DNA from: Pirellulales bacterium
GTDB lineage: Bacteria; Planctomycetota; Planctomycetia; Pirellulales; Lacipirellulaceae
Direction of reading: 5' to 3'
DNA: 64,000 bases
Assembly: GCA_019636345.1 (NCBI GenBank)
Contig: JAHBXQ010000001.1
Coordinates: forward strand, 649,985-713,984
Positions 1-64,000 of the stretch are shown here, in pieces. The position numbers and the translations under genes were made by a program. The notes beneath the pieces are model-generated. The model ran no database searches. It was not told the DNA's origin and saw nothing but the letters and a program-made list of their open reading frames with translations. Positions within the stretch are counted from its first letter, which is position 1. Every line of letters starts with the position of its first letter.

Positions 1-272
1 GTGGGGCCGAGCGTCACGCGGATCGCGGTTTCGGCGACGGGCTCGTCGGAGGCCGTCGCGGTCCACTCGTCGACGACCACGAGGCCCAACAGCCGTTTCT
101 CGTAGCGGACCGCCCCCTCGGCGACCGACAGCGTCGTGCGGTTCGCCAACAGCCACGCGGCGCCGACGCCCAACGCGACGAAGACCAGCCCCGCCAGCCA
201 GTAGATCCAACCGGCGGGTTTGAGCACGATCGTCAGCCGGCGGGGGGAGTTTTCGCGGACGTAAATTTTCAT
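1..272 (-). CDS. Membrane protein, 3' part cut by window edge
   Basis: The first 90 codons of a leftward gene are visible; the rest lies outside the window. The ATG at 272 begins MKIYVRENSPRR, then a hydrophobic segment (about residues 23-42, rich in A, L, V, G) and a polar stretch leading into VRYEKRLLGLVVVDEWTA. This looks like a single-pass inner-membrane protein with a soluble C-terminal part. No family is recognised. The start is supported by the open frame running to the window edge and the good N-terminal anchor. No Shine-Dalgarno sequence is obvious. Confidence 0.6.
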   Translation of the reverse strand, partial: MKIYVRENSPRRLTIVLKPAGWIYWLAGLVFVALGVGAAWLLANRTTLSVAEGAVRYEKRLLGLVVVDEWTATASDEPVAETAIRVTLGP

Positions 273-303
273 GGGAAGCGGCGATTGGCGTTTGGGACGC
301 AAG

Positions 304-376
304 GAGGTGGCTGGGGCCGGAGCGAAGCCCCCAGGCATGCGTCCTTGCGGGCTCGTTACGCTCGATCCCGGTCGTC
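304..376. repeat. Degenerate copy of the palindromic element
   Basis: This stretch starts with GGTGGCTGGGG, has GCCCCCAGG in the middle and GGGCTCGTTACGCTCGATCCC at its right side. It lines up over its length with the core of the 123-bp palindromic element at 26329 and 58176, but with many substitutions that break the stem. It is probably an old, decayed copy. It lies between a leftward and a rightward gene, in a 297-bp gap that otherwise shows nothing recognisable. Confidence 0.5.
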
Positions 377-569
377 GTCTCCGCAACTTCGCGACACTGG
401 GGAATTCGGAGGTTGCGGCGACGGCTGGGCGGTCTTCTGCGTGCTTGGCCAGAGCGGTCTACTGTAGGTCCGTCTCGCCAAAACGGGCAAGGCGAGTCGC
501 GGGATTGGTTGGAGCCTTTGCGCCAGGTTGGCGTTGCTCGTCGCCAGGCGCTCGACGCACAATAGACGC

Positions 570-1241
570 ATGCAACGCCCCGCCGCCTCGTTCGTCCCGC
601 CGTCCGCCGACTCGTCCCAAGGCGCCGATCCCGCAGTCAAGCAATCCGCGCTTGCTCTGGTGCTGGCCAATCTCGTGCCGCTGATCGGCGTGCTGTGGCT
701 CGACTGGAGCACCGGCTGGGTGCTCGCGCTGTACTGGGCCGAGAACGTCGTGATCGGTTTGGTCACTGTTCTGAAGATCTTCACCTGCCGCGGCGGCAAC
801 CCGACCTGGCCCAGTCGGCTAGGAGTCGCGGCGTTTTTCGCGGTCCACTACGGCGCCTTCGCTGTCGGGCATGCGGTGGGGCTGCTGATGTTGGTGAAGC
901 TGGTCGGCGACGAGGGGGGCGCGGCGATCGCCAAGGCGCCGGAGAAGATCAACCCGCTGTGGCTGGGGCTGACCCTGGGGGGGATGGCCGCCAGCCGCCT
1001 GTACGAGTTCGTCGCCGAGTTTCTCCTCGCCGGGCGCGGGCGCGACAAGGACCCCGCGGCAATTGCGTTCACCCCGTACCCGCGGCTGATCATCCTGCAC
1101 GTCGTCGTGGTGCTGGGGGCGTTTGCGTCGCTGGAAGCGGGAAGCGACAAAGCGGCGGTCGTGCTGCTGGTGTTGCTGAAGACGGGGCTTGATTTGGCGC
1201 TCCACTACGGACGGCGGCTGCTGGCGAGCGGGGCGAGTTGA
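570..1241 (+). CDS. DUF6498 family membrane protein
   Basis: This is a 223-residue integral membrane protein. Several hydrophobic helices are visible. The region LALYWAENVVIGLVTVLK is the family hallmark, a Tyr-Trp-Ala-Glu-Asn motif inside a helix, followed by an FFAVHYGAF-type helix with a conserved His. The function of the family is unknown. A TTG-initiated frame begins 42 bases upstream, but the ATG at 570 (MQRPAASF) gives a more natural N-terminus. No partner gene is adjacent, since the flanking genes are on the other strand. Confidence 0.7.
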   Translation: MQRPAASFVPPSADSSQGADPAVKQSALALVLANLVPLIGVLWLDWSTGWVLALYWAENVVIGLVTVLKIFTCRGGNPTWPSRLGVAAFFAVHYGAFAVGHAVGLLMLVKLVGDEGGAAIAKAPEKINPLWLGLTLGGMAASRLYEFVAEFLLAGRGRDKDPAAIAFTPYPRLIILHVVVVLGAFASLEAGSDKAAVVLLVLLKTGLDLALHYGRRLLASGAS

Positions 1242-1378
1242 CTGACTCCGCGGGCGCCGTCACGAAGGGCGCCGGGAGCCCGTGCGCAGCGAAGCCCTCA
1301 GCAGCGCCGCTGGGCGAATGCTCCGGCGCCTTCGGCATTGTCCGAGATGTCGCGAAGCATGGCGTTCTGGCTGAACGC

Positions 1379-2512
1379 CTACTTCCCCCCTTCGACCACC
1401 TCGCCGGTCTTCGCGTCCTTGAACTTCATCGCGGCCGAGTTCATGCAGTACCGCTGGCCGGTCGGCCAGGGGCCGTCATCGAAGATGTGGCCCAGGTGAG
1501 CGTCGCACGTGGCGCAGCGGATTTCGGTGCGGACCGTCCCCAGGCTGCGGTCCTCGAGCTGCACGATCCGCTTGTCGTCGAGCGCCTGGAAGAAGCTCGG
1601 CCAGCCGCAGCCGCTGTCGTACTTTCCTTCGCTGGAGAACAACGGCGTTCCGCAGCAGACGCACGAGTACGTGCCGTCGCCGTGGTTGTCGAAAAACTCG
1701 TTCCGAAACGGCGGCTCAGTCCCCGCTTGCCGCGTCACGCGGTACTGCTCGGGGGAGAGTTTCGCCCGCCAGTTCACCTTGCGCCAATCGGCCTCGGCCC
1801 GCTCCTTAGCGTCGCTCGGGTCCTCGGAGTTCGGCTGCGGCTTGGTCCCCTTGAGCTTGTCGGCGAACGCCTTCTTCAGCTTCTCCAGCTTCGGCAGCGT
1901 GTTGATCCGGCAGTACGCGTTCGACGGATTCTTGCGGAAGTAGTCCTGGTGATACTCCTCGGCCGGATAGTACTTCTCGAACTTGGCGATCTCGGTGACG
2001 ATCGGGTCGGGGTAGGCGCCCGATTCGTCGAGTTTCGTCTTGTACTTCTCGGCCAGCTTGCGCTGCTCGTCATTGTGATAGAAGACGACCGACCGGTACT
2101 GCGTTCCCCGGTCGGGACCCTGGCGATTGAGGGTCGTCGGGTCGTGGACCTTCCAGAACACCTCGAGCAACTCGGCGTACGTGACGACCCGCGGGTCGTA
2201 GGCGATTTGAATCACCTCGGCATGGCCGGTGAGTCCGCTGCTGACGTCCTCGTAACTGGGATTGGGTTTACGGCCGCCGCTGTAGCCCGACTCGACCGCG
2301 TGGACGCCGGCCAGCATCTCGAACACCGTCTCGATGCACCAGAAACAGCCGCCGCCGAACGTGGCCAGTTCGAGCTTCGGCTCGGCGGGAGCGGCAACCG
2401 GAGCGTCATCGGCCTGCGGAGCCGGCGTGGTCGAGGGTTCAGCGGCCATGAGATAACCTCCAAGAGCGACGGCCGTCGTCACGACGGCGGCAATACGGTA
2501 ACGAGCGGACAT
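1379..2512 (-). CDS. msrAB: Secreted MsrA-MsrB fusion, methionine sulfoxide reductase
   Basis: This 377-residue protein repairs both S- and R-methionine sulfoxides in proteins. An N-terminal signal-like segment (residues 1-24, ending near AAEP) suggests an exported, probably periplasmic, enzyme. The MsrA domain follows, with GGGCFWCIE at residues 53-61; Cys56 should be the catalytic Cys. The MsrB domain comes after it and has the zinc ligands CVCC and CATC and the catalytic Cys in [10 protein letters not shown] near the C-terminus. The order MsrA then MsrB is a known fusion type. The frame is open another 47 codons upstream, but a GGAGGG Shine-Dalgarno 9 bases before the ATG at 2512 fixes the start. 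Confidence 0.92.
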
Positions 2513-2717
2513 GAAAACAATCCCTCCACAAGCGGCTGCGACGGGAAGCACGTTCGCCGGCGAGGCTCTCAGGGCCGGCAGCCCTATTCTACCCGCGCCG
2601 GCAAGCCGTGAACTGTGCGATGCGTCGCGGCCGGCCGGCGATTGGAACCGCAAGTGAGTCGCCCGCTTCTCCGCAACCCTACGGAGTTTTTGCCCCGGGA
2701 ACGGAATCTTGCACGGC

Positions 2718-2749
2718 TCTGGGGGCTAGCTCTGCTCGACCCCAGCCAC
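2718..2749. repeat. Half copy of the palindromic element
   Basis: The sequence CTGGGGGCTAGCTC followed by CTCGACCCCAGCCAC matches one arm of the 123-bp palindromic element found near 26.4 and 58.2 kb. The other arm is missing. It sits in the 300-bp gap between two leftward genes (msrAB and the DUF6807 gene). Nothing else is recognised in that gap. Confidence 0.5.
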
Positions 2750-2812
2750 GGAATGGGCGCGTTCGCACAAGGTTCCAGCAACGACCCGAGCGACGTCGGT
2801 CCGACAGATTTG

Positions 2813-3808
2813 CTACAACCGGTCGGCCGCGTAGCGCTGCTGCCAATCGGCAAGTTGGTCGGGCGTCAGATCGCCGTCGTGCAGCAGCACCAGATAGCGG
2901 AACGTCGCCGACTCGCCCGGGGCGATCGTCAGCGGCCCCCCCTGGGGTTCTTGGTCGTCCTGGGGGAACTCGCGGCGAGCGAACGGGTTGGCTGCGAACA
3001 GGCCGTAGGTTCGCACGTGCCAGCGATGGGGGCTGCGCGTGCAGCGGGGATGGATGAAGACGGCGATCCCCGCGGGCTTGCCTTCAACGGGCCCGGCGTA
3101 ATTCACCCATGCGGCGCACCGGCCCCAGGCGTCGTCGTCGACCTGGCCGCGGTCGTTCTCCAGCCGGCCCCCCAGCTTGGCCGTCACGTCCATCGACCCT
3201 GGCACGCGCAGCGAGAAGCACCCTTCCTTGGTGTCGCCGAACACGACTTGGCCGTCGCTCGCTTGCAGCTTGTACTCGAGGTCGATCCAACGGAGTTCGT
3301 CCCGGACGCCGAACCGCATCGTTCGCACGTCGGACAGCACGCGCCGTTCGCCGGCCAGCCAGTCGTTGCGGGTCGCAATGATCGCCCCCGGCGGCGTCGC
3401 CGCCAAACGGACGTACTCGCGGTGGACGATGCGGTTGGCGTCGTCGTCCTGGCCGCGGTGCTGCTTGTCGGGTTCGAGCCAGAAGTCGCGCCCGTTGACG
3501 TCGCCATGAGCGAACCACAGCGAGCGATGATGCGGATGGTCGACCTGCTCGTGCGGCAGCTGCGGGCCTTGCGGGTAGCTGCGCGTCATCGCGCGTCCGT
3601 GGGCGTCGTAGATCGGCCAGACGATCGGCTGGTGCCCCGATTCCTTGCGATACTCGGCGAACGGCTTGCCGTCGATCGTCACGACCGCCCCGTCGGGCGT
3701 CTCCTTGACGGCGAACTGCTCCGCCCGGATCGCCTCGCCGCCGAGCAAGGCCAGCCAAGCGATCGAGACGACGCCAACGCGTCGCCAGGGAACCGACAAG
3801 CCAAGCAT
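2813..3808 (-). CDS. DUF6807 (PmoA-like) secreted protein
   Basis: This is a 331-residue protein with a signal peptide (MLGLSVPWRR then a hydrophobic stretch ending near IRAEQ). The mature part has the hallmarks of the DUF6807 family, often labelled PmoA: an early WPIYDAHGRAMTRSYP segment and a HEQVDHPHHRSLWFAHGDV segment rich in His. The fold is probably a beta-sandwich related to sugar-binding or galactose-mutarotase-like domains. In planctomycetes such proteins often sit in carbohydrate-use loci, and here the next locus is the arabinose operon. The exact activity is unknown. A start 17 codons upstream is possible, but the chosen ATG gives a clean signal peptide. Confidence 0.75.
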   Translation of the reverse strand: MLGLSVPWRRVGVVSIAWLALLGGEAIRAEQFAVKETPDGAVVTIDGKPFAEYRKESGHQPIVWPIYDAHGRAMTRSYPQGPQLPHEQVDHPHHRSLWFAHGDVNGRDFWLEPDKQHRGQDDDANRIVHREYVRLAATPPGAIIATRNDWLAGERRVLSDVRTMRFGVRDELRWIDLEYKLQASDGQVVFGDTKEGCFSLRVPGSMDVTAKLGGRLENDRGQVDDDAWGRCAAWVNYAGPVEGKPAGIAVFIHPRCTRSPHRWHVRTYGLFAANPFARREFPQDDQEPQGGPLTIAPGESATFRYLVLLHDGDLTPDQLADWQQRYAADRL

Positions 3809-4356
3809 GAGAAGCCGCCTTTCCGTACCAGGGCAGTGCAAGAACGCAAGTCGAAGCAAGTGGGCGAGGCTAGTCCTCGGCGCCGAGCGAGGTCAAGGGG
3901 CCCGCGGATAACGCTGACTTTGCGGCGATCTCCTTCCGTCGAGCACTCCGAGTCCTCCGCGGCTGGAATTGAACTCCGTCGCGGCTCACGTCGGATGGGC
4001 GCGTCGGCTGGCGAATTGTCCCGGTCGCGGGTCACGGAATCCAGTTGCGGGGCAATTCGAGCGCAAAAAAATACCTAAATCGCGGTTGCGCAAAGTCTCA
4101 AGTTCGGTCGGTTTCGGGGGGAATCGCGACAAACTCGCCAACCCCGCAATTCGCGTTTCGAGACGCCCCTTGCAGGACGCTTCCCGGGCGTTGGCGAACC
4201 GCTGCGGGGCAGATACACTCGACAATTCGCTAGCTGAAAATCGTCGCGGGGCGCAAAGAGCGGCACCTTCGCCAGTCCTCACCGCCGTGCGGCTTGCGAC
4301 GCCTCGTCTTGGACGCCCTCGTCGCCCGTCGCCCCCCAGCTTCGCAGGATTCCCCG
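3809..4356. other. Divergent intergenic region before araB
   Basis: This 548-base gap separates the leftward DUF6807 gene from the rightward arabinose operon. No open frame here looks like a gene. It holds an A-rich patch near 4065-4080 and a promoter-like pair at 4191-4219, listed separately. No operator palindrome for an AraR- or AraC-type regulator was convincing. Confidence 0.5.
4191..4219 (+). promoter_or_regulatory. Candidate sigma-70-type promoter of the ara operon
   Basis: TTGGCG at 4191-4196 and TACACT at 4214-4219 are separated by exactly 17 bases. Each matches the vegetative consensus at four of six positions. It would give a leader of about 130 bases before the araB ATG at 4357. 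The call rests on sequence match only. Confidence 0.35.
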
Positions 4357-6036
4357 ATGGCCAACCAATACGCAATCGGCGTCGACTACGGCACCAACAG
4401 CGTGCGTGCGCTGGTCGTCGACGTGGCGACCGGCGCCGAGATCGGGACCGAGGTGTTCAACTATCCCAGCGGCGACGCCGGGATCATGCTCGACCCCAGC
4501 GATCCGCACGTCGCGCGGCAACATCCGGGGGACTACATCGTCGGGTTCGAGCACGCGGTGGCGGGAGCCGTGAAGAAAGCCGCCGCGACGCCGGGATTCG
4601 CCCCCGAGTTGGTCGTCGGGATCGGCGTCGACACGACCGGCTCGACTCCCCTGCCCGTCGACGCTCACGGTACGCCGCTGGCGCTGTTGCCGCAGTTTGA
4701 GGGGAATCTTGCGGCCCAGGCGTGGTTGTGGAAGGACCATACCTCGCACGCCGAGGCGGAGGAGATCTCCGCGGTCGCCCGTCGGCAGGGGCGCCCCTAT
4801 CTTGCCAAGTGCGGCGGCACATACTCGTCGGAGTGGTACTGGGCGAAGATCCTCCACTGCCTGCGCACCGCCCCCGAAGTGGCCGCGGCGGCCCATTCCT
4901 GGGTCGAGTTGTGCGACTTCGTCCCCGCGTACGTCACCGGCACGCTCACTCCCGAGCGGATCGCGCGCAGCGTCTGCGCCGCGGGGCACAAGGCGCTGTA
5001 CTGCGAGGAGTGGGGCGGGCTCCCCGCGTGCGAGTTCCTTGATGCGCTCGACCCCGGGTTATCGCGGTTCCGATACACGACCACCGCGTTGCCAGCCAAT
5101 CGCCGCGCCGGACTCCTGACTCCCGAGATGGCCGAGAAAGTCGGCCTGCAACCGGGCGTGACCGTGGCCGTAGGGGCGTTCGACGCCCACATGGGGGCGG
5201 TGGGCGCCGGCTGCGGCAAGGGGGCCCTGGTGAAGATCATGGGCACGAGCACCTGCGACTGCATGGTCGCCCCGCTCGAGCAGCAGCTTCCCGACGTCCC
5301 GGGGCTGTGCGGCATCGTCGCCGAGTCGGTCCTCCCCGGCATGTACGGATTGGAAGCGGGCCAAAGCGCCGTCGGCGACATCTTCAACTGGTTCGTCCGC
5401 TACCTCTCGCCCGCCGAGTTCGGCAACGACGCCGCGGCCCACGAGAAGCTGACCGCCGCGGCCGCCAAGCTCAAGCCGGGCGAAAGCGGTCTGTTGGCCC
5501 TCGACTGGAACAACGGCAACCGCACCGTGCTGGTCGATCACCGGCTGAGCGGGTTGTTGGTCGGACAGACGCTCCACACGACCGCCCCCGAGGTCTACCG
5601 GGCCCTGGTCGAGGCGACCGCGTTCGGCGCCCTGACGATCATCAACCGCCTGGAGGAGTACGGCGTCCCCGTCGAGCAAGTGATCAACTGCGGCGGCATC
5701 GCCGAGAAGAACCCCGTGGTCATGCAGATCTACGCCGACGTCTGCAACCGGCCGATGCGGATCAGCCGCTCGGCTCAGACCTGCGCGTTGGGGGCGGCAA
5801 TCTTCGGCGCCGTCGCCGCGGGAGCGTACGAGTCGGTCGAAGAGGCCCAAACCGCGATGACCGGGCTCAAACCGACCGAGTACCAACCCGACCCGAACGC
5901 GGCCCGCGCTTACGCCCGACTGTACGAACTGTACCGCGTCCTGCACGACGCCTTCGGCGGGGTCTCGGCAGGCGAAGGGATCGGAACCGTCATGAAACAA
6001 CTGATTTCCATCCGCGAAGAGGTGCGGAAGGGGTGA
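4357..6036 (+). CDS. araB: Ribulokinase
   Basis: This 559-residue FGGY-family kinase phosphorylates L-ribulose to L-ribulose 5-phosphate in L-arabinose catabolism. The N-terminus (IGVDYGTNSVRALVVD, residues 7-22) is the phosphate-binding motif of the sugar-kinase/actin fold. Also seen are the ribulokinase-type AFDAHMGAVGAGCGKG region, the GTSTCDCMV motif and a late CGGIAEKNPVVMQIYADV segment. The length matches the AraB family. It is the first gene of araB-araD-araA-transporter. The frame runs 21 codons further upstream, but ATG 4357 places the kinase motif at the normal distance from the N-terminus. Confidence 0.93.
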   Translation: MANQYAIGVDYGTNSVRALVVDVATGAEIGTEVFNYPSGDAGIMLDPSDPHVARQHPGDYIVGFEHAVAGAVKKAAATPGFAPELVVGIGVDTTGSTPLPVDAHGTPLALLPQFEGNLAAQAWLWKDHTSHAEAEEISAVARRQGRPYLAKCGGTYSSEWYWAKILHCLRTAPEVAAAAHSWVELCDFVPAYVTGTLTPERIARSVCAAGHKALYCEEWGGLPACEFLDALDPGLSRFRYTTTALPANRRAGLLTPEMAEKVGLQPGVTVAVGAFDAHMGAVGAGCGKGALVKIMGTSTCDCMVAPLEQQLPDVPGLCGIVAESVLPGMYGLEAGQSAVGDIFNWFVRYLSPAEFGNDAAAHEKLTAAAAKLKPGESGLLALDWNNGNRTVLVDHRLSGLLVGQTLHTTAPEVYRALVEATAFGALTIINRLEEYGVPVEQVINCGGIAEKNPVVMQIYADVCNRPMRISRSAQTCALGAAIFGAVAAGAYESVEEAQTAMTGLKPTEYQPDPNAARAYARLYELYRVLHDAFGGVSAGEGIGTVMKQLISIREEVRKG

Positions 6037-6161
6037 GGCCTCGGGCAACAGGCCCACGCTGTGAGCCCCGAGGCGTGAAAGATTGTCGCTCGTCGCTTAA
6101 GTTCGGCATACTGTCGTCATCGCCAGTCCTTTCCTTACCCCTCGCCCTTTGTCCTTAGTTT

Positions 6162-6875
6162 ATGTCCAAAGAATTCAAGAAGCTCCGCGAGCGGGTCTGT
6201 CGGGCGAACCTCGATTTGGCGGGGCACGGGTTGGTGACTCTCACGTGGGGGAACGTCAGCGGCCTGAGCGACGACGGCCTGTACTTTGCGATCAAGCCCA
6301 GCGGCGTCCCCTACGCCGAGATGGAGCCTGAGCAGATGGTCGTCGTGGCCGTCTCCACCGGCGAGATCGTCGACGGCGAACTGCGTCCCTCGTCCGACAC
6401 GCCGACCCATCGCCTGCTGTACGAGAAGTTCCGCGGCGTGGGGGGGATTGTCCACACCCACAGCCGGTGTGCGACTGCGTTCGCCCAGGCGCGGCGCGAG
6501 ATCCCCTGCCTGGGGACGACTCACGCCGACCACTTCCACGGCCCCGTGCCGTTGACGCGGCCCCTGTCGGGCAAGGAGGTCGAGGACGGCTACGAGGCTC
6601 ATACGGGGGACGTCATTATCGAACGGTTCGCCGATCTCGACCCGCTGGCGATGCCGGCCGTGCTGGTCGCCGGGCACGCCCCGTTCGCGTGGGGCAAGAG
6701 CGCCGCCTCGGCGGTCGAGAACGCCGTCGCCCTCGAGGCGGTCGCCCAGATGGCGCTCGACACGCTCACGATCGAACCCAACGTCCGCTCGCTGGAACCC
6801 TACGTGCTCGAAAAACACTACACGCGCAAACACGGCGCCGGCGCCTATTACGGTCAACCCGCGGAAAAGAAGTGA
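6162..6875 (+). CDS. araD: L-ribulose-5-phosphate 4-epimerase
   Basis: This 237-residue class II aldolase-fold enzyme converts L-ribulose 5-phosphate to D-xylulose 5-phosphate, the last step before the pentose phosphate pathway. The zinc ligands are visible as His98 and His100 (GIVHTHSR) and His172 (AGHAPFAWG), with Asp79 in SSDTPTH. These positions are very close to E. coli AraD numbering. The start MSKEFKKLRERV fits the family. It lies 125 bases after araB and 122 before araA, on the same strand. The gaps carry no recognisable signal. Confidence 0.93.
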   Translation: MSKEFKKLRERVCRANLDLAGHGLVTLTWGNVSGLSDDGLYFAIKPSGVPYAEMEPEQMVVVAVSTGEIVDGELRPSSDTPTHRLLYEKFRGVGGIVHTHSRCATAFAQARREIPCLGTTHADHFHGPVPLTRPLSGKEVEDGYEAHTGDVIIERFADLDPLAMPAVLVAGHAPFAWGKSAASAVENAVALEAVAQMALDTLTIEPNVRSLEPYVLEKHYTRKHGAGAYYGQPAEKK

Positions 6876-6997
6876 CGCTCCGCCGGTTCCGGCAACGGTG
6901 ACGGACCGCGGCGGCAGAGGTTTGTGCCGCCGGGTCGGACTCGCCATCGGCCTCCCCAGAATCACCTGTCAACAGCCACCAATCACCATCCTCCCCC

Positions 6998-8476
6998 ATG
7001 CCCCTCGTCCACTCCCGCCCCGCTGAAGTCTGGTTCCTCGTCGGCAGCCAGCACCTGTACGGCCCCGCCGCTTTGGAGAAGGTGGCCGAGCATGCTCGCG
7101 AGGTCGCGGCTTCGCTGGACGCCTCGCCGGCGATTCCCGCGAAGGTCAAGTGCCTGCCGGTGCTTACCGGGCCGGACGAGATCCGCGCGACGATCCTCGC
7201 GGCGAACGCCGATCCGAACTGCATCGGCGTGATTGCGTGGATGCACACCTTTTCTCCCGCCAAGATGTGGATCGGCGGGCTTACGGCGCTCGACAAGCCG
7301 CTGTTGCACCTCCATACGCAATACGCGGCTCCCTTGCCGTGGGCGACGATCGATATGGACTTCATGAACCTGAACCAGTCGGCCCACGGGGGACGCGAGT
7401 TCGGGCACATCTGCGCCCGGCTGGGGATCGCTCGCAAGGTGGTCGTCGGCCACTGGCAGAACGAGGCGGTCGTGGCTCAAGTCGGCGCCTGGATCCGCGC
7501 CGCCGCGGCCCGGCACGACCTGCGCTCGGCAAAGATCGCCCGCCTCGGCGACAACATGCGCGAAGTGGCCGTCACCGAGGGGGACAAGGTCTCGGCCCAG
7601 ATCGTCCTGGGGGCGTCGATCAACGGCTACGGCCTGGGCGATCTCGTCAAGCACGTCGACGGGGCGAGCGACGCGGCCATCGACCGGCTCTGCGGCCAGT
7701 ACGACGAGCAGTACCAGATGGCCCCCGAGCTGCGCTCCGGCGGCGCCCGGCGGGAGTCGCTTCGCGAGGCGGCCCGAATCGAACTGGGGCTGCGGTCGTT
7801 CCTGGAGAGCGGCGGGTTCGTGGGCTTTACCGACACCTTCGAGAACTTGCACGGTTTGCGGCAGTTGCCGGGGTTGCCGGTCCAACGGCTCATGGCCGAC
7901 GGGTACGGCTTCGGCGCCGAGGGGGACTGGAAGGCTGCCGTCATGACCCGGGCCGCCAAGGTTATGGCCGAGGGCCTGCCCGGCGGCACGAGCTTCATGG
8001 AAGACTACACCTACGACATGGCCTCCTCGCCGATGGCGTGCCTCGGCGCCCACATGCTCGAGATTTGCCCCTCGATCGCCGCCGGCACGCCTTCCTGCGA
8101 GATCCACCCGTTGGGGATCGGCGGCAAGGAGGACCCGGTGCGTCTCGTGTTCGACGCCCCCGCGGGGCCCGCGGTGAATGCGACGATCGTCGACCTGGGG
8201 GACCGGTTCCGGCTGGTCCTGAACGAGGTCGAGGTGATCGCCCCTCCTGAGCCGCTGCCGAAGCTTCCCGTGGCCCGGGCCGTGTGGCGCCCGCTGCCCG
8301 ATCTGGCGACCGCCGCCGCGGCGTGGATCTACGCCGGCGGATCGCATCACCCGACGTTCAGCCAGGCGCTTGCGACGGAGCACTTCGAGGACTTCGCCGA
8401 GATGATTGACGCCGAACTGATCGTCATCGACGCCGAGACCCGGTTGCGCGACCTCCGTCGGCAACTGCGCGGTTGA
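6998..8476 (+). CDS. araA: L-arabinose isomerase
   Basis: This 492-residue enzyme interconverts L-arabinose and L-ribulose, the first catabolic step. The N-terminus [13 protein letters not shown] is the standard AraA signature. Metal and catalytic residues appear in [18 protein letters not shown], the His of EIHPLGIGG and the C-terminal GGSHHPTFS. The length agrees with AraA of other bacteria (about 500). The gene order kinase, epimerase, isomerase differs from the E. coli order but the same three enzymes complete the pathway here. Confidence 0.95.
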
Positions 8477-8555
8477 GCGGACTCTCATCGCTTTCGCTTC
8501 GTGCTGTTCGTGACGACGTGGTCGCCTTCCCCACCTCCTCTCTCCGGATACCTTG

Positions 8556-10346
8556 ATGGAAACAATCGACTGGGCAGTGATCGCCTGTTATTTCGCGGTC
8601 TTGGCGGGGCTGGCGACGTGGGTCATTCGGCAGAGCAAGGAGACGTCGGCCGATTACTTCCTCGCCGGGCATAGCTTGGGGTGGTTCATCGTCGGGGCCT
8701 CGATCTTCGCCTCGAACATCGGCAGCGAGCATTTGGTCGGTCTCGCCGGCTCGGGGGCGAGCGACGGCGTCGCGATGGCTCACTACGAACTGCACGCGTG
8801 GTGCCTGCTGGTGCTCGCCTGGGTGCTCGTGCCGTTTTACGCCCGGTCGAACGTTTTCACGATGCCGCAGTTCCTCGAGCGGCGGTTCTCCCCCGCTTCG
8901 CGGTACGTGCTATCGGTCATTTCGTTGGTGGCCTACGTCGTGACGAAGATTGCCGTGGGGATCTTCGCCGGCGGGGTGGTCTTCTCGGTGCTGCTGCCGG
9001 AACTGCGGATCGGATCGCTCGACAGCTTCTGGATCGGTTCAATCCTGGTGCTGGTGTTCACGGGGCTCTACACGACCTTGGGGGGCTTCCGCGCCGTGGC
9101 CTACACCGAGGCGCTGCAAACCGTGATCCTCATCGTCGGCTCGGCCATGGTCACGTACTACGGCTTGGAGAAGATCGGCGGGTGGAGCGAACTGCGCGAG
9201 ACCATCGGCGCCGAGCGCTTCAACCTGTGGAAGCCGCTGACCGCGCTCGGCCCCGACGGCCAGCCGTTGCCGTTCGAGTGGTCGCCCGTCGAGCAGAAGA
9301 ACGACGCCGGCGAAATCGTCCGCCAGGCGTGGTACTTCAACGGCAACTATCCGTGGCTGGGGATGCTGTTCTGCGCCCCGATCATCGGCCTGTGGTACTG
9401 GTGCACCGACCAGTACATCGTCCAGCGGGCCCTGGGCGCCCACAACGAGACCGAGGCCCGCCGCGGCAGCATCTTCGCGGCGTTCTTGAAACTGCTGCCG
9501 GTGTTCATCTTCATCGTCCCGGGGATGATCTGCTGGGGGCTCGTGCTCAAGTCCTCCGGCGGCGAAGTCGAGGGGCTCAACTTCAGCGAGATGCTCGTCA
9601 AAGACCAGCCGAACAAGATCAAAGAGAGCGGCATGGCCTTTCCGCTGATGGTTCGCGAGGTGCTCCCCGCGGGCATCCGGGGGATCGTCGTCGCGGGGCT
9701 CTTGTCGGCGCTCATGAGCTCGCTGGCCGGCGTCTTCAACGCCTGCTCGACCCTCTTCACGATGGACCTGTACAAGCTGTTCAACCCCCACGCCGAGGAA
9801 AAGAAGCTCGTCAAGGTCGGCCGCACCGCGACGCTCGTCATGGTGCTGATCGGGCTGGCTTGGATTCCCGTCATCCAGGGGTCGAAGGGGCTGTACGACT
9901 ACCTGCAAAGCGTGCAGGGGTATCTCGCCCCGCCGATCTTCGTCGTGTTCTTCCTCGGCGTGTTTTGGAAGCGGCTCAACGCCCAGGGCTGCTTGGCGGC
10001 GCTGGTCGTCGGGTTCCTGATGGGCTTGTTCCGTCTGGGGGTCGACACCCCCGCGAAGATCTGGAGCGACTACGCCTACGCCGAGGGATCGTTCCTGTGG
10101 GTCGTCAACAAGATCTACTTCCAATACTTCAGTCTGCTGATCTTTCTCGTGTGCTCGGCCGTGATGATCGTCGTGAGCTATCTGACCGCCGAGCCCGATT
10201 ACGGGAAGTTCAGCGGCCTGACCTACGGCGCCGTGAGCGACGAGCAGAAGCGCGTCACCCGCGCAAGCTGGGATGGTCGCGACGTCGCGGCGTCGGTGCT
10301 GGTGATCGCCCTGATCGTGGGGGCGTACCTGTACTTCACCGGTTGA
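8556..10346 (+). CDS. Sodium/solute symporter (SGLT-like), probable arabinose importer
   Basis: This 596-residue protein has the repeated hydrophobic helices of the SSS family (about 13-14 segments). Family features include SADYFLAGHSLGWFIVGASIFASNIGSEH near the N-terminus and the GLYTTLGGFRAVAYTEALQ segment. The long loop after the middle helices and the LSALMSSLAGVFNACSTLFTMDLYK helix are typical of sugar symporters. Its position directly after araA suggests that it imports L-arabinose or an oligomer of it with Na+. An in-frame TTG lies one codon before the ATG and cannot be excluded as the start. Confidence 0.88.
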   Translation: METIDWAVIACYFAVLAGLATWVIRQSKETSADYFLAGHSLGWFIVGASIFASNIGSEHLVGLAGSGASDGVAMAHYELHAWCLLVLAWVLVPFYARSNVFTMPQFLERRFSPASRYVLSVISLVAYVVTKIAVGIFAGGVVFSVLLPELRIGSLDSFWIGSILVLVFTGLYTTLGGFRAVAYTEALQTVILIVGSAMVTYYGLEKIGGWSELRETIGAERFNLWKPLTALGPDGQPLPFEWSPVEQKNDAGEIVRQAWYFNGNYPWLGMLFCAPIIGLWYWCTDQYIVQRALGAHNETEARRGSIFAAFLKLLPVFIFIVPGMICWGLVLKSSGGEVEGLNFSEMLVKDQPNKIKESGMAFPLMVREVLPAGIRGIVVAGLLSALMSSLAGVFNACSTLFTMDLYKLFNPHAEEKKLVKVGRTATLVMVLIGLAWIPVIQGSKGLYDYLQSVQGYLAPPIFVVFFLGVFWKRLNAQGCLAALVVGFLMGLFRLGVDTPAKIWSDYAYAEGSFLWVVNKIYFQYFSLLIFLVCSAVMIVVSYLTAEPDYGKFSGLTYGAVSDEQKRVTRASWDGRDVAASVLVIALIVGAYLYFTG

Positions 10347-10381
10347 CGCGTTGCCGCTTGCGGGGGGCACGCATTCGGCGA

Positions 10382-10792
10382 TCAGCCTGCAAGCGGGTCG
10401 ACGAGTTTGACTCCCGCATGGCGGTAGTCGGCGACGTTGTGCGTGACGACCGTCAGGCCGTGCTGCAAGGCGGTCGCAGCGACAAGGCTGTCCTTGATCG
10501 GCATGGCCCGCCCCTTGCGGCGCAGCCGGGCGAGGAGCTGCGCCCAGTGCGCGGCCGTCGCTGCGTCGAAGTCAAGTACGTTCAGTCGCTCGGATCCCGC
10601 GGCAAACCACTCAAGCAGCCGCTCGCGCTTCTTGCCGGGCGAGAGCAGGAGAATTCCGTACTGCAACTCGCCCAGCACGACGGGGCTCACGGCCAATTCG
10701 GCGTCGTGCCGCCGCAGCCACGCCATGATCGCGGGGGTCGGGGCCGGCTTGGTCGGCTCGCTCAACACGTCGGCGTCGACGAGGTACTTCAC
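10382..10792 (-). CDS. vapC: VapC-type PIN-domain ribonuclease toxin
   Basis: This 136-residue PIN-domain protein is probably an RNase that cleaves specific RNAs when freed from its antitoxin. The acidic catalytic residues are seen at Asp6 (MKYLVDADVLSE), the Glu of VVLGELQYG and the Asp of PIKDSLVAATAL, followed by VVTHNVADYRHAGV. The start ATG overlaps the stop of the antitoxin gene by four bases (ATGA), so the two are translationally coupled, antitoxin first. The gene converges with the symporter gene. Confidence 0.9.
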   Translation of the reverse strand: MKYLVDADVLSEPTKPAPTPAIMAWLRRHDAELAVSPVVLGELQYGILLLSPGKKRERLLEWFAAGSERLNVLDFDAATAAHWAQLLARLRRKGRAMPIKDSLVAATALQHGLTVVTHNVADYRHAGVKLVDPLAG

Positions 10793-11016
10793 AGCGAGTC
10801 GGTCGATTCAGCGGGGACCGGCTGGAACCAATCCTTCTCAGGGCAAGCCTCCAGCCAAGCGGCGACCCCGAACGAGCGTCCGGTCGCTTTCCGCAGGCGG
10901 TAGTCCCCGGATTCGATCCGCTCGATCTCAAAGACCTGCCCCGGTTCCAGCCGATCCGCGGCGCGCAACTCCGCCGGGAGCACGATCTGGCCTTTGCTGG
11001 AGAGCGTGGTTCGCAT
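10789..11016 (-). CDS. vapB: AbrB/MazE-type antitoxin of the VapBC pair
   Basis: This 75-residue protein has an N-terminal swapped-hairpin AbrB DNA-binding domain (TLSSKGQIVLPAELR then LEPGQVFEIE, residues 4-34). Its C-terminal tail (WLEACPEKDWFQPVP) would bind and block VapC. Such antitoxins also repress their own promoter, and a perfect 7-bp-arm palindrome lies five bases upstream of the ATG. Overlap with vapC is four bases. Confidence 0.88.
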   Translation of the reverse strand: MRTTLSSKGQIVLPAELRAADRLEPGQVFEIERIESGDYRLRKATGRSFGVAAWLEACPEKDWFQPVPAESTDSL

Positions 11017-11021
11017 GATGG

Positions 11022-11038
11022 GTAAGATAGCATCTTAC
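11022..11038 (-). promoter_or_regulatory. Palindromic operator at the vapBC start
   Basis: GTAAGAT and ATCTTAC form a perfect inverted repeat with a 3-base centre, immediately upstream of the vapB ATG (11016). Read leftward, it contains TATCTT, a possible -10 box only seven bases from the ATG. An AbrB-type antitoxin would be the natural ligand. If TATCTT is the true -10, the mRNA would be leaderless. Confidence 0.6.
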
Positions 11039-11298
11039 TTGGCGATCGTCAACTTCGAGGCCCTCCCCTGAGAAGTCTCGCGTACGGGCGCAAATGCGCC
11101 ACGGAAAGGCAGGGTTGCGGCCCTCTTCGCGCCTTGGCGTCGCGGTGCGAGACCTTACGGTCGAGGCGTCCGAGCATGGGGCCGGCAGCGATTCGGAAAC
11201 CGCCGCCCTGGGGCGGGCGAGGGCGCCGATCATCGACTATCCTGGACAGGGTGCGAAAGGACCTCCCCCGAATCTTCTCCCACGGAGAACTCTCGACG

Positions 11299-12492
11299 AT
11301 GCCGCATTTCGCTTCCCCGCTTGCCGCGTTCGTCCTGTTCGCCCTCGCCGCTCCCGCCTCTGCCGTCGACTTCGCCTCGCAGGTGCAGCCGATTCTCGTC
11401 AAGCACTGCGCCCAGTGCCATGGCGAAGAAAAAGGGCTCGGCAAGCTGCGGCTTCACACGGCCGAGGCGATCGCCGCGTCGCCGCACGACGATTTGCTCG
11501 TTGCCGGAAAACCCGAGGCGAGCGAGTTGTTCGAGCGGATCACGCTTCCCGCCGACGACAAGAAGCGGATGCCCAAAGGCGCCGACCCGCTGCCGGCCGA
11601 GACGATTGAACTCTTGAAACAGTGGATCGCCGAGGGGGCGAAGTTCACGGGCGTCGACGTCCCCGCCCTGGCGCCCGCGGAGCCGGAGCCCCGGCAAACG
11701 GACGAACAAGCGGCCGCCGCCGCGGCCGAGGAAGCCAAGTTGGCCGCCGAGTTGGCCGCGGAACTCGCCGCGGTGCAGCCCGCCTCGGCCGAGGCGATCG
11801 CCGCGGTGACAGAAGCGGGGGGGACGGTGCTGCCGTTGTTCGCGGGGAGCCCGCTGTTGGACGTGAGCTTTGCGCAGGCCGGGTCGCCCCCAGGCGACGA
11901 AGCGATTGCCGCGCTCGCCGGGATCGCCGACCAAGTCGCGTCGCTCAACTTGGCCGGCGCCCAAGCGACCGCCGCGGGGCTGGCGCCGCTCGCGAAGCTG
12001 ACGCACCTCGAGCGGCTCCACCTGGAACGGTCCAACATCGACGCCGCGGGGCTCGCTCACCTGGCGGGCAAGCGGCATCTTGCGTACCTCAACCTCTACG
12101 ACGCCCCGCTCGGCGACGACGCCTTGCCGACGCTTGCTTCGCTCCCCCGGCTGCGGCGGTTGTTCTTGTGGAACACTCAGGTGTCGTACGACGGCGCCAT
12201 GGGGCTGCGCGCAGGCAATCCGCAGTTAGCGGTCGACATGGGGTGGAACCACCCCCGCGTCGTCCGCGAACGGCTCGCCGGCGACGTCGAGCGGCTCAAG
12301 GCGACGGTCGCCGAAGCGACGACCCAGGTCGACGAGCTGCAGAAACGACTCGAAGCCGCCAAAACGGCTCGCGACGCCGCGGCCGAGCAGCTCGCAACGA
12401 TCGAGGCCGAGATCGCGGCGCTCGACCAGCCGGCCCCGGGCGCGGAAGCGACTTCCGCCGCGGAGCCCGCCGAGACGCCGGCCGCGGAGTGA
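11299..12492 (+). CDS. Secreted CxxCH cytochrome-like / LRR protein
   Basis: This is a 397-residue exported protein. Order: signal peptide (residues 1-24), then a planctomycete cytochrome-C-like domain with one haem motif CAQCH in VQPILVKHCAQCHGEEKG and the downstream KRMPKGADPLP segment that often supplies the axial Met. An Ala/Glu-rich linker follows. Leucine-rich repeats come next (for example LTHLERLHLERSNIDAAGLAHL and LPRLRRLFLWNTQVS), then a C-terminal coiled coil and an acidic Ala/Pro tail. Planctomycetes have many such PSCyt-type proteins of unknown role, often near extracellular degradation genes. A longer frame exists upstream, but the signal peptide fixes ATG 11299. It ends 16 bases from the convergent CDF gene. 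Confidence 0.8.
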   Translation: MPHFASPLAAFVLFALAAPASAVDFASQVQPILVKHCAQCHGEEKGLGKLRLHTAEAIAASPHDDLLVAGKPEASELFERITLPADDKKRMPKGADPLPAETIELLKQWIAEGAKFTGVDVPALAPAEPEPRQTDEQAAAAAAEEAKLAAELAAELAAVQPASAEAIAAVTEAGGTVLPLFAGSPLLDVSFAQAGSPPGDEAIAALAGIADQVASLNLAGAQATAAGLAPLAKLTHLERLHLERSNIDAAGLAHLAGKRHLAYLNLYDAPLGDDALPTLASLPRLRRLFLWNTQVSYDGAMGLRAGNPQLAVDMGWNHPRVVRERLAGDVERLKATVAEATTQVDELQKRLEAAKTARDAAAEQLATIEAEIAALDQPAPGAEATSAAEPAETPAAE

Positions 12493-12508
12493 TTCGCGGC
12501 GATCGCCG

Positions 12509-13432
12509 TCACGGCTGATCGCCGGTTGCGGCGACGACGGCGACGGGGTCGTGGCGCGACTCATGGAACGGCTCCATATGCACCAGCACGTCGGCGACCT
12601 GCGGCAATTGCCGTTGAATCGCCGCCTTCACCCGCCCTCCCAGGGCGTGGGCCTCGTCGAGCGACATCGTCGGCGCCGCCTGGACGTGGATCGCCGCGTG
12701 GTACTCCATGCCGGCGCGGCGAACCAGCAGCTTTTCGATCGCCAGCACGCCGGGCACGGCCGCGGCGACGGCGCGAATCTCGTCGAGGACGTCTCCCCGG
12801 GGGGCCGCGTCCATCAGGTCGACCAGCGCCGAGCGCAGGATCTTGGCGCCGTTGAAGGCGATGATGCACGTCGCCGCGAGCGCCGCCCAGTCGTCGGCCG
12901 GCTCCCAGCCGGGCCCGCCCCACAGCGCGAGCGAGATCCCCACGAACGCCGCCGCGGACGTGAGCGCGTCGCTCAGGTGATGCCACGCGTCGGCCGCGAC
13001 CGCGTTGCTGCCGATCTCGACCCCCACGGCATGCACCCGCCGCGAGACGAGCCACTTGACCGCAATCACCGCGACCAGCACCAGCAACGTCCACGGCGCC
13101 GGGGCGTGATGCGGGGTGACGATCTCGCGGATCGCCTCGATCGCGATCCCGATCGCCGCCCCCAGCAGCATTAGCCCGACCACGGCCGTCGCCAGGGTCT
13201 CGGCCCGGCCGTAGCCGTAAGGGAAGTCGGCGGTCGCCTCGCGGCGGGCAATCTTCAGCCCGCTCATGACGACCAGCGAGGAGAACACGTCGGCGCCCGA
13301 CTCGACCGCGTCGGCGATTAGGGCGTAGGAATTGCCGACCAGCCCGGCCAAGAGCTTGGCGAGGGCCAGCAGAGTATTGGTGAGCACCCCCGCCTGAGCG
13401 GCCCGGATCCCTTTGTCGGCGTTGTCGGACAT
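12509..13432 (-). CDS. Cation diffusion facilitator metal exporter
   Basis: This 307-residue CDF transporter has six membrane helices and a cytoplasmic C-terminal domain. The transport-site motifs are DAVESGADVFSS in helix 2 and HHLSDALTS in helix 5; Glu replaces the usual His/Asp in helix 2, as in some Fe/Mn or MamM-like members. It probably exports a divalent metal (Zn, Fe, Mn or Co) in exchange for protons. The substrate cannot be decided from sequence. The C-terminal domain has metal-binding-type His residues (GMEYHAAIHVQ, LVHMEPFHESRHD). It is transcribed away from blaI, whose operators start 79 bases upstream. Confidence 0.88.
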   Translation of the reverse strand: MSDNADKGIRAAQAGVLTNTLLALAKLLAGLVGNSYALIADAVESGADVFSSLVVMSGLKIARREATADFPYGYGRAETLATAVVGLMLLGAAIGIAIEAIREIVTPHHAPAPWTLLVLVAVIAVKWLVSRRVHAVGVEIGSNAVAADAWHHLSDALTSAAAFVGISLALWGGPGWEPADDWAALAATCIIAFNGAKILRSALVDLMDAAPRGDVLDEIRAVAAAVPGVLAIEKLLVRRAGMEYHAAIHVQAAPTMSLDEAHALGGRVKAAIQRQLPQVADVLVHMEPFHESRHDPVAVVAATGDQP

Positions 13433-13510
13433 CGCCGTATCATAACCGTCGTCATCCACGGCGTCGTGGCCGAGTGCGGAGCGTCTGTTGCCACGCCCGA
13501 AAGAACAAGG

Positions 13511-13566
13511 TTGACATCTACTGGCTGACCAGTAGAACGTGGGTTAATCTACTGCTCGCCCAGTAG
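13511..13566 (+). promoter_or_regulatory. blaI promoter with two matching operators
   Basis: TTGACA (13511-13516) and TAGAAC (13533-13538) form a promoter with a 16-base spacer. Operator 1 (13517-13536) is a perfect inverted repeat, TCTACTGG / CCAGTAGA, that fills the spacer. Operator 2 (13549-13566) shares the same CTACTG-N6-CAGTAG pattern. The centres are 31 bases apart, about three helical turns. BlaI/MecI repressors bind such dyads as dimers, so this is probably autorepression. Confidence 0.75.
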
Positions 13567-13625
13567 GTCGTCGCAGCCAATCGCTCTCGCCGACGAGCCC
13601 CCTGACCTCCCATCGCCAACTCCTG

Positions 13626-14042
13626 ATGCCCGACTTCCCCACCGACCGCGAACTGGAAGCCCTCAAAGTCCTCTGGGACCGCGGCGAGGCGACTGTACGC
13701 GACCTCTGCGACGCTCTCAACGAGCGCGGCGCCGATCTGGCGTACACGACCGTCCTCAGCCTGCTGCAAGTGATGGAGCAAAAAGGGCTCGTCGCCCATC
13801 GCCGCGACGGCAAGGCGTACGTCTACTCGCCGCTCGTCGAACGCGACCGCACGTTCCGCGAGCTCGCGGGGGGGTTCCTTGATCGCGTCTTCGACGGGGC
13901 GGTCGGCGAGTATCTCGTCCACGCCCTCGAGTCGCGCAAGTTGTCGGCGATCGAGTTGGACGAACTCGAAACGATGATCGCCGCCGCGAAAGTCCGCACG
14001 ACCAAAGCCAAACGAAAACCCCGCGGCCGAAACAGCAAGTAG
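13626..14042 (+). CDS. blaI: BlaI/MecI/CopY-family repressor
   Basis: This 138-residue protein has the family's N-terminal winged helix (LEALKVLWDRGEATVRDLCDAL, then AYTTVLSLLQVMEQKGLVAHRR) and a C-terminal dimerisation region ending in a basic tail (KAKRKPRGRNSK). It should bind the CTACTG-N6-CAGTAG operators just upstream. In known systems the partner BlaR1 protease triggers inactivation of BlaI. Here the partner gene starts 39 bases downstream. In planctomycetes these pairs are common and not tied to beta-lactamase genes, so the signal is unknown. Confidence 0.9.
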   Translation: MPDFPTDRELEALKVLWDRGEATVRDLCDALNERGADLAYTTVLSLLQVMEQKGLVAHRRDGKAYVYSPLVERDRTFRELAGGFLDRVFDGAVGEYLVHALESRKLSAIELDELETMIAAAKVRTTKAKRKPRGRNSK

Positions 14043-14081
14043 TTCTCACAATCTCCTCGTCCCTCGCTTCTCAGGCCTCCC

Positions 14082-16937
14082 ATGCTCTCCTTCTGGTCCG
14101 CGCTGGTCGGTTGGGTCGTTGACGTTCAGGTCCTTGCCTGCGGGCTGCTTTCCGCGACGGTTCCGTTGGCCATGCTGCTGCGGCAGCCGGCGCGGCGGCT
14201 CGCCGTGCTGCGTCCGACGCTCGTCGGGTTGGCTGCGCTTGGCGTGTTGAGCGCCGTCCCCGGATGGTCGCTCATTCATCTGCGGACCGAGCCGCCGGCG
14301 CTTGCGGTCGTCGCGCTGCCGGCCCCGCCGCCAACGGCCGAGCTCGCCCCGCCGCCGGGTCCGCCGCTCGCGCTTCGCGCGAACTCGCCCCAGTTTGCAC
14401 CGCCGGCGCAAGCCGCTATGACGGACTTGGCTCCGACTGCCCATTTCGGCGTTGCGCGCGATCGCCTCCCGGGTTGGGCGTCGCTCGTCGCCGGTGCGTT
14501 TGCGCTTGGTTCGCTCGGCGTGTTGTTGTGGCAGACGGCGGGCGGTTGGCAGACGCGATCGATCGTCCGCCGCGCTTCGCCGGCTCCGGCGGAGTTGATC
14601 AAGCTCTTGGAGTCAATGGTCGCCCCCGCTGTCGCTCCGCGGCTGCTGATCTCGCGCGAGATCGCCGTCGCGGCCGCCGTCGGCGTCCGGCGGCCCACGG
14701 TCCTCATTCCGAGAGCGATGTTGGGCGACGACGGCGAGGCGCCAACCGATCCGCGCGACCTCGCCGCGGTGCTTGCCCACGAATGGGCCCACGTTCACAA
14801 CGGCGACCTCCGCACGCTGGCGGCGAGCCGCTGGTTGCTGGCCCTGGCGTGGCCGCAGCCGTTGTTCTGGTTGTTGCGGCGGTTGGTGCGGCTCGATCAG
14901 GAGACGCTCGCCGACGCCGCGGCCGCCGACCGCACGAGCCGAACCGACTACGCCGAACGACTGGTCGCCTGGGCACGTCGCGCGGCGACAGCCCCGGGTT
15001 CCCCGCGTCTGGCGGCGGCAGCCGGACTGTGGGAACGACCATCGCAACTTAAACGCCGCGTGTCGCTGTTGCTCGACGAACAATTCGCGGTCCTTCGCGA
15101 GTGCTCGCGGCGGTGGAGGTTGTCCTGGCGCGTGGCGGCGGCGATCGGTGCGATCGGGTTGTCGACGATGACTCTGGAACCAGGCGCCGCTGAAAACGCC
15201 GTTTACCAAGTGGGACGAAACGACGCAGACGCCTCCAACTCGACGGCGGACCTCGGGGCTTCGTCCCTTTCGCCCTCGCCGTACATGGGAGTCGGGATCG
15301 CCGAGCGGGACGACGCGTCGGTTTCCGGCGGAAGCGTTCAAGAAGCTGGCGAGATGAACTCGACAGACGACGTTCAAGAGGTTCCGACGTCGACCGCCGA
15401 ACTCGCCGATCCGCTCCAAGCGGTTGCCAGCGACTTCTATCACGCGAGTCGCCGCGAACCGAACGTCGTCGCGGGGCTGTGCATCGACGACGCGGGACGA
15501 CCGGTCGCGGGCGTGGAGGTTTCGCTTTACCTGTACTCGGCAACCGTCGGGGGCGTCGACGAGGGGCCGTCGCAACGAATCGCCGCTGCAACGACCGGCG
15601 CCGACGGGCGGTATCGGTTCGAGCGGGTGATTGACGCGGCGACCGTCTATCCCGACGGAGTCCCGCCCGAGCACTTGCAGACGCCGCCGATCAAGCTAAC
15701 GGCCATGCTCGCCCGTAAGCCGGGGCGGGCGACGGCGTGGGACAGCCAAGCCGCCGTCGAGATTCTTAATCAGGGCCACTTGCGCGTCACGACGATGCGC
15801 CCCGCGGCGACGCTGCGCGGGCGGATCGTCGATCAGGCGGGCCGACCGATCGCTGGCGCCGGGGTCACGACGAATCGCTTCCTGCGCATCCCCGGCGTTT
15901 CGCTGGCGGCTGCGACGACCGACGACCAGGGGCGGTTCGAGATTCAGGAGATCGAGCCGTATGACCAAGAAGCCGAGCGGAAGAAGTTCGCCGACTGGGT
16001 TGCAACGTTGCGTGCCCAGCTGCCGCCCGACGATTTCCAACGGCTGGAGTCGACGCAGGCAGGGGAGATTTATCTCCCGGTGCAACCCGGCGGCGGACCG
16101 CAGTTCCAGCCGTTGCAAGTCTACGTGAGCCACCCGCGTTACGTCCCCGCGGTCGCGACCGTTGCGAGGGTCCCCGGCGAGGTCGAGGCGACTCTGTCGC
16201 CGGGGGGGACGATCACGGGGCGCGTCGTTCGGCCCGGCGCCGCGGGAGACGAGCCAGCCGCGGGGTGCGTCGTTTATGTGCAGCCGAAGCCGAAGCCTCC
16301 TGCCGCCGGGCTTGGTTCGGCCGCAGCCGTCGCTCGGATTGAGCTCGTTCCACTGAGCGTGAACACGACCGACGTTGCGGGGATCTATCGCGTCGACTCG
16401 TTGGCGGCCGGGGAGTACGTCGTCGCCGTCGACGGCGGCGACGACTGGGTCGCGGCCGGACTTGACGGGATCGTCGTCAAGGCTGGCGTTTCAACTGCCG
16501 CGCCCGACGTACGACTGAGCAAGGGGGGAATCGTGCGCGTGCAACTCGTCGACGCCGACACGGGGGAGCCGCTGACGTTTGCCAAGCCGCGCCAGGGGTG
16601 GCTCCACGCCACTGCCCGCGACGGTCGGGTGCTGCCGCTGACCAACGGCGTCGTGGAGTTCACCTCCGCCGGAGTCGGGCGGCGGAGGCTCGCGCCCGGC
16701 AGGTACTTTGTGTTCGCCGCGTTGCCGAGCGACGGTCCGACTCCTTGGCCGCAACTCACTTCGATCGTCGCGGGGCAACCCATCGACGAGCAGCCGACGA
16801 TCGACGTCGTCGAGGGCCAGACGCACGAGATCGAATTGCGGATGCGTCGCGAAGAAATCTCGCAAGCCGCGATTGGCGCCTTAACGCCGACTCTCGATCT
16901 CCACTCGGGCGACCCGCCGAACGACGGCTCGAAGTGA
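14082..16937 (+). CDS. BlaR1-like M56 metalloprotease with Ig-like regulatory domains
   Basis: This 951-residue membrane protein has N-terminal helices followed by an M56 peptidase domain with HEWAH at residues 233-237, preceded by LAAVLAHE and followed by the conserved SRWLLALAWPQPLFWLLRRLVRLDQETLAD region. Another helix (about residues 345-365) ends the protease part. The large C-terminal region has carboxypeptidase-regulatory-like repeats (GRPVAGVEVSLYLYS, GRPIAGAGVTTN, GRVVRPGAAGDEPAAGCVVYVQ). These probably face the periplasm as the sensing part, in place of the penicillin-binding domain of BlaR1. It is likely the activating partner of the upstream repressor. Confidence 0.85.
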   Translation: MLSFWSALVGWVVDVQVLACGLLSATVPLAMLLRQPARRLAVLRPTLVGLAALGVLSAVPGWSLIHLRTEPPALAVVALPAPPPTAELAPPPGPPLALRANSPQFAPPAQAAMTDLAPTAHFGVARDRLPGWASLVAGAFALGSLGVLLWQTAGGWQTRSIVRRASPAPAELIKLLESMVAPAVAPRLLISREIAVAAAVGVRRPTVLIPRAMLGDDGEAPTDPRDLAAVLAHEWAHVHNGDLRTLAASRWLLALAWPQPLFWLLRRLVRLDQETLADAAAADRTSRTDYAERLVAWARRAATAPGSPRLAAAAGLWERPSQLKRRVSLLLDEQFAVLRECSRRWRLSWRVAAAIGAIGLSTMTLEPGAAENAVYQVGRNDADASNSTADLGASSLSPSPYMGVGIAERDDASVSGGSVQEAGEMNSTDDVQEVPTSTAELADPLQAVASDFYHASRREPNVVAGLCIDDAGRPVAGVEVSLYLYSATVGGVDEGPSQRIAAATTGADGRYRFERVIDAATVYPDGVPPEHLQTPPIKLTAMLARKPGRATAWDSQAAVEILNQGHLRVTTMRPAATLRGRIVDQAGRPIAGAGVTTNRFLRIPGVSLAAATTDDQGRFEIQEIEPYDQEAERKKFADWVATLRAQLPPDDFQRLESTQAGEIYLPVQPGGGPQFQPLQVYVSHPRYVPAVATVARVPGEVEATLSPGGTITGRVVRPGAAGDEPAAGCVVYVQPKPKPPAAGLGSAAAVARIELVPLSVNTTDVAGIYRVDSLAAGEYVVAVDGGDDWVAAGLDGIVVKAGVSTAAPDVRLSKGGIVRVQLVDADTGEPLTFAKPRQGWLHATARDGRVLPLTNGVVEFTSAGVGRRRLAPGRYFVFAALPSDGPTPWPQLTSIVAGQPIDEQPTIDVVEGQTHEIELRMRREEISQAAIGALTPTLDLHSGDPPNDGSK

Positions 16938-17236
16938 CTGGGCCGAGGACTGCCGAGCCGGAGGAGGACGAACAGATCCGGACATGCCAGCGGCAGCGAG
17001 CGAGGATGCGGGCTTTGTCGCACTCCGCGGCCGTCGTCTGAGGCGGGATGCGAACGGCCCGCCTGCGCAACCTGGGCAAACTTCTCCGCGCCGATTGCGG
17101 TTTCCGGGGCGATATTGCCATTTTGGGGGAGTCTCGACAGGGGGGGAAGTCGGCGAATAAAATGGACTCCTACGAGCGACGGCCGCATCGGTGTCTGTTC
17201 GCTCGCCCCCGCCCACCCCGGAGCCGTCTGGCTCGC

Positions 17237-19222
17237 ATGTTGTCGACGTTCTCGCACGACCGGCTTGCCGCCGCTCATCGTGCCGCCCTTGAGCAGTTGG
17301 CCCGCGCCCGCGACGTGCGCGGTTGTTGGGCTGGCGTTCTGTCCAGCAGTCCGCTGGCCACGGCCGCTGCGATCAGTGCGCTGGCCCTCGCCGAGCGGAA
17401 CGTCGACTCGGCGCCCGACGGGCTCGATCCCCTGCACGACAGTTGGCTCGGCGGGGTCCTCATGCGGACCGAGTTGAACGAACTGGTCGGCAGCGGATTG
17501 CGGTGGCTCGCCGACCAGCAGAATCCCGACGGCGGCTGGGCCGACGCGAAGCCGGGGCGGTCGAACCTCGTCACGACGATGGCGGTCGAGGCGGCGTTTC
17601 ACCTGACTGGCGTTCCGGCCAAGTGTGCGAACATGATGGAGCGCGCCCGGGCGTTCATCGCCGAGGAGGGGGGCGCGGCGGCGCTGCGCGATCATCGCGG
17701 CCCGCGCCGCACTGTGGCCGCGGGCGTGCTCGCCCTGCATGCCGCTGCCAGTTTGACCCCGTGGAGCAAAACCCCCTGTCGCTGGGCGACGCTCGTGCTG
17801 TTCGGCGCGGGGCGGCGAAGCCGCGACACCGCGGGCTCCGTGGCCGACGAAATTCTGCGCACCGCCGTCGCGGTCGCGCGGGGGGCGAACCTTCAGCGGT
17901 TCCATCCCCTGCGCGGCGCCGTGAGCGGCGCGGCGCGATCGCACGCCCTGGCGTTCCTTCAATCGAAACAATCGTCCGCGGGGGGCTTCCTCGATTCCCC
18001 CGCCATCACGGCCCTGGTCGCCGGCGCGCTGGCGAGCGCGGGGCTGGCCGACGCGGCGCTCGTGCGGCAAGCGGTCGAGTTTCTGCTCTCCACCGTGCGC
18101 GGCGACGGCAGTTGGCCCGCTTGCGTCGACACGGCCGTGCGCGACACCACGGCGGCCTTGGCCGGCAGTCAGTGGCATGACCAACTGTTCGCGCCTCGCA
18201 ATGAACTGAGCGACGTCGCCGCGGCCGAGTCGCACGGCCCGTCGGTCGAGGCGGAGCGGACCATGCGGTGGTTGCTTGACGCCCAGCGGACGTCGACCCG
18301 CGTGCGCGGCGGTCGCAAGCGACTCGGCTGGGCGTCCACCTGCCGCCCCGACGGCGAGTCGAGCGTCTACGACACCGCCGGGGCGCTGATGGCTCTGGCA
18401 AGTTGGCGGCGGCGCTGGCCCAATGCGTTGCCGGCCGAGGTACGCCAAGCGGCGTTCGCGGGATTGGATTGGCTGATCGGCGCGGTCCTCTCGACCGCGC
18501 GCTACTCGGGGCTTTCGCTTTGGCCGCTGTTCGGGGCGCGCAGTCGCCTCTTCAAGCTCGACGTGGCCGCGACGGCGCAGGCCTTGCGGGCCATGTTCCA
18601 GTGGCGGCAGTTGATCCATCGCGATACGGCCGGTTCGTTCGATACGCGCTTGCAGAAGGCCATGTCGTGGGGCGTGAAACAGCTCATCGCGGCCCAGCGC
18701 GAAGACGGTTCATGGAGCGCCGACGGTCGTCGGACCGGGTCCATCGAGCAAGCCAGTCACGCCGTCGCCTCGACCGCCGCCGCGCTGCAAGCCTGCGCCG
18801 AGTTGGGGCTGGTCGAGCAGGAGCCCGTGTTGCGCGCGGCCCGCTGGTTGGCCGGAGCGCAGCATGCGTGCGGGGGGTGGGGCCCGGCGCCGCGGCAATC
18901 GGGCAGCTACGCTCGCAAACGCGACGCCGTGCAAGCCGAGGCCGAGGCGGCGCGCTGCACGATCGAGGAAACCGCCGCCGCGATCGCCGCGCTGGCGCCA
19001 TTTGCGGCCGATTCGCTGTGCGAGAAGGCCCTCGCCGTGGGCGCCGAATGGCTGGCCGAGGCAATGTTAGCCGACGCACGGTGCGCGCCGGCGACCATGT
19101 CGCTGGCTTGGTCGCGGTTGTGGTACCATGACTCTCTGGCGGCTCCGGTGGCTGCCGTCGCGGCTTTGGGCCGGGTGACGTCCGCGGGACCTGCAGCCGC
19201 CGAGACGATTCCCGCCCGGTAG
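17237..19222 (+). CDS. Squalene-hopene-cyclase-like / prenyltransferase-repeat protein
   Basis: This 661-residue protein is built of alpha/alpha-toroid repeats. QW-type motifs are seen around residue 98 (QNPDGGWAD), 288 (GDGSWPACVDTAV), 488 (QREDGSWSADG) and 543 (CGGWGPAPR). The size is that of squalene-hopene cyclases. The canonical acid motif DXDDTA is not intact; the aligned site reads SSVYDTAG, so only the last Asp (379) remains. This argues against classical squalene protonation and for a diverged function. Neighbours downstream are chorismate-lyase-like and halogenase-like genes on the same strand. The start at MLSTFSHDR was chosen over a longer low-complexity extension. Confidence 0.7.
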   Translation: MLSTFSHDRLAAAHRAALEQLARARDVRGCWAGVLSSSPLATAAAISALALAERNVDSAPDGLDPLHDSWLGGVLMRTELNELVGSGLRWLADQQNPDGGWADAKPGRSNLVTTMAVEAAFHLTGVPAKCANMMERARAFIAEEGGAAALRDHRGPRRTVAAGVLALHAAASLTPWSKTPCRWATLVLFGAGRRSRDTAGSVADEILRTAVAVARGANLQRFHPLRGAVSGAARSHALAFLQSKQSSAGGFLDSPAITALVAGALASAGLADAALVRQAVEFLLSTVRGDGSWPACVDTAVRDTTAALAGSQWHDQLFAPRNELSDVAAAESHGPSVEAERTMRWLLDAQRTSTRVRGGRKRLGWASTCRPDGESSVYDTAGALMALASWRRRWPNALPAEVRQAAFAGLDWLIGAVLSTARYSGLSLWPLFGARSRLFKLDVAATAQALRAMFQWRQLIHRDTAGSFDTRLQKAMSWGVKQLIAAQREDGSWSADGRRTGSIEQASHAVASTAAALQACAELGLVEQEPVLRAARWLAGAQHACGGWGPAPRQSGSYARKRDAVQAEAEAARCTIEETAAAIAALAPFAADSLCEKALAVGAEWLAEAMLADARCAPATMSLAWSRLWYHDSLAAPVAAVAALGRVTSAGPAAAETIPAR

Positions 19223-19297
19223 GGCCCGTCTCCGCCCCCGGCGATCGTTGCGGCTCGTCGAGCCGTCGTCCGTCGCGCCTCTTGCCTTGCGCCGATC

Positions 19298-19819
19298 GTG
19301 GAACTTGCCGCTGAGCTCGCTGAGTTGTTTTTCGATTCGCTGGCCGAGGTCGGAGAGTTGATCCCCGTCGGCCCGAGCGAGATGCCGGTCGACTACGCCG
19401 TGCTTCTGGCCCACGACGACCACATGACGGTGACGATCGAGGCGTTCCACGGTTCGCTTGTCAACGTGCTCCCCTTGAAGGTGGTCGAGGAGGAGGATTT
19501 CTACGCCCGCACAAGTCTGTTGGTCCGGCAGACGGACGACGAGATCGTCCAGTTCGGGATCATGCGGATTCGCTTGCCGGACCTGCCGGGCGCCGTGCAG
19601 GCGGAGATTGCCTCGGGCCGAACCCCGCTGGGGCGGGTCCTGTTGCGTCACAACGTGCTCCGGCACGTGGAACTGCGGCGATTATGGCGGGTGAACCCCG
19701 GGCCCCAGCTTCGGTTACATTGGGACCTGGATCCCAACGAGTGCGTTTACGGCCGGTCCGCGGGGATTTGGTTCGACAGCGTCCCCGCGGTGGATCTCTT
19801 GGAGATCGTGCGACTATGA
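19298..19819 (+). CDS. Chorismate-lyase-like protein (UbiC/DUF98 type)
   Basis: This 173-residue protein resembles UbiC. The alignable features are YARTSLLV with Arg71 (UbiC Arg76), TPLGR at residues 109-113, VYGRSAGIWFD (UbiC WGRRS) and a final LLEIV with Glu169 (UbiC Glu155). UbiC-type enzymes split chorismate into 4-hydroxybenzoate and pyruvate. The catalytic Arg and Glu are kept, so activity is plausible. The start is a GTG. The stop codon overlaps the ATG of the halogenase-like gene by four bases (ATGA), which couples the two and suggests that their products act in sequence. Confidence 0.7.
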   Translation: MELAAELAELFFDSLAEVGELIPVGPSEMPVDYAVLLAHDDHMTVTIEAFHGSLVNVLPLKVVEEEDFYARTSLLVRQTDDEIVQFGIMRIRLPDLPGAVQAEIASGRTPLGRVLLRHNVLRHVELRRLWRVNPGPQLRLHWDLDPNECVYGRSAGIWFDSVPAVDLLEIVRL

Positions 19820-21120
19820 CGGCGTTTGCTCCGGAGTACGATTGCGTGGTGCTGGGCGGCGGGCCGGCGGGCTCGACCTGCGCGGGTCTCGTGGCCGAGG
19901 CGGGCTTCAAGACGCTGCTGGTCGAGCGCGAGCGGATGCCCCGCGAGCACATCGGCGAGTCGCTGATGCCCGAGACCTACTGGGTCTTCGAGCGGTTGGG
20001 CGTGCTCGACAAAATCGAGGCCGCCGGCTACGCCAAGAAGGTCGGCGTCCAGTTCGTGAACAACACGGGGCGCGAGTCGGCGCCGTTCTTTTTTCGCTCG
20101 CACGACGATCGAGTCTCAAGCGAAACCTGGCACGTCGATCGGGCCCACTTCGACAAGCTGCTGTTCGACCACGCGGCTGAAAAGGGCGCCGACTGCCGCG
20201 ACGGCTCGCGCGCACTGGAAGTGCTCCTGGACGGCGACAAGGCTCGCGGAGTCAAACTGCAAGTCGTCAACGACGACGGCGTGACCGAAACGATCGACGT
20301 CGCCGCCCGCGTGGTCGTCGACGCCACGGGGCAGAGCGCGATCCTGTCTTCGAGATTGGGGCTGCGAAAGATCAATCCCAAGCTCAAGAAGGCGGCCGTT
20401 TGGCGACACTTCCGCGGCGCCTCGCGCGACGAGGAAGGGGGCGGGGTCAAGACGCTCGTCATGCACACCGACCAAGGCAAGTCGTGGTTCTGGTACATCC
20501 CTCAGGCCGACGACGTCGTGAGCGTCGGGGTCGTCGGCGACAGCGAGTACCTGTTCAAAGGCCGCGGCACGCCGGCGGAGGTGTTCGCCGAAGAGGTCGC
20601 CAAGTGCCCGGGGCTGAAGCAACGGCTCGCCGACGCCCTGCCCGTCGACGAGATCAGCGTCGCCAAGGAATTCTCCTACGTCACCGATCGCTCGGCCGGG
20701 GAGGGCTGGGTCCTCGTCGGCGACGCCTGGGGATTTATCGACCCGGTCTACTCCAGCGGCGTTTACTTCGCGCTCAAGTCGGCGGAACTCGCGGCCGATT
20801 GCGTTATCGAGGGGCTTCGCACCGGCGACGTCAGCGGGGCGCAGCTCGGCAAGTGGCTCCCCCATTTCGGCGAGAGGACGACGCTCGTCCGAAAATTGGT
20901 GCACGCCTTCTACTCGGGCCAGTTCCGCGTCGGCAAGTTCCTCATGGAGTATCCGCAGCACAACTCCGAGCTGGTCGACCTGCTGATCGGCCGCGTCTTC
21001 GGACCGGATAAAGGGGCGATTTTCGAGGATCTGGAACCGTGGCTCGACCGCGCGCTGGCCGGCGAGTTCGACAACGATGCCGCGACCGGCGACGACGCCA
21101 ACGTCCCGGCGATGGCGTAG
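19816..21120 (+). CDS. Flavin-dependent-halogenase-like FAD oxidoreductase
   Basis: This 434-residue FAD protein has GGGPAGS (residues 14-20) for dinucleotide binding and HIGESLMP (45-52). It carries both motifs used to mark flavin-dependent halogenases: WFWYIP (224-229, pattern WxWxIP) and FIDPVYSSG (307-315, pattern FxxPxxSxG). Lys74/Lys75 lie where the hypohalite-activating lysine is expected. It resembles the phenol- and pyrrole-type enzymes (CmlS/PltA group) more than tryptophan halogenases. Related FAD enzymes without halogenase activity exist, so the reaction is inferred. Coupling to the chorismate-lyase-like gene suggests a phenolic substrate. Confidence 0.75.
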   Translation: MTAFAPEYDCVVLGGGPAGSTCAGLVAEAGFKTLLVERERMPREHIGESLMPETYWVFERLGVLDKIEAAGYAKKVGVQFVNNTGRESAPFFFRSHDDRVSSETWHVDRAHFDKLLFDHAAEKGADCRDGSRALEVLLDGDKARGVKLQVVNDDGVTETIDVAARVVVDATGQSAILSSRLGLRKINPKLKKAAVWRHFRGASRDEEGGGVKTLVMHTDQGKSWFWYIPQADDVVSVGVVGDSEYLFKGRGTPAEVFAEEVAKCPGLKQRLADALPVDEISVAKEFSYVTDRSAGEGWVLVGDAWGFIDPVYSSGVYFALKSAELAADCVIEGLRTGDVSGAQLGKWLPHFGERTTLVRKLVHAFYSGQFRVGKFLMEYPQHNSELVDLLIGRVFGPDKGAIFEDLEPWLDRALAGEFDNDAATGDDANVPAMA

Positions 21121-21257
21121 TGCGGAAGCGCCGGGGCGAATGCTTACGGCATCGTGCTGGTTCCGCCTGTCCGAATCGGAAGTCCCGCAAGTTCGCCGAG
21201 CGGCTGTACCCGGTCTCGCCTCGCAATCCTGTCGCCTCCATGGTCTAACTGATCGGC

Positions 21258-22559
21258 ATGCGAATCGCCTATCTCGCCGCCGGCGCCGCAGGCATGTACT
21301 GCGGGAGTTGTCTGCACGACAACGCCCTGGCGGCTGCGCTGATGGCGCGGGGCGAGGACGTGGTGCTCGCCCCCATTTACACGCCAATCCGCACCGACGA
21401 GCGCGACGTCAGCGAGCGGCGCGTCTTCTTCGGCGGGATCAACGCCTTCCTCCAGCAGAAGTTTCCGCTGTTTCGCCGCACCCCGCGGTGGCTCGACGGC
21501 TGGCTTGATCACCCGGCCGTGTTGCGGCTGGTCGCGTCTCGCGGCAGCAGCGTCGATCCGGCGAAGCTGGGCGACATGACCGTCTCGATGCTTCGCGGCG
21601 AGGAGGGGAACCAGACCAAGGAACTGGCGAAGCTCGTCGACTGGCTGCTGACCGAGGTGCGGCCCGACGTCGTCCACCTGTCGAACTCGATGATGCTGGG
21701 ACTGGCCCGGATGATCTCCCGCCGCTGCGGGCCGCCGGTCATTTGCGCGCTGTCGGGAGAGGACATTTTCCTGGAAAAGCTCGTCCCGCCCCACTACGAG
21801 TCGGCCCGAGAGTTGCTTCGCGAGCGAGCCGCCGACGTCGACGCCTTCACGGCCCTCAACGGCTATTTCGCCGATTACATGGCCGATTACCTCGCCGTCC
21901 CGCGAGACCGCATTCATGTCATCCCCCACGGCCTGAACTTGGCCGAGGCGGACGGCACGGCCCCCCCGCCGACCGACGGACCGCCCCGCATCGGCTATCT
22001 CGCTCGCATCTGCGCGGACAAGGGGCTCCATGTGCTGGTCGAGGCATGCGAACTGCTGGCAGATCGCCGCCCGAGTCGGGCGTTTGAACTGCACGTCGCC
22101 GGTTACCTGGGCGCCGGCGATCGCAAGTACTTTGCGGAGCTCAAGCGGCGGATCACGGCGGGGCCGTTGCGAACTCGGTTCCGCTATCACGGCGAGGTCA
22201 GTCGAGCGGAGAAGCTGGCGTTTCTACGCTCGCTGCGCGTCATGAGCACGCCGACCGTCTATCGCGAAAGCAAAGGATTGCCCGTTTTAGAGGCCTGGGC
22301 CTGTGCGCGGCCGACCGTGTTGCCGGCGCACGGTGCGTTCCCCGAAATGTGCGCCGCGACGGAAGGGGGCGTCATGCACGAGCCGCATGACGCCAAGGAC
22401 CTTGCGGACAAACTGCTCGTGTTTCTCGACGATCCTGTCCGTGCTGCAGAAATGGGGAAACGCGCTCGCCAAGCGATGGAAAACAGCTACAATGACTGGC
22501 AGATGGCGGACCGAACATTGGCGTTGTACAAAACGCTCGTGCGTGAAAGAGGAGTCTGA
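21258..22559 (+). CDS. GT4-family glycosyltransferase
   Basis: This 433-residue GT-B enzyme has the N-terminal glycine-rich AYLAAGAAGMYCGSCLHD segment and the C-terminal nucleotide-sugar site with the ESKGLPVLE motif (Glu-x7-Glu). It also has HVIPHGLNL and RIGYLARICADKGLHVLVEA, typical of retaining GT4 enzymes. Donor and acceptor are unknown. It is 137 bases downstream of the halogenase-like gene on the same strand, so it could glycosylate a product of that pair, but it could equally act on lipids or polysaccharide. Confidence 0.87.
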   Translation: MRIAYLAAGAAGMYCGSCLHDNALAAALMARGEDVVLAPIYTPIRTDERDVSERRVFFGGINAFLQQKFPLFRRTPRWLDGWLDHPAVLRLVASRGSSVDPAKLGDMTVSMLRGEEGNQTKELAKLVDWLLTEVRPDVVHLSNSMMLGLARMISRRCGPPVICALSGEDIFLEKLVPPHYESARELLRERAADVDAFTALNGYFADYMADYLAVPRDRIHVIPHGLNLAEADGTAPPPTDGPPRIGYLARICADKGLHVLVEACELLADRRPSRAFELHVAGYLGAGDRKYFAELKRRITAGPLRTRFRYHGEVSRAEKLAFLRSLRVMSTPTVYRESKGLPVLEAWACARPTVLPAHGAFPEMCAATEGGVMHEPHDAKDLADKLLVFLDDPVRAAEMGKRARQAMENSYNDWQMADRTLALYKTLVRERGV

Positions 22560-22631
22560 CGGGACCTTTCGGAGCGTTCATTTCCGGCGCATCGGCTTTT
22601 CCACTGTTCTCATCCTCGGCGGGCGCATGCC

Positions 22632-24644
22632 ATGGATGCTGAATCCGGGACCGACCATGCCCTCGCCGCAACCGGCGAATCGGGCATCTTCAATCTCCAG
22701 CCCTGGCTGGCGACGTGGCAGAACGACTATCTGTTCTACCGCCTCGACGACCAGCAGCGGATCCAGTTCGTCTCCCCCTCGGTGCGGCGCATCCTCGGCT
22801 ACGAGCCGAAGGAGATGCTCGGCTGCAATTACCGGGACTTCATGGACCTGGACCATCCGCTCCACGCCCAATTGCAGGATTTGTCCGATCGATTGCTCGC
22901 CGGGGCCCTGACGGGGCTGAGACGCTGCGTCGCCCGCCGCCAGGACGGAAGTCTCGCGTTCTTGGCCCTGCGGGAGCGGCCTGTCGCGGACCAGCGGGGT
23001 CGGCAGATCGGCGTCGAGGCGATGGCCCAAGACGAGACGGCCCGCGTCAACGCCGAATTGTCGCTCCGGCAAAGCGAACGCAAGTACCGCCGGTTGGTGG
23101 AAGGGCTCAAAGGGGGCGACTACGTCATCTACTCCCATACCGCCGAGGGAGTGATCACCTACGTCAGCCCCTCGGTTCGCGAAGTGCTCGGGTTCCCCGT
23201 CGAGGAGGTCGTCGGCAAAAATTGGCGCGACTTTATCGGGCCCGACAATTACGGCCGGGCCGCGGCGGATCGCTCCAAGCGCGACGTCGAGGGTCGCAAG
23301 TCGCTGTACAAACTGGTCGTCGAAATCCGTCATCACAACGGCTCGCCCCGACTGTTGGAGATTCAGGAGCGCCCCATCTTCGGCTTCGACGGCCGGTATC
23401 TGGCGATGGAGGGGATCGCCAAGGACGTGACCGAAGCGACTCGCACCGCGCACGAGTTGCAGGCTCTGAAAGAGGAGCTTGAACAGCGCGTCGCCGCGCG
23501 TACGGCGGAGTTGTCCGACGCGATCTGCGAGATGCGGCGCAGCGAGGCCCGGTATCGCAACGTCGTCGAGACGCAGGAGGAATTCATCACTCGATGGCGT
23601 CCCGACGGCACGCGGACGTTCGTCAACGAGGCGTATTGTCGATATTTTCAGCGGACGCGCGATCAATTGCTCGGTCGGAACTTCTTGGAATTTATCGTCG
23701 AGGCGGAACGAGAGACGTTTCTTCGCTCGACGGAGTCGCTGACGCCGGCGCAGTCGTCGATCGCTTACGACCAGCACGTCTATCGCCCCGACGGTTCGAT
23801 CGGTTGCATTCAGTGGTCGGATCGCGCGTTTTTCGACGCCGACGGACGACCGATCGAGTACCAATCGGTGGGGCGCGACGTGACGGAACTGCGTCGCGCC
23901 GCCGAGCAGCTTCACGAGCAGGAACTGCAGTTGGCTCACGTCTCGCGGCTGGCGACGATGGGGGAACTGGTCGCGGGGATCGCTCACGAAGTGCACCAGC
24001 CGCTTCATGCCGCCCGCACGTTCGCCGAGGCGGCTCGTCGCCACTTGGCGATCGGGAAGCCCGAATCGCACGCCGCCGCCGTCGAGTGCACGCGCGAGGT
24101 CGAGGCCTGCATCAGTCGCACGGCCAGCATCATCCGGCGCATGCGAAACTTCACCAAATCGCAACCGGTGAAGATGGAGCGGCTCGATCTGAACGAGGTG
24201 CTCGTCGAGTCGCTCGAAGCGATGGCGTTCGAAACGCGCCGGGCCAAGGTTCGTCAGGTCGTCGCTCTGGCCCCCGGATTGGCGCCGATCGAGGGGGATC
24301 GGATCCAACTGCAGCAGGTCTTCGTCAATTTGCTGTTGAACGCCTGCGAAGCGATGGAGTCGACGCCGGTCGAGGAGCGCACTCTGACGATCACGACCAC
24401 GGCCGAGGCCGACGGGATCGACGTCGCGTTTCGCGACGCCGGTCCGGGAATACCGCACAACGCGCGGGAACGCGTGTTCGACGCCTTCTTTACGACCAAA
24501 GAAGGAGGCATGGGGATGGGGTTGTCGCTGTGTCGAACGATCGCCGCGGCGCATCAGGCCCGCCTGCGGTTCGAATCGAACGCCCCGGAACCGGGCTGCA
24601 CGTTTCACTTCTTCGTACCTCTTGCTCTCCGTCGAGTGTCGTGA
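22632..24644 (+). CDS. Triple-PAS sensor histidine kinase
   Basis: This 670-residue kinase has no membrane segment, so it should be cytosolic. Three PAS/PAC units are seen at about residues 30-140, 155-270 and 300-420, the first beginning RIQFVSPSVRRILGYEP. A short coiled coil links to the HisKA domain with the phospho-acceptor His452 in GIAHEVHQPL. The ATPase domain has the N-box QVFVNLLLNACEAM, DAGPGIP and the FFTTKEGGMGMGLSL G-boxes. This architecture is FixL/TodS-like. The gene overlaps the response regulator by four bases (GTGA), making a clear two-component pair. Confidence 0.92.
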   Translation: MDAESGTDHALAATGESGIFNLQPWLATWQNDYLFYRLDDQQRIQFVSPSVRRILGYEPKEMLGCNYRDFMDLDHPLHAQLQDLSDRLLAGALTGLRRCVARRQDGSLAFLALRERPVADQRGRQIGVEAMAQDETARVNAELSLRQSERKYRRLVEGLKGGDYVIYSHTAEGVITYVSPSVREVLGFPVEEVVGKNWRDFIGPDNYGRAAADRSKRDVEGRKSLYKLVVEIRHHNGSPRLLEIQERPIFGFDGRYLAMEGIAKDVTEATRTAHELQALKEELEQRVAARTAELSDAICEMRRSEARYRNVVETQEEFITRWRPDGTRTFVNEAYCRYFQRTRDQLLGRNFLEFIVEAERETFLRSTESLTPAQSSIAYDQHVYRPDGSIGCIQWSDRAFFDADGRPIEYQSVGRDVTELRRAAEQLHEQELQLAHVSRLATMGELVAGIAHEVHQPLHAARTFAEAARRHLAIGKPESHAAAVECTREVEACISRTASIIRRMRNFTKSQPVKMERLDLNEVLVESLEAMAFETRRAKVRQVVALAPGLAPIEGDRIQLQQVFVNLLLNACEAMESTPVEERTLTITTTAEADGIDVAFRDAGPGIPHNARERVFDAFFTTKEGGMGMGLSLCRTIAAAHQARLRFESNAPEPGCTFHFFVPLALRRVS

Positions 24645-25258
24645 CAGATCACGCTGTAGTTTACGCCATCGACGACGATGCGGCCTCGCGCAAGGCCGTT
24701 ACGGCGCTCGTCGGCGCGCTGGGGGTCGAGGCCGTCGGTTTCAGTTCGGCCGAGGAGTTTCTGTCCGCCTATCAGGGGCGCCGCCCCGCGGTGATCGTCA
24801 CCGACGTGCGAATGCTGGGGATGAGCGGCGTCGAGTTGCAGGAGGAGTTGCACCGGCGCGGAGTCGCGATCCCTGTGATCGTGATGACGGCCTATGCGTC
24901 GACGCAGTTGACGGTGCGCGCCATGCGAAACGGGGCCGTCACCCTGCTCGAAAAGCCGTGCAACGAAAACGAACTGTGGGAGGCGATCCGCGACTCCCTG
25001 GCCGCTGATCGCGAGGCATGGCAATTGGAACTGCAGCGGATCGACACGCAGGCGCGACTCCGCTTGATGTCCGAGAAGGAGCGGCAAGTGCTCGACTGCA
25101 TGATTGCCGGGGACGCCAACAAGGTGACGGCCCGCAAGCTTGACGTCAGCGTCCGCACCGTCGAGAACCACCGGCGGAAAGTGTTCGAAAAGATGGGGGT
25201 CGACTCCGTCGCCGAACTGGTGCGGCTGGTGCTGCTGGCCGAGCCGGGCGAGTCGTGA
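24641..25258 (+). CDS. FixJ-type response regulator
   Basis: This 205-residue regulator has an N-terminal receiver domain with the acidic pocket DDD near the start, the phospho-acceptor Asp55 (VIVTDVRML), MTAYAS and the Lys of LLEKPC. The C-terminal LuxR-type helix-turn-helix reads SEKERQVLDCMIAGDANKVTARKL, then VSVRTVENHRRKVFEKMGV. The GTG start sits inside the stop of the kinase gene (GTGA), which fixes the start and the pairing. It should activate transcription when phosphorylated by the upstream kinase. Confidence 0.92.
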   Translation: MTDHAVVYAIDDDAASRKAVTALVGALGVEAVGFSSAEEFLSAYQGRRPAVIVTDVRMLGMSGVELQEELHRRGVAIPVIVMTAYASTQLTVRAMRNGAVTLLEKPCNENELWEAIRDSLAADREAWQLELQRIDTQARLRLMSEKERQVLDCMIAGDANKVTARKLDVSVRTVENHRRKVFEKMGVDSVAELVRLVLLAEPGES

Positions 25259-25330
25259 TCGCTTCTTGGCCTCGCCCGGGGGGGTGAGCGGTCGCTTGCC
25301 GGCAGCGCGCCGGGCCGCGGTTCTCCGGTT

Positions 25331-25361
25331 CGTTGCGACCGTTGCAGCACCGCTCGCAACG
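25331..25361. repeat. Inverted repeat between two response regulators
   Basis: CGTTGCGA (25331-25338) and TCGCAACG (25354-25361) are perfect 8-base arms with a 15-base loop. It lies in the 316-base gap between the two FixJ-type regulators, which otherwise shows no gene. It could be a weak terminator for the kinase operon or an operator. No T-run follows. Confidence 0.35.
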
Positions 25362-25574
25362 GGCGGCGCGTGTGGGTTTCCACATGCAAGCCGCGGCAAG
25401 TGCGGATAATCCCCGCATCTTCTCCCGCTAGGATAACTGTGCGGGTCGGCTGGTCGGACAGACCGTCCCGTGAATCCGGGCGTCGTCTCGGTCGTTCCGA
25501 GCAATTTGGTCGAGCCGCCAGGGCCGCCGCGCCCCGCTCGCTCGACTAGGTTTTCGACAGCATGAGAGGCGAAT

Positions 25575-26264
25575 ATGCAAGAATATGATCGGGATCTCGA
25601 ACCCATCGTATCGATCGTCGACGACGATCCGGCGGCTTGCCGCGCTGTGGCCGAATTGGTGCAAACCTTCGGTCTGCAAGTCAAGACATATCAAGCGGCC
25701 AGGGACTTTCTCTCGGACGTCAAGCAGGATCGCCCAGGGTGCGTCGTGCTCGATCTCAGGATGCCCGAGGTCAACGGGATGGAACTCCACCAGCAGATTG
25801 TCGAGCGGGGGCTCGTCTCGCCGGTCGTGATCCTCACGGGCTATGCCGACACCCCTTCGACGGTTCGCTCGCTGCAGCAAGGCGCCGTCTCGGTCATCGA
25901 CAAGCCCTACCGCGAGGACGAACTGTGGCGAGCGATCCAGGAGGCGATCGACAAGAGCCGTAAGTTGCTTCGCCGAGCGAAGTTCCAGCAGACGGTGGAA
26001 AGCCGACTGCGGCAATTGGGTCCCCAGGACCGCGAGGTGCTGAATCTGATGCTCGCCGGGACCAAGAACCGCAGCATCGCCACGAAGTTGAACGTGAGCC
26101 TGCGGACGGTCGAAAACCGCCGCCGTCGCGTGTTCGACGTGATGCAAGCCGATTCGGTCGCCAAGCTGACGCGGCTCATCGTCGAGTACGAGTACGGGGT
26201 GGTCCCGGCGAGCAGCCCGTCCGAAGCCTGGCTGAGCCTGCCGTACGAGCGGGTCGCGGGCTGA
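25575..26264 (+). CDS. Second FixJ-type response regulator, orphan
   Basis: This 229-residue regulator has the same architecture as the one upstream: receiver (VSIVDDDP, phospho-acceptor Asp60 in CVVLDLRMPEVNG, LTGYADTP, Lys of VIDKPY) and a LuxR-type helix-turn-helix (LGPQDREVLNLMLAGTKNRSIATKLNVSLRTVENRRRRVFDVM). A Shine-Dalgarno-like AGAGG precedes the ATG. No kinase is adjacent, so it may share the kinase at 22632 or be cross-regulated. The C-terminus has a longer tail (about 25 residues) than its neighbour. The two regulators probably arose by duplication. Confidence 0.88.
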   Translation: MQEYDRDLEPIVSIVDDDPAACRAVAELVQTFGLQVKTYQAARDFLSDVKQDRPGCVVLDLRMPEVNGMELHQQIVERGLVSPVVILTGYADTPSTVRSLQQGAVSVIDKPYREDELWRAIQEAIDKSRKLLRRAKFQQTVESRLRQLGPQDREVLNLMLAGTKNRSIATKLNVSLRTVENRRRRVFDVMQADSVAKLTRLIVEYEYGVVPASSPSEAWLSLPYERVAG

Positions 26265-26328
26265 AGCCCGGATGCCCCCCAGCGACGCTGCCGGGCGACG
26301 GAAGGGCGTCTCGGCCCGGGAGTCGGTC

Positions 26329-26451
26329 GTGTTGCCATTTGCCAAATTGAAGGGTGGCTGGGGTCGAACGAAGTGAGCCCCCAGCGAATCCCCTGGGGGC
26401 TCCGCTGCGCTACGACCCCAGCCACCCTTCCAAGGGCGCAAATGGTATCAC
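26329..26451. repeat. 123-bp palindromic element, copy A
   Basis: This is a long imperfect inverted repeat. The ends are GTGTTGCCATTTGC and GCAAATGGTATCAC; inner arms are GGGTGGCTGGGGTCG and CGACCCCAGCCACCC; the centre pairs GCCCCCAG with CTGGGGGC. The same 123-bp unit occurs inverted at 58176-58298. A 12-base direct repeat, CCCGGGAGTCGG, flanks it at 26315-26326 and 26454-26465. It encodes no protein and looks like a REP/MITE-type mobile element. Confidence 0.7.
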
Positions 26452-26495
26452 CACCCGGGAGTCGGGGGGGCTTGCAGGGCGTCCGAATCGCCGTA

Positions 26496-26540
26496 AAATA
26501 AGGGGCTCGGCTGAGCAGGACGCCCCCGAGCCCCTTATTT
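26496..26540 (+). promoter_or_regulatory. 15-bp perfect hairpin upstream of rpsR
   Basis: AAATAAGGGGCTCGG (26496-26510) pairs perfectly with CCGAGCCCCTTATTT (26526-26540) around a 15-base loop. It ends 24 bases before the rpsR ATG. With no T-run after it, it is unlikely to be a simple terminator in the rightward direction. It may be a leader structure controlling S18 synthesis, or a bidirectional terminator for the preceding region. Confidence 0.5.
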
Positions 26541-26564
26541 GTCCCCGTTAGCAGTGAAGTTGAT

Positions 26565-26804
26565 ATGTCGCGCAGAAAAGTCAGCCGAGCGATTAAGAAA
26601 GACCCGTTGTGCGTCGACGGCGTCCGGCCCCGGCCGATGTTCGTCGATTACAAGGACCTCGATTTGCTCAGCAAGCTGACCAATCGCCACGGGCGGATCG
26701 TCAGCCGGCGCAAGACCGGTTGCCAGGCTGCCAGCCAGCATGCGGTCGCCAAGGCGATCAAGCGGGCTCGCTTCATGGCCCTGCTGCCGTACGTCGGCGC
26801 CTGA
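26565..26804 (+). CDS. rpsR: 30S ribosomal protein S18
   Basis: This 79-residue protein matches bS18: the DYKDLDLLSKLTNRHGRIVSRRKTG core followed by HAVAKAIKRARFMALLPYV at the C-terminus. S18 binds with S6 to the platform of the small subunit. In many bacteria the gene lies between rpsF/ssb and rplI. Here it stands alone, with a strong hairpin before it and a thioesterase gene after it. The genome may hold another copy in the usual operon, which cannot be seen here. Confidence 0.92.
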   Translation: MSRRKVSRAIKKDPLCVDGVRPRPMFVDYKDLDLLSKLTNRHGRIVSRRKTGCQAASQHAVAKAIKRARFMALLPYVGA

Positions 26805-26913
26805 GCCGGACGCCTCCCCCCTGCCCCGGCGTCGGCTGCGGCAGAGTCGCGAGTCTTCGCGTTCGTCCCGCGTGCTCCAGGCCGGCGTCGCCTTGCGATC
26901 GAGCCTCCCCGCC

Positions 26914-27345
26914 ATGAACCAACCCTTCCGAACGACGCGGATGGTTGAGTTCCATGACACCGACATGGCGGGGATCATGCACTTTGCGTCGTTCTTCTGC
27001 TACATGGAGTCGGCTGAGCACGAGTTGCTCCGCTCCTTGGGCCTCTCAGTCAATTCGATGTTCGAGGGGGCCCCGGTCAGCTTTCCCCGGGTTGCGGCCT
27101 CGTGCGAGTACCGCTCGCCCGCCCACTGCGAGGAGATCCTCGACGTCGAGGTCGGCGTGCAACGACTCGGCACGCGCAGCGTGACCTACTCGTTTCGCTT
27201 CACCCACGGCGACCGCGTGGTGGCCGAGGGGGCGATGACGAGCGTCTGCTGCTTCATGCGGCCCGGGCATCGGCCCCAATCGATGCCGATCCCGGCGGAC
27301 GTCGTCGAGAAACTGGCGGCCTTCGTGGTTTCCGGCGACGCGTGA
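26914..27345 (+). CDS. YbgC-type acyl-CoA thioesterase
   Basis: This 143-residue hot-dog-fold protein has the 4-hydroxybenzoyl-CoA thioesterase/YbgC signature: VEFHDTDMAGIMHFASFFCYMESAEHELL with Asp and His in the active-site region. It would hydrolyse short or aromatic acyl-CoA esters; the substrate is unknown. The ATG at 26914 gives the normal N-terminus, although the frame is open further upstream. It lies 18 bases before the LolD-like gene and could share a transcript with it. Confidence 0.82.
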   Translation: MNQPFRTTRMVEFHDTDMAGIMHFASFFCYMESAEHELLRSLGLSVNSMFEGAPVSFPRVAASCEYRSPAHCEEILDVEVGVQRLGTRSVTYSFRFTHGDRVVAEGAMTSVCCFMRPGHRPQSMPIPADVVEKLAAFVVSGDA

Positions 27346-27363
27346 ATCCCGCACAATGATCGC

Positions 27364-28041
<678 letters not shown>

Positions 28042-28064
28042 GCGGCACAGCCCCCGGCCGACGA

Positions 28065-29687
28065 TCACTCGACGGCAAGCCTGTACGCCGTCACAGTCCC
28101 GCTGACCTCGTTGCAAACCAGCAGCAGCGGGGCGCCGCACGGGCTGTTCGCAGCGTCGATGAAGGCGAGACCTTCCGGGGCGACGTCGTACCCTTCTTCC
28201 CCATTCCCTTGCGGCGGCAGGTACTGGCTGAACGTCGGACGTTCGGGGTCGGTTGCCTCGTAGATCATCACTCCCCCGGCCCGCTCGAGTCCGACGCAGG
28301 CGAACCGGCGCCTTCCGACCGCGGCCAGCACCAATCCCTCCGGTTCGGGTCCGCTGTGCGGACTTCGCAAGTCGAGACGCTCGCCGGATCCGTCGGGACG
28401 ATATCGCTCGGGAGTCTCGGCGCCGAGGATTCGCTCGAAGTCGCAGCCGCTGTCAAACACTTGCCGCAGCTCACCATCGGGCTCGATCCGCCAGACGGCC
28501 AGCGACCGTCCGCCAAAGCAGCACAACTGGTCGAGATCGCAGTCGCCGTCCTCGTCGCCCGCGGCGATCGAGACGACGAGCCGATCAAGCCCGCCGGTCT
28601 CGACGGAAGCCAGGCGCTTCGTTAGCCGCGGATCGAGCGCGACGCCCCGTCCGGGGAGTTCGTCGACGGTGCAGCGCTCGTCGAAGCCGCCGTAACGCCG
28701 CGGGTCCCCCTCGTTTGCCGTAATCAGGTAGGTTGCGTCGGCTGTCTCGACGACGGCGATCGAGTCGGGCTGATACATCCCCGCCACAGGCAGCGAGCGA
28801 ATGCGAAGTCCTCCGTCCAAATCGCTGGCGTCGAGTCCGAACAGCCCCGAGGACTCCTCGTCCGTCGGCGCCGCGAACGGCTTCAAGCCCAGCGGATGGA
28901 TCGCCGTGACGCGCCCCGCGTCGAGATCGATTTCCGCGATCGCGTTGTTCTCTTGCAGCGTCGCCCAGGCGCGCGTCCCGTCGCGATTCAGCGCGATGAA
29001 TTCCGGCTCCAGGTCCTCGGCGACCGTGGCCTGGCCGTCGGCATGCACGTGGCTTGGGCCGAAGATTCGCACCCCGCGGCGGCGCAGCTGGTCACGCTGG
29101 TCGTTGAACTGCTCGAAGCCCATGCGTCGTACGACCCCGCGAGCCCAGTCGTCGGCCGAGGCGTCGGTCGGCAGGTCGATCACGGTGACGCTCCCCTCGG
29201 GGTCGACGGCGTAGTCGTCGGTCGGCTCTCCTTCGTCGGCGCATACGAGTCGACGCCCGCTGGCGGCGAAGACGACCATATCGGGATTGAAGCCGGCTGG
29301 GAACGACGCGAGCCGTTCGAGCGATTGGCCGTCGTAAAACTCAATCGTCCCCGCAGCGCTCCGGTCGTCGGCGGCCAGGGCGAAGGCTGCGACCCCGCCG
29401 AAACACGCGACGCTGGTTGCCGAATAACCCGCAGGGTAAGGAATCTCGGCGAGCGGTCGGCCGTCGGTCAGATCGAGGACTTCGACCGCCGTCGCGCCGG
29501 TGACGAACAGCCTCGCGTGAACCCCGTCGACGGCGCCGATCTCAGCCGACCCTCCCGGGACGCGAGTTCGCCACGCGAGCGCAGCCGAGAGCCCTGTCTG
29601 GCCGCGTGCGAATTCCGGGGGCGGGGCCAGAGCCGCGGCGAGCAAGAACAGGGGCAGCGACCTGGACCGGAACGTTGTTCGATTCAC
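28065..29687 (-). CDS. Choice-of-anchor I family secreted propeller protein
   Basis: This is a 540-residue exported protein. It starts at a GTG (29687) with a signal-like segment (NRTTFRSRSLPLFLLAAALA). The body carries beta-propeller-like repeats typical of the choice-of-anchor I group: LADEGEPTDDY-type acidic sites (seen as CADEGEPTDDYAVDPEGS), ITANEGDPRRYGGFDE and PQGNGEEGYDVAPEGLAFI. These regions probably bind Ca2+. The longer frame upstream would overlap the DUF1559 gene by about 100 bases, so the shorter start is preferred. A PEP-CTERM tail is absent. Relatives are described as alkaline-phosphatase-like or of unknown function. Confidence 0.72.
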   Translation of the reverse strand: MNRTTFRSRSLPLFLLAAALAPPPEFARGQTGLSAALAWRTRVPGGSAEIGAVDGVHARLFVTGATAVEVLDLTDGRPLAEIPYPAGYSATSVACFGGVAAFALAADDRSAAGTIEFYDGQSLERLASFPAGFNPDMVVFAASGRRLVCADEGEPTDDYAVDPEGSVTVIDLPTDASADDWARGVVRRMGFEQFNDQRDQLRRRGVRIFGPSHVHADGQATVAEDLEPEFIALNRDGTRAWATLQENNAIAEIDLDAGRVTAIHPLGLKPFAAPTDEESSGLFGLDASDLDGGLRIRSLPVAGMYQPDSIAVVETADATYLITANEGDPRRYGGFDERCTVDELPGRGVALDPRLTKRLASVETGGLDRLVVSIAAGDEDGDCDLDQLCCFGGRSLAVWRIEPDGELRQVFDSGCDFERILGAETPERYRPDGSGERLDLRSPHSGPEPEGLVLAAVGRRRFACVGLERAGGVMIYEATDPERPTFSQYLPPQGNGEEGYDVAPEGLAFIDAANSPCGAPLLLVCNEVSGTVTAYRLAVE

Positions 29688-29767
29688 GTTGAGTCGTTCT
29701 CGTCGTCGCGTGCGCAGTGACGCCCGGGTCTGGCGTTCTCGGCTCACTTCGATGTATGAGACCAAGC

Positions 29768-30847
29768 CTAGAACGCCCCGGCGTCGATGATCTCGCCGCC
29801 GTCGCGCGAGGAGAGGGCATAGTACACGTAGTGATCGGTGTCGTTGCTCAGGAAATGGACCGACCCGTCGCACATGAGCGCGTTGACGCCCCCCGGGTGG
29901 TCGGAGAACATTTCTTCGTAAGAGAATTGGATATTCTCCGGGGGATTGATCGCCGAGTACCGCTGGCCAGCGATGGGGCGCGTGGGGTCGATCTGAATCC
30001 GGCTTAGGTTCTTGGGGCTCGCCCAGGCGCCGGACAACTCGTCCTTCTTGATGCGGTTTGGCTTGTCGGCGCCGCCGAATTCTTCCTCGGTTCCCTTGCC
30101 TGTCGATTCAGCGACGATCATCGTATTGCTCGAACCGTCCGTGATTTCGCGAAAACTCACTTTCGCAGACGAACACGACTGGTGGGGGAAGAGGCACAGA
30201 CCGCCCGATTCGAGATATTGCAGGACTCCGCGATCAAGCTTCAGAGAGCTCAGCCCGTTGCTCCCCTCGGTGCCGTACGAGACGCCCGAGACGGGGTTGA
30301 TAACGTCCCAGTCCGGGCCGCGGATCCCCATGTAATCGATGCACGCCATGCCGTCGCCGGGGCTGGGGCTCAGGCCGTAGATTCGATTGTCTTCCCCGCG
30401 AAATTGCTGCCGACGAGCCGTGCTTGGGCACAGATACGTGTTGATGATCGCGTTGGTCGGGCCCGTTTGGTCGAGCATGTTGTTCGGCGCCTCGCGGACG
30501 TCGAACTTAAAGTCGATCCGATCATAAACGGCTTGCTGTTCGATGTACGGCAGATGCCACACGGTCCACGACAAGGCGCCCTTGTCGCTCTTCACGCCGG
30601 CGGGCTTATGGACCCCAGGGGGAAAGTGCCGCCGCGTGCTTTCGTAGTTCAGAAACCCCAGGCCGATCTGCTTCATGTTGTTGACGCACTGCGACCTGCG
30701 GGCGGCTTCGCGAGCCGCTTGGATCGCCGGCAGAAGCAGCGCAATCAGCACCCCGATGATCGCGATCACGACCAACAACTCCACAAGCGTAAAGCCGCGC
30801 TGAGCAAGGTTCCAGCGGGCGCGAAGTCGCGAGTAACGGCAACACAT
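29768..30847 (-). CDS. DUF1559 pilin-like protein
   Basis: This 359-residue protein starts with a type II pseudopilin leader: QRGFTLVELLVVIAIIGVL then LLPAIQAAREAARRSQCVNNMKQIGL. DUF1559 follows, with the family's ILPYIEQ-like segment (seen as HLPYIEQQAVYD), and ends with ALMCDGSVHFLSNDTD. Prepilin peptidase should cleave after the Gly before Phe. Planctomycetes have dozens of these; roles in surface fibres or protein export are suggested. The ATG at 30847 (MCCRYSRLRARW) is chosen over one 17 codons upstream. Confidence 0.9.
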   Translation of the reverse strand: MCCRYSRLRARWNLAQRGFTLVELLVVIAIIGVLIALLLPAIQAAREAARRSQCVNNMKQIGLGFLNYESTRRHFPPGVHKPAGVKSDKGALSWTVWHLPYIEQQAVYDRIDFKFDVREAPNNMLDQTGPTNAIINTYLCPSTARRQQFRGEDNRIYGLSPSPGDGMACIDYMGIRGPDWDVINPVSGVSYGTEGSNGLSSLKLDRGVLQYLESGGLCLFPHQSCSSAKVSFREITDGSSNTMIVAESTGKGTEEEFGGADKPNRIKKDELSGAWASPKNLSRIQIDPTRPIAGQRYSAINPPENIQFSYEEMFSDHPGGVNALMCDGSVHFLSNDTDHYVYYALSSRDGGEIIDAGAF

Positions 30848-30913
30848 GGGTTGGGCGTCCTTGTAAGCGGGAGAGTTCCTGAGCGGCGGCAAGGGCAAGT
30901 CGAAACGGACCGA

Positions 30914-32167
30914 TTAGAAGCGGCGACGGGCGAGACCTGCGAAGGCGAGCAACGCCAGGACCGCCGTTGTCGGCTCGGGGACGGCCTGCGTCGCGGCCGC
31001 AGCGGCCGCGGAGTCGTAGCCGTAGCCGTAATTGACGGCCCACAGCACCAAGTCCCCGTCCCCGACCGTGCCGTCGAGATCGGCGTCGCCGTGTTCGCGC
31101 GTCGCGTACTGGCCCGAGCCGAAGCCGTAGTTCCGCTGCCAACGGAGGAAGTCGCTGCCGTCGACGAGCCCGTCGATCACGAAGTCGCCGTCCTGGATGA
31201 ACAGGTTCGACGACCCGAGCGTGTCGACGAGGTTCATGCCGTAGGGGACCCCCTGCGAGGTCTCGACGAACTGCCCCACGGCGCCGAAGCCGTGCGGTTC
31301 GCCCGCCTGCCGAAGATCCGCAGGACCCGTGTATCCGGCGCGCGAGTCGTTCGTCAGGTTCGAGGCGTGCCAGTCCTTTTCGGTCGACCCGGTGCTGTCG
31401 CCCCAGCGGCCGACGTATTCGATCTCGAAGCCGGTTTCGACGTAGATCGCCCCGGGGGGGATGTTGGGCCCACCGGCCGGCGTCGACACGCCGAAGTTGA
31501 TCGGGGCGTAAAGAAAGCCGTCTTCTTCGCCTGATTCGGAATTCACGCCGACCGAGTCGTAAATCACCCAGTCGGGACGACCTGTGGCGACGTCGAGCAT
31601 GGCGTCGTCGTCCGCGTCCAAGTCGAGTCCGAGCACCGGGGCGTTGCCGGCGTCTCCAAGGTTCTTGAGCAGCATCGCCGTGAAACCGCTGTTCTCGATT
31701 CGCCCGTTTCCTCCTTCCACGGTGGCCCCGACCGTGCTGGTCGGACCGCTGCCCCAGCCGAAGGCGGTGCCTGTGTTGACGAAATCGGCCGTTCCCGGCG
31801 CCACGTTCGAATAGACGTTGCCGGCTTGCCGGAGCAGCAAAAAGCCGTTGGAACCCATCGTCGGCGGACTGAGGGCGCCAAGATCGAAGATGAATTCGAC
31901 CAATCCGGGATTTGCCGTATCGCTGTTCTCGTTCTCCAAAAAGATCAAGTACATGTCGGCGAGCGAGGCCCCGGGGGTCCCGCGAAGCTCGACGTATTCG
32001 TACACCAGATCGCCGGCTGATCCGGGGGGATCGAAGTAAATCTCGTTAATCCAAAACTCGGCGGACGCGGGCGACGAGAAACAGCAAGCAAGCAGCGCCG
32101 CCCAGGTTGCCGCCGCGAAAGAACGTCGAACAGCAAGACGGCCGCCGCGAAACATTCGATTCATCAT
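30914..32167 (-). CDS. Secreted lamin-tail-domain protein with dockerin-like repeats and PEP-CTERM tail
   Basis: This is a 417-residue exported protein. Order: signal peptide ending at PASAEF, an N-terminal lamin-tail-like domain (WINEIYFDPPGSAGDLVYEYVEL), a long beta-rich region with Asp-rich Ca2+-type sites (LDLDADDDAMLD), two dockerin-like EF-hand units (DGDFVIDGLVDGSDFLRWQRN; GDADLDGTVGDGDLVLWAVN) and a PEP-CTERM sorting tail (VPEPTTAVLALLAFAGLARRRF ends the protein). The tail marks it for exosortase handling at the envelope. Divergent from a second lamin-tail PEP-CTERM gene, with a Pho-box-like array between them. Confidence 0.82.
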   Translation of the reverse strand: MMNRMFRGGRLAVRRSFAAATWAALLACCFSSPASAEFWINEIYFDPPGSAGDLVYEYVELRGTPGASLADMYLIFLENENSDTANPGLVEFIFDLGALSPPTMGSNGFLLLRQAGNVYSNVAPGTADFVNTGTAFGWGSGPTSTVGATVEGGNGRIENSGFTAMLLKNLGDAGNAPVLGLDLDADDDAMLDVATGRPDWVIYDSVGVNSESGEEDGFLYAPINFGVSTPAGGPNIPPGAIYVETGFEIEYVGRWGDSTGSTEKDWHASNLTNDSRAGYTGPADLRQAGEPHGFGAVGQFVETSQGVPYGMNLVDTLGSSNLFIQDGDFVIDGLVDGSDFLRWQRNYGFGSGQYATREHGDADLDGTVGDGDLVLWAVNYGYGYDSAAAAAATQAVPEPTTAVLALLAFAGLARRRF

Positions 32168-32313
32168 TCTGCCGATGGGGTGTTCGGAAATCGGTTCGAG
32201 GGTCGCGCTCGAACGCGCCGCCGCGACGCGGGACGCGAATCGCCGGCGATGATATCGCTGAGCGTCAAACCGGCCAATGATCGCAACGCGTGCGCAAGCG
32301 AGAATCACAGAAG

Positions 32314-32368
32314 CTTCACGATGGCTTCACAAATCCTGAATGCGGCCTTCACGCAGTCTTAACAATTT
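32314..32368. promoter_or_regulatory. Five-unit 11-bp tandem repeat resembling a Pho box
   Basis: Units start at 32314, 32325, 32336, 32347 and 32358, exactly 11 bases apart: CTTCAC, CTTCAC, CTGAAT, CTTCAC, CTTAAC, each followed by five bases. An 11-base tandem period with CTTCAC/CTTAAC-like cores is typical of PhoB-type sites. A further CTTAAC lies at 32426. It sits in the 371-base gap between two divergent lamin-tail genes. Which gene it controls is unclear, since no -10 box was convincing. Confidence 0.55.
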
Positions 32369-32538
32369 CGCGTGGCGCGCGGCGGGCAGTTGGAGGCGCG
32401 CACGCGCGCAGAGAATTCGCTCGACCTTAACAGTTCATTAATACTCCCCCGTTACCGTGTGGCCGCAGAACGACTGTTGAACTCCGGCGAGCCGTGGCGG
32501 CTCGGCGGGCAGCCACTCTCCTATTGAGGAACAAGCTA

Positions 32539-33240
32539 ATGTCTCAATCGCGCAAGTCTTGGATCGCGCTGACCGCCGTGGCGGCGAGCGCGCTGGTCGC
32601 TCTCGCCGGCACGGCTCGGGCGGCGGTGATCATCTCGGAAGTCAGCCCCTGGTCGAGCGGCAACAGTCCTTATCAGGCCGACTGGTTTGAACTGACCAAC
32701 ACCGGCGCCGCCGCGGTGGACATCACCGGTTGGAAGATGGACGACAACTCGTTCAACATTGCCAACGCGGTGGGCCTGCGCGGGGTCGCCTCTCTGGCGC
32801 CCGGCCAGTCGGCCGTATTCGTCGAAAGCGTGGCCGCCTCGGACCCGACGGCGGCGCTCATCGACGCTGTCGTTCAAGGCGACTTCATCGACTTCTGGTT
32901 CGGCGGCAGCGCCCCGGCCGGCTTCGCCATTGGCGCCTACGGCGGCTCGGGGACCGGGCTCGGCACGGGGGGCGACGGCGTCGTGATCTTCGACGCCAGC
33001 GACGTCGAAGTGACCCGCGTCAGCTTTGGCGCCTCGACCAGCGGATTCACCTTTGACAACGCCGCCGGGATCAACGGCGCCATCAGCCAGCTCAGTGCCG
33101 TCGGCGTCAACGGCGCCTTTCACGTCGCCAATGAGGTCGGCTCCCCCGGGACTATCGGCGGGGTCATTCCCGAGCCGGCGTCGTTCGCTCTGGCGGGACT
33201 CGGCGCCCTGGCGTTCGCCGCGCTGCGTCGCCGTAAGTAG
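32539..33240 (+). CDS. Lamin-tail-domain protein with PEP-CTERM tail
   Basis: This is a 233-residue exported protein: signal peptide (ending AGTARAAV), a lamin-tail domain (VIISEVSPW, DWFELTNTGAAAVDITGWKMDD) and a PEP-CTERM tail (IPEPASFALAGLGALAF then RRRK). The Shine-Dalgarno TGAGGA lies eight bases before the ATG. Lamin-tail domains in bacteria occur in secreted nucleases and phosphatases and in surface proteins. This one has no catalytic domain visible. A strong terminator follows. Confidence 0.85.
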   Translation: MSQSRKSWIALTAVAASALVALAGTARAAVIISEVSPWSSGNSPYQADWFELTNTGAAAVDITGWKMDDNSFNIANAVGLRGVASLAPGQSAVFVESVAASDPTAALIDAVVQGDFIDFWFGGSAPAGFAIGAYGGSGTGLGTGGDGVVIFDASDVEVTRVSFGASTSGFTFDNAAGINGAISQLSAVGVNGAFHVANEVGSPGTIGGVIPEPASFALAGLGALAFAALRRRK

Positions 33241-33279
33241 GCTTCTCGACGGGCTTTGAAGACGGGCAAAGCAGATCCG

Positions 33280-33318
33280 ACGGCCTGCCGCGAGCGAATC
33301 GCGGTAGGCCGTTTTTTG
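33280..33318 (+). terminator. Rho-independent terminator
   Basis: ACGGCCTGCCGCGA pairs with TCGCGGTAGGCCGT (one G-U pair) around a GCGAA loop and is followed by a run of six T. It ends transcription of the lamin-tail gene at 32539. Confidence 0.85.
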
Positions 33319-33513
33319 TTGCGCTACGCGTCACTCGTCGGCCGCAAGCGCTCTCGCAAGTCGCCGTGCAGGTTGACTTTACGCCCAGTACGCACGATAG
33401 TTGCGGGGAGCCGCGGCCGCTTGTCGGCCCGGCGCTTGTCCGCTTCGATCGACTCTGTCACAGCCCTGCCCCGGCGGGAAGATTGATCCCGCTTTACCGG
33501 AAGGATGACGTCC

Positions 33514-35925
33514 ATGGCCGCCTCGAGCTTCGCCCTGAGTTGGATTTGGCTGTTTCTGCTGAGCGGCGCCGGCGCAGTGCCGATGGGGGGATCGCCGTTG
33601 CCGGCCGATCCCGTGCTCTCGGCGATCGCCCCGGAAGAGTGCCTACTGTACGCCGCGTACGCCGGGCAGCAAGCCGCCAGCGCCGAGAGCTCGAACCAAA
33701 CCGAGCAGTTGTTCGCCGAGCCGCAAGTGCAGCGGTTCTTCGCCGAGGTTGAGTCGCAGGTCATGAAGGCCGTGCGCAAGAACGTCGGTCCGGCCCCGCA
33801 GCAGCAGGCGTTGCTGCAGAACCTGCCTCCGTTGTTGACGTTGCTGGTGACTCGACCGTCGGCGCTCTACGTCGAGGAGGTCAGCCCGGCGCCTGGCGGG
33901 GTGACGGTCGAAGCGGGGGTCGTGATCAGCGCGGGCGACCAGCGCGCGGCGGTCGAGAAGGCCGTCGCCAATCTACTGGCGGCCGCAGGGCCGCAGGCGC
34001 CGCAGTTCGTCGAGGAGAGCCTCGCCGGGCTCACATGGCGTCGCGCCGCCCTGCCCCCCCAAGCGCCCCCGCTGCGGTGGGCGTGGAAGGGGAATTACCT
34101 GTTGCTGGCCGTCGGCCCGCAAACTCCCGCGAAGCTCGTCGAGCGGATGGAGGGCGACGCCCCTCAGTGGCTCGACAAGGGGCGCGCCGCCCATCGCGAA
34201 GTCGAGCGCGAGTTGTCGTTCATGCGTCTCGACGTGGCCGGGATTCTCAACCGGGTGCAGCCGATCGTCGCCCAGCAGAATCCTGAAGCGTGGCCGATCG
34301 CCGAACGCCTGGGACTGACCAGCATTCGCGAGCTTACGGCTCGCAACGGCTACGACGGTTCGGGATGCATTTCCTCGACGCTGCTGAACACCGGCGGTCA
34401 GCGCCCGGGAGTTCTGGCGCTGATGCCGCACGAGCCGCTCCAGGAACAGGACCTTGCCCCCGTGCCGCGCGATGCGCTGCTGGCCATGGCCGTCCGGCTC
34501 AATCCGAGCCAACTGTGGGACGACGTCATGGGAATGGTGGTTCAGTTTCACCCCGAGGCCGAGGCGGAAGCGGACCGCGGGTTGATGGACGTGAAGAACC
34601 GCGTGGGGATCGACGTGCGGAAGGACATCGTCGATTCGCTCGGCGACGCCTGGATCGTCTATCTCCCCGGCGGAGATCTGATGTCGTCGTGGCTGAACGC
34701 CGCGGTTGCGGTGCGGGTGAAAGATCCCCAGCGGCTTGATCGGGCGATGACCAAGCTGTGCGTCATGGCACGTACCGCCGTTCCCGAGGACGAAGCGGCG
34801 CTCGTCGAGAGCCGCGTCGGCAATCACACCCTGTACACGGTGCAATTCTTGCGCAACCCGGCGCCGATCTCTCCGGCGTGGTGCGTCAGCGACGAGTGGT
34901 TCGTGGCGGGGCTCCTGCCGCAGGCGGTCCGTTCGGTGGTCGAGCGGCAGCCGGCCGAGTCGCTTGCCGCGGCCCCGAGCGTAGCCGCGGCCTTGTCCGC
35001 CGAGGGGGGGGCGGCCGTGCTGGGCTATCAGGACACGCAACGATTGGTGCAATCGTTCTACCCCTGGCTGCAGGCGTTCGCCCAGATGGCCGCCGGGCAA
35101 CTGCGCAAGGAGGGGATCGAGATCGATCCCTCGATCGTGCCGACGATGGACGTCATCGCCCGGCATATGCGGCCGAGCGTGTCGACGTGGTCGTTCGACG
35201 GCGACGGGTTCCGCTCGGTCGCGCGGGGTTCGCTGCCCACAGGGGGCGGGCCGGCCGCCGTAGGATTTGGAACCGGCCTGTTGTTGCCGGCGGTGCAAGC
35301 GGCCCGCGACGCCGCTCGCTGGCAGGCCGACCTGAACAACATGAAGCAGATCAGCCTGGGAATTCTTAACTACGAGTCAGCTTTCAGGACAATGCCGCAG
35401 GACATTGTCGCCGAAGACGGCACGCCGCTGTTGAGTTGGCGGGTCGCGATCTTGCCGTTCGTGGAGGAGCAGGCGCTTTACGAGCAACTGCGCCGCGACG
35501 AGCCGTGGAACAGCCCTCACAACGCCCAGGTCCTGGCGGCGGCGGGGACGCCGGCGGTGTATCAGTCGAACAGTGACCCGTCGCCCCCCGGCACGACGCG
35601 GTTCTTGGGGCTCAAGGGGCCGGGGACAATTTTCGAGGGGGCGAGGAAGCTCACGTTCGCGGGCATTCGCGACGGCACGTCGCAAACCGTGGCGTTCGTC
35701 CAGGTCGAACCGGGGGCGGCGATCGAGTGGGCCAAACCGGCTGACCTGCCTTTCGACCCCGCGCAGCCGAAGCGCGGTCTCAGCGACCCCCGCGGGTTTG
35801 CCGCCGCGTGGTGCGACGGCAGCGTGCGTAGGGTTGCGGCCACGATTGCCGACGAGGTATTGGTCAAACTGTCGACTCGCGCCGGGGGCGAGTTGATCGA
35901 GTGGGATTCAATCCCCTCGCCATGA
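33514..35925 (+). CDS. Large secreted protein with C-terminal DUF1559 domain
   Basis: This 803-residue protein has an N-terminal signal segment (ASSFALSWIWLFLL), a region of about 540 residues with no recognised family, and a C-terminal DUF1559 domain from about residue 590 (LLLPAVQAARDAARWQADLNNMKQISLG is its first helix; then PFVEEQALYEQL, WCDGSVRRV). Unlike ordinary DUF1559 proteins, it lacks the GFTLVE pilin leader, so the domain is carried as a cargo domain. The Shine-Dalgarno GGAAGG is nine bases before the ATG at 33514; an ATG at 33505 would abut it and is less likely. Confidence 0.78.
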   Translation: MAASSFALSWIWLFLLSGAGAVPMGGSPLPADPVLSAIAPEECLLYAAYAGQQAASAESSNQTEQLFAEPQVQRFFAEVESQVMKAVRKNVGPAPQQQALLQNLPPLLTLLVTRPSALYVEEVSPAPGGVTVEAGVVISAGDQRAAVEKAVANLLAAAGPQAPQFVEESLAGLTWRRAALPPQAPPLRWAWKGNYLLLAVGPQTPAKLVERMEGDAPQWLDKGRAAHREVERELSFMRLDVAGILNRVQPIVAQQNPEAWPIAERLGLTSIRELTARNGYDGSGCISSTLLNTGGQRPGVLALMPHEPLQEQDLAPVPRDALLAMAVRLNPSQLWDDVMGMVVQFHPEAEAEADRGLMDVKNRVGIDVRKDIVDSLGDAWIVYLPGGDLMSSWLNAAVAVRVKDPQRLDRAMTKLCVMARTAVPEDEAALVESRVGNHTLYTVQFLRNPAPISPAWCVSDEWFVAGLLPQAVRSVVERQPAESLAAAPSVAAALSAEGGAAVLGYQDTQRLVQSFYPWLQAFAQMAAGQLRKEGIEIDPSIVPTMDVIARHMRPSVSTWSFDGDGFRSVARGSLPTGGGPAAVGFGTGLLLPAVQAARDAARWQADLNNMKQISLGILNYESAFRTMPQDIVAEDGTPLLSWRVAILPFVEEQALYEQLRRDEPWNSPHNAQVLAAAGTPAVYQSNSDPSPPGTTRFLGLKGPGTIFEGARKLTFAGIRDGTSQTVAFVQVEPGAAIEWAKPADLPFDPAQPKRGLSDPRGFAAAWCDGSVRRVAATIADEVLVKLSTRAGGELIEWDSIPSP

Positions 35926-35983
35926 CCCCGCACGGCGGCTACGGGCGCACCGCCGGTTGCCGGCCCGCGTTCGGTCGCGGAGA

Positions 35984-36979
35984 TCAGTAGTCGTACCAGA
36001 TGCCGAAGCCGGCCTTCTGTTCGCTGTCGTCGTACAGCGAGAACTGCTCGTTCTTGCCGGTGTAGTACTGCAGCCCGAGGCGCAGCAGGCCCGACGCTTC
36101 GCTGCTGCGCCACGCCCAACCGGTTTGAGCGGTGAGGCTGCCGCCGAAGTCGACTTCCTCGCGCAGGTGGGCGTTCGCCGCGAAGAACGGCGCCCCGCGG
36201 AAGCCGGTCATGTGCTCGGGCGCCCACTCCAGCCCGAACTGAAACTGCCACGGCTTGGCGATCTCGTCCGCGACCCCGAAGCCGACTTCGCCGTAGACGC
36301 GCCAATTGTCGACCGGGTACAGCGAATGCCCGTAGACGAGCACGTTCTGGCTGTAGTTGAGCCGCGGGAAGGTCGGCTGCTTCAGCAGGAACTCGTCCCC
36401 CAGGTGGGAGCTGAGGTGGTAGAACGCGAACTTCGTCTGGTGGATCGCGTCGCCCCAGGTGATCGGCACGCCGAAGCGGTAGTCGGTCGCCTCGACGTCG
36501 GACTCCTCGTCGCGGTCGAGCCGCACCTGGCCGGCGCCCTCCAGGCCGATTTGCCATCCCTCGGGGCGCGTGCCGCTCAGGGAGCCGTACCGCAAGAGCG
36601 GGGCCTGCCCGCCAAGGGTGACGTCCAAGATCCGCCCGTTGCCGTTGTCGTAGTTCCACACCCCGCCGAACCGCGATTCCTTCACGCCGGCCAGGTACGT
36701 GCGGTAGATCAAGCCCTGCGGCAAGAGCTGCAGGTGCGGGCCGCCGACTGACAGCGGCACGTCGTCGCGCAGGGCGAACAACGCCCCGGTCGTGACGACG
36801 CTGGAATCGATCGACGCCGATTCGGCGTCGAGGGGGCCCAGTTGAATGCCCTCGGCGATCGACTCGGCTGAGCGCGGCGACGCAAGCGCCTCCGTCTGGG
36901 CCGCCGCCGTCGTCGCGATGCAGCACGCGGGCGCCAGCGCCAGCGTGGCTAGCAGGAGCCGGGGGAAGGTCAGGCGCAT
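35984..36979 (-). CDS. DUF1207 family outer-membrane-like protein
   Basis: This 331-residue protein has a signal peptide (MRLTFPRLLLATLALAPACC) and the DUF1207 body: LLPQGLIYRTYLAGVKESRFGG, GWQIGLEGAGQVRLD and a C-terminal alternating beta-strand pattern ending GIWYDY with a terminal aromatic residue. This suggests a beta-barrel in the outer membrane. Function is unknown. Divergent from the gene at 37310 across a 330-base gap. Confidence 0.8.
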   Translation of the reverse strand: MRLTFPRLLLATLALAPACCIATTAAAQTEALASPRSAESIAEGIQLGPLDAESASIDSSVVTTGALFALRDDVPLSVGGPHLQLLPQGLIYRTYLAGVKESRFGGVWNYDNGNGRILDVTLGGQAPLLRYGSLSGTRPEGWQIGLEGAGQVRLDRDEESDVEATDYRFGVPITWGDAIHQTKFAFYHLSSHLGDEFLLKQPTFPRLNYSQNVLVYGHSLYPVDNWRVYGEVGFGVADEIAKPWQFQFGLEWAPEHMTGFRGAPFFAANAHLREEVDFGGSLTAQTGWAWRSSEASGLLRLGLQYYTGKNEQFSLYDDSEQKAGFGIWYDY

Positions 36980-37309
36980 GGGTCGCTCGGCAGATGCGCG
37001 TGGGGGCGGACGCCTGGGACAGATCGCTTGCGGGGGGAGAGCGTCCGGACGGCACGGAAGGCGGTACAAGCACGATCATCGGCAGGACCCCCACGGCCGG
37101 AACATTCCGACCCCGCCCGCGTCGGCGAAATTGCAGCCGTGGATGGCAAAATGATCCGCCTCGGCAGAGGGCGCCGTCCGCGGAAGGCCTGCGGAACGCG
37201 CGGGTCGCAACGGGACGAGCCTCGCGCCTCGCGCCGGTTCCGACTGGTTCTCGCGCGCTCCGCGTATTGCCGACAGCGCGGCTCGGTCGATCCCCACGAG
37301 GACGGGCCG
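36980..37309. other. Divergent intergenic gap
   Basis: This 330-base region lies between the leftward DUF1207 gene and the rightward gene at 37310. Promoters for both should be here. No motif stood out enough to call. Confidence 0.4.
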
Positions 37310-37897
37310 ATGCGCCCGCGAGAGGACTCGCGTCTTGGGAGGCCGGCCGCCGTGCAGCAACGTCACTATTACTATTCATATCGAACCATCGCCGCGCTGG
37401 GGGCGATCGTGGCTCTTGCCGCGACGTCGGCCGAGGCCCAGAGCATCGGCCGCTGGCGGCTTCCCAGTACGCTGGCCCAGGCGTCGGGGTTTTGCTACGG
37501 TCCGGGGCACCACGCGCCGATCGTCGTGGCGCGGGGCTATCCCGTTCCCCCGGCTCCGCGCACGGTCGTCGTGCCGGGATGCGAGTCGGCGTTCTGCACC
37601 GAACCCTACCGCGACATTCGCGGCTGCGGTCCCGCAGGCTGCGGCGGTTACGGCATGACGTACCAAGGGAGCTCGTACGGGGGCGGGTACGGCGAGGGCG
37701 TCCGCTATGACGACGGCCCCTCTCTGACGATGCCCGAAGAGGCGGGCATGTCCTTGGGGGCGCCGCCCCTGGACCGTCCGCACTTGGCTCCCCCGGCCAT
37801 GCAGCCGACGTTGCCGAACCCGCGCGCGACGCCCGCTCCGCGCCCCGAGCCGCTCCCCCTGCCAAGCGACCGCTCTGCATGGATGCGCGCCTGGTGA
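37310..37897 (+). CDS. Secreted Gly/Pro-rich protein of unknown function
   Basis: This is a 195-residue protein. A hydrophobic signal-like segment (IAALGAIVALAATSAEAQ) follows a basic, Tyr-rich start. The mature part is rich in Gly, Tyr and Pro with several Cys (GFCYGPGHH, PGCESAFC, RGCGPAGCGGYG). The C-terminal third is Pro-rich. It resembles the small cell-envelope proteins of planctomycetes that are rich in Cys and Gly. No family is recognised. A GAGG Shine-Dalgarno precedes the ATG. Confidence 0.6.
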   Translation: MRPREDSRLGRPAAVQQRHYYYSYRTIAALGAIVALAATSAEAQSIGRWRLPSTLAQASGFCYGPGHHAPIVVARGYPVPPAPRTVVVPGCESAFCTEPYRDIRGCGPAGCGGYGMTYQGSSYGGGYGEGVRYDDGPSLTMPEEAGMSLGAPPLDRPHLAPPAMQPTLPNPRATPAPRPEPLPLPSDRSAWMRAW

Positions 37898-38112
37898 CGC
37901 GTACGCGCTGTGAGGGGAAACCGCTCGGCTGGACATGCGTCCCGCTCGCCCAGGGGCGCTTTTCCTGACCGGCTTGCCTGTCTCCTGCCGCACCAACCGG
38001 CTTGGCGGACGTCGCGGCGCCCCTTTGCGCCCTAGCGTCTTTGCGCGAGAATTCCCGCAGAGCAATCCATGGCAGGCAATTCGCCGGTCGCTTGGCTCAG
38101 GGGGGAATCGTT

Positions 38113-38586
38113 TTGCATTTGGCACTGGTGATCGCCGGCGGGGTGATTGTCGCCGTCGCAGCGGGGGCGGCGTGGCGAAAGGCCCGGGCGGCGCAGTTGC
38201 GGGCCCGCGCGAAATTGGCGCGGCTCGAATTGGCCGAGGCGGGGGCCGAGCTGGCCGAGACCTTCCGTGCCGCCGCCGCGGCCACCGGCATGCCGCGCGG
38301 GCTCCTCTGGAAAGCGGTCGAACTGCGCCAGCCGCGGCTCGTGGCGCTCGAGCGGACGACCCGCGAGCTGTTCGGCTTGGCCGCCGTCGAGATCCGCTTT
38401 GAGGCGGTCGCCGGCGGCGCCATGGAGGACGTCGAAGCGGTCGGAAACGTCCGCTCCGCCACAGCCGTGTTCGTCTACCGCAACGGGCGATGGACGACCG
38501 ATGGTCGGACGGTGTTCAATCTCGACCCCCGGCAGACGTTGGAGCGTTACGCGGAGACGTTGGAGGGGGGAATTGGCGAACGGTGA
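38113..38586 (+). CDS. Single-pass membrane protein of unknown function
   Basis: This 157-residue protein has one N-terminal helix (ALVIAGGVIVAVAAGAAW) followed by a basic, coiled-coil-like Ala/Glu/Arg segment and a soluble C-terminal domain (VEIRFEAVAGGAMEDVEAVGN, AVFVYRNGRWTTDGRTVFNL). It probably sits in the inner membrane with the domain in the cytoplasm. A TTG start at 38113 with AGGGGGG upstream is preferred over a longer ATG frame that would place an unlikely extension before the helix. Confidence 0.55.
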   Translation: MHLALVIAGGVIVAVAAGAAWRKARAAQLRARAKLARLELAEAGAELAETFRAAAAATGMPRGLLWKAVELRQPRLVALERTTRELFGLAAVEIRFEAVAGGAMEDVEAVGNVRSATAVFVYRNGRWTTDGRTVFNLDPRQTLERYAETLEGGIGER

Positions 38587-38667
38587 GGAGTGACTGGCAA
38601 TCGCCACACGAAGCCTTTTCCGCACGGCTTTTCCTCGGGCATCCTCCGCGACGGATCCCTCGTTTCC

Positions 38668-39546
38668 TCAGTGAGCCGCGACGACCGGGTTCTTCAGGAC
38701 GCCGAGGCCGGCGATGTCCACTTCGGCGACGTCGCCCGGTTGCAGGAAGACCGGCGGGGTCCGAGCCATGCCGACTCCCGGCGGGGTCCCCGTGTAGATC
38801 AGGTCGCCAGGCAGCAGCGTGCAAACGTGCGACAGGTATGACACGAGGTAATCGATCGGAAAGATCAGTTGCCGCGTGTTCGAGTCCTGCATCACTTGGC
38901 CGTTCAGTCGCATCTGGATCGGCAGTTCGCCCGGGTTGGGGATTTCGTCCCTCGTCGCCAGCCAGGGGCCCAGGGGAGCGAAGCTGTCGAACGACTTGCC
39001 GAGCAGCCACTGCTTGCCCGGCTTCCCTTTCTGCCAATCACGAGCCGAAACGTCGTGCCCGCAGGCGTACCCGGCGACATGGTTCATCGCCTCGACCTGC
39101 GCAACGCGCCGGCAAGGACGGCCGATCACCACGACCAGTTCCGCTTCGTAGTCGACCTCCGACGATTCGGGGGGCAGCTCGATCGGATCGCCCGGACCGC
39201 GGAGCGTCGTCGGCAGCTTGTTGAAGATCACCGGTTCGTCGCCCACCTTGGCGCCCGTCTCGGCGGCGTGATCGGCGTAGTTGAGTCCTACGCACAGAAT
39301 CTTTTGCGGAGCGACCACGGGGGGGCCGAGCCGAGCGTCGGCCAGGGGCGCTGCGGGGCCACGATACTGCTGGATGGCGCGGGCCGCCGCAGCCATGCCT
39401 TCGTCGCCACGGCAGAGCAGCTCGTCAATCGTCGCGGGGAGCGCGGGATCAGCCGCGGAGAGGTCGACGAGCATTTCCACGCCGTCGCGAGCGACAATTC
39501 CCGCGGCCCGGCAGTCGTCGGCGGCGTAGTGATGAACAAATCGCAT
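38668..39546 (-). CDS. Fumarylacetoacetate hydrolase family protein
   Basis: This 292-residue enzyme belongs to the FAH superfamily: KILCVGLNYADHAAE, then PVIFNKLPTTLRGPGD, SEVDYEAELVVVIG with metal-binding Glu residues, and GYACGHDVSARDWQ, SLSDLIYTGTPPGVG-type end (seen as GDLIYTGTPPGVGMA). Members hydrolyse or isomerise beta-diketo acids in aromatic-acid or sugar-acid breakdown, for example 2-keto-3-deoxy-fuconate or homoprotocatechuate steps. The substrate is not clear. No pathway partners are adjacent. Confidence 0.88.
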   Translation of the reverse strand: MRFVHHYAADDCRAAGIVARDGVEMLVDLSAADPALPATIDELLCRGDEGMAAAARAIQQYRGPAAPLADARLGPPVVAPQKILCVGLNYADHAAETGAKVGDEPVIFNKLPTTLRGPGDPIELPPESSEVDYEAELVVVIGRPCRRVAQVEAMNHVAGYACGHDVSARDWQKGKPGKQWLLGKSFDSFAPLGPWLATRDEIPNPGELPIQMRLNGQVMQDSNTRQLIFPIDYLVSYLSHVCTLLPGDLIYTGTPPGVGMARTPPVFLQPGDVAEVDIAGLGVLKNPVVAAH

Positions 39547-39871
39547 GGCAGTCGTCGGTTGAGGGCAGGTATCGAGCGAGTCGCGTCCCAATCTACCGAT
39601 TCGCCCCCGCCGGCCCAAGCGGTTGCCCGAGACGGAAAGGCCCAGGCTCTGACCAATCCGGGAACCTCGGGCTTCCGACTTGGGGTACGGCGCGTTCCGG
39701 TCGCAGCGATCGTACCGACCGGCGGCGCCGCGCGCGGCGGATTCGTCCCAATCGGCTTAGAACGACGACGGCAGATTTGCGGCCCTCGCGAGCGTGACCT
39801 ACGGTTGTGCGGAACTTTCTCGGCCCCCCCGGGGCGCCGTCGGACCCCGCGTGTCGCTCCGCATTGCCGCC
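39547..39871. other. Divergent intergenic gap
   Basis: This 325-base region separates the FAH-family gene from the diguanylate cyclase. No gene or clear motif is seen in it. Confidence 0.4.
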
Positions 39872-42235
39872 ATGAGCCAGCAGCTCCCCGTTCATCCGCT
39901 TGCCGAGGGCGCTTCCGCGCCGCCGGCCTCGCCGGTCCACGACGAAACGGAACGCCGTCGTCGGGCCGCCGAATCGCGCGTGGAAGAGATCAGCTCGCTG
40001 CTCAGCGCGCTGGAGCAGGCGACTCTCGCCGCGACCAAGCAGGCGAGCGAGCAGGCCTCAGTCGAATCGGCGGCGCCGCCGGTCTTGAATCCGCTGCCAG
40101 CGGCGGCTCCCCCCGTCGCCGAAGTCCCGTCGCCGACTCACGCGGCCGGGATGACGTTCACGTCTCCCGAGAACAAGCTCGTCTTGGGCCGGTTGGGACT
40201 GGCGAGCAGCTTGTTCACTGCCTTGCGCCACCGCCACGCGGCGACCGCCGACCACAGCCTGCGCGTCGCGTTGGGTTGCAGCGCATGGGCGTCGTACAAA
40301 CAGTTGGACGCGCAAACCCGCGACGTTCTGGAACTCGCTGCGCTGCTGCACGACGTGGGGTCGATCGGGCTCCCCGACTCGTTGCTCTCCGCTCATCTGG
40401 CGACGACGCCTGCCGACCTTGCTCAACGGGCCGCGCTGCGGCGGGCGACGGCGGCCGAAATTCTGGCCGGCTGCGCTTGCCCGGCGCGCGTGATCGACGT
40501 CATCCGCCACGTCGACGCCGCTTTCAACAGCGACAACGGCGACTTGCACGCTTCGGGGGACGGCATCCCGCTCGAGGCCCGCATGATTGCGGTCGTCGAC
40601 GCGTACGACGCATTGACGGCGAGCGCACACAACGGGTCGCTGTCGCGCGACGAGGCGCTTGCCGAGTTGACCCGCCGGGGCGGAATGCAGCTCGACCCGA
40701 TCCTGGTGACTCAGTTCAGCGACGTGTTGACGCAGGGGTCGGCCAACCTGACCGACGAGGTGGTCGCCCGCTGGCTCAGCACGGCGACGGCGTACCCCTG
40801 GCACGTCGACTGCGAAAAGCCGACCGGCACGACGGCCGAACCCGCCCCCGCGATGCTGGCCGGACCGTCGATGTTCGAGCAAAAACTGATCGACGCGATG
40901 CACGACGGCGTCGTGTTCGTCGACGCCCAGCGGCGGATCATCCTGTGGAGCAAGGGTTCGGAACGCCTCACCGGCGTCAGCGCCGGCGCCGCGGCGAGTC
41001 GACGGTTCGTTCCCAGCCTGCTCGACATGTGCAACAGCGGCGGCCGGCGCGTGACCGACGACGCGTGTCCCGTCGCACGGGCGATCAATTCGAATTCGCA
41101 AATCCGGCAGCGGATGCAGATTCTCGGTCGCGGCGGCAAGCACGTGGCGATCGATCTGCACGCGATCCCGGTGCTGGGGAAGGACCACTCGCTGATCGGC
41201 GCCACGGTGCTGCTGCACGACGCTCAGCCCGAGGCGACGCTCGAGGAGAAGTGCCAAGCCCTGCACGCCAAGGCGACCAAGGACCCGATGACCAAGGTCG
41301 CCAATCGGGCTGAATTCGACCGCATGCAACTGTTGTTCATGGAGGCGCACGAGCAGGCCGACCAGCCGTGCAGCCTGATCATGACCGACATCGACCACTT
41401 CAAGAGCATAAACGACACCTACGGTCATCAATCGGGAGACGAAGCGATCATCGCGATCGCCAATCTGCTGAAGGAGATGTGCCGCTCGGGCGATCTGGTG
41501 GCGCGCTACGGGGGCGAAGAATTCGCCGTCCTGTGCGCCGACTGCACGATGGACGACGCCGCCCGTCGGGCGGATCAAATCCGCCGCAAATTGTCCGAAA
41601 CGCCGTTGTCGTTCCTCGGCAACCGGCGCCTTACGGCGAGCTTCGGCGTCACGCAACAACAACCGGGCGACACGCCCGAGGCGATGCTCCGCCGGGCCGA
41701 CCTGGCGCTCTACACGGCCAAAGAGAAGGGCCGCAATCAAGTCGTCAAAATGGGGGACGGTATGGAAGAAACGCCGACCAAGCGCCGATGGTGGAGTTTC
41801 GGTTCGTTTCGCCCCGCGCCGTTGATCACGACCAAGCTCACGTGCGAAGTGCCGAAGAACGTCGCGCTGGAGATGCTGCGCGGATTCATCACCGACATGC
41901 AGGCCCGCATCGTCTGGAGCCGCGAGGACCAGCTTGAAATCGAAGTCTCCAGCGACAAGGTCGGCCGCAATCGTCGCGGAGACGATCGTCCGGCGTTGTT
42001 TCGCGTGCAAATCGACGTCTCGGAGACTCGCCGCGAGCGCACCAACGGCGTCGGCCTCGCCAGAGGATCGTACTTGCAGTGCGTGCTCGCGATCACGATT
42101 CGATCGAAACGCAATCGCAATCGACGCCAGTTGGAGATGGCCGACCGCGCCCGACTGATTCTGCAAAGCCTCAAGGGATACCTGATGGCCGCCGAAAGCG
42201 AAGGCGACTCCGCCGACGAGGCGTCCTCCTCGTAA
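39872..42235 (+). CDS. HD-GYP-like / PAS / GGDEF diguanylate cyclase
   Basis: This is a 787-residue cytosolic signalling protein. Order: an Ala/Glu-rich N-terminus, a degenerate HD-GYP domain (HDVGSIGLPD, with His160-Asp161; the GYP motif is replaced by GDLHASGDGIP), a PAS domain (about residues 330-450) and a GGDEF domain with GGEEF at 547-551. The RxxD inhibitory site is present (RSGD, five residues before GGEEF). A basic C-terminal domain of about 150 residues (RRWWSFGSFRPAPL onward) has no recognised family. Active c-di-GMP synthesis with product feedback is likely; hydrolysis by the HD domain is doubtful. It is followed after 34 bases by a small gene. Confidence 0.83.
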   Translation: MSQQLPVHPLAEGASAPPASPVHDETERRRRAAESRVEEISSLLSALEQATLAATKQASEQASVESAAPPVLNPLPAAAPPVAEVPSPTHAAGMTFTSPENKLVLGRLGLASSLFTALRHRHAATADHSLRVALGCSAWASYKQLDAQTRDVLELAALLHDVGSIGLPDSLLSAHLATTPADLAQRAALRRATAAEILAGCACPARVIDVIRHVDAAFNSDNGDLHASGDGIPLEARMIAVVDAYDALTASAHNGSLSRDEALAELTRRGGMQLDPILVTQFSDVLTQGSANLTDEVVARWLSTATAYPWHVDCEKPTGTTAEPAPAMLAGPSMFEQKLIDAMHDGVVFVDAQRRIILWSKGSERLTGVSAGAAASRRFVPSLLDMCNSGGRRVTDDACPVARAINSNSQIRQRMQILGRGGKHVAIDLHAIPVLGKDHSLIGATVLLHDAQPEATLEEKCQALHAKATKDPMTKVANRAEFDRMQLLFMEAHEQADQPCSLIMTDIDHFKSINDTYGHQSGDEAIIAIANLLKEMCRSGDLVARYGGEEFAVLCADCTMDDAARRADQIRRKLSETPLSFLGNRRLTASFGVTQQQPGDTPEAMLRRADLALYTAKEKGRNQVVKMGDGMEETPTKRRWWSFGSFRPAPLITTKLTCEVPKNVALEMLRGFITDMQARIVWSREDQLEIEVSSDKVGRNRRGDDRPALFRVQIDVSETRRERTNGVGLARGSYLQCVLAITIRSKRNRNRRQLEMADRARLILQSLKGYLMAAESEGDSADEASSS

Positions 42236-42269
42236 CCCCTTAAGCGAACGCCGTACTGGACTCAATGCC

Positions 42270-42569
42270 ATGAACGCCCGACACTTTCAAACCTCGCTCA
42301 GACGCGCCGTCCGCATGGGGGGGAGCGCCGAAGAGCTCGTCCGCCCGCGCGAGGAGGACGGTCACGATCTCGATCCCTCGGCGGTCGATGCGGTGTTCGC
42401 CGACCCCGCGGCGATTGACTCAGTCGTGGCGCCGGTCGCCGCCGCGGCGAGCGAGCCGTCGGACGGTTTCCTCGGCGCGTTGCGAGACCAATTGACGGCC
42501 CTCGAGTCGCACCAGCAGCAGATTCGCAAGCTGCTGGCCCGCGTCGAACGCCACGCGCCGGGCGCCTGA
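42270..42569 (+). CDS. Small protein of unknown function
   Basis: This 99-residue protein follows the diguanylate cyclase by 34 bases on the same strand. Its C-terminal half forms a likely coiled coil (DQLTALESHQQQIRKLLARV). The N-terminal part is acidic with an Ala/Val stretch. No family is recognised. It may be an accessory or regulator of the cyclase, but only position supports that. Confidence 0.5.
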   Translation: MNARHFQTSLRRAVRMGGSAEELVRPREEDGHDLDPSAVDAVFADPAAIDSVVAPVAAAASEPSDGFLGALRDQLTALESHQQQIRKLLARVERHAPGA

Positions 42570-42809
42570 CGTCCCGGCGCCAGAGCGTCTGCGGCAGGAC
42601 CCCGGCGGTCGGGAGCGAGCCGTATGGCGGTCGGTTTTCGCGTTGTGCGCACGTTGCGCATCGCACTTTGCGGCGCACTTCTATTCGGCGCCTCCGGCGG
42701 GACTGTCGCCGGTCCCTCTGCGGAACCCTCGCGGCTTCGCTGCGTTGCGCCGCATCACGTCCGCTCCGGGCATGCCATTGGCGGCAAGCTCCGCTCCTGG
42801 GGGCGCCGA

Positions 42810-42838
42810 TTGTCACTTTGCCTTCCCGGCGATATCTT
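42810..42838 (+). promoter_or_regulatory. Candidate sodA promoter
   Basis: TTGTCA (42810-42815, five of six matches) and TATCTT (42833-42838, four of six) are separated by exactly 17 bases. This would give a leader of about 75 bases before the sodA ATG. The rest of the 349-base gap from 42570 to 42918 shows no gene. Confidence 0.5.
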
Positions 42839-42918
42839 GAACGGGTCGGAACACTTGCCAACCTGACGCCCGCGCCGCCGCTGCGCGGGCCGTTTCACGA
42901 ACACGACGGAGTCCTGTC

Positions 42919-43530
42919 ATGGCCTACGCGCTCCCCCCCCTCCCTTACGCCTTTGACGCCCTTGAGCCGCACATCGACGCCCAGACGATGGAAATCCATC
43001 ACGGCAAGCATCACAACACGTATGTGACGAAGCTGAACGATGCGCTGGCTGGCGCGGGAGTCGCCGAGCAGTCGATCGAGGACCTGTGCCGCAACATCGA
43101 GTCGGTCCCCGAGAACATCCGCGGCGCCGTGCGTAACAATGGCGGCGGGCATGCGAACCATTCGCTGTTTTGGACGATCATGAGCGGCAGCGGCGGCGGA
43201 ACCCCGAGCGGCGCTCTGGCTGCGGCGATCGAAGCCGAGTTAGGCGGATTCGAGGCCTTCAAGAAGGCCTTCAGCGACGCAGCGGTCGGCCGCTTCGGAA
43301 GCGGCTGGTCCTGGCTCAGCGTCACCCCTGCGGGCAAGCTGGTCGTCGAGAGCACGCCGAACCAAGACAACCCCTACATGACCGGCAACACGCCGATCCT
43401 GGGGCTCGACGTCTGGGAGCACGCGTACTATCTGAAGTACCAGAACCGACGGCCCGACTATATCACGGCGTTTTTCAACGTGATCGACTGGAACGCCGTC
43501 GGCGAGCGGTATGCGCAGGCGAAGGGCTGA
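42919..43530 (+). CDS. sodA: Superoxide dismutase (Fe/Mn)
   Basis: This 203-residue enzyme converts superoxide to peroxide and oxygen. Metal ligands are seen as His in [13 protein letters not shown], His in [11 protein letters not shown], and the final pair in [11 protein letters not shown] (Asp, His). The length and the [17 protein letters not shown]-terminus match Fe/Mn SODs. Whether it uses Fe, Mn or both cannot be settled by eye. A GGAG Shine-Dalgarno is seven bases before the ATG. No signal peptide, so it is cytosolic. Confidence 0.95.
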
Positions 43531-43872
43531 TCAGCCCCGACTCCGGCGGATTCTCCCGGTCAAACGTGTCGCCTGCGCATGCTAGCGTCGCGCGACTTGG
43601 CTTGACCTGCGCCGCGGGGATTTGTACTCTGCCGCCCGCGCAGTTCCCGTGCTGGCGCCTCGTGCGCGGAATTATCGGCACAAATCCGCCCGGTAGGGGG
43701 ATTTGGCTGATCGGAACTGTCGCTGCCGGCCGAAGAGGCCTAAGCGAAGGCCACAGAACGACCCTGCGCGAGTGGTCGCTCCGCTTATGGAGGGGCGCCT
43801 CGGCGCCCGGGTCGTTGAGAATACTGTTTCGCCATGGACGGCGAAGCGCGTTGAGACAAGGGCATGGATGTC
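43531..43872. other. Intergenic gap after sodA
   Basis: This 342-base region between sodA and the lipoprotein gene has no gene-like frame. TTGACC at 43603 with TACTCT 17 bases further on is a weak promoter candidate for the lipoprotein gene, but the leader would be long. Confidence 0.35.
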
Positions 43873-44778
43873 ATGAAACACGCTGCCTTGAATCGCCGTC
43901 TGCGCCGATCGGCGTTGGTCGCCGGACTGCTCATGCTGGGCGCGGCGCCTGGGTGCAAGTCGACGCCGAAGATGGCGTGGTGGAAGTCGGACAAAGCCGC
44001 TGAATCGACCGCGGTCGCCCACTCGGCGCCGCAGTTGCCGTCCGATGCGGCCCAAGCGTCCACGCAAGTTGCGTCGAGCAACCTTCCCCCGGCGTTTGAT
44101 CCGACCACCGCCGGCGGCTCGATGCCGAGCGCCTATCAAGCATCTTCCGATTCGGTCGCCGGCACGACGCCCGGCAGCTATCCCACAACCGGCGCAGCGA
44201 ATTACGCGGCGGGCGGCGGGGCGATTGAGGCGACGAGCCAGGTCGCTCGGCAGTCGGCAGCCAGCTCGAACCTGGGCGCCGTTCCGGGGCCGTACAATCC
44301 CGACGCCGTTCCCGCAGGGGTTCCCGCAGCAGCGGCGACCACGGCGGCGGCGGAGACGGCTCCGTCGCGTTACGGCGGGGTCTACGGCTCGACGACTCCG
44401 ACCGATTCAAGCTATGCCGACCCGCTGGCGTCCGCACAGACGGCCGCTGCGTCGTCGGCCTCGGCGTACGGCAGCCGTTACGCGACGTCGCCGACCGCCG
44501 AACCGGGGCTTCCCGATTTGTCGGCCGTCGCGGACAGCGTCGCCACGACGGCAGGCGTCGGCGGCGGACGCTATGCCGCGGCCAGCTACGACGCCCCGGC
44601 GAGTTACGACGGGGCGAGCGGCGCCGCCGCATCCTCGGCCCCGTCGACTGCCAATGGAGCCACGGTCGCGACAGCCGGCGGTTACCGACCCGGCGGCACG
44701 AGTACTTATCCCTCGGTGGGAACGACGACGAACCCCTCGTCGATCGCCTCGCCGTATCCGTCGACGCAGTACCGCTGA
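43873..44778 (+). CDS. Low-complexity putative lipoprotein
   Basis: This 301-residue protein has a basic start and a hydrophobic stretch ending LGAAPGC, a possible lipobox with Cys as the first mature residue. The rest is extremely rich in Ala, Ser, Thr, Gly, Pro and Tyr with repeated short motifs, such as SYP, GGY and AASS. It is likely exported and disordered. No family is recognised. AAGGG lies ten bases before the ATG at 43873; an ATG nine bases upstream abuts it. A hairpin terminator follows. Confidence 0.55.
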   Translation: MKHAALNRRLRRSALVAGLLMLGAAPGCKSTPKMAWWKSDKAAESTAVAHSAPQLPSDAAQASTQVASSNLPPAFDPTTAGGSMPSAYQASSDSVAGTTPGSYPTTGAANYAAGGGAIEATSQVARQSAASSNLGAVPGPYNPDAVPAGVPAAAATTAAAETAPSRYGGVYGSTTPTDSSYADPLASAQTAAASSASAYGSRYATSPTAEPGLPDLSAVADSVATTAGVGGGRYAAASYDAPASYDGASGAAASSAPSTANGATVATAGGYRPGGTSTYPSVGTTTNPSSIASPYPSTQYR

Positions 44779-44823
44779 TACGCCTCCGCCGTTGCGGCGC
44801 GTCAACGTCCTTCAGCCAACGCC

Positions 44824-44857
44824 AAGACCTCGTCGCCCTAGGGGGCGGCGAGGTCTT
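44824..44857 (+). terminator. Hairpin terminator between convergent genes
   Basis: AAGACCTCGTCGCCC pairs with GGGCGGCGAGGTCTT (one G-U pair) around a four-base loop. The T-run is weak (TTGTTG). It lies between the lipoprotein gene and the leftward gene ending at 44907, so it could serve both directions. Confidence 0.6.
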
Positions 44858-44906
44858 GTTGCGTATGTGTCGGCTGGTTCCGCAGCGGAGTGAGGCTGCG
44901 GCGCAG

Positions 44907-45230
44907 TTACCAGCCCATGACCATGTTGGATTCGATCGCCTTTTGCGATTGTTCGAGGTCGGCGCCCGTTTCGTGCATGTAGAGCCGAATGGCGTGCAGC
45001 TTGTCGCCGCCCGACTTAGCCAAGCATTCGCGGGCCGTGTGACAGGGGTCGAGCGAACCGGCCAAACCCAAAGCTCCCTTGGAGATCACCCAGGTGTCGC
45101 GCGGCCGCTTTGTGAGCCGCAGGACCGTATCGTGAGGGTACGAGTCGGTAACCACCGACGACGCATCGTCGCTATCTTTGGCCCAGGTGATGATGATGTG
45201 ACTGTCTGTTTCCACCTCGAACAACGGCAT
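44907..45230 (-). CDS. Small conserved-looking protein of unknown function
   Basis: This is a 107-residue cytosolic protein. It begins MPLFEVETDSHIIITWAKDSDDA and has several aromatic and charged conserved-looking stretches (DTVLRLTKRPRDTWVISKG, HTARECLAKSGGDKLHAIRLYMHETG). No catalytic motif or membrane segment is visible. An AAGGAG Shine-Dalgarno seven bases before the ATG at 45230 fixes the start, against an ATG 47 codons upstream. Confidence 0.6.
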   Translation of the reverse strand: MPLFEVETDSHIIITWAKDSDDASSVVTDSYPHDTVLRLTKRPRDTWVISKGALGLAGSLDPCHTARECLAKSGGDKLHAIRLYMHETGADLEQSQKAIESNMVMGW

Positions 45231-45374
45231 GGCAAGCTCCTTTCGTGCAAGTCTCTGAGAAGACGCGAAACCGAGCCGGATACATCGGCAAATGGCGCGC
45301 CCGCGACGGACGACCGACCTTTGCCGTCCTTGACCAACTCCAATGTAGATTATGCCGCCAAAACGGGTCAACGA

Positions 45375-45448
45375 GCGGCAAAAACCCGCGGAATTCGCGT
45401 TGTTCGGACAGGGGGCAGAACCGCACGCAGTTGAGCGGTTTTTGCCGC
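45375..45448. repeat. 12-bp inverted repeat with 50-base loop
   Basis: GCGGCAAAAACC (45375-45386) and GGTTTTTGCCGC (45437-45448) are perfect complements separated by 50 bases. They lie in the 309-base gap after the leftward diguanylate cyclase gene. The role could be a terminator-like fold or a protein site. Nothing else is seen in the gap. Confidence 0.45.
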
Positions 45449-45539
45449 CCAGCCGGCTGGGAAGAATGGGCGGCGACGGCGAACCATGCGGGACGCTTGG
45501 GCGGCTGAGCCGCCGGCGGAGTTGTTGGTTGCGAGGTCG

Positions 45540-46472
45540 CTACGCCGTGGTCGCGGAGTCGGCCGGATCGGACTCGAAGACGCTCTGCGGGACGGCGTTT
45601 GCCGCGGTCGCGGCGTGGCGGCGGATGACTTTGCCGTCGTGCTTGAAGATGCAGGCCTCGGGGACAGTGCGGGCGCTGTACAGCGAGGACTCGGCTCGGG
45701 AGAGGAGTTTCTCGCCCGCTTCGTCGCCGGGCTGAGCCGAGGCTGTTCCCAACCAGACCGAGAGCCCCAACTCCTCCTGCGTGCGACGCAGCACCCGCTC
45801 GCAAAACACGGTCGCCCCGGAGAGCGACGTGCGCGGCATCAGCACGGCCAACTCGTCGCCGCTGTAACGAGCGACAAAATCGGTGTCCCGGGCACAGCTC
45901 TTCAGCAGCCGAGCCAGCTTGGCCAGCGCGGACTCGTCTCCCTCGTCGGCCTCCTCGCCGTGCGCCGTGGCCGAGATCACGGCGACGCAGAAGTGTTGCC
46001 CGGGCAGCGCCGGGTTCTGCGACATGAGGACCGCCAATTGCTCGTCCATCGCCCGCCGGTTGTAGACGCCGGTGCTGGCGTCGAACCGCGTGTCGGCGAA
46101 CGCCATCAACTGGGCCGACTGTTTGCGGACGTCGTCGTACGCCGTGGAGAGCAGCGACGCCAGCCGCAACGTGGGAGCGAGCAACCGTTCGGCTTGCTCG
46201 CCGAGCGCACGCCACGCCGCCGAATCGCCGGCGCCGGGAAGGGCGCGAACCCGCTTGCGAAAGCTCGCCACGTCGCCCTGGTGCCGAGCGATTTCCCGGC
46301 GCAAGCCGCCGACGACTCGCTGCAGTTCGTCGGCGATGTCGACGGCGTGATCGAACTCGGCCGCAAGGTCCGACTTGACCTGCCCGGCCCGCGAACCGAC
46401 GCGCCGGCCGAACATGTAGCCGATCAGTGCGATCGACGCGATCGCCGTGGTGTCGAGCAGCAAGCCTTGCAT
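45540..46472 (-). CDS. Diguanylate cyclase with N-terminal membrane anchor
   Basis: This 310-residue protein has an N-terminal helix (LLDTTAIASIALIGYMFG), a helical linker and a C-terminal GGDEF domain. The active-site loop reads SGDEL in place of GGDEF. An RxxD inhibitory site (RDTD) lies five residues before it. SGDEL variants can still be active, but turnover may be reduced. A small membrane gene begins 55 bases upstream on the same strand. Confidence 0.72.
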   Translation of the reverse strand: MQGLLLDTTAIASIALIGYMFGRRVGSRAGQVKSDLAAEFDHAVDIADELQRVVGGLRREIARHQGDVASFRKRVRALPGAGDSAAWRALGEQAERLLAPTLRLASLLSTAYDDVRKQSAQLMAFADTRFDASTGVYNRRAMDEQLAVLMSQNPALPGQHFCVAVISATAHGEEADEGDESALAKLARLLKSCARDTDFVARYSGDELAVLMPRTSLSGATVFCERVLRRTQEELGLSVWLGTASAQPGDEAGEKLLSRAESSLYSARTVPEACIFKHDGKVIRRHAATAANAVPQSVFESDPADSATTA

Positions 46473-46526
46473 GCCGTAGCTCTCGTTCAGTTCGGTGACC
46501 GGCGCGTGAGCGATCTCGAACAGCGG

Positions 46527-46691
46527 CTAGTAGTTCGCCCGGGACCCGAAACCGCGCATGCACATGAATCCGCACAGGGTCGTCGCCGCCAGGAGGAGAA
46601 ACCACTCCTGGTAGTTCAGACTGCTGACCCAGCCCCAGGCCCGGAGGAAGAACTCGCGGATCCAAAGGCCGATCGCATCGAAGTAGCTCAT
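46527..46691 (-). CDS. 54-residue membrane protein
   Basis: This tiny protein reads MSYFDAIGLWIREFF then AWGWVSSLNYQEWFLLLAATTLCGF and ends GFGSRANY. It has an amphipathic N-terminal helix and one hydrophobic helix. It precedes the diguanylate cyclase by 55 bases on the same strand and may be a partner. The frame is open 98 codons upstream, but that part is low in recognisable signal, so the ATG at 46691 is used. Whether it is translated needs proteomic support. Confidence 0.45.
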   Translation of the reverse strand: MSYFDAIGLWIREFFLRAWGWVSSLNYQEWFLLLAATTLCGFMCMRGFGSRANY

Positions 46692-47012
46692 GGTCGGACC
46701 TGCACCGAGCGAGAACCGTGCGCGACGCCCGCGCGGGACGTCTTCCTCGCAAGAATAGGTCGCACCGGCAGACGGCTGCACCCCGGTCGCGACTTCCGCG
46801 ACCAAGCTCAGCGAAGGAGCGACCGCAACAACCCGCACAACCGGCCGCCGCGGCGCTCGGAGTTGCAGAGGTCGTGCCGACCGAACGGCTCGGGGGCCAA
46901 TTGGAATCTTGGGCCGCCGGCGCAGCGCGCGATACGCCTCGACAAAGCATGCCTTGCTCGTCGGGGGCTCGCCCATGCCGCTCATGGCTGACTCTGGGGC
47001 GGAAGCCGACGG
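46692..47012. other. Gap upstream of the small membrane gene
   Basis: This 321-base region between the Gfo/Idh/MocA gene and the 54-residue gene has no gene-like frame except an in-frame extension of the latter. No motif is called. Confidence 0.35.
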
Positions 47013-48308
47013 TTAGACCTCGGCCGGAACGACGTAGGGCGCCCGATATTCGCGCGTCAGGTACTGGTTCGCCTCGTCGTCGCCGGGAAAGGTTTCGCTC
47101 GCGGGGTCGAACTCCAATTGCCGGCCGACCCGGAAGGCGATGTTCCCCAAGTGGGCGAGCCCCGACGACAGGTGCGCCGACTCGACCGGCCCGTTGAGCG
47201 ACGCAGCGTCGCGGCTGCGGATCGCGTCGACCCAGTTGCGGAAGTGGGCGGTGAGCTCCCCCCCCGCGGAACGCTTCGGCCCCGGCTTGTTGTCGCGCCC
47301 GAGGAAGATTTCGTACGAGCCGTACCCCTTGATCACCATGTACCCCTCGGACCCGTAGAAGATGTTGCCGACCGTCGCGCCCGCTTCGGAGTTGGTGATC
47401 CAGGGGCGGACTTCGAACTGCACCATCTGGTTGGTTTCGGGGTAGTAATAGTTCGTGGTCAATAATTCGGGGGTCTCTTTGTCGTCGTCCCACAGGAACC
47501 GGCCCCCCATCGCGTTGACCCGCGACGGCAGTCCTGCCCCCAATCCCCACAAACACATGTCGGTCTCGTGGACCCCTTGGTTCCCCACGTCGCCGTTGCC
47601 GTAGTCCCAATGCCAGTGCCAGTTGTAGTGGACGAACCGCCTCGAGAACGGCCGTTCCGCCGCAGGCCCTTGCCACTGGTCCCAGTCGAGATGAGTCGGC
47701 GCCACTGAGTCGGGCGCCTTGCCGATCGAGGGCCGCCAGCGATACACCAGCCCGCGCGCCATGTAGACGTCGCCGATGGTCCCGTTGCGCAGGTGCTCGA
47801 CCGCCTCGCGAATCGCGGGCGAGCTGCGCAACTGCACGCCGTGCTGCACAATGCGGTCGTACTTTTTGGCCGCGGCGACAAGTTGCCGACCCTCGAACAG
47901 GTTGTGGGTCCCCGGCTTCTCGACGTACACGTCCTTGCCGTGCTGACAAGCCCAGATCGCCGCGAGCGCGTGCCAGTGATTCGGCATGGCGATCGTCACC
48001 GCGTCGACGTCGGACCGTTGGAGCAGCTCGCGTATGTCGCCGACCAGCGCCGGCCGCTTGCCGGTCTGCTGTTCGACCCAGTCGCCTCGCTCGGCGAGCA
48101 CCTTGGCGTCGACGTCGCACAAGGCGACCACCTCGACGTCCTGCAACTTGAACAACTCGCCCAGGTGCTCGCGGCCGCGGGCGTTGACGCCGATGACGGC
48201 AATCCCGACGCGGCTGTTGGCGTCGGCCCGAGCGACGCGGCTGGCCAAAGCGGTGGCGGCAACGGCGCCGCCGGTTTGCAGGAACGTGCGACGATCGCAA
48301 GTGCTCAT
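47013..48308 (-). CDS. Gfo/Idh/MocA-family oxidoreductase with Tat signal
   Basis: This 431-residue enzyme has a Tat-type leader (CDRRTFLQTGGAVAATALA with the RR pair), then the NAD(P)-binding GIAVIGVNARGREHL, the MPNHWHALAAIWACQ loop and EKPGTHNLFEG. The catalytic Lys of the EKP motif is present. Export through Tat fits the periplasmic sugar or sugar-alcohol oxidoreductases that planctomycetes carry in large numbers. Substrate unknown. A preceding TTG is possible, but ATG 48308 is used. A -10 box lies in the gap upstream. Confidence 0.88.
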   Translation of the reverse strand: MSTCDRRTFLQTGGAVAATALASRVARADANSRVGIAVIGVNARGREHLGELFKLQDVEVVALCDVDAKVLAERGDWVEQQTGKRPALVGDIRELLQRSDVDAVTIAMPNHWHALAAIWACQHGKDVYVEKPGTHNLFEGRQLVAAAKKYDRIVQHGVQLRSSPAIREAVEHLRNGTIGDVYMARGLVYRWRPSIGKAPDSVAPTHLDWDQWQGPAAERPFSRRFVHYNWHWHWDYGNGDVGNQGVHETDMCLWGLGAGLPSRVNAMGGRFLWDDDKETPELLTTNYYYPETNQMVQFEVRPWITNSEAGATVGNIFYGSEGYMVIKGYGSYEIFLGRDNKPGPKRSAGGELTAHFRNWVDAIRSRDAASLNGPVESAHLSSGLAHLGNIAFRVGRQLEFDPASETFPGDDEANQYLTREYRAPYVVPAEV

Positions 48309-48431
48309 CGTGATCAAGCCCCGGGAACGAAGAAACGAGACGCGGCGTCTGGGATGTTGCCAGGACGCAGCCGGCAGCCGGAACGGCCGCTATGAAACTA
48401 CGCGCCACTCGATGCGGATTTCACGCCCGAA

Positions 48432-48437
48432 ATTATA
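48432..48437 (-). promoter_or_regulatory. TATAAT -10 box before the Gfo/Idh/MocA gene
   Basis: Read leftward, a perfect TATAAT lies here, about 124 bases upstream of the ATG at 48308. No good -35 box is 17 bases away. It is the best promoter candidate in this 324-base divergent gap, which is unusually AT-rich for the window. Confidence 0.4.
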
Positions 48438-48632
48438 AAACCGACCAGATTTCGCGAATAGGAACAAAAGATCCCTCGATTCCGGCCCGAACGTGTCGCC
48501 GCCTACAATCGACGCGGCTTGCTGTCGGCCGCGTCGCTCCGGCGATTGACCCCGAGCCGCGGATCGTCCACTCTTATCTCGCCGCCTGCGCAACCGCTGG
48601 CGCACCGGAATTCACCCCGCCAGGAGCTTTGC

Positions 48633-49877
48633 ATGGCTGGTCGCCTCGTCGCCGCGTGTCTCGTGCTTGTCGCCGCTTCGGTTCGTGCCGAAGATTGGCC
48701 CCAATGGCGCGGCCCCACGGCCGACAACTGCGCCCCCGCCGGCGCCACGGCCCCCGTCGCGTGGAGCGAAGACGAGGGGCTCGCTTGGAACGTCCCCGTC
48801 CCGGGGCGCGGGCATTCGTCGCCGACGCTCGTCGGCCCGCGAATCTACCTCACAACCGCCGACGCCGACGCCCAGACCCAATCGCTGCTCGTCTTCGAAC
48901 GCGCCAGCGGCAAGCTGTTGCGAACGGTCGTCGTCCACGAAGGGGGCTTGCCCGACAAGATTCACCCCAACAATTCGCACGCCAGTTCCACCGTGGCCAG
49001 CGACGGCCAGCGGGTCTTCGCCCTGTTCTGCAATCGCGGGGCTCCGTGGGTGACGGCCTTCACCCTGGAGGGCGAGCAACTGTGGCAGGAGCCCGCGGGC
49101 AAGTTCGAGCCCCGGCAATTCGAGTTCGGCTTCGGATCCTCGCCGATGGTCGTCGACGACGTCGTAATCGTCGCCACTGAGTACGACGGCCCCGAAAGCG
49201 GCGTCTACGCCCTCGACGCCGCGACCGGCAAGCAACGGTGGCGAGCCTCCCGGCCGCAGGGGCTTTCCTACTCGACCCCCGTACCGCTGACGGTCGACGG
49301 ACGGACGCTGATCGTCATGAGCGGCAATCGCCAGCTTGCCGCCTACGACGCCGCGACCGGCGCGGAGGCGTGGAGCGTCTCCGGCTCGACTTTCGCCACC
49401 TGCGGCACGATGGTCGGCGACACGCGCCGCGGATTGGCGTTTGCCAGCGGCGGGTTTCCCGGTTCGTTCACCCTGGCGGTCAAACTTGACGGCGATCACG
49501 CCGTCGTCTGGGAGAACACGGTCAAGAGCTACGAACAGTCGCTGCTGCTGGCGGGCGAGTATCTGTACGCCACGGCTGACAACGGGGTGGCGTTCTGCTG
49601 GCGCGCCAGCGACGGCGACGAGCAGTGGAAGCGGCGGCTTTCGGGCCCGTTCAGCGCCTCGCCCGTGCTCGTGGGGGATCGCATCTACGCCACCAACGAA
49701 GCGGGGACGACGTTCGTCTTCGCCGCCTCGCCGGAGAAGTGCGACCTGCTCGCCGAGAATCGACTCGGCAACTCGGCGTTCGCTACGCCCGCCCCCGCCG
49801 ACGGCCGACTCTACCACCGCTACGCCAAGGACGTCGACGGCCGGCGACAGGAGTTCCTCGCGGCGATCGGCGAGTAG
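48633..49877 (+). CDS. PQQ-type beta-propeller secreted protein
   Basis: This 414-residue exported protein has a signal peptide (MAGRLVAACLVLVAASVRAE) and then the planctomycete PQQ-like pattern DWPQWRGPTADN. Repeated propeller blades follow, with motifs such as VYALDAATGKQRW, LAAYDAATGAEAW and AFCWRASDGDEQW. The bound cofactor and reaction, if any, are unclear; some relatives are structural. An AGGAG lies six bases before the ATG, fixing the start. Divergent from the Gfo/Idh/MocA gene. Confidence 0.83.
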   Translation: MAGRLVAACLVLVAASVRAEDWPQWRGPTADNCAPAGATAPVAWSEDEGLAWNVPVPGRGHSSPTLVGPRIYLTTADADAQTQSLLVFERASGKLLRTVVVHEGGLPDKIHPNNSHASSTVASDGQRVFALFCNRGAPWVTAFTLEGEQLWQEPAGKFEPRQFEFGFGSSPMVVDDVVIVATEYDGPESGVYALDAATGKQRWRASRPQGLSYSTPVPLTVDGRTLIVMSGNRQLAAYDAATGAEAWSVSGSTFATCGTMVGDTRRGLAFASGGFPGSFTLAVKLDGDHAVVWENTVKSYEQSLLLAGEYLYATADNGVAFCWRASDGDEQWKRRLSGPFSASPVLVGDRIYATNEAGTTFVFAASPEKCDLLAENRLGNSAFATPAPADGRLYHRYAKDVDGRRQEFLAAIGE

Positions 49878-50371
49878 CTTCCGCGGACTCGTTCAGCGAG
49901 TTGCGGGAAGGTTTACCCCCCATCGCGAACCCCCCGTCTTTCCTCGCTTTCTGCGTCGGGGCCGAATTTCGCCCAATCGGCCGTGAAGAGGATTGCAATC
50001 GGCGTTTCAAGGCGTATGTTGACCGGCGCAATTCTTAACGTCCTTTCTCGCTGAAGTCGGTCGAACGGCAGCCGCCGGCGCTTGCCGCACCTTGGAACTG
50101 ACGTCGCTCGTCAGGCAAAAGCGCAGCGGACCTCCGTGCCGCGGAGGTTCGGCTCGGGCGTCGACAGCCCGTCTCTGGCATGGAGCCGTGACGCCGTCGC
50201 TCGGGTAGTCGAGGTCCGATCAGTCGCCGTCGCGAGGCGGCATGTGGTCGCAGGCTCGGCGCTCGCTGACGCTGTTTCCTTGCGTCATGATTTTCCTTCA
50301 TCTCGAGGATGCAACCCGAACTCCTTGCTCGATTCGCGTAGATCACGTCACCCATATCACGGGAGGTCGTC
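49878..50371. other. Gap before the M6 protease gene
   Basis: This 494-base region has no gene-like frame on either strand. A short hairpin (ACCTCCG and CGGAGGT, at about 50129-50148) is visible. No promoter was convincing. Confidence 0.4.
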
Positions 50372-52714
50372 ATGTCTCGCCGATTCGTCGGGTTTTGTGC
50401 GGTCATCGCTTCAGTTCTGGCGTTTCCCTGCGACCCTCGCGCCGCGGCCCACGAGCAACCGACGTCTGAAGACGTCGAGACGTGGAAGAAAGCCGAGGGG
50501 ATCGACGGTTACGACGAGCGGGTCGAGCGCGTCAAGCGATTGCAGTTAGAAAAAATCGCCCCCGGTCTCGGCGAACGCGCCACGTATGAACTGCGCAAGG
50601 CGAGCTTGCAGGCGGCCGGACTGACGCCGCAGCAAATCTCCTGGGAACTTTTCGGCGGCCGGGCGATGGCGTTCCCCTACTCCGCCGCGCCGGAGCTCAA
50701 GTCGATCGGCTCGCCGAGCACGCTGACGCTGCTCGTCGATTTCAAGGACTATCGCGCAGCGAACGTGCTTCCCGGGCTGACCGCCGACCGGATCCGCCAG
50801 AATATCTACGGCCCCGGCTCCTCGCAGGCCGCGTCGGACGCACCGTTCGAGAGCGTGAACGCCTATTACAAACGGGCCTCGGAGGGCAAGGTCGACCTCC
50901 AGGGCTCCGTGCTGGGGTGGCATTCTTTCGCCAAGAACCGCGGCGAGTACCAGCCGGCCTCGGCGGGGGCCGTCTCCGAAAACCGCGCCCTGTTCAAACT
51001 GGCGACCGAAGCGCTGCAAGCCCTCGACGCCGCCCACGACTTTGCGCAGTACGACAACGACAACGACGGCGATATCGACCTGCTGACGATCATGTACGCC
51101 GGGCCGAATTCCGGCTGGGGATCGTTCTGGTGGGCCTACCGCTGGGAGTTCTTCGTCCCCGAAGCCTCGCAGGTCACGTTCGACGGCAAACGACTCAACC
51201 AATTCGTCTTTCAGTTCGTCGACACGCGCAACGGCGGCGCGGACTTCAACCCCCGAACCCTTGTGCACGAAATGGGGCACGCGTTCGGACTGCCCGACTA
51301 CTACGATTACGATCCCAATCCCCAAGTCGGGCCTCCAGGGGGAGTCGGCGGGCTCGATATCATGGACGCCAACCAAGGCAATCACAATGCGTTCAGCCGG
51401 TGGCTCTTGGATTGGATCCAGCCGCAGATCGTCGGCAGCGGTGCTCCGCAGGTGAATAACTTGACGGCCTCGGGGACTCCCGGCGCCCAAAACAAGGCGG
51501 TCGCGATCTTTCCCAACCTGGCAACCAGCGCCGCCCCCGGCGGCGAGATGTTCATTGTCGAAAACCGGGCTCGCGTCGGCAACGACGCCAAAATGCCCGG
51601 CAACGGCTTGCTCATCTGGCACGTCGACGCGACCCCGAACGCGGCGAACAACGGCTTCGCCTACGACAATTCGTACACCGATCGCAAGCTGATCCGACTC
51701 ATGCGGGCCGACAACCCGAACGATTTCAACCACGGCGAGCACGCCACGGCCGCCGACTATTTCGTCGCCGGGCGCGAATTCACGCCGACCTCGGTTCCGC
51801 CTTCCAATGACCACGCGGGGAATCCGACCCAGGTCGCGGTCAGCGACATCGTTCTCGGCAACCCGGCCGCGACGGCAAGGATTGGTTTCTTGCCGGGCGT
51901 CGCCCCGGCCGCCGCGGTGGCCGCGTCGAACGTCGCAGAGGGCGTCGTTCCGGCGGGATACGACGAATCCGGCCCCGGCGCACCGGGGGGAGTCGGTTTC
52001 GCAGGCCCTGCCGAGGGCGAGTACGTCGACGTCGGGGCGGTCGAGAAGTTCTCGGCCAAGATCAGCGAACTGACGGCGGACGAGTTGGCCGCCGCGTGGC
52101 AAGATTACCAGGCCCGACTCAAGCCCGGCGCCCTCTCGCGCCAGCAGCAGGTCGAGGCCCAATTGTTGTTGGCAAGGTGGGGTCGCGCCGACGGGCAGGC
52201 AGCGGTCGAGGCGGCGCTGAAGCTGTCTGATCTTGAACTGCTGCAGGAGGCGTATCCGCGCGTGCTCGAAGCTTGGGCGGCCAACCAGCCGGCCCTTGCG
52301 GCGGCGTGGTATCTCGACGCGAAGAGCGAGTCGATCCGCACCGAAGACAATCTCGCCGCCGGCGAGGCGTTCGCCCAAGCGATCTACAAATGGCAAGCGC
52401 TCAATCAGCCTCAGGAAGCGATCAAGTCGCTCGACAAGCTCGACCGCATGCCGGAGCTGTGGGGCGCCATCGAGGGAATCGAGCAGGCCCGCGAGTTGAC
52501 CGGCTTCGACAAGAAGCTGCTGCAGTCCATGGCCGGCGAATTGGAGAAGGAAGCCGCGATTCGCGAGATCGTCAAGTGCCGCAACACGCTCCTGAATCTG
52601 CAGGACCCGAGCGCGAATAGCCCTGCACAACAGGAGATTCGTGCGATCTTTTTCCAGAAGCTAGAGCAGTCCGGGGCGATTCACGATTTGCAGCCCGCGG
52701 AGACGGGGGATTGA
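50372..52714 (+). CDS. Secreted M6-type metalloprotease
   Basis: This 780-residue exported protein has a signal peptide (RRFVGFCAVIASVLAF) and an M6 (immune-inhibitor-A-like) zinc protease domain with HEMGH at residues 299-303, followed by AFGLPDYYDYD. The upstream DNDNDGDIDLLTIMYAG segment looks like a calcium site. After the protease domain comes a beta-rich part and then a helical C-terminal third (about residues 560-780) with TPR/HEAT-like character. It probably degrades extracellular protein. A GGGAGG Shine-Dalgarno lies before the ATG. No PEP-CTERM tail. Confidence 0.85.
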   Translation: MSRRFVGFCAVIASVLAFPCDPRAAAHEQPTSEDVETWKKAEGIDGYDERVERVKRLQLEKIAPGLGERATYELRKASLQAAGLTPQQISWELFGGRAMAFPYSAAPELKSIGSPSTLTLLVDFKDYRAANVLPGLTADRIRQNIYGPGSSQAASDAPFESVNAYYKRASEGKVDLQGSVLGWHSFAKNRGEYQPASAGAVSENRALFKLATEALQALDAAHDFAQYDNDNDGDIDLLTIMYAGPNSGWGSFWWAYRWEFFVPEASQVTFDGKRLNQFVFQFVDTRNGGADFNPRTLVHEMGHAFGLPDYYDYDPNPQVGPPGGVGGLDIMDANQGNHNAFSRWLLDWIQPQIVGSGAPQVNNLTASGTPGAQNKAVAIFPNLATSAAPGGEMFIVENRARVGNDAKMPGNGLLIWHVDATPNAANNGFAYDNSYTDRKLIRLMRADNPNDFNHGEHATAADYFVAGREFTPTSVPPSNDHAGNPTQVAVSDIVLGNPAATARIGFLPGVAPAAAVAASNVAEGVVPAGYDESGPGAPGGVGFAGPAEGEYVDVGAVEKFSAKISELTADELAAAWQDYQARLKPGALSRQQQVEAQLLLARWGRADGQAAVEAALKLSDLELLQEAYPRVLEAWAANQPALAAAWYLDAKSESIRTEDNLAAGEAFAQAIYKWQALNQPQEAIKSLDKLDRMPELWGAIEGIEQARELTGFDKKLLQSMAGELEKEAAIREIVKCRNTLLNLQDPSANSPAQQEIRAIFFQKLEQSGAIHDLQPAETGD

Positions 52715-52848
52715 CGGTTGCGCCCGCTGGGAGCAATTCGTGCAACGCAACGGCCGAGCGGGGCGCTCGTGCGGTGAGAACCCGTGACGCACCGTGATCG
52801 CGCCAACGCCCCGTCGTGCGCCGTTGCTTTTTCCAAACGACGCCGAGC

Positions 52849-53778
52849 TCAACGAGCGCCGGCAACGGCGCACGACGGGAGTCTGGCGAGATCGCAGCGG
52901 AGGATTGCCTGCCGGCGAAAGAGAACCGACGCGACGAAGACAACGCCCGCGAGCCGCGCCGAGGCTAGTTCCGGGACGACGGCAGCGCTTGCCGACGCAA
53001 CGGGGCCCGATCCGAACTCGCGCTGCCAGACGAGGAAGTCGGCGCCGGTCGTGGCGCCGTCTCCGTCCGCGTCGGCCCCGCCGAGCGAGCCGTAGTCGGC
53101 GGCCCACGCGGCCAAGTCTTCGCCGTCGACGCGGCCATCGTTGGTGAAGTCGGCCGCGAACGCGGGCCCGGCCGGCCCCGCCAGCTCGATGTTGTCGAGT
53201 CCCAAGACCGCCGAGACCGCCTCGCCCACCGGCGACGGCGTGCCGGGATCGTGACGCAGCATGACGCGCACCACGTTCTCCATGGCCGCGGCGTAGGTCG
53301 CCGTGCCCGCAACGTGCGCGAGGTCGCTCTCGGCAAGCGAGAACTCGTAGCTCCGCCACGTTCCGTCGGCGGGGACCAACTGCGGTTCAGCCGAGGTCCA
53401 GCGTTCGGCGACGCTGCCCGGGGCGAAGAGCACGGCGCGCATCCACAGGGGATCGGAGCCAGGCGCGTTCTGCATGTCGACGCGAATTCGCGAGGCGCCG
53501 ATCGCCGCGTAGGAGCCCTGCCACGCGGCCGAGTCGTTGTAAGTCGCCAGATTCGTCCCCGACGCGAGGACCCGCAAGTAGGCGTCGCCGTCGCCCGCCG
53601 GTCCGCCGCTGGACTGTCGCGTCGGCAGCCCGGAGCCGAACAAGCCTCCCGACCAGCCCGCGGTTCCGGGCGCCGTGAACGAATCGCTGTGCAAACTGGC
53701 CGCGCGCAGATCCCCCCCAGGCGAGAGCCCGCCGACCAGCAGGCCGCCGACGACGGCAACGAACCATGGTGCTTTCAT
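52849..53778 (-). CDS. Exported protein with dockerin-like repeats and PEP-CTERM-like tail
   Basis: This 309-residue protein has a signal peptide (KAPWFVAVVGGLLVGGLSPG), a beta-sandwich-like middle (SFTAPGTAGWSGGLF, YAAAMENVVRVML), two dockerin-like units (DFTNDGRVDGEDLAAWAADYG; DADGDGATTGADFLVWQREFG) and a C-terminal VVPELASARLAGVVFVA segment that resembles a degraded PEP-CTERM tail followed by basic residues. Its start overlaps the stop of the upstream sugar-dehydrogenase gene (ATGA), so both are in one operon. Role unknown; likely a surface partner. Confidence 0.75.
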   Translation of the reverse strand: MKAPWFVAVVGGLLVGGLSPGGDLRAASLHSDSFTAPGTAGWSGGLFGSGLPTRQSSGGPAGDGDAYLRVLASGTNLATYNDSAAWQGSYAAIGASRIRVDMQNAPGSDPLWMRAVLFAPGSVAERWTSAEPQLVPADGTWRSYEFSLAESDLAHVAGTATYAAAMENVVRVMLRHDPGTPSPVGEAVSAVLGLDNIELAGPAGPAFAADFTNDGRVDGEDLAAWAADYGSLGGADADGDGATTGADFLVWQREFGSGPVASASAAVVPELASARLAGVVFVASVLFRRQAILRCDLARLPSCAVAGAR

Positions 53779-55256
53779 CGGCGCGGGAATCTGCGGCGGA
53801 CCAGGGGTGCGGACAACGCGAGCGTCGTCGCGGCGAGAATGCTCGCCGTCGGTTCGGCGATGGCGACGATGCGATAGATTGAACCCGTGGGGAGATTCGT
53901 TACGGGATCGAGCCCGCTGGCCGACAACGTCGTGCGGGTGGCGACGTACGCCTCGCCGAGTTCGTCCAGGCCGAACGCGAGCACGTACTCGCCGATCGGG
54001 TTGCCTCCGACGACGTCAAGCACCGACAGGGCGAACGTCCCCGGGCTCGTCTCTTCCAGCCCCAACAGCGTGCCGTTGGCCGGCGCGAACGCGGTGCTGA
54101 AATCGCCGAACAGGTATTTGCCGTTCAGCGCCGGCGCGGCGCCGCGATGCACGACGCCCCCCGTCACGGAGATCCCGATTTGCGGCAGGCCGTTGACGAT
54201 GCCTGCGCGCGTGTACTGGGCGATCGGATCGACAAGCGGCACGACCGGCGTCGGCGCCACGGTCGGGTCGAAATCGAAGCTGCCTTCTTTGATCCGCCAG
54301 CCGTAGTTGCCCCCCGCTTGGACGATGTTCACCTCCTCGACGGCGCCCTGACCGACGTCGGCGACATAGAACCGATGGTCGCCCCCCGGGCCGTCGTCGA
54401 ACGCGGCGCGCCACGGATTGCGCAAACCGTAGGCGAAGATCTCCTCCCGGACCCCTCCGCCGACGCCGACGAAGGGATTGTCCGCGGGGATGCCGTATTG
54501 GCCCGTCGGGCCGTTCGTGCCGTCGACGTCGATTCGCAGCACTTTGCCCAGCAGCTTGGTGCGGTCCTGAGAGTTGCCAAGCGACCCCGAGACGATTGGA
54601 TTGCCGTTCATGCCGCCGGTGTGACCGGCGCGATTGTCGTTCGCCCCGCCGCCGTCGCCGGTCGTGACGTACAACATGCCGTCGGGGCCGAAGTTCAGCG
54701 AGCCGCCGTTGTGGTTGAACTGCGGCTGATCGAACGACATCAGGATCCGCTCCGAAGCGGGAAGAGCCGTATTGGCTCCAAGGCCGGCGACGGCGTACTC
54801 GGCGACGATGCTCTGATGGTCGATCGGGTTGACCGCGTCGTTGGGATCGCCTCCCGGCCTTGGAGCGCTGTAGTACACGTAGAACTTGTCGGCCCCCGGC
54901 TGACCGGCTTGACCGAACTGCGGGTGAAATGCGAGGCCCAACAGCCCTCGTTCGTCGAAGCCCGGGCGTTCGGCGACGAGCTTCGACCCCAGGTCCAACA
55001 GCGGAGCGGGCAGCAGCGCTCCGCCGGCGATGACGTGAATTGTGCCGCGCTGGTCAGCGACGAACAGCCGGTTCGAGCCGTCCCCCGCGTGGGCGATGGC
55101 GACTGGCGCCACGATCGCGCCTTGCGTGACCGGCTCGAGCTTGATCTGCGGAAAGGCGCCGCCGGCGGGGCGGTTCGTCGCGGCGACAAGAACGATCGCC
55201 GCCAGGGACGACCACCCCCCGCGCACCGCCAATCGCGAACGAAGTCCTCGGTGCAT
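53775..55256 (-). CDS. PQQ-dependent sugar-dehydrogenase-like protein with PEP-CTERM-like tail
   Basis: This 493-residue protein has a signal peptide and the GSDH beta-propeller pattern: RLFVADQRGTIHVI, ERGLLGLAFHPQFG, FNHNGGSLNFGPDGMLYVTTGDGGG, GKVLRIDVDG, FAYGLRNPWRAAFDD, GGNYGWRIKEG. These are the hallmarks of soluble glucose/sorbosone-dehydrogenase-like enzymes that bind PQQ and Ca2+. The end (AIAEPTASILAATTLALSAPLVRRRF) resembles a PEP-CTERM sorting tail. The frame is open 39 codons upstream, but the signal peptide supports ATG 55256. It is coupled to the gene downstream. Confidence 0.85.
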   Translation of the reverse strand: MHRGLRSRLAVRGGWSSLAAIVLVAATNRPAGGAFPQIKLEPVTQGAIVAPVAIAHAGDGSNRLFVADQRGTIHVIAGGALLPAPLLDLGSKLVAERPGFDERGLLGLAFHPQFGQAGQPGADKFYVYYSAPRPGGDPNDAVNPIDHQSIVAEYAVAGLGANTALPASERILMSFDQPQFNHNGGSLNFGPDGMLYVTTGDGGGANDNRAGHTGGMNGNPIVSGSLGNSQDRTKLLGKVLRIDVDGTNGPTGQYGIPADNPFVGVGGGVREEIFAYGLRNPWRAAFDDGPGGDHRFYVADVGQGAVEEVNIVQAGGNYGWRIKEGSFDFDPTVAPTPVVPLVDPIAQYTRAGIVNGLPQIGISVTGGVVHRGAAPALNGKYLFGDFSTAFAPANGTLLGLEETSPGTFALSVLDVVGGNPIGEYVLAFGLDELGEAYVATRTTLSASGLDPVTNLPTGSIYRIVAIAEPTASILAATTLALSAPLVRRRFPRR

Positions 55257-55475
55257 GATGCGTTTCCTCGCTGTTCGACGCGCATGACAATGCGGTCGTG
55301 GGACGCTCTGAAGATCAGTCGCCCTGCGGCGCCGAGTCGCCGCGAACGGGCGGCGTACGAGCGAACTCCACATTCACAATGTCGGCGTCGCCGGAGAGTC
55401 TTGCACCAAACCGAGAATCAGCGGCGATTGCCTGCGGCGGCGCGAGAACATCCGCCGGCGCGCGAATCGAAACGC

Positions 55476-56273
55476 TCAACCTGCCGCAGAAGCGAGTTGC
55501 AGGTATTCGGTCACGCGCGGCTCGACGAGCGGCGTGACCTCGTAGAACACGAGCCCGTCGCGCACCGCACGAAAGACGCGCAGCGAGCCGTCGTCGTCGG
55601 CCATCTGCGGCTGATCGCGGCCGACGAGGTCGACGAACACGATCACCTCCCGGCCGTCGACCTCGCACAGCATCGAGGTTGTCTGCCGCGACAGCCCGCC
55701 TGAGTAGCTCAGCCCCAGCATCCGCGTCCCCGCGGGCATGGCGGCCAACTGCAGGGGCAAGCCCAACTGCTTCTGAAACGCCGCAGCGAACCGCTCCGGG
55801 TCGTGGCACTCGTAGTACGGCTCGAATCCCGCGTCGATTTCCTGACGATACAGCGTCGTCAGCGGAGTCGGGGCGAAGTACGGTTCGTCGCTCGGCCGGC
55901 CTCCGGCGAACCAGTGCCACGCGAAACCGGCGATCAGCAGCACCGCAGCTGCGGCCCCGAGCCGAGCGATCGGCTCGCGCCCGATCTGCATTGCGTCGTC
56001 GGCGACGCGGCCGGCGATCGCGGGCCCCGCGCCCCCGCGCAGCGCGGCGAGCAATTCGCCCGGCGCTTCGCGGCGAGGAAAGAGCCGCCGCAGCGAGTCG
56101 TCGACGCGAGCCTGCAATCGGGCCGCATCTCTCGCCTCCGCAAGGAACTCGTGCGCCGCAGCGTCGCTCGGCGGGGCGTTGTCGGCCGTCCGACCCGCGC
56201 GCAGCTCCTCACGCACCAGGCGCTCGACCTGCCGTTCGAACTGTTCGTCGTATTCGGAAGGAATTTCGTTCAT
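55476..56273 (-). CDS. Putative anti-sigma factor
   Basis: This 265-residue protein follows the ECF sigma gene with a four-base overlap (ATGA), the usual place for an anti-sigma factor. It has a soluble N-terminus (about 100 residues, EYDEQFERQVERLVREELRAG), one hydrophobic helix (GAAAAVLLIAGFAWHWFAG) and an extracytoplasmic domain with a Cys-containing stretch (YYECHDPERFAAAFQ). No HxxxCxxC zinc motif is seen. It should hold the sigma factor at the membrane until a signal releases it. Confidence 0.72.
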   Translation of the reverse strand: MNEIPSEYDEQFERQVERLVREELRAGRTADNAPPSDAAAHEFLAEARDAARLQARVDDSLRRLFPRREAPGELLAALRGGAGPAIAGRVADDAMQIGREPIARLGAAAAVLLIAGFAWHWFAGGRPSDEPYFAPTPLTTLYRQEIDAGFEPYYECHDPERFAAAFQKQLGLPLQLAAMPAGTRMLGLSYSGGLSRQTTSMLCEVDGREVIVFVDLVGRDQPQMADDDGSLRVFRAVRDGLVFYEVTPLVEPRVTEYLQLASAAG

Positions 56274-56884
56274 GGATCTTCGGCGGGGGCGGACCCGGCG
56301 GGCATGCGGCTGGCCAGTCGCCGGCGGAGCGTCGTCTTGGCGCGATAGACATGGCTCATCGCCGTCCCTTCAGGAATACCCATCAGGGCGGCGATTTCGC
56401 TGTACGGGAGATCCTCCACGGTACGCAACAACAAGCAGCACCGCGCCTCGTCAGACAACTCGTCAAGCGCAGCGAGGACCTGATCGTCGAAGGCCTCGGC
56501 GTCGACGCGCCCCAGGCTCGACGCGCCCGCGGGGGCGACGGGCGCCGAGGCCTGCTGGGGCAGATCGCGAAACTCCCGGGGATCGGCGGCGAACGTCCGG
56601 CGGCGACGCACCTTGCGACGGGAATTGAGCGCGCAATTTCGCACGATCGAGGCCAACCAGCCTGCAAAGCTGGCGCCCGGGTGGAGTTGGGTCCGTTTTT
56701 CCACGGCGATCAGGGCCGCGTCCTGCACGACGTCCTCGGCGCCAGTGCGATCGCCCGTGATGCCCGTCGCGATCAGCGTCAGTTTGGAATACGCCTCTGC
56801 GAAGCGCGCAGCAAAATCGTCGGGTTCGTCGACCGGGGCCGACGCCGGCGGCGGGACAGGCGAACGCTGTGGCGGAAGACCCAT
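56270..56884 (-). CDS. ECF RNA polymerase sigma factor
   Basis: This 204-residue sigma factor has region 2 (EDVVQDAALIAVEK, GWLASIVRNCALNSRRKVR) and region 4 (LDELSDEARCCLLLRTVEDLPYSEIAALMGIPEGTAMSHVYRAKTTLRRRL). Group assignment was not attempted. It overlaps the anti-sigma gene by four bases. A Pro/Ala-rich N-terminus precedes region 2. A TATACT box sits eight bases before the ATG, so the mRNA could be leaderless. Confidence 0.9.
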   Translation of the reverse strand: MGLPPQRSPVPPPASAPVDEPDDFAARFAEAYSKLTLIATGITGDRTGAEDVVQDAALIAVEKRTQLHPGASFAGWLASIVRNCALNSRRKVRRRRTFAADPREFRDLPQQASAPVAPAGASSLGRVDAEAFDDQVLAALDELSDEARCCLLLRTVEDLPYSEIAALMGIPEGTAMSHVYRAKTTLRRRLASRMPAGSAPAEDP

Positions 56885-56892
56885 GGGCGGCT

Positions 56893-56898
56893 AGTATA
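56893..56898 (-). promoter_or_regulatory. -10 box directly before the ECF sigma gene
   Basis: TATACT (five of six matches, read leftward) ends eight bases before the ATG at 56884. A TCGACA lies 19 bases further upstream as a poor -35. If used, the start site would be at or near the ATG. Confidence 0.35.
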
Positions 56899-57052
56899 AC
56901 TATGTTGCCCAGGTCACTGTCGATTGCAAACATTCGGGCCGTGAGGCGACTTTCGTCCCCGAAGTGCGGTATCATCGGTTAGCGGCGGCAGGACGAACCG
57001 GCTTGCTGCGCCCTGTTCGCCGACCGACTCGGCCCTGTTTGGGAGTCGTCGC

Positions 57053-58003
57053 TTGTCGCACCGCCCCCGTCGGCCCCGACACGGTTTCACGCTGGTCGAG
57101 CTGCTCGTCGTGATTGCGATCATCGGCGTGTTGGTCGCCTTGCTGCTGCCCGCGGTGCAGGCGGCTCGCGAGGCGGCGCGGCGGGCGACGTGTCTCAGCC
57201 GCCAGAAGCAGGTCGCCCAGGCGGCGCTTGACTACGAGGGGGCGAACCGCGCGTATCCCGCCGGTCGCGTCGGCTGCGACGATTTGGGCGAATCGCTGTT
57301 GATCCCGGCGTGTCCCCCGGGACTCCCGGCCTCCAAGAAGACGGCCGCCAGCGGGCTGGTGTCGTTGCTGCCGTATTTGGAGCAACGAGCCTTGCACGAC
57401 CAACTCGCCGTCGACGACGGCGGGCTCTGGAACCGCAACGTCGACGACCTGTATTGGTACGCCGACGAGGGGAAGCGTCTGGGCGTCCAGCACGACCTGC
57501 CGATCTTCCGCTGCCCGAGCGACGAATCGCAATCGTTGAGTGACGTGTACGATCCGGTCGTCGCTGCGACGTGCAGCTTTGCGCTGTGCCAGGGTTCGCA
57601 CGGCCCAGGATCGTCGGCGTCGAACGTGCGGTACTTCAACGACGGCCTGTTCGTCTACGTCACCCGACGGCGGCAGCGGGAGGCGACCGACGGACTCTCG
57701 ACGACGCTGGCGCTTGGCGAGACAGTGCTCGCCGACGCATGGGAGTCGTCGAACACGTGGTCGTACGCCCTTGCCAACGCCGACTGCCTGCGAAACACGC
57801 GGAATCCTCTGAACACGCACCCGGGGGCGGGGACGGTCGTCTCGCGTCGCAACGGGGCGTTCGGCAGTCGCCATCCCGGCGGGGCGAACTTCGCCTTCGC
57901 CGACGGGCACGTCGCGTTCATCACCGACGGCGTCGATCTGGAAGCCTATCGGGCGATGTCGACGATCGCCGGCGGAGAACCGTTTTCCGGCCGGGAGCGG
58001 TAG
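57053..58003 (+). CDS. DUF1559 pilin-like protein
   Basis: This 316-residue protein has the pilin leader (RHGFTLVELLVVIAIIGVLVALLLPAVQAAREAARR) spread over residues 9-44 and the DUF1559 body with SLLPYLEQRALHDQL, FRCPSDESQ and FAFADGHVAFI. A TTG start at 57053 is preceded by GGGAG at a good distance. It is like the gene at 29768 but shorter. The tRNA-Glu gene follows on the other strand. Confidence 0.87.
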   Translation: MSHRPRRPRHGFTLVELLVVIAIIGVLVALLLPAVQAAREAARRATCLSRQKQVAQAALDYEGANRAYPAGRVGCDDLGESLLIPACPPGLPASKKTAASGLVSLLPYLEQRALHDQLAVDDGGLWNRNVDDLYWYADEGKRLGVQHDLPIFRCPSDESQSLSDVYDPVVAATCSFALCQGSHGPGSSASNVRYFNDGLFVYVTRRRQREATDGLSTTLALGETVLADAWESSNTWSYALANADCLRNTRNPLNTHPGAGTVVSRRNGAFGSRHPGGANFAFADGHVAFITDGVDLEAYRAMSTIAGGEPFSGRER

Positions 58004-58039
58004 GCGACTCCCGCTGAGGGGAGCCGACCACGGAAGAAG

Positions 58040-58112
58040 TACCCCCAGCGGGAGTCGAACCCGCGTTACCGCCGTGAGAGGGCGGCGTCCTAGGCCACTA
58101 GACGATGGGGGC
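58040..58112 (-). tRNA. tRNA-Glu, anticodon CUC
   Basis: Read leftward it folds as a cloverleaf: acceptor GCCCCCA with TGGGGGT (G-U at the end), the D-arm TCGTCTAGTGGCCTAGGA, the anticodon stem CCGCC / GGCGG with loop CTCTCAC (anticodon CTC, so CUC in the RNA) and a T-arm GCGGGTTCGACTCCCGC. The discriminator base is A. The CCA end is not encoded. Length is 73 bases. Confidence 0.93.
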
Positions 58113-58175
58113 GCTGGTGGAATCCCTCATTTTCTGCCTCGACGACAGGTTGTCAACCGGGGCGAAACCCGGGTC

Positions 58176-58298
58176 GTGATACCGTTTGCGGCCTTGGAAG
58201 GGTGGCTGGGGTCGCAGCGCAGCGGAGCCCCCAGAGAATCCCCTGGGGGCTCACTTCGTTCGACCCCAGCCACCCCTCAATTTGGCAAATGGGATCAC
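58176..58298. repeat. 123-bp palindromic element, copy B
   Basis: The same unit as at 26329-26451 but in opposite orientation, equal in length. The ends are GTGATACCGTTTGC and GCAAATGGGATCAC; inner arms are GGGTGGCTGGGGTCG and CGACCCCAGCCACCC. A direct repeat, CGAAACCC, lies at 58163-58170 and 58302-58309. It sits between the tRNA gene and a rightward membrane-protein gene. Confidence 0.7.
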
Positions 58299-58469
58299 TA
58301 CCGAAACCCTCGCGCCGGCTAGCGGGGAACTGCGAGGGTTCGATGGCTTGGGCGCTGCGCGCCGCTGTCGGCGATTTGTTCAAATCGCTAGACTGACCCC
58401 CGGATACGGACTCGCGCTCTTCCCTTCGCTCCCCTCCCCCCTCCCCCCTCCCCCCTCCGCCCTCGATTC

Positions 58470-59024
58470 ATGGCCGCCAAGGAAGTCTGGGTCAGCTCAA
58501 ACCGCCGCGTTCTGGGGTTCGCCATGGCGCCGCCGGCGGCGCTCGCCGCGACCGGCGTAGGCATCGTCGCCGCGGCCGACGGGCCGTTGACGCAAACGAT
58601 CGGCTGGGCGTTCGCGGGGATCGGAGCGATCATGCTGGCCGGGCTCGCGGCGCAGTACATTCGTCCTCGCGTCGCCTACCGCGACGGGCTTGTGCTGTTC
58701 TACTTGCGACCCGGGGCGCCGATTGAAGTGCCGGTCGCCGCCATCGAGGCGTTCTTCCTGGGACAGGGGCCGGCCCATCTGCCGGGGAACCGCGGCGAGC
58801 GACTCGAGTCGACGAACCTCGTGGCGCGCATCTCGCAGAAGTTCCCCGAGTGGGAACACGTGCTCGTGAAGCCCGCGCTGGGGCGGTGGTGCGAGCACTA
58901 CGTCACCATCAGCGGACCCTGGTGCGAGCAGCTTGACGGCGAACTGATTCGCCGACTCAACCGCCGGCTGCGCGAAATCCACGACGCGGCCCGACAGGCC
59001 GCCCCCGCAGGAGCGGCGTCGTGA
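58470..59024 (+). CDS. Membrane protein coupled to mfnB
   Basis: This 184-residue protein has two hydrophobic helices (FAMAPPAALAATGVGIVAA and GWAFAGIGAIMLAGLAAQYI) followed by a soluble domain with a beta-rich, PH-like pattern (VAYRDGLVLFYLRPGAPIEVPVAAIEAFF). Function unknown. Its stop overlaps the GTG start of mfnB (GTGA), which suggests coordinated synthesis. The relation to C1 metabolism is not established. Confidence 0.6.
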   Translation: MAAKEVWVSSNRRVLGFAMAPPAALAATGVGIVAAADGPLTQTIGWAFAGIGAIMLAGLAAQYIRPRVAYRDGLVLFYLRPGAPIEVPVAAIEAFFLGQGPAHLPGNRGERLESTNLVARISQKFPEWEHVLVKPALGRWCEHYVTISGPWCEQLDGELIRRLNRRLREIHDAARQAAPAGAAS

Positions 59025-59833
59025 ACGAGTCCCCGACCGGCCCGCAGTTGCTGGTGAGCGTGCGCGACGCGGCCGAAGCGCTCGCCGCGCTCGCCGGGGG
59101 CGCCGATTGGATCGATCTCAAGGAACCGGCCCGGGGCCCGCTCGGCCCGGTCGACGTCGCAACGGCCCGCAGCGTCGCGCAGATCATGCCCGCAGGCACA
59201 CCGTTGTCCGCGGCCGGGGGTGAGTTGTGCGATGCCTTGGCCGGGGCGGCTCGCCCGTTGCGCGCCGTCTCTCGGATCGAATGGATGAAGCTCGGCCTTG
59301 CCGATTGCGACCCGCGGGACGAAGCGGCACGCGCGGCCGCCCCGTTCTCGACCGCCGCGCTCGACGATCTGGCCTGCCGACTCGCGATGATTCGCGACGA
59401 GTTTCGCTCGACGGGAAAGCGACTCGTGCTGACCGCGTACGCCGACGCAGCCGCGGCCCGGGCTCCGTCGCCGGAGGTCGTGCTGCAACTCGTGCGGCGG
59501 CTTCGGCTGTCGTGGCTGCTGATCGACACTTGGGACAAGTCCGGGCCGGCGCTCGGCGAGCGCCTCCCCCCGCCGAAACTTGCGAAGTTGCTCGCCGCGT
59601 GTCATGCTCAGGGCGTGCGAACCGCGGTTGCGGGCCGGCTCCGACTCGATGATTTCGGGCGACTCCCCAGGGACGTCGACCTGATCGGGGTGCGAGGCGC
59701 CGCGTGCGGCGGGGATCGCGCCGGACGCGTCGACGCCGAGGCGGTTCGCCGACTCGCCGCTGCACTGGCCGTGAACGCCCGCTCCGACGAGCGGCGTCCG
59801 GCCGCGGTCGATGAAACCGCGATTGTTTCGTAG
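59021..59833 (+). CDS. mfnB: (5-formylfuran-3-yl)methyl phosphate synthase
   Basis: This 270-residue TIM-barrel enzyme makes the furan core of methanofuran from two glyceraldehyde 3-phosphate molecules. The signature LLVSVRDAAEALAALAGGADWIDLKEPARGPLG is clear. Three lysines of the family are seen: Lys34 (DLKEP), Lys90 (MKLGL) and Lys173 (TWDKSG). In planctomycetes methanofuran and tetrahydromethanopterin carriers serve in formaldehyde oxidation and detoxification. The start is a GTG inside the stop of the preceding gene. Other C1 genes are not in the window. Confidence 0.88.
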   Translation: MNESPTGPQLLVSVRDAAEALAALAGGADWIDLKEPARGPLGPVDVATARSVAQIMPAGTPLSAAGGELCDALAGAARPLRAVSRIEWMKLGLADCDPRDEAARAAAPFSTAALDDLACRLAMIRDEFRSTGKRLVLTAYADAAAARAPSPEVVLQLVRRLRLSWLLIDTWDKSGPALGERLPPPKLAKLLAACHAQGVRTAVAGRLRLDDFGRLPRDVDLIGVRGAACGGDRAGRVDAEAVRRLAAALAVNARSDERRPAAVDETAIVS

Positions 59834-59872
59834 ATGTCGCCTGCACAGCGGGACCAACCACAAGGGCGTGTC

Positions 59873-60250
59873 ATGTCGACGGCCAAAAACGTGTTGGGTG
59901 AACCGCTGACGCCCTGCTCGCACGATCCGGTCACCGGGTACTATCGCGACGGCTGTTGTCGCACCGGCTCGGGAGACGTCGGCGTGCATGTCGTGTGCGC
60001 CGAAATGACCGCGGAGTTTCTCGTCTTCTCGCAAGCGCGGGGGAACGATCTCTCGACTCCCAACCCCATGTACCAGTTCCCGGGCCTCGTCCCCGGCGAT
60101 CGGTGGTGCCTGTGCGCTCAGCGCTGGCAGGAGGCGCTGTTGGCCGGAGTTGCGCCGCCGGTCGTGCTCGCCTCGACGCACATCTCGGCGCTCGAGTTCA
60201 TCGACCTGGAAGACTTGGAAACGCACGCGATCGACGCCCGCTCGACCTGA
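59873..60250 (+). CDS. DUF2237 family protein
   Basis: This 125-residue protein matches DUF2237 over its length: NVLGEPLTPCSHDPVTGYYRDGCC, DVGVHVVCAEMTAEFLVF, GNDLSTPNPMYQFPGL, GDRWCLCAQRWQEAL and APPVVLASTHISALEFI. Conserved Cys residues suggest metal or cofactor binding, but the function is unknown. An AAGGG sits about seven bases before the ATG. It follows mfnB by 39 bases, so it may be co-transcribed. Confidence 0.85.
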   Translation: MSTAKNVLGEPLTPCSHDPVTGYYRDGCCRTGSGDVGVHVVCAEMTAEFLVFSQARGNDLSTPNPMYQFPGLVPGDRWCLCAQRWQEALLAGVAPPVVLASTHISALEFIDLEDLETHAIDARST

Positions 60251-60320
60251 GCGGACGCCGGCGCTGGCAGAACTTCGCAACGGCGAGCAACGTATGTGCA
60301 TTCCAGCCGAGACAACGCCC

Positions 60321-61106
60321 ATGCGCCGTCCGACCTGGTTCTCGACTTGGAGTCTGACGCTCGTCGCGGCGTGGTGCGTCGCGGCGTCGGCGGGCGGAGC
60401 GGAACTGGCCGTTCGCAGCGAGACGATCGGTCGCTCGTTGGGGGGCGAGCCGATTCGCTGCGACCTCTACGGGGACGGCGACGACGTGCTGTTGGTGATC
60501 GCCACGATTCACGGCAACGAATCGGCGGGTACCCCGCTGGTCGCCGAGTTCGCCAAGTGGCTGCGGGCTCATCCGCAGGAGCTCGCCGGCCGCACCGTGG
60601 CGATCATGTCCGTAGCCAACCCCGACGGGATGGCGAAAAACGTTCGGTTTAACGACAACGGGGTCGACCTGAATCGCAACTTCCCCGCCGGCAACTGGGG
60701 CGCCGCCGACGTGAAACCGCACGGCGACACGCCGCTGTCGGAGCCCGAGTCGCGGGCCGTGATGCGGGCCCTGTGCCAGTTCTTCCCCGATCGGGTCGTC
60801 AGCATTCATCAGCCGCTCGACTGCGTCGACTACGACGGCCCGGCCGAAGGACTTGCCCAAGCGATGGCTGCGGCGTGCCCCCTCAAACTGGAAAAGCTCG
60901 GCGGCCTGCCTGGGTCGCTGGGGTCGTTCGTCGGCGAGACCCTGCGGCGGCCGATCGTGACGCTCGAACTTCCCAAAGACGCCCCGCACGACGGTCCTGC
61001 GCTATGGAAGACCTACGGCGAGGCGCTTGTCGCGGCGTTGCGGTACGAGGCGCCGGCCGACGAAGCGGGACGCGACGCCGCGAACCCGGCGCAGGACGCC
61101 CCATGA
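60321..61106 (+). CDS. M14-family zinc carboxypeptidase (MpaA-like), exported
   Basis: This 261-residue exported enzyme has a signal peptide (RRPTWFSTWSLTLVAAWC) and the M14 zinc site: His64 and Glu67 in ATIHGNESAG, His163 in SIHQPLD, and a likely catalytic Glu216 in VTLELPKD. The substrate-binding DLNRNFPAGN segment is present. MpaA-like peptidases trim murein peptides. It is coupled to the next gene through ATGA, which fits a role in muropeptide processing. An in-frame ATG nine codons upstream is an alternative start. Confidence 0.8.
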   Translation: MRRPTWFSTWSLTLVAAWCVAASAGGAELAVRSETIGRSLGGEPIRCDLYGDGDDVLLVIATIHGNESAGTPLVAEFAKWLRAHPQELAGRTVAIMSVANPDGMAKNVRFNDNGVDLNRNFPAGNWGAADVKPHGDTPLSEPESRAVMRALCQFFPDRVVSIHQPLDCVDYDGPAEGLAQAMAAACPLKLEKLGGLPGSLGSFVGETLRRPIVTLELPKDAPHDGPALWKTYGEALVAALRYEAPADEAGRDAANPAQDAP

Positions 61107-62068
61107 CCGCCGCGTCGAAGCGCCGCCGTTCCTCGGGCGCTCGTGCGGCGCGTTTTGCGTTACACCCTGCCCCGACGATGGCAGTCGTCGCGGCCGCGTT
61201 TGTCTTCCCCCGCTTCGCGATCGCCGAGACGGATGCGATGCACGCCGCCCACGCCAAGACGCAGGCCAAGTTGGAAGCGATCGCCGCCTCGGTGCGCGGC
61301 GACTTCGGGGTGGTCGTCGAGGACCTCCGCGGCGAGCATCGATTCGCGGTGAACGAGAACGGCGTCTTCCCGCAGGCCAGCGCCATCAAGATCCCGATCC
61401 TCATGGAGTTGCTCCGGCAGGCGCACGTCGGCAAGCTTGACCTGGAAACTCGCCTGACGATCGACGCGGCGAGCAAGACCCCGGGGAGCGGCGTGTTGTT
61501 CGAACTGTCCGACGGCGGCAGCGAATTGTCGCTCGCGGACCTTGCCGTGGTGATGATTGTCCTCAGCGACAACACGGCCACGAACCTGCTGATCGACGCG
61601 GTCGGCATGGACGCCGTGAACGCGACCATGGCCTCCCTGGGGCTGGAGCAGACCCGGCTCCGCCGCCGGATGATGGACACGGCCGCTGCCGATCGCGGCG
61701 AAGAAAATACGTCGAGCCCGGCCGAGGCGGCGCGGATCATGCGCCTCTTGGCCGAGGGCAAGTTCATCGACCGCGGGTTGTGCGACCGGGCCCTGGCGAT
61801 CCTGCGAAAACCCAAGCGTGGCGCCGTGGGGGCGAGCCTCCCCGCCGAGATCGCCGTCGCGTTCAAACCGGGGGCGATCCCCGGCGTGGCGACCGAGTGG
61901 GCGCTCGTGGAACTCAAGAACCGGCCCTACATCGTCGCCGTGATGGGCAACTTCGGCAATGACGCGGAACTTGAGGGATCGCTCCGGGACGTCGGCGCCG
62001 TGGCGTACGACTTCTTCCGCCGCATCGCCGTCGCGACGCCGTACGGCAGTTATTCGACGCCTCCGTGA
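61103..62068 (+). CDS. Class A beta-lactamase-like serine hydrolase
   Basis: This 321-residue protein has a signal-like segment (TMAVVAAAFVFPRFAIAE) and the class A fold motifs: S93-A-I-K96 (Ser and Lys of SxxK), SDN at 155-157, and KPG at 255-257 in place of KTG. The Glu of the omega loop is plausible in RGEENTSSP. It could be a true beta-lactamase or a peptidase of that fold acting on peptidoglycan. The start overlaps the M14 gene by four bases. Activity on antibiotics cannot be inferred. Confidence 0.78.
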   Translation: MTAASKRRRSSGARAARFALHPAPTMAVVAAAFVFPRFAIAETDAMHAAHAKTQAKLEAIAASVRGDFGVVVEDLRGEHRFAVNENGVFPQASAIKIPILMELLRQAHVGKLDLETRLTIDAASKTPGSGVLFELSDGGSELSLADLAVVMIVLSDNTATNLLIDAVGMDAVNATMASLGLEQTRLRRRMMDTAAADRGEENTSSPAEAARIMRLLAEGKFIDRGLCDRALAILRKPKRGAVGASLPAEIAVAFKPGAIPGVATEWALVELKNRPYIVAVMGNFGNDAELEGSLRDVGAVAYDFFRRIAVATPYGSYSTPP

Positions 62069-62095
62069 GCGGGGGACGCGAGGAGGAATGTGACG

Positions 62096-62311
62096 ATGAG
62101 CGACACCGAAAACCTGAGCCGGATCGTCTTTGGCGGGCGTGAACGGGCTGTTGCGGAACACGCGCCCCGCATCGCCGCCGAGGTCGAGGCTGAGTTTGCC
62201 GAGCGGCTCCGCGGCGCGCCTTTCTGGCAACGTCTCCGGCTCAATCGCGAGATGCGCGCCGAAATCGAACGACGCCTCGAGCAAGTCGCTCCCAGCGACG
62301 GGCTGTACTGA
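62096..62311 (+). CDS. Small protein of unknown function
   Basis: This 71-residue protein is helical and charged (RIVFGGRERAVAEHAPRIAAEV, RLRLNREMRAEIERRLEQ). The Shine-Dalgarno AGGAGG lies nine bases before the ATG at 62096, which is preferred over a GTG six bases upstream. It follows the beta-lactamase-like gene by 27 bases and may be in the same operon. No family recognised. Confidence 0.55.
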   Translation: MSDTENLSRIVFGGRERAVAEHAPRIAAEVEAEFAERLRGAPFWQRLRLNREMRAEIERRLEQVAPSDGLY

Positions 62312-62426
62312 TCGCGCTTCACCGTCGCGACGCCGTCCTCCCTGCGCATCACCGTTCCCCTGGACGCGACCAAACGTGGTCGCCGACGGCGACGCCGCCG
62401 CAACTCGCCCCGCTCCCTCGTTTGCC

Positions 62427-64000
62427 ATGTCTCGCACGGATTGCTTCGTCGTCGTGCCCCTCGCGCTGCTGCTCGTCTGTCGCGACGGCGGGTTGCTCGC
62501 GGCGCCGCCGCGCGTGCTCGTCGAGGGCGTGCAGTTGGAACAAGTCGCGGCGGAGCCGGACCTGGTCACGCCGATCGGCGTCGCGTTCGATTCGCTAGGC
62601 CGGCTGCTTGTCGTCGAATCGCACACCCACCAGCGGCCCGACGACTACCCCGGTCCCGCGGGGGATCGCCTGCGGCTGTACAGCGACTCCGACGGCGACG
62701 GCCGACTCGACCGCTGGAGCACCTTTGCCGAGGGGTTCCAGCAGGCGATGAACGCGGCAGTCGCCCAGGACGGCGCCGTGTACGTGGTCACTCGTCGTGA
62801 CGTGCATGTCTTGCGCGACGCCGATGGCGACGGCGTCGCCGACAGCGACGAAACGATCATCCGCCTGGAGACCGAAGCCGAGTACCCGCACAACGGACTG
62901 GCGGGGATTGCACTCGCGCCGCAGTTCGGGGACGCCGGTTCAAACCCGGCCGGCGGGGGAATGTTTCTCGGACTCGGCGAGAACTTTGGCTTCCCGTATC
63001 AACTCGTCGGCTCCGACGGCAAGAGCGTCAGCGGTCGCGGCGGCGTGGGGTGCATCTTCGTCAGTCGGCAGGACGGCGCCGGACTGGCACGCTATGCCGA
63101 GGGGTTCTGGAACCCGTTTTCCGTGTGCCTCGCGCCGCACGGACGCGTGTTCACCGTCGACAACGACCCCGACGCGAGCCCCCCCTGCCGGCTGGTGCAT
63201 GTCGTCCACGCCGGCGACTACGGCCACCGCTGGGAATACGGCCGCGCCGGCGTCCACCCGCTTCAGGCGTGGGACGGCGAGTTGCCGGGGACGCTCCCCA
63301 TGGTTTGCGGCACGGGCGAGGCTCCGACGGCCGTGCTCGCGCATCGCGGCTGGCTGTGGGTCACGAGTTGGGGGGATTACCGGATCGAGCGGTATCGGCT
63401 GACGCCTCGCGGCGCAAGTTTCGGAGCCGACCGCGAGGTCGTCGTCCAGGGGGACGCCGACTTTCGTCCCACAGGCATGGCCGTCGCTCCCGACGGCTCG
63501 CTGTGGTTCGCCGACTGGGTCGACCGCAGTTACGCCGTCCACGGCAAGGGGCGGCTCTGGCGGCTCACGCTCCCCGCTGAGGCAGACGCTCCGGACTTGC
63601 CGGAGAACGAGACGGAAACGACGGTCCGCCGACTCGCGGAGTCGCTGACTCCGCCCCCTGGCAACGGTCGTTTGTCGCGTCCCGTGAATCGTCGTCAAGA
63701 CGTCGGAGAGGGAATCGAGCGACTCCTCAATTCCGACGATCCCTTCGACCGGCAGTTGGCGTGGAACGTGGGAGCCGAACGCGACCGGTTTGCTCACGGG
63801 CGCCAGCGCGAGCTTTCGCCCCGCGGCCGACTCGCCGAACTCCAGCAGGCCGCGTGGAACATCGGTCGGCAAGCGAGCACGGAGTTCAGCGGGACGTGGC
63901 TCCAAACGCTCGCCCTCAAAGGCCTCGCCGATCCGGATCCTGACGTGCGGCTCTATGCCGTTCGGCTCGTCGCTCGCCATCGGGAGGAACTCCGCAACCT
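62427..64000 (+). CDS. PVC-type membrane-bound dehydrogenase-like protein, 3' end cut
   Basis: This frame begins at ATG 62427 (MSRTDCFVVVPLALLLV, a signal-like segment) and stays open to the window edge, over 520 codons. The visible part is a beta-propeller with repeated Asp-rich sites (YSDSDGDGRLDRWSTFAEGF, RDADGDGVADSDETIIRL) and blocks such as YPHNGLAGIALAPQ, GMFLGLGENFGFPY and RPTGMAVAPDGSLWFADWVDRSY. A HEAT-like helical part begins near the edge. This matches PVC-type dehydrogenase proteins, which usually end with a CxxCH cytochrome domain not visible here. Confidence 0.82.
   Translation, partial: MSRTDCFVVVPLALLLVCRDGGLLAAPPRVLVEGVQLEQVAAEPDLVTPIGVAFDSLGRLLVVESHTHQRPDDYPGPAGDRLRLYSDSDGDGRLDRWSTFAEGFQQAMNAAVAQDGAVYVVTRRDVHVLRDADGDGVADSDETIIRLETEAEYPHNGLAGIALAPQFGDAGSNPAGGGMFLGLGENFGFPYQLVGSDGKSVSGRGGVGCIFVSRQDGAGLARYAEGFWNPFSVCLAPHGRVFTVDNDPDASPPCRLVHVVHAGDYGHRWEYGRAGVHPLQAWDGELPGTLPMVCGTGEAPTAVLAHRGWLWVTSWGDYRIERYRLTPRGASFGADREVVVQGDADFRPTGMAVAPDGSLWFADWVDRSYAVHGKGRLWRLTLPAEADAPDLPENETETTVRRLAESLTPPPGNGRLSRPVNRRQDVGEGIERLLNSDDPFDRQLAWNVGAERDRFAHGRQRELSPRGRLAELQQAAWNIGRQASTEFSGTWLQTLALKGLADPDPDVRLYAVRLVARHREELRN

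Follow-up and report, generated by a model that had tools for sequence, protein, structure and literature searches.

A chorismate-lyase-like gene and a flavin-dependent-halogenase-like gene form a conserved planctomycete pair within a larger gene set, with a halogenated 4-hydroxybenzoate-derived compound as a plausible product

In the 64,000-nucleotide stretch of a Pirellulales genome analysed here (the window, which lies within contig C1 of a 5.2 Mb genome that is 95.9% complete), a chorismate-lyase-like gene runs directly into the gene for an FAD protein of the flavin-dependent halogenase type. The two genes belong to a larger set, which also includes a HemN-like radical SAM enzyme, carboxylate-reduction genes, a thioesterase and an exporter. 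The two-gene observation, first made in a sequence-only reading of the window, is confirmed, and because both proteins and their order are conserved a chance reading is ruled out. The interpretation that came with it, a possible route to a halogenated 4-hydroxybenzoate or phenol, is partly supported, and the scope of the system is larger than the two genes from which it was drawn. Our leading reading, to which we give a little less than an even chance, is that the pair supplies the aromatic-precursor and flavin steps of a conserved planctomycete pathway, in which the FAD enzyme would halogenate the ring of 4-hydroxybenzoate or a derivative. The two genes are as follows.

19298 to 19819, plus strand: chorismate-lyase-like gene, GTG start, 173 amino acids; predicted 4-hydroxybenzoate producer
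19816 to 21120, plus strand: flavin-dependent-halogenase-like FAD gene, ATG start, 434 amino acids

Both open reading frames lie where they had been placed, and the four-base overlap reported between them is the shared ATGA. The FAD frame opens at 19684 in the mechanical ORF list; conservation sets in just after the ATG at 19816.

Of 59 related genomes, 51 yielded the lyase and 55 the FAD protein (two of them by weak matches only), and by the coordinates of both searches the two genes are same-strand neighbours in 27 of the 30 lyase-bearing genomes of the family. Against the main reading, the FAD gene adjoins the lyase in just 5 of the 21 lyase-bearing genomes from the rest of the order. The lyase occurs in 44 of the 294 genomes of a phylum-wide sample; in 24 of the 44 the FAD gene is a same-strand neighbour no more than 500 bases away, and in the other 20 it was not found beside the lyase, which again speaks against the main reading. 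Among those 20, one genome is probably cut by contig ends (G175) and another has a weak lyase match (G203). One genome-collection scan gave 343 lyase relatives, and every title among the best 80 is a planctomycete or a 'bacterium'; the FAD gene is the next gene after the lyase in 39 of the 77 loci, from these best 80, that have at least 700 bases to the right of the lyase. The pair is present in Lacipirellula limnantheis, Botrimarina colliarenosi, Adhaeretor mobilis and planctomycete strain 10988. The expectation that the genes would prove to be conserved as neighbours was thus borne out in the family and in lineages outside the class.

A quick tree of the FAD proteins, which has long outgroup branches and was used for large groups only, spreads the lyase-linked genes over several separate groups. 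The 11 unlinked FAD genes first taken from Pirellulales fall into one group of 19 together with rows from other families, six of them adjoining a MarR-type gene, and other unlinked rows cluster with linked ones. We take the link between lyase and FAD gene to be old, and to have been lost or rebuilt several times. Four loci (L177, L179, L160 and L161) of the 90 aligned FAD rows are omitted from this tree; L132, which is the window again, stands on the omission list yet is not among the 90.

The FAD protein scores 84 bits with the Pfam Trp_halogenase model, against a cut-off of 21, but this match is not specific, since 5 of 14 control genomes match too, E. coli included. A profile of 32 sequences was compared with solved structures, with a cut at E 1e-20: it scores 302 bits with FasV, 276 with PltA, 269 with CndH, 268 with Mpy16, 260 with ChlB4, 242 with CmlS, 234–236 with Bmp2 and 217 with RadH, and 249 with the flavoprotein 3nix, so that the ten distinct sequences between 302 and 217 bits comprise nine named halogenases and 3nix. 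Foldseek puts the same set first. The halogenases CtcP (130 bits) and PltM (100 bits) are far more distant, a point against the main reading. The earlier concern that the protein might group with non-halogenating reductases is answered by this comparison, in which FasV, PltA and CndH stand nearest at 302–269 bits, against 79 bits for the reductase-like 3oz2. In fold, in the lysine and in the WxWxIP and FxxPxxSxG motifs the protein resembles PltA, CndH, FasV and Bmp2; it differs from them in sharing 28–32% identity in the Foldseek alignments, and the quick tree sets 82 of the 86 planctomycete rows apart as a separate group (SH-aLRT 94), PltA clustering with three distant planctomycete rows.

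Both motifs on which the halogenase assignment had been founded, WxWxIP at residues 224–229 and FxxPxxSxG at 307–315, are present and almost invariant. In the window they read W224-F-W226-Y-I228-P229 and F307, P310, S313 and G315. Across 90 FAD rows that span the phylum and count the window and some duplicates among them, every row keeps K75, W226, P229, F307, P310, S313 and G315; W224 is found in 88, the two deviating rows belonging to a single genome, and I228 is found in 87. Of the two adjacent lysines singled out earlier, Lys74 and Lys75, it is the second that is invariant, and K75 aligns with a lysine of CndH, FasV and PltA. The protein carries GxGxxG as well as WxWxIP, and passages of PMC10696468 and PMC9469721 deal with the meaning of these motifs in flavin halogenases.

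An enzyme with a halogenase fold might nevertheless hydroxylate or reduce its substrate, as QhpG hydroxylates tryptophan, and we judge this unlikely for the FAD protein. QhpG is described in a passage of PMC7876137 as a monooxygenase structurally closest to CmlS; the NCBIfam QhpG model gives 128 bits on the FAD protein (cut-off 240), and TIGR02032, a geranylgeranyl reductase subfamily, gives 139 bits, also under its cut-off of 158.8. On general grounds, it is also odd for a halogenase of secondary metabolism to occur so widely, in the majority of a family's genomes. Set against this are the lysine, kept in all 90 rows, and WxWxIP, kept in nearly all: passages of PMC10696468 call the lysine crucial for halogenation and report the proposal that WxWxIP prevents hydroxylation. 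The nearest halogenases, moreover, score roughly 140–220 bits above 3oz2. A motif scan of eight loci for carrier proteins, a weak test of a carrier-bound substrate, gave two implausible frames only, a further difference from PltA, CndH, FasV and Bmp2.

The lyase-like protein gave no Pfam or NCBIfam match when it was searched singly. The lyase-like protein does not reach the curated cut-offs of PF01947 (chorismate pyruvate-lyase) or PF04345, and PF04345 matched none of five genomes having both genes, while E. coli, among the controls, was matched. Its only match among solved chains was at chance level (E 0.44), and a 30-sequence lyase profile reached 2nwi_A at E 0.14 amid other chance-level matches. 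Searched singly, 3 of 30 relatives touched PF01947 (best E 0.0028) and 2 of 30 touched the UTRA family (best E 0.0012). Against an AlphaFold2 model (pLDDT 95.7) the DUF98 protein 2nwi gives Z 16.8 (141 residues aligned), E. coli chorismate lyase (UbiC; 1g1b and 1fw9) gives Z 11.6 (133 residues) and 3f8l, an effector domain of the UTRA type, gives Z 12.6, the fold being common to UTRA domains. The fold by itself cannot tell a lyase enzyme from a UTRA domain.

The conserved residues argue for an enzyme. In 30 aligned lyase sequences (29 relatives and the protein of the window) R71, E169, P110, G112 and R113 are invariant and L111 nearly so, while T109 varies; the catalytic Arg71 and Glu169 proposed earlier thus hold up, and the TPLGR motif proposed with them holds up in its last four residues but not in its threonine. 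We take R71, E169 and the PLGR loop to be the counterparts of Arg76, Glu155 and the Leu115 loop of UbiC. The protein is like the Rv2949c/DUF98 and UbiC lyases in its fold, its Arg and Glu and its PLGR loop, and differs from them in lying under the curated family thresholds; the putative assignment as a lyase follows from the weak matches of a few relatives, the fold and these residues, with no family match of its own. That the protein is instead a UTRA-type domain that binds a ligand and has no catalytic role, in a conserved operon with no enzymatic coupling, we consider very unlikely. UTRA domains do match the model at up to Z 12.6, level with UbiC, and the family was touched by about as many relatives as PF01947; but R71, E169 and the PLGR loop are conserved, the best structural match, 2nwi, lies 4 Z units above the UTRA domains, and the predicted chain is too short for a DNA-binding domain.

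A chorismate lyase feeding a flavin halogenase is an already known kind of system. In the bmp-type set (chorismate lyase, flavin halogenase and P450) found in a marine gammaproteobacterium, the lyase feeds the halogenase, as may be the case here, and according to passages of PMC10579414 co-expression of three genes with chorismate and bromide gives 4-BP (a tetrabromo-biphenyldiol). The gene families recognised so far in the planctomycete cluster do not include a P450, and HemN-like radical SAM, carboxylate-reduction, GT4 and exporter genes accompany the pair. The bmp halogenase, we believe, also belongs to another subfamily than the planctomycete FAD enzyme.

Three further members of the set lie downstream of the pair in the window.

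21258 to 22559, plus strand: GT4-type glycosyltransferase; found after the FAD gene in many close and distant relatives
26914 to 27345, plus strand: YbgC/4HBT-type thioesterase; member of the conserved neighbourhood, with signalling genes intervening here
27364 to 28041, plus strand: LolD-like ABC transporter ATPase (name read from the sequence); often after the thioesterase in relatives

Outside the class the gene order is fuller. In loci L126 and L128–L131, some of which lack some members, an SSS transporter, an AMP-binding enzyme, an aldehyde dehydrogenase, an Fe-alcohol dehydrogenase and a PQQ-repeat protein are followed by the HemN-like radical SAM enzyme, the lyase, the FAD enzyme and GT4, and then by the 4HBT thioesterase, a small protein, a PaaK-like ligase, the LolD-like ATPase and an FtsX permease; the neighbour of the LolD-like ATPase in L126 carries an FtsX domain. 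The labels SSS, LolD, bS18, kinase and response regulator are readings of the sequence, and the others come from family searches and BLAST transfer. Most of the set is present in the source genome but split, since the HemN-like (74% identical to that of another family), PQQ, alcohol dehydrogenase and aldehyde dehydrogenase genes begin at C1:854936, about 184 kb from the pair, and the AMP-ligase gene (77% identical) lies at C1:892995, about 222 kb away.

The HemN-like enzyme proved to be a constant companion of the FAD enzyme. At E 1e-80 it is found in 59 of the 294 phylum genomes, and all 59 have a strong FAD match, out of 61 genomes in all at or below E 1e-100; that cut-off was set after the list had been viewed, at a gap between 366 and 319 bits, in a list itself limited to E 1e-30. 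The lyase was detected in 42 of these 59 genomes and not in 17, a result that counts against the main reading. Seen from the 44 lyase genomes, 43 have a strong FAD match (in the exception, G203, the match falls short of E 1e-100) and 42 have the HemN-like enzyme; hypergeometric p-values for this co-occurrence ignore relatedness and are not to be taken literally. In the phylum sample the FAD enzyme tracks the HemN-like enzyme more strictly than it tracks the lyase. Both enzymes are present in 20 of the 21 genomes that sample the class of the window and are scattered through the rest of the phylum, so the partnership extends beyond the class. With positions entered for 36 of the 59, the HemN-like gene and the lyase are same-strand neighbours no more than 500 bases apart in at least 25 genomes. 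Loci L163, L168 and L174 lack an intervening lyase, the HemN-like gene there passing directly into the FAD gene; these junctions, together with the 17 genomes, suggest that the lyase is dispensable or can be replaced.

The mechanism is plausible in outline, as predicted from genes, folds, motifs and co-occurrence, and we infer both of its reactions, the order of the steps and the product. The lyase-like enzyme would convert chorismate to pyruvate and 4-hydroxybenzoate. The FAD enzyme, fed with FADH2 by a general flavin reductase, would use O2 and chloride or bromide to form hypohalous acid, which would be handed to K75, and the halogen borne by K75 would pass to the electron-rich ring of 4-hydroxybenzoate or a derivative. 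The AMP-ligase, aldehyde and alcohol dehydrogenases, HemN-like enzyme, thioesterase, GT4 and LolD-type exporter could then activate or reduce, alkylate, attach and export the acid. The AMP-ligase and the two dehydrogenases suggest carboxylate reduction, and a passage of PMC9714029 has a HemN-like enzyme methylating an anthraquinone in the coelulatin pathway. Glycosylation of the product by GT4, which the sequence-only reading had suggested, is a guess from gene position. A plausible and the simplest reading of the whole is a halogenated compound derived from 4-hydroxybenzoate.

A ubiquinone-like pathway was set aside as the main reading, no dedicated 4-hydroxybenzoate prenyltransferase having been recognised among the three UbiA-family genes of the genome. 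We take the first of these, beside cytochrome-oxidase genes, to be CtaB-like; the second, beside UbiX-like and MqnE-like genes, presumably serves menaquinone synthesis by the futalosine route, and the third, beside sugar-isomerase-like genes, is probably EboC-like.

Compounds of the predicted kind are known from planctomycetes. Candidate genes for the 3,5-dibromo-p-anisic acid of strain 10988 were reportedly postulated by Panter (2019). This acid, whose production by the strain is described in passages of PMC12078418, is a dibrominated, O-methylated 4-hydroxybenzoate, and its producer carries the pair. The pair lies at about 6188649-6190648 of CP043547.1, and when the genome of the strain was searched for Pfam Trp_halogenase, the FAD protein was the only gene to match that family. 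Among the four of six unlabelled ORFs scanned around the pair of strain 10988 there was no O-methyltransferase, and the acid may therefore come from another locus. In passages of PMC12642873, a kelp-microbiome paper, antiSMASH predicts 3,5-dibromo-p-anisic acid in another planctomycete isolate; this suggests that there is a reference cluster, of which the pair may be an already published part. A search of the literature, mainly through abstracts and passages, found no published description of the gene set, although Panter (2019) may contain one.

The second reported product also fits a halogenated 4-hydroxybenzoate-derived compound, and would suit a different role for the halogenase as well. 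Alichondrichlorin from Alienimonas chondri is, in the passages of PMC12078418, a 4-hydroxybenzoate ester of a chlorinated fatty acid, and so unites 4-hydroxybenzoate with a chlorine-bearing chain. In the same way the lyase could give 4-hydroxybenzoate while the FAD enzyme puts the halogen on a fatty or isoprenoid chain, both parts being joined as an ester or ether lipid; the AMP-ligase, aldehyde dehydrogenase and alcohol dehydrogenase would then lead to an alcohol, and the PaaK-like ligase and thioesterase would handle acyl-CoA. We regard this as rather unlikely. It draws on alichondrichlorin itself, whose genes those passages call unknown, on a chlorinated fatty acid reported there from R. 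baltica, on the carboxylate-reduction genes and PaaK/FlxY-like ligase of the wider cluster, and on the naming of the FAD relative CmlS as an alkylhalidase in the PDB. Isoprenoid genes bear on it too: a fusion of DUF116 with a polyprenyl (isoprenyl) diphosphate synthase immediately precedes the lyase in 55 of 78 loci (those with at least 700 bases to the left of the lyase, from the best 80 of 343 relatives), and in the distant loci L171, L172 and L175 parts of this isoprenoid group lie near the FAD gene with the lyase absent. On the other side, the lipid activity of the set's genes is a prediction, and the fusion was not found in the source genome, where the search matched the synthase part only, in two genes, the one of these that was scanned having no DUF116 domain.

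Halogenases are usually patchy genes of secondary metabolism. It is surprising, then, that a halogenase-type gene should be kept, its motifs fixed, by most genomes of a family and should also occur in lineages outside its class. The locus is a candidate for planctomycete halogenated or 4-hydroxybenzoate products, including alichondrichlorin, and halogenation of a 4-hydroxybenzoate-derived ring, the reading we prefer, can be tested in the four cultured strains named above as carrying the pair.

A bolder proposal, which we put forward as doubtful, is that a flavin halogenase belongs to the near-core metabolism of a planctomycete class. Working with a chorismate lyase, the HemN-like enzyme and a module for carboxylate reduction, it might make a constitutive, exported, halogenated 4-hydroxybenzoate-derived compound of the envelope; in Pirellulales this set might have merged with a module of DUF116-isoprenyl diphosphate synthase, DxDD terpene cyclase and second radical SAM enzyme to give a meroterpenoid-like pathway, and the window's lineage would have lost the synthase and the acid motif of the cyclase from it. 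The relevant neighbour in the window is the following.

17048 to 19222, plus strand: squalene-cyclase-like gene; frequent upstream neighbour, DxDD pattern absent here

Because no DUF116 fusion was found and the cyclase lacks DxDD, a meroterpenoid reading is weakened for the source organism. A squalene-cyclase-like gene often joins the Pirellulales isoprenoid group, as do a ferredoxin and a second radical SAM enzyme in some loci. The DxDD pattern is present in 13 of 20 cyclase-like homologues of the fetched loci, although that of L072 lies near the N-terminus and is probably due to chance; three of the seven cyclase-like proteins without it are short forms (L062, L066 and L070).

Among relatives of the chorismate-lyase-like gene in Pirellulales, the position directly upstream of the lyase is most often taken by a fusion of DUF116 to polyprenyl diphosphate synthase, which was found there in 55 of 78 titled loci drawn from the best 80 of 343 lyase relatives. 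It is exemplified by the first feature below, from a relative's locus; the next three lie in the window.

L083 8135-9982: DUF116 fused to polyprenyl diphosphate synthase, directly upstream of the lyase gene
17048-19222: squalene-cyclase-like protein
22632-26264: signalling trio (one PAS histidine kinase, two response regulators) between the GT4 and thioesterase genes
26574-26801: gene read as ribosomal protein bS18, ahead of the thioesterase gene
L186 8937-14603 (own genome, contig C1, about 855-860 kb): consecutive genes for ALDH, Fe-ADH, a PQQ-repeat protein and a HemN-like radical SAM enzyme

The DxDD acid motif was not found in the window's squalene-cyclase-like protein. The pattern is present in 13 of 20 homologues from the fetched loci; this protein looks to have lost catalysis in the window's lineage.

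The bS18-read gene belongs to the conserved neighbourhood, where it likewise precedes the thioesterase in many relatives, and in several relatives a similar kinase/response-regulator trio lies either ahead of or behind the lyase and FAD-protein genes. The ALDH to HemN-like row, which stands away from the pair in the own genome, is contiguous with it in distant relatives.

A second group of FAD proteins (L084, L088, L090, L092, L097 and L099, all relatives' loci) adjoins a MarR-type gene, apart from the lyase, and retains all the halogenase motifs checked (K75, WxWxIP and FxxPxxSxG).
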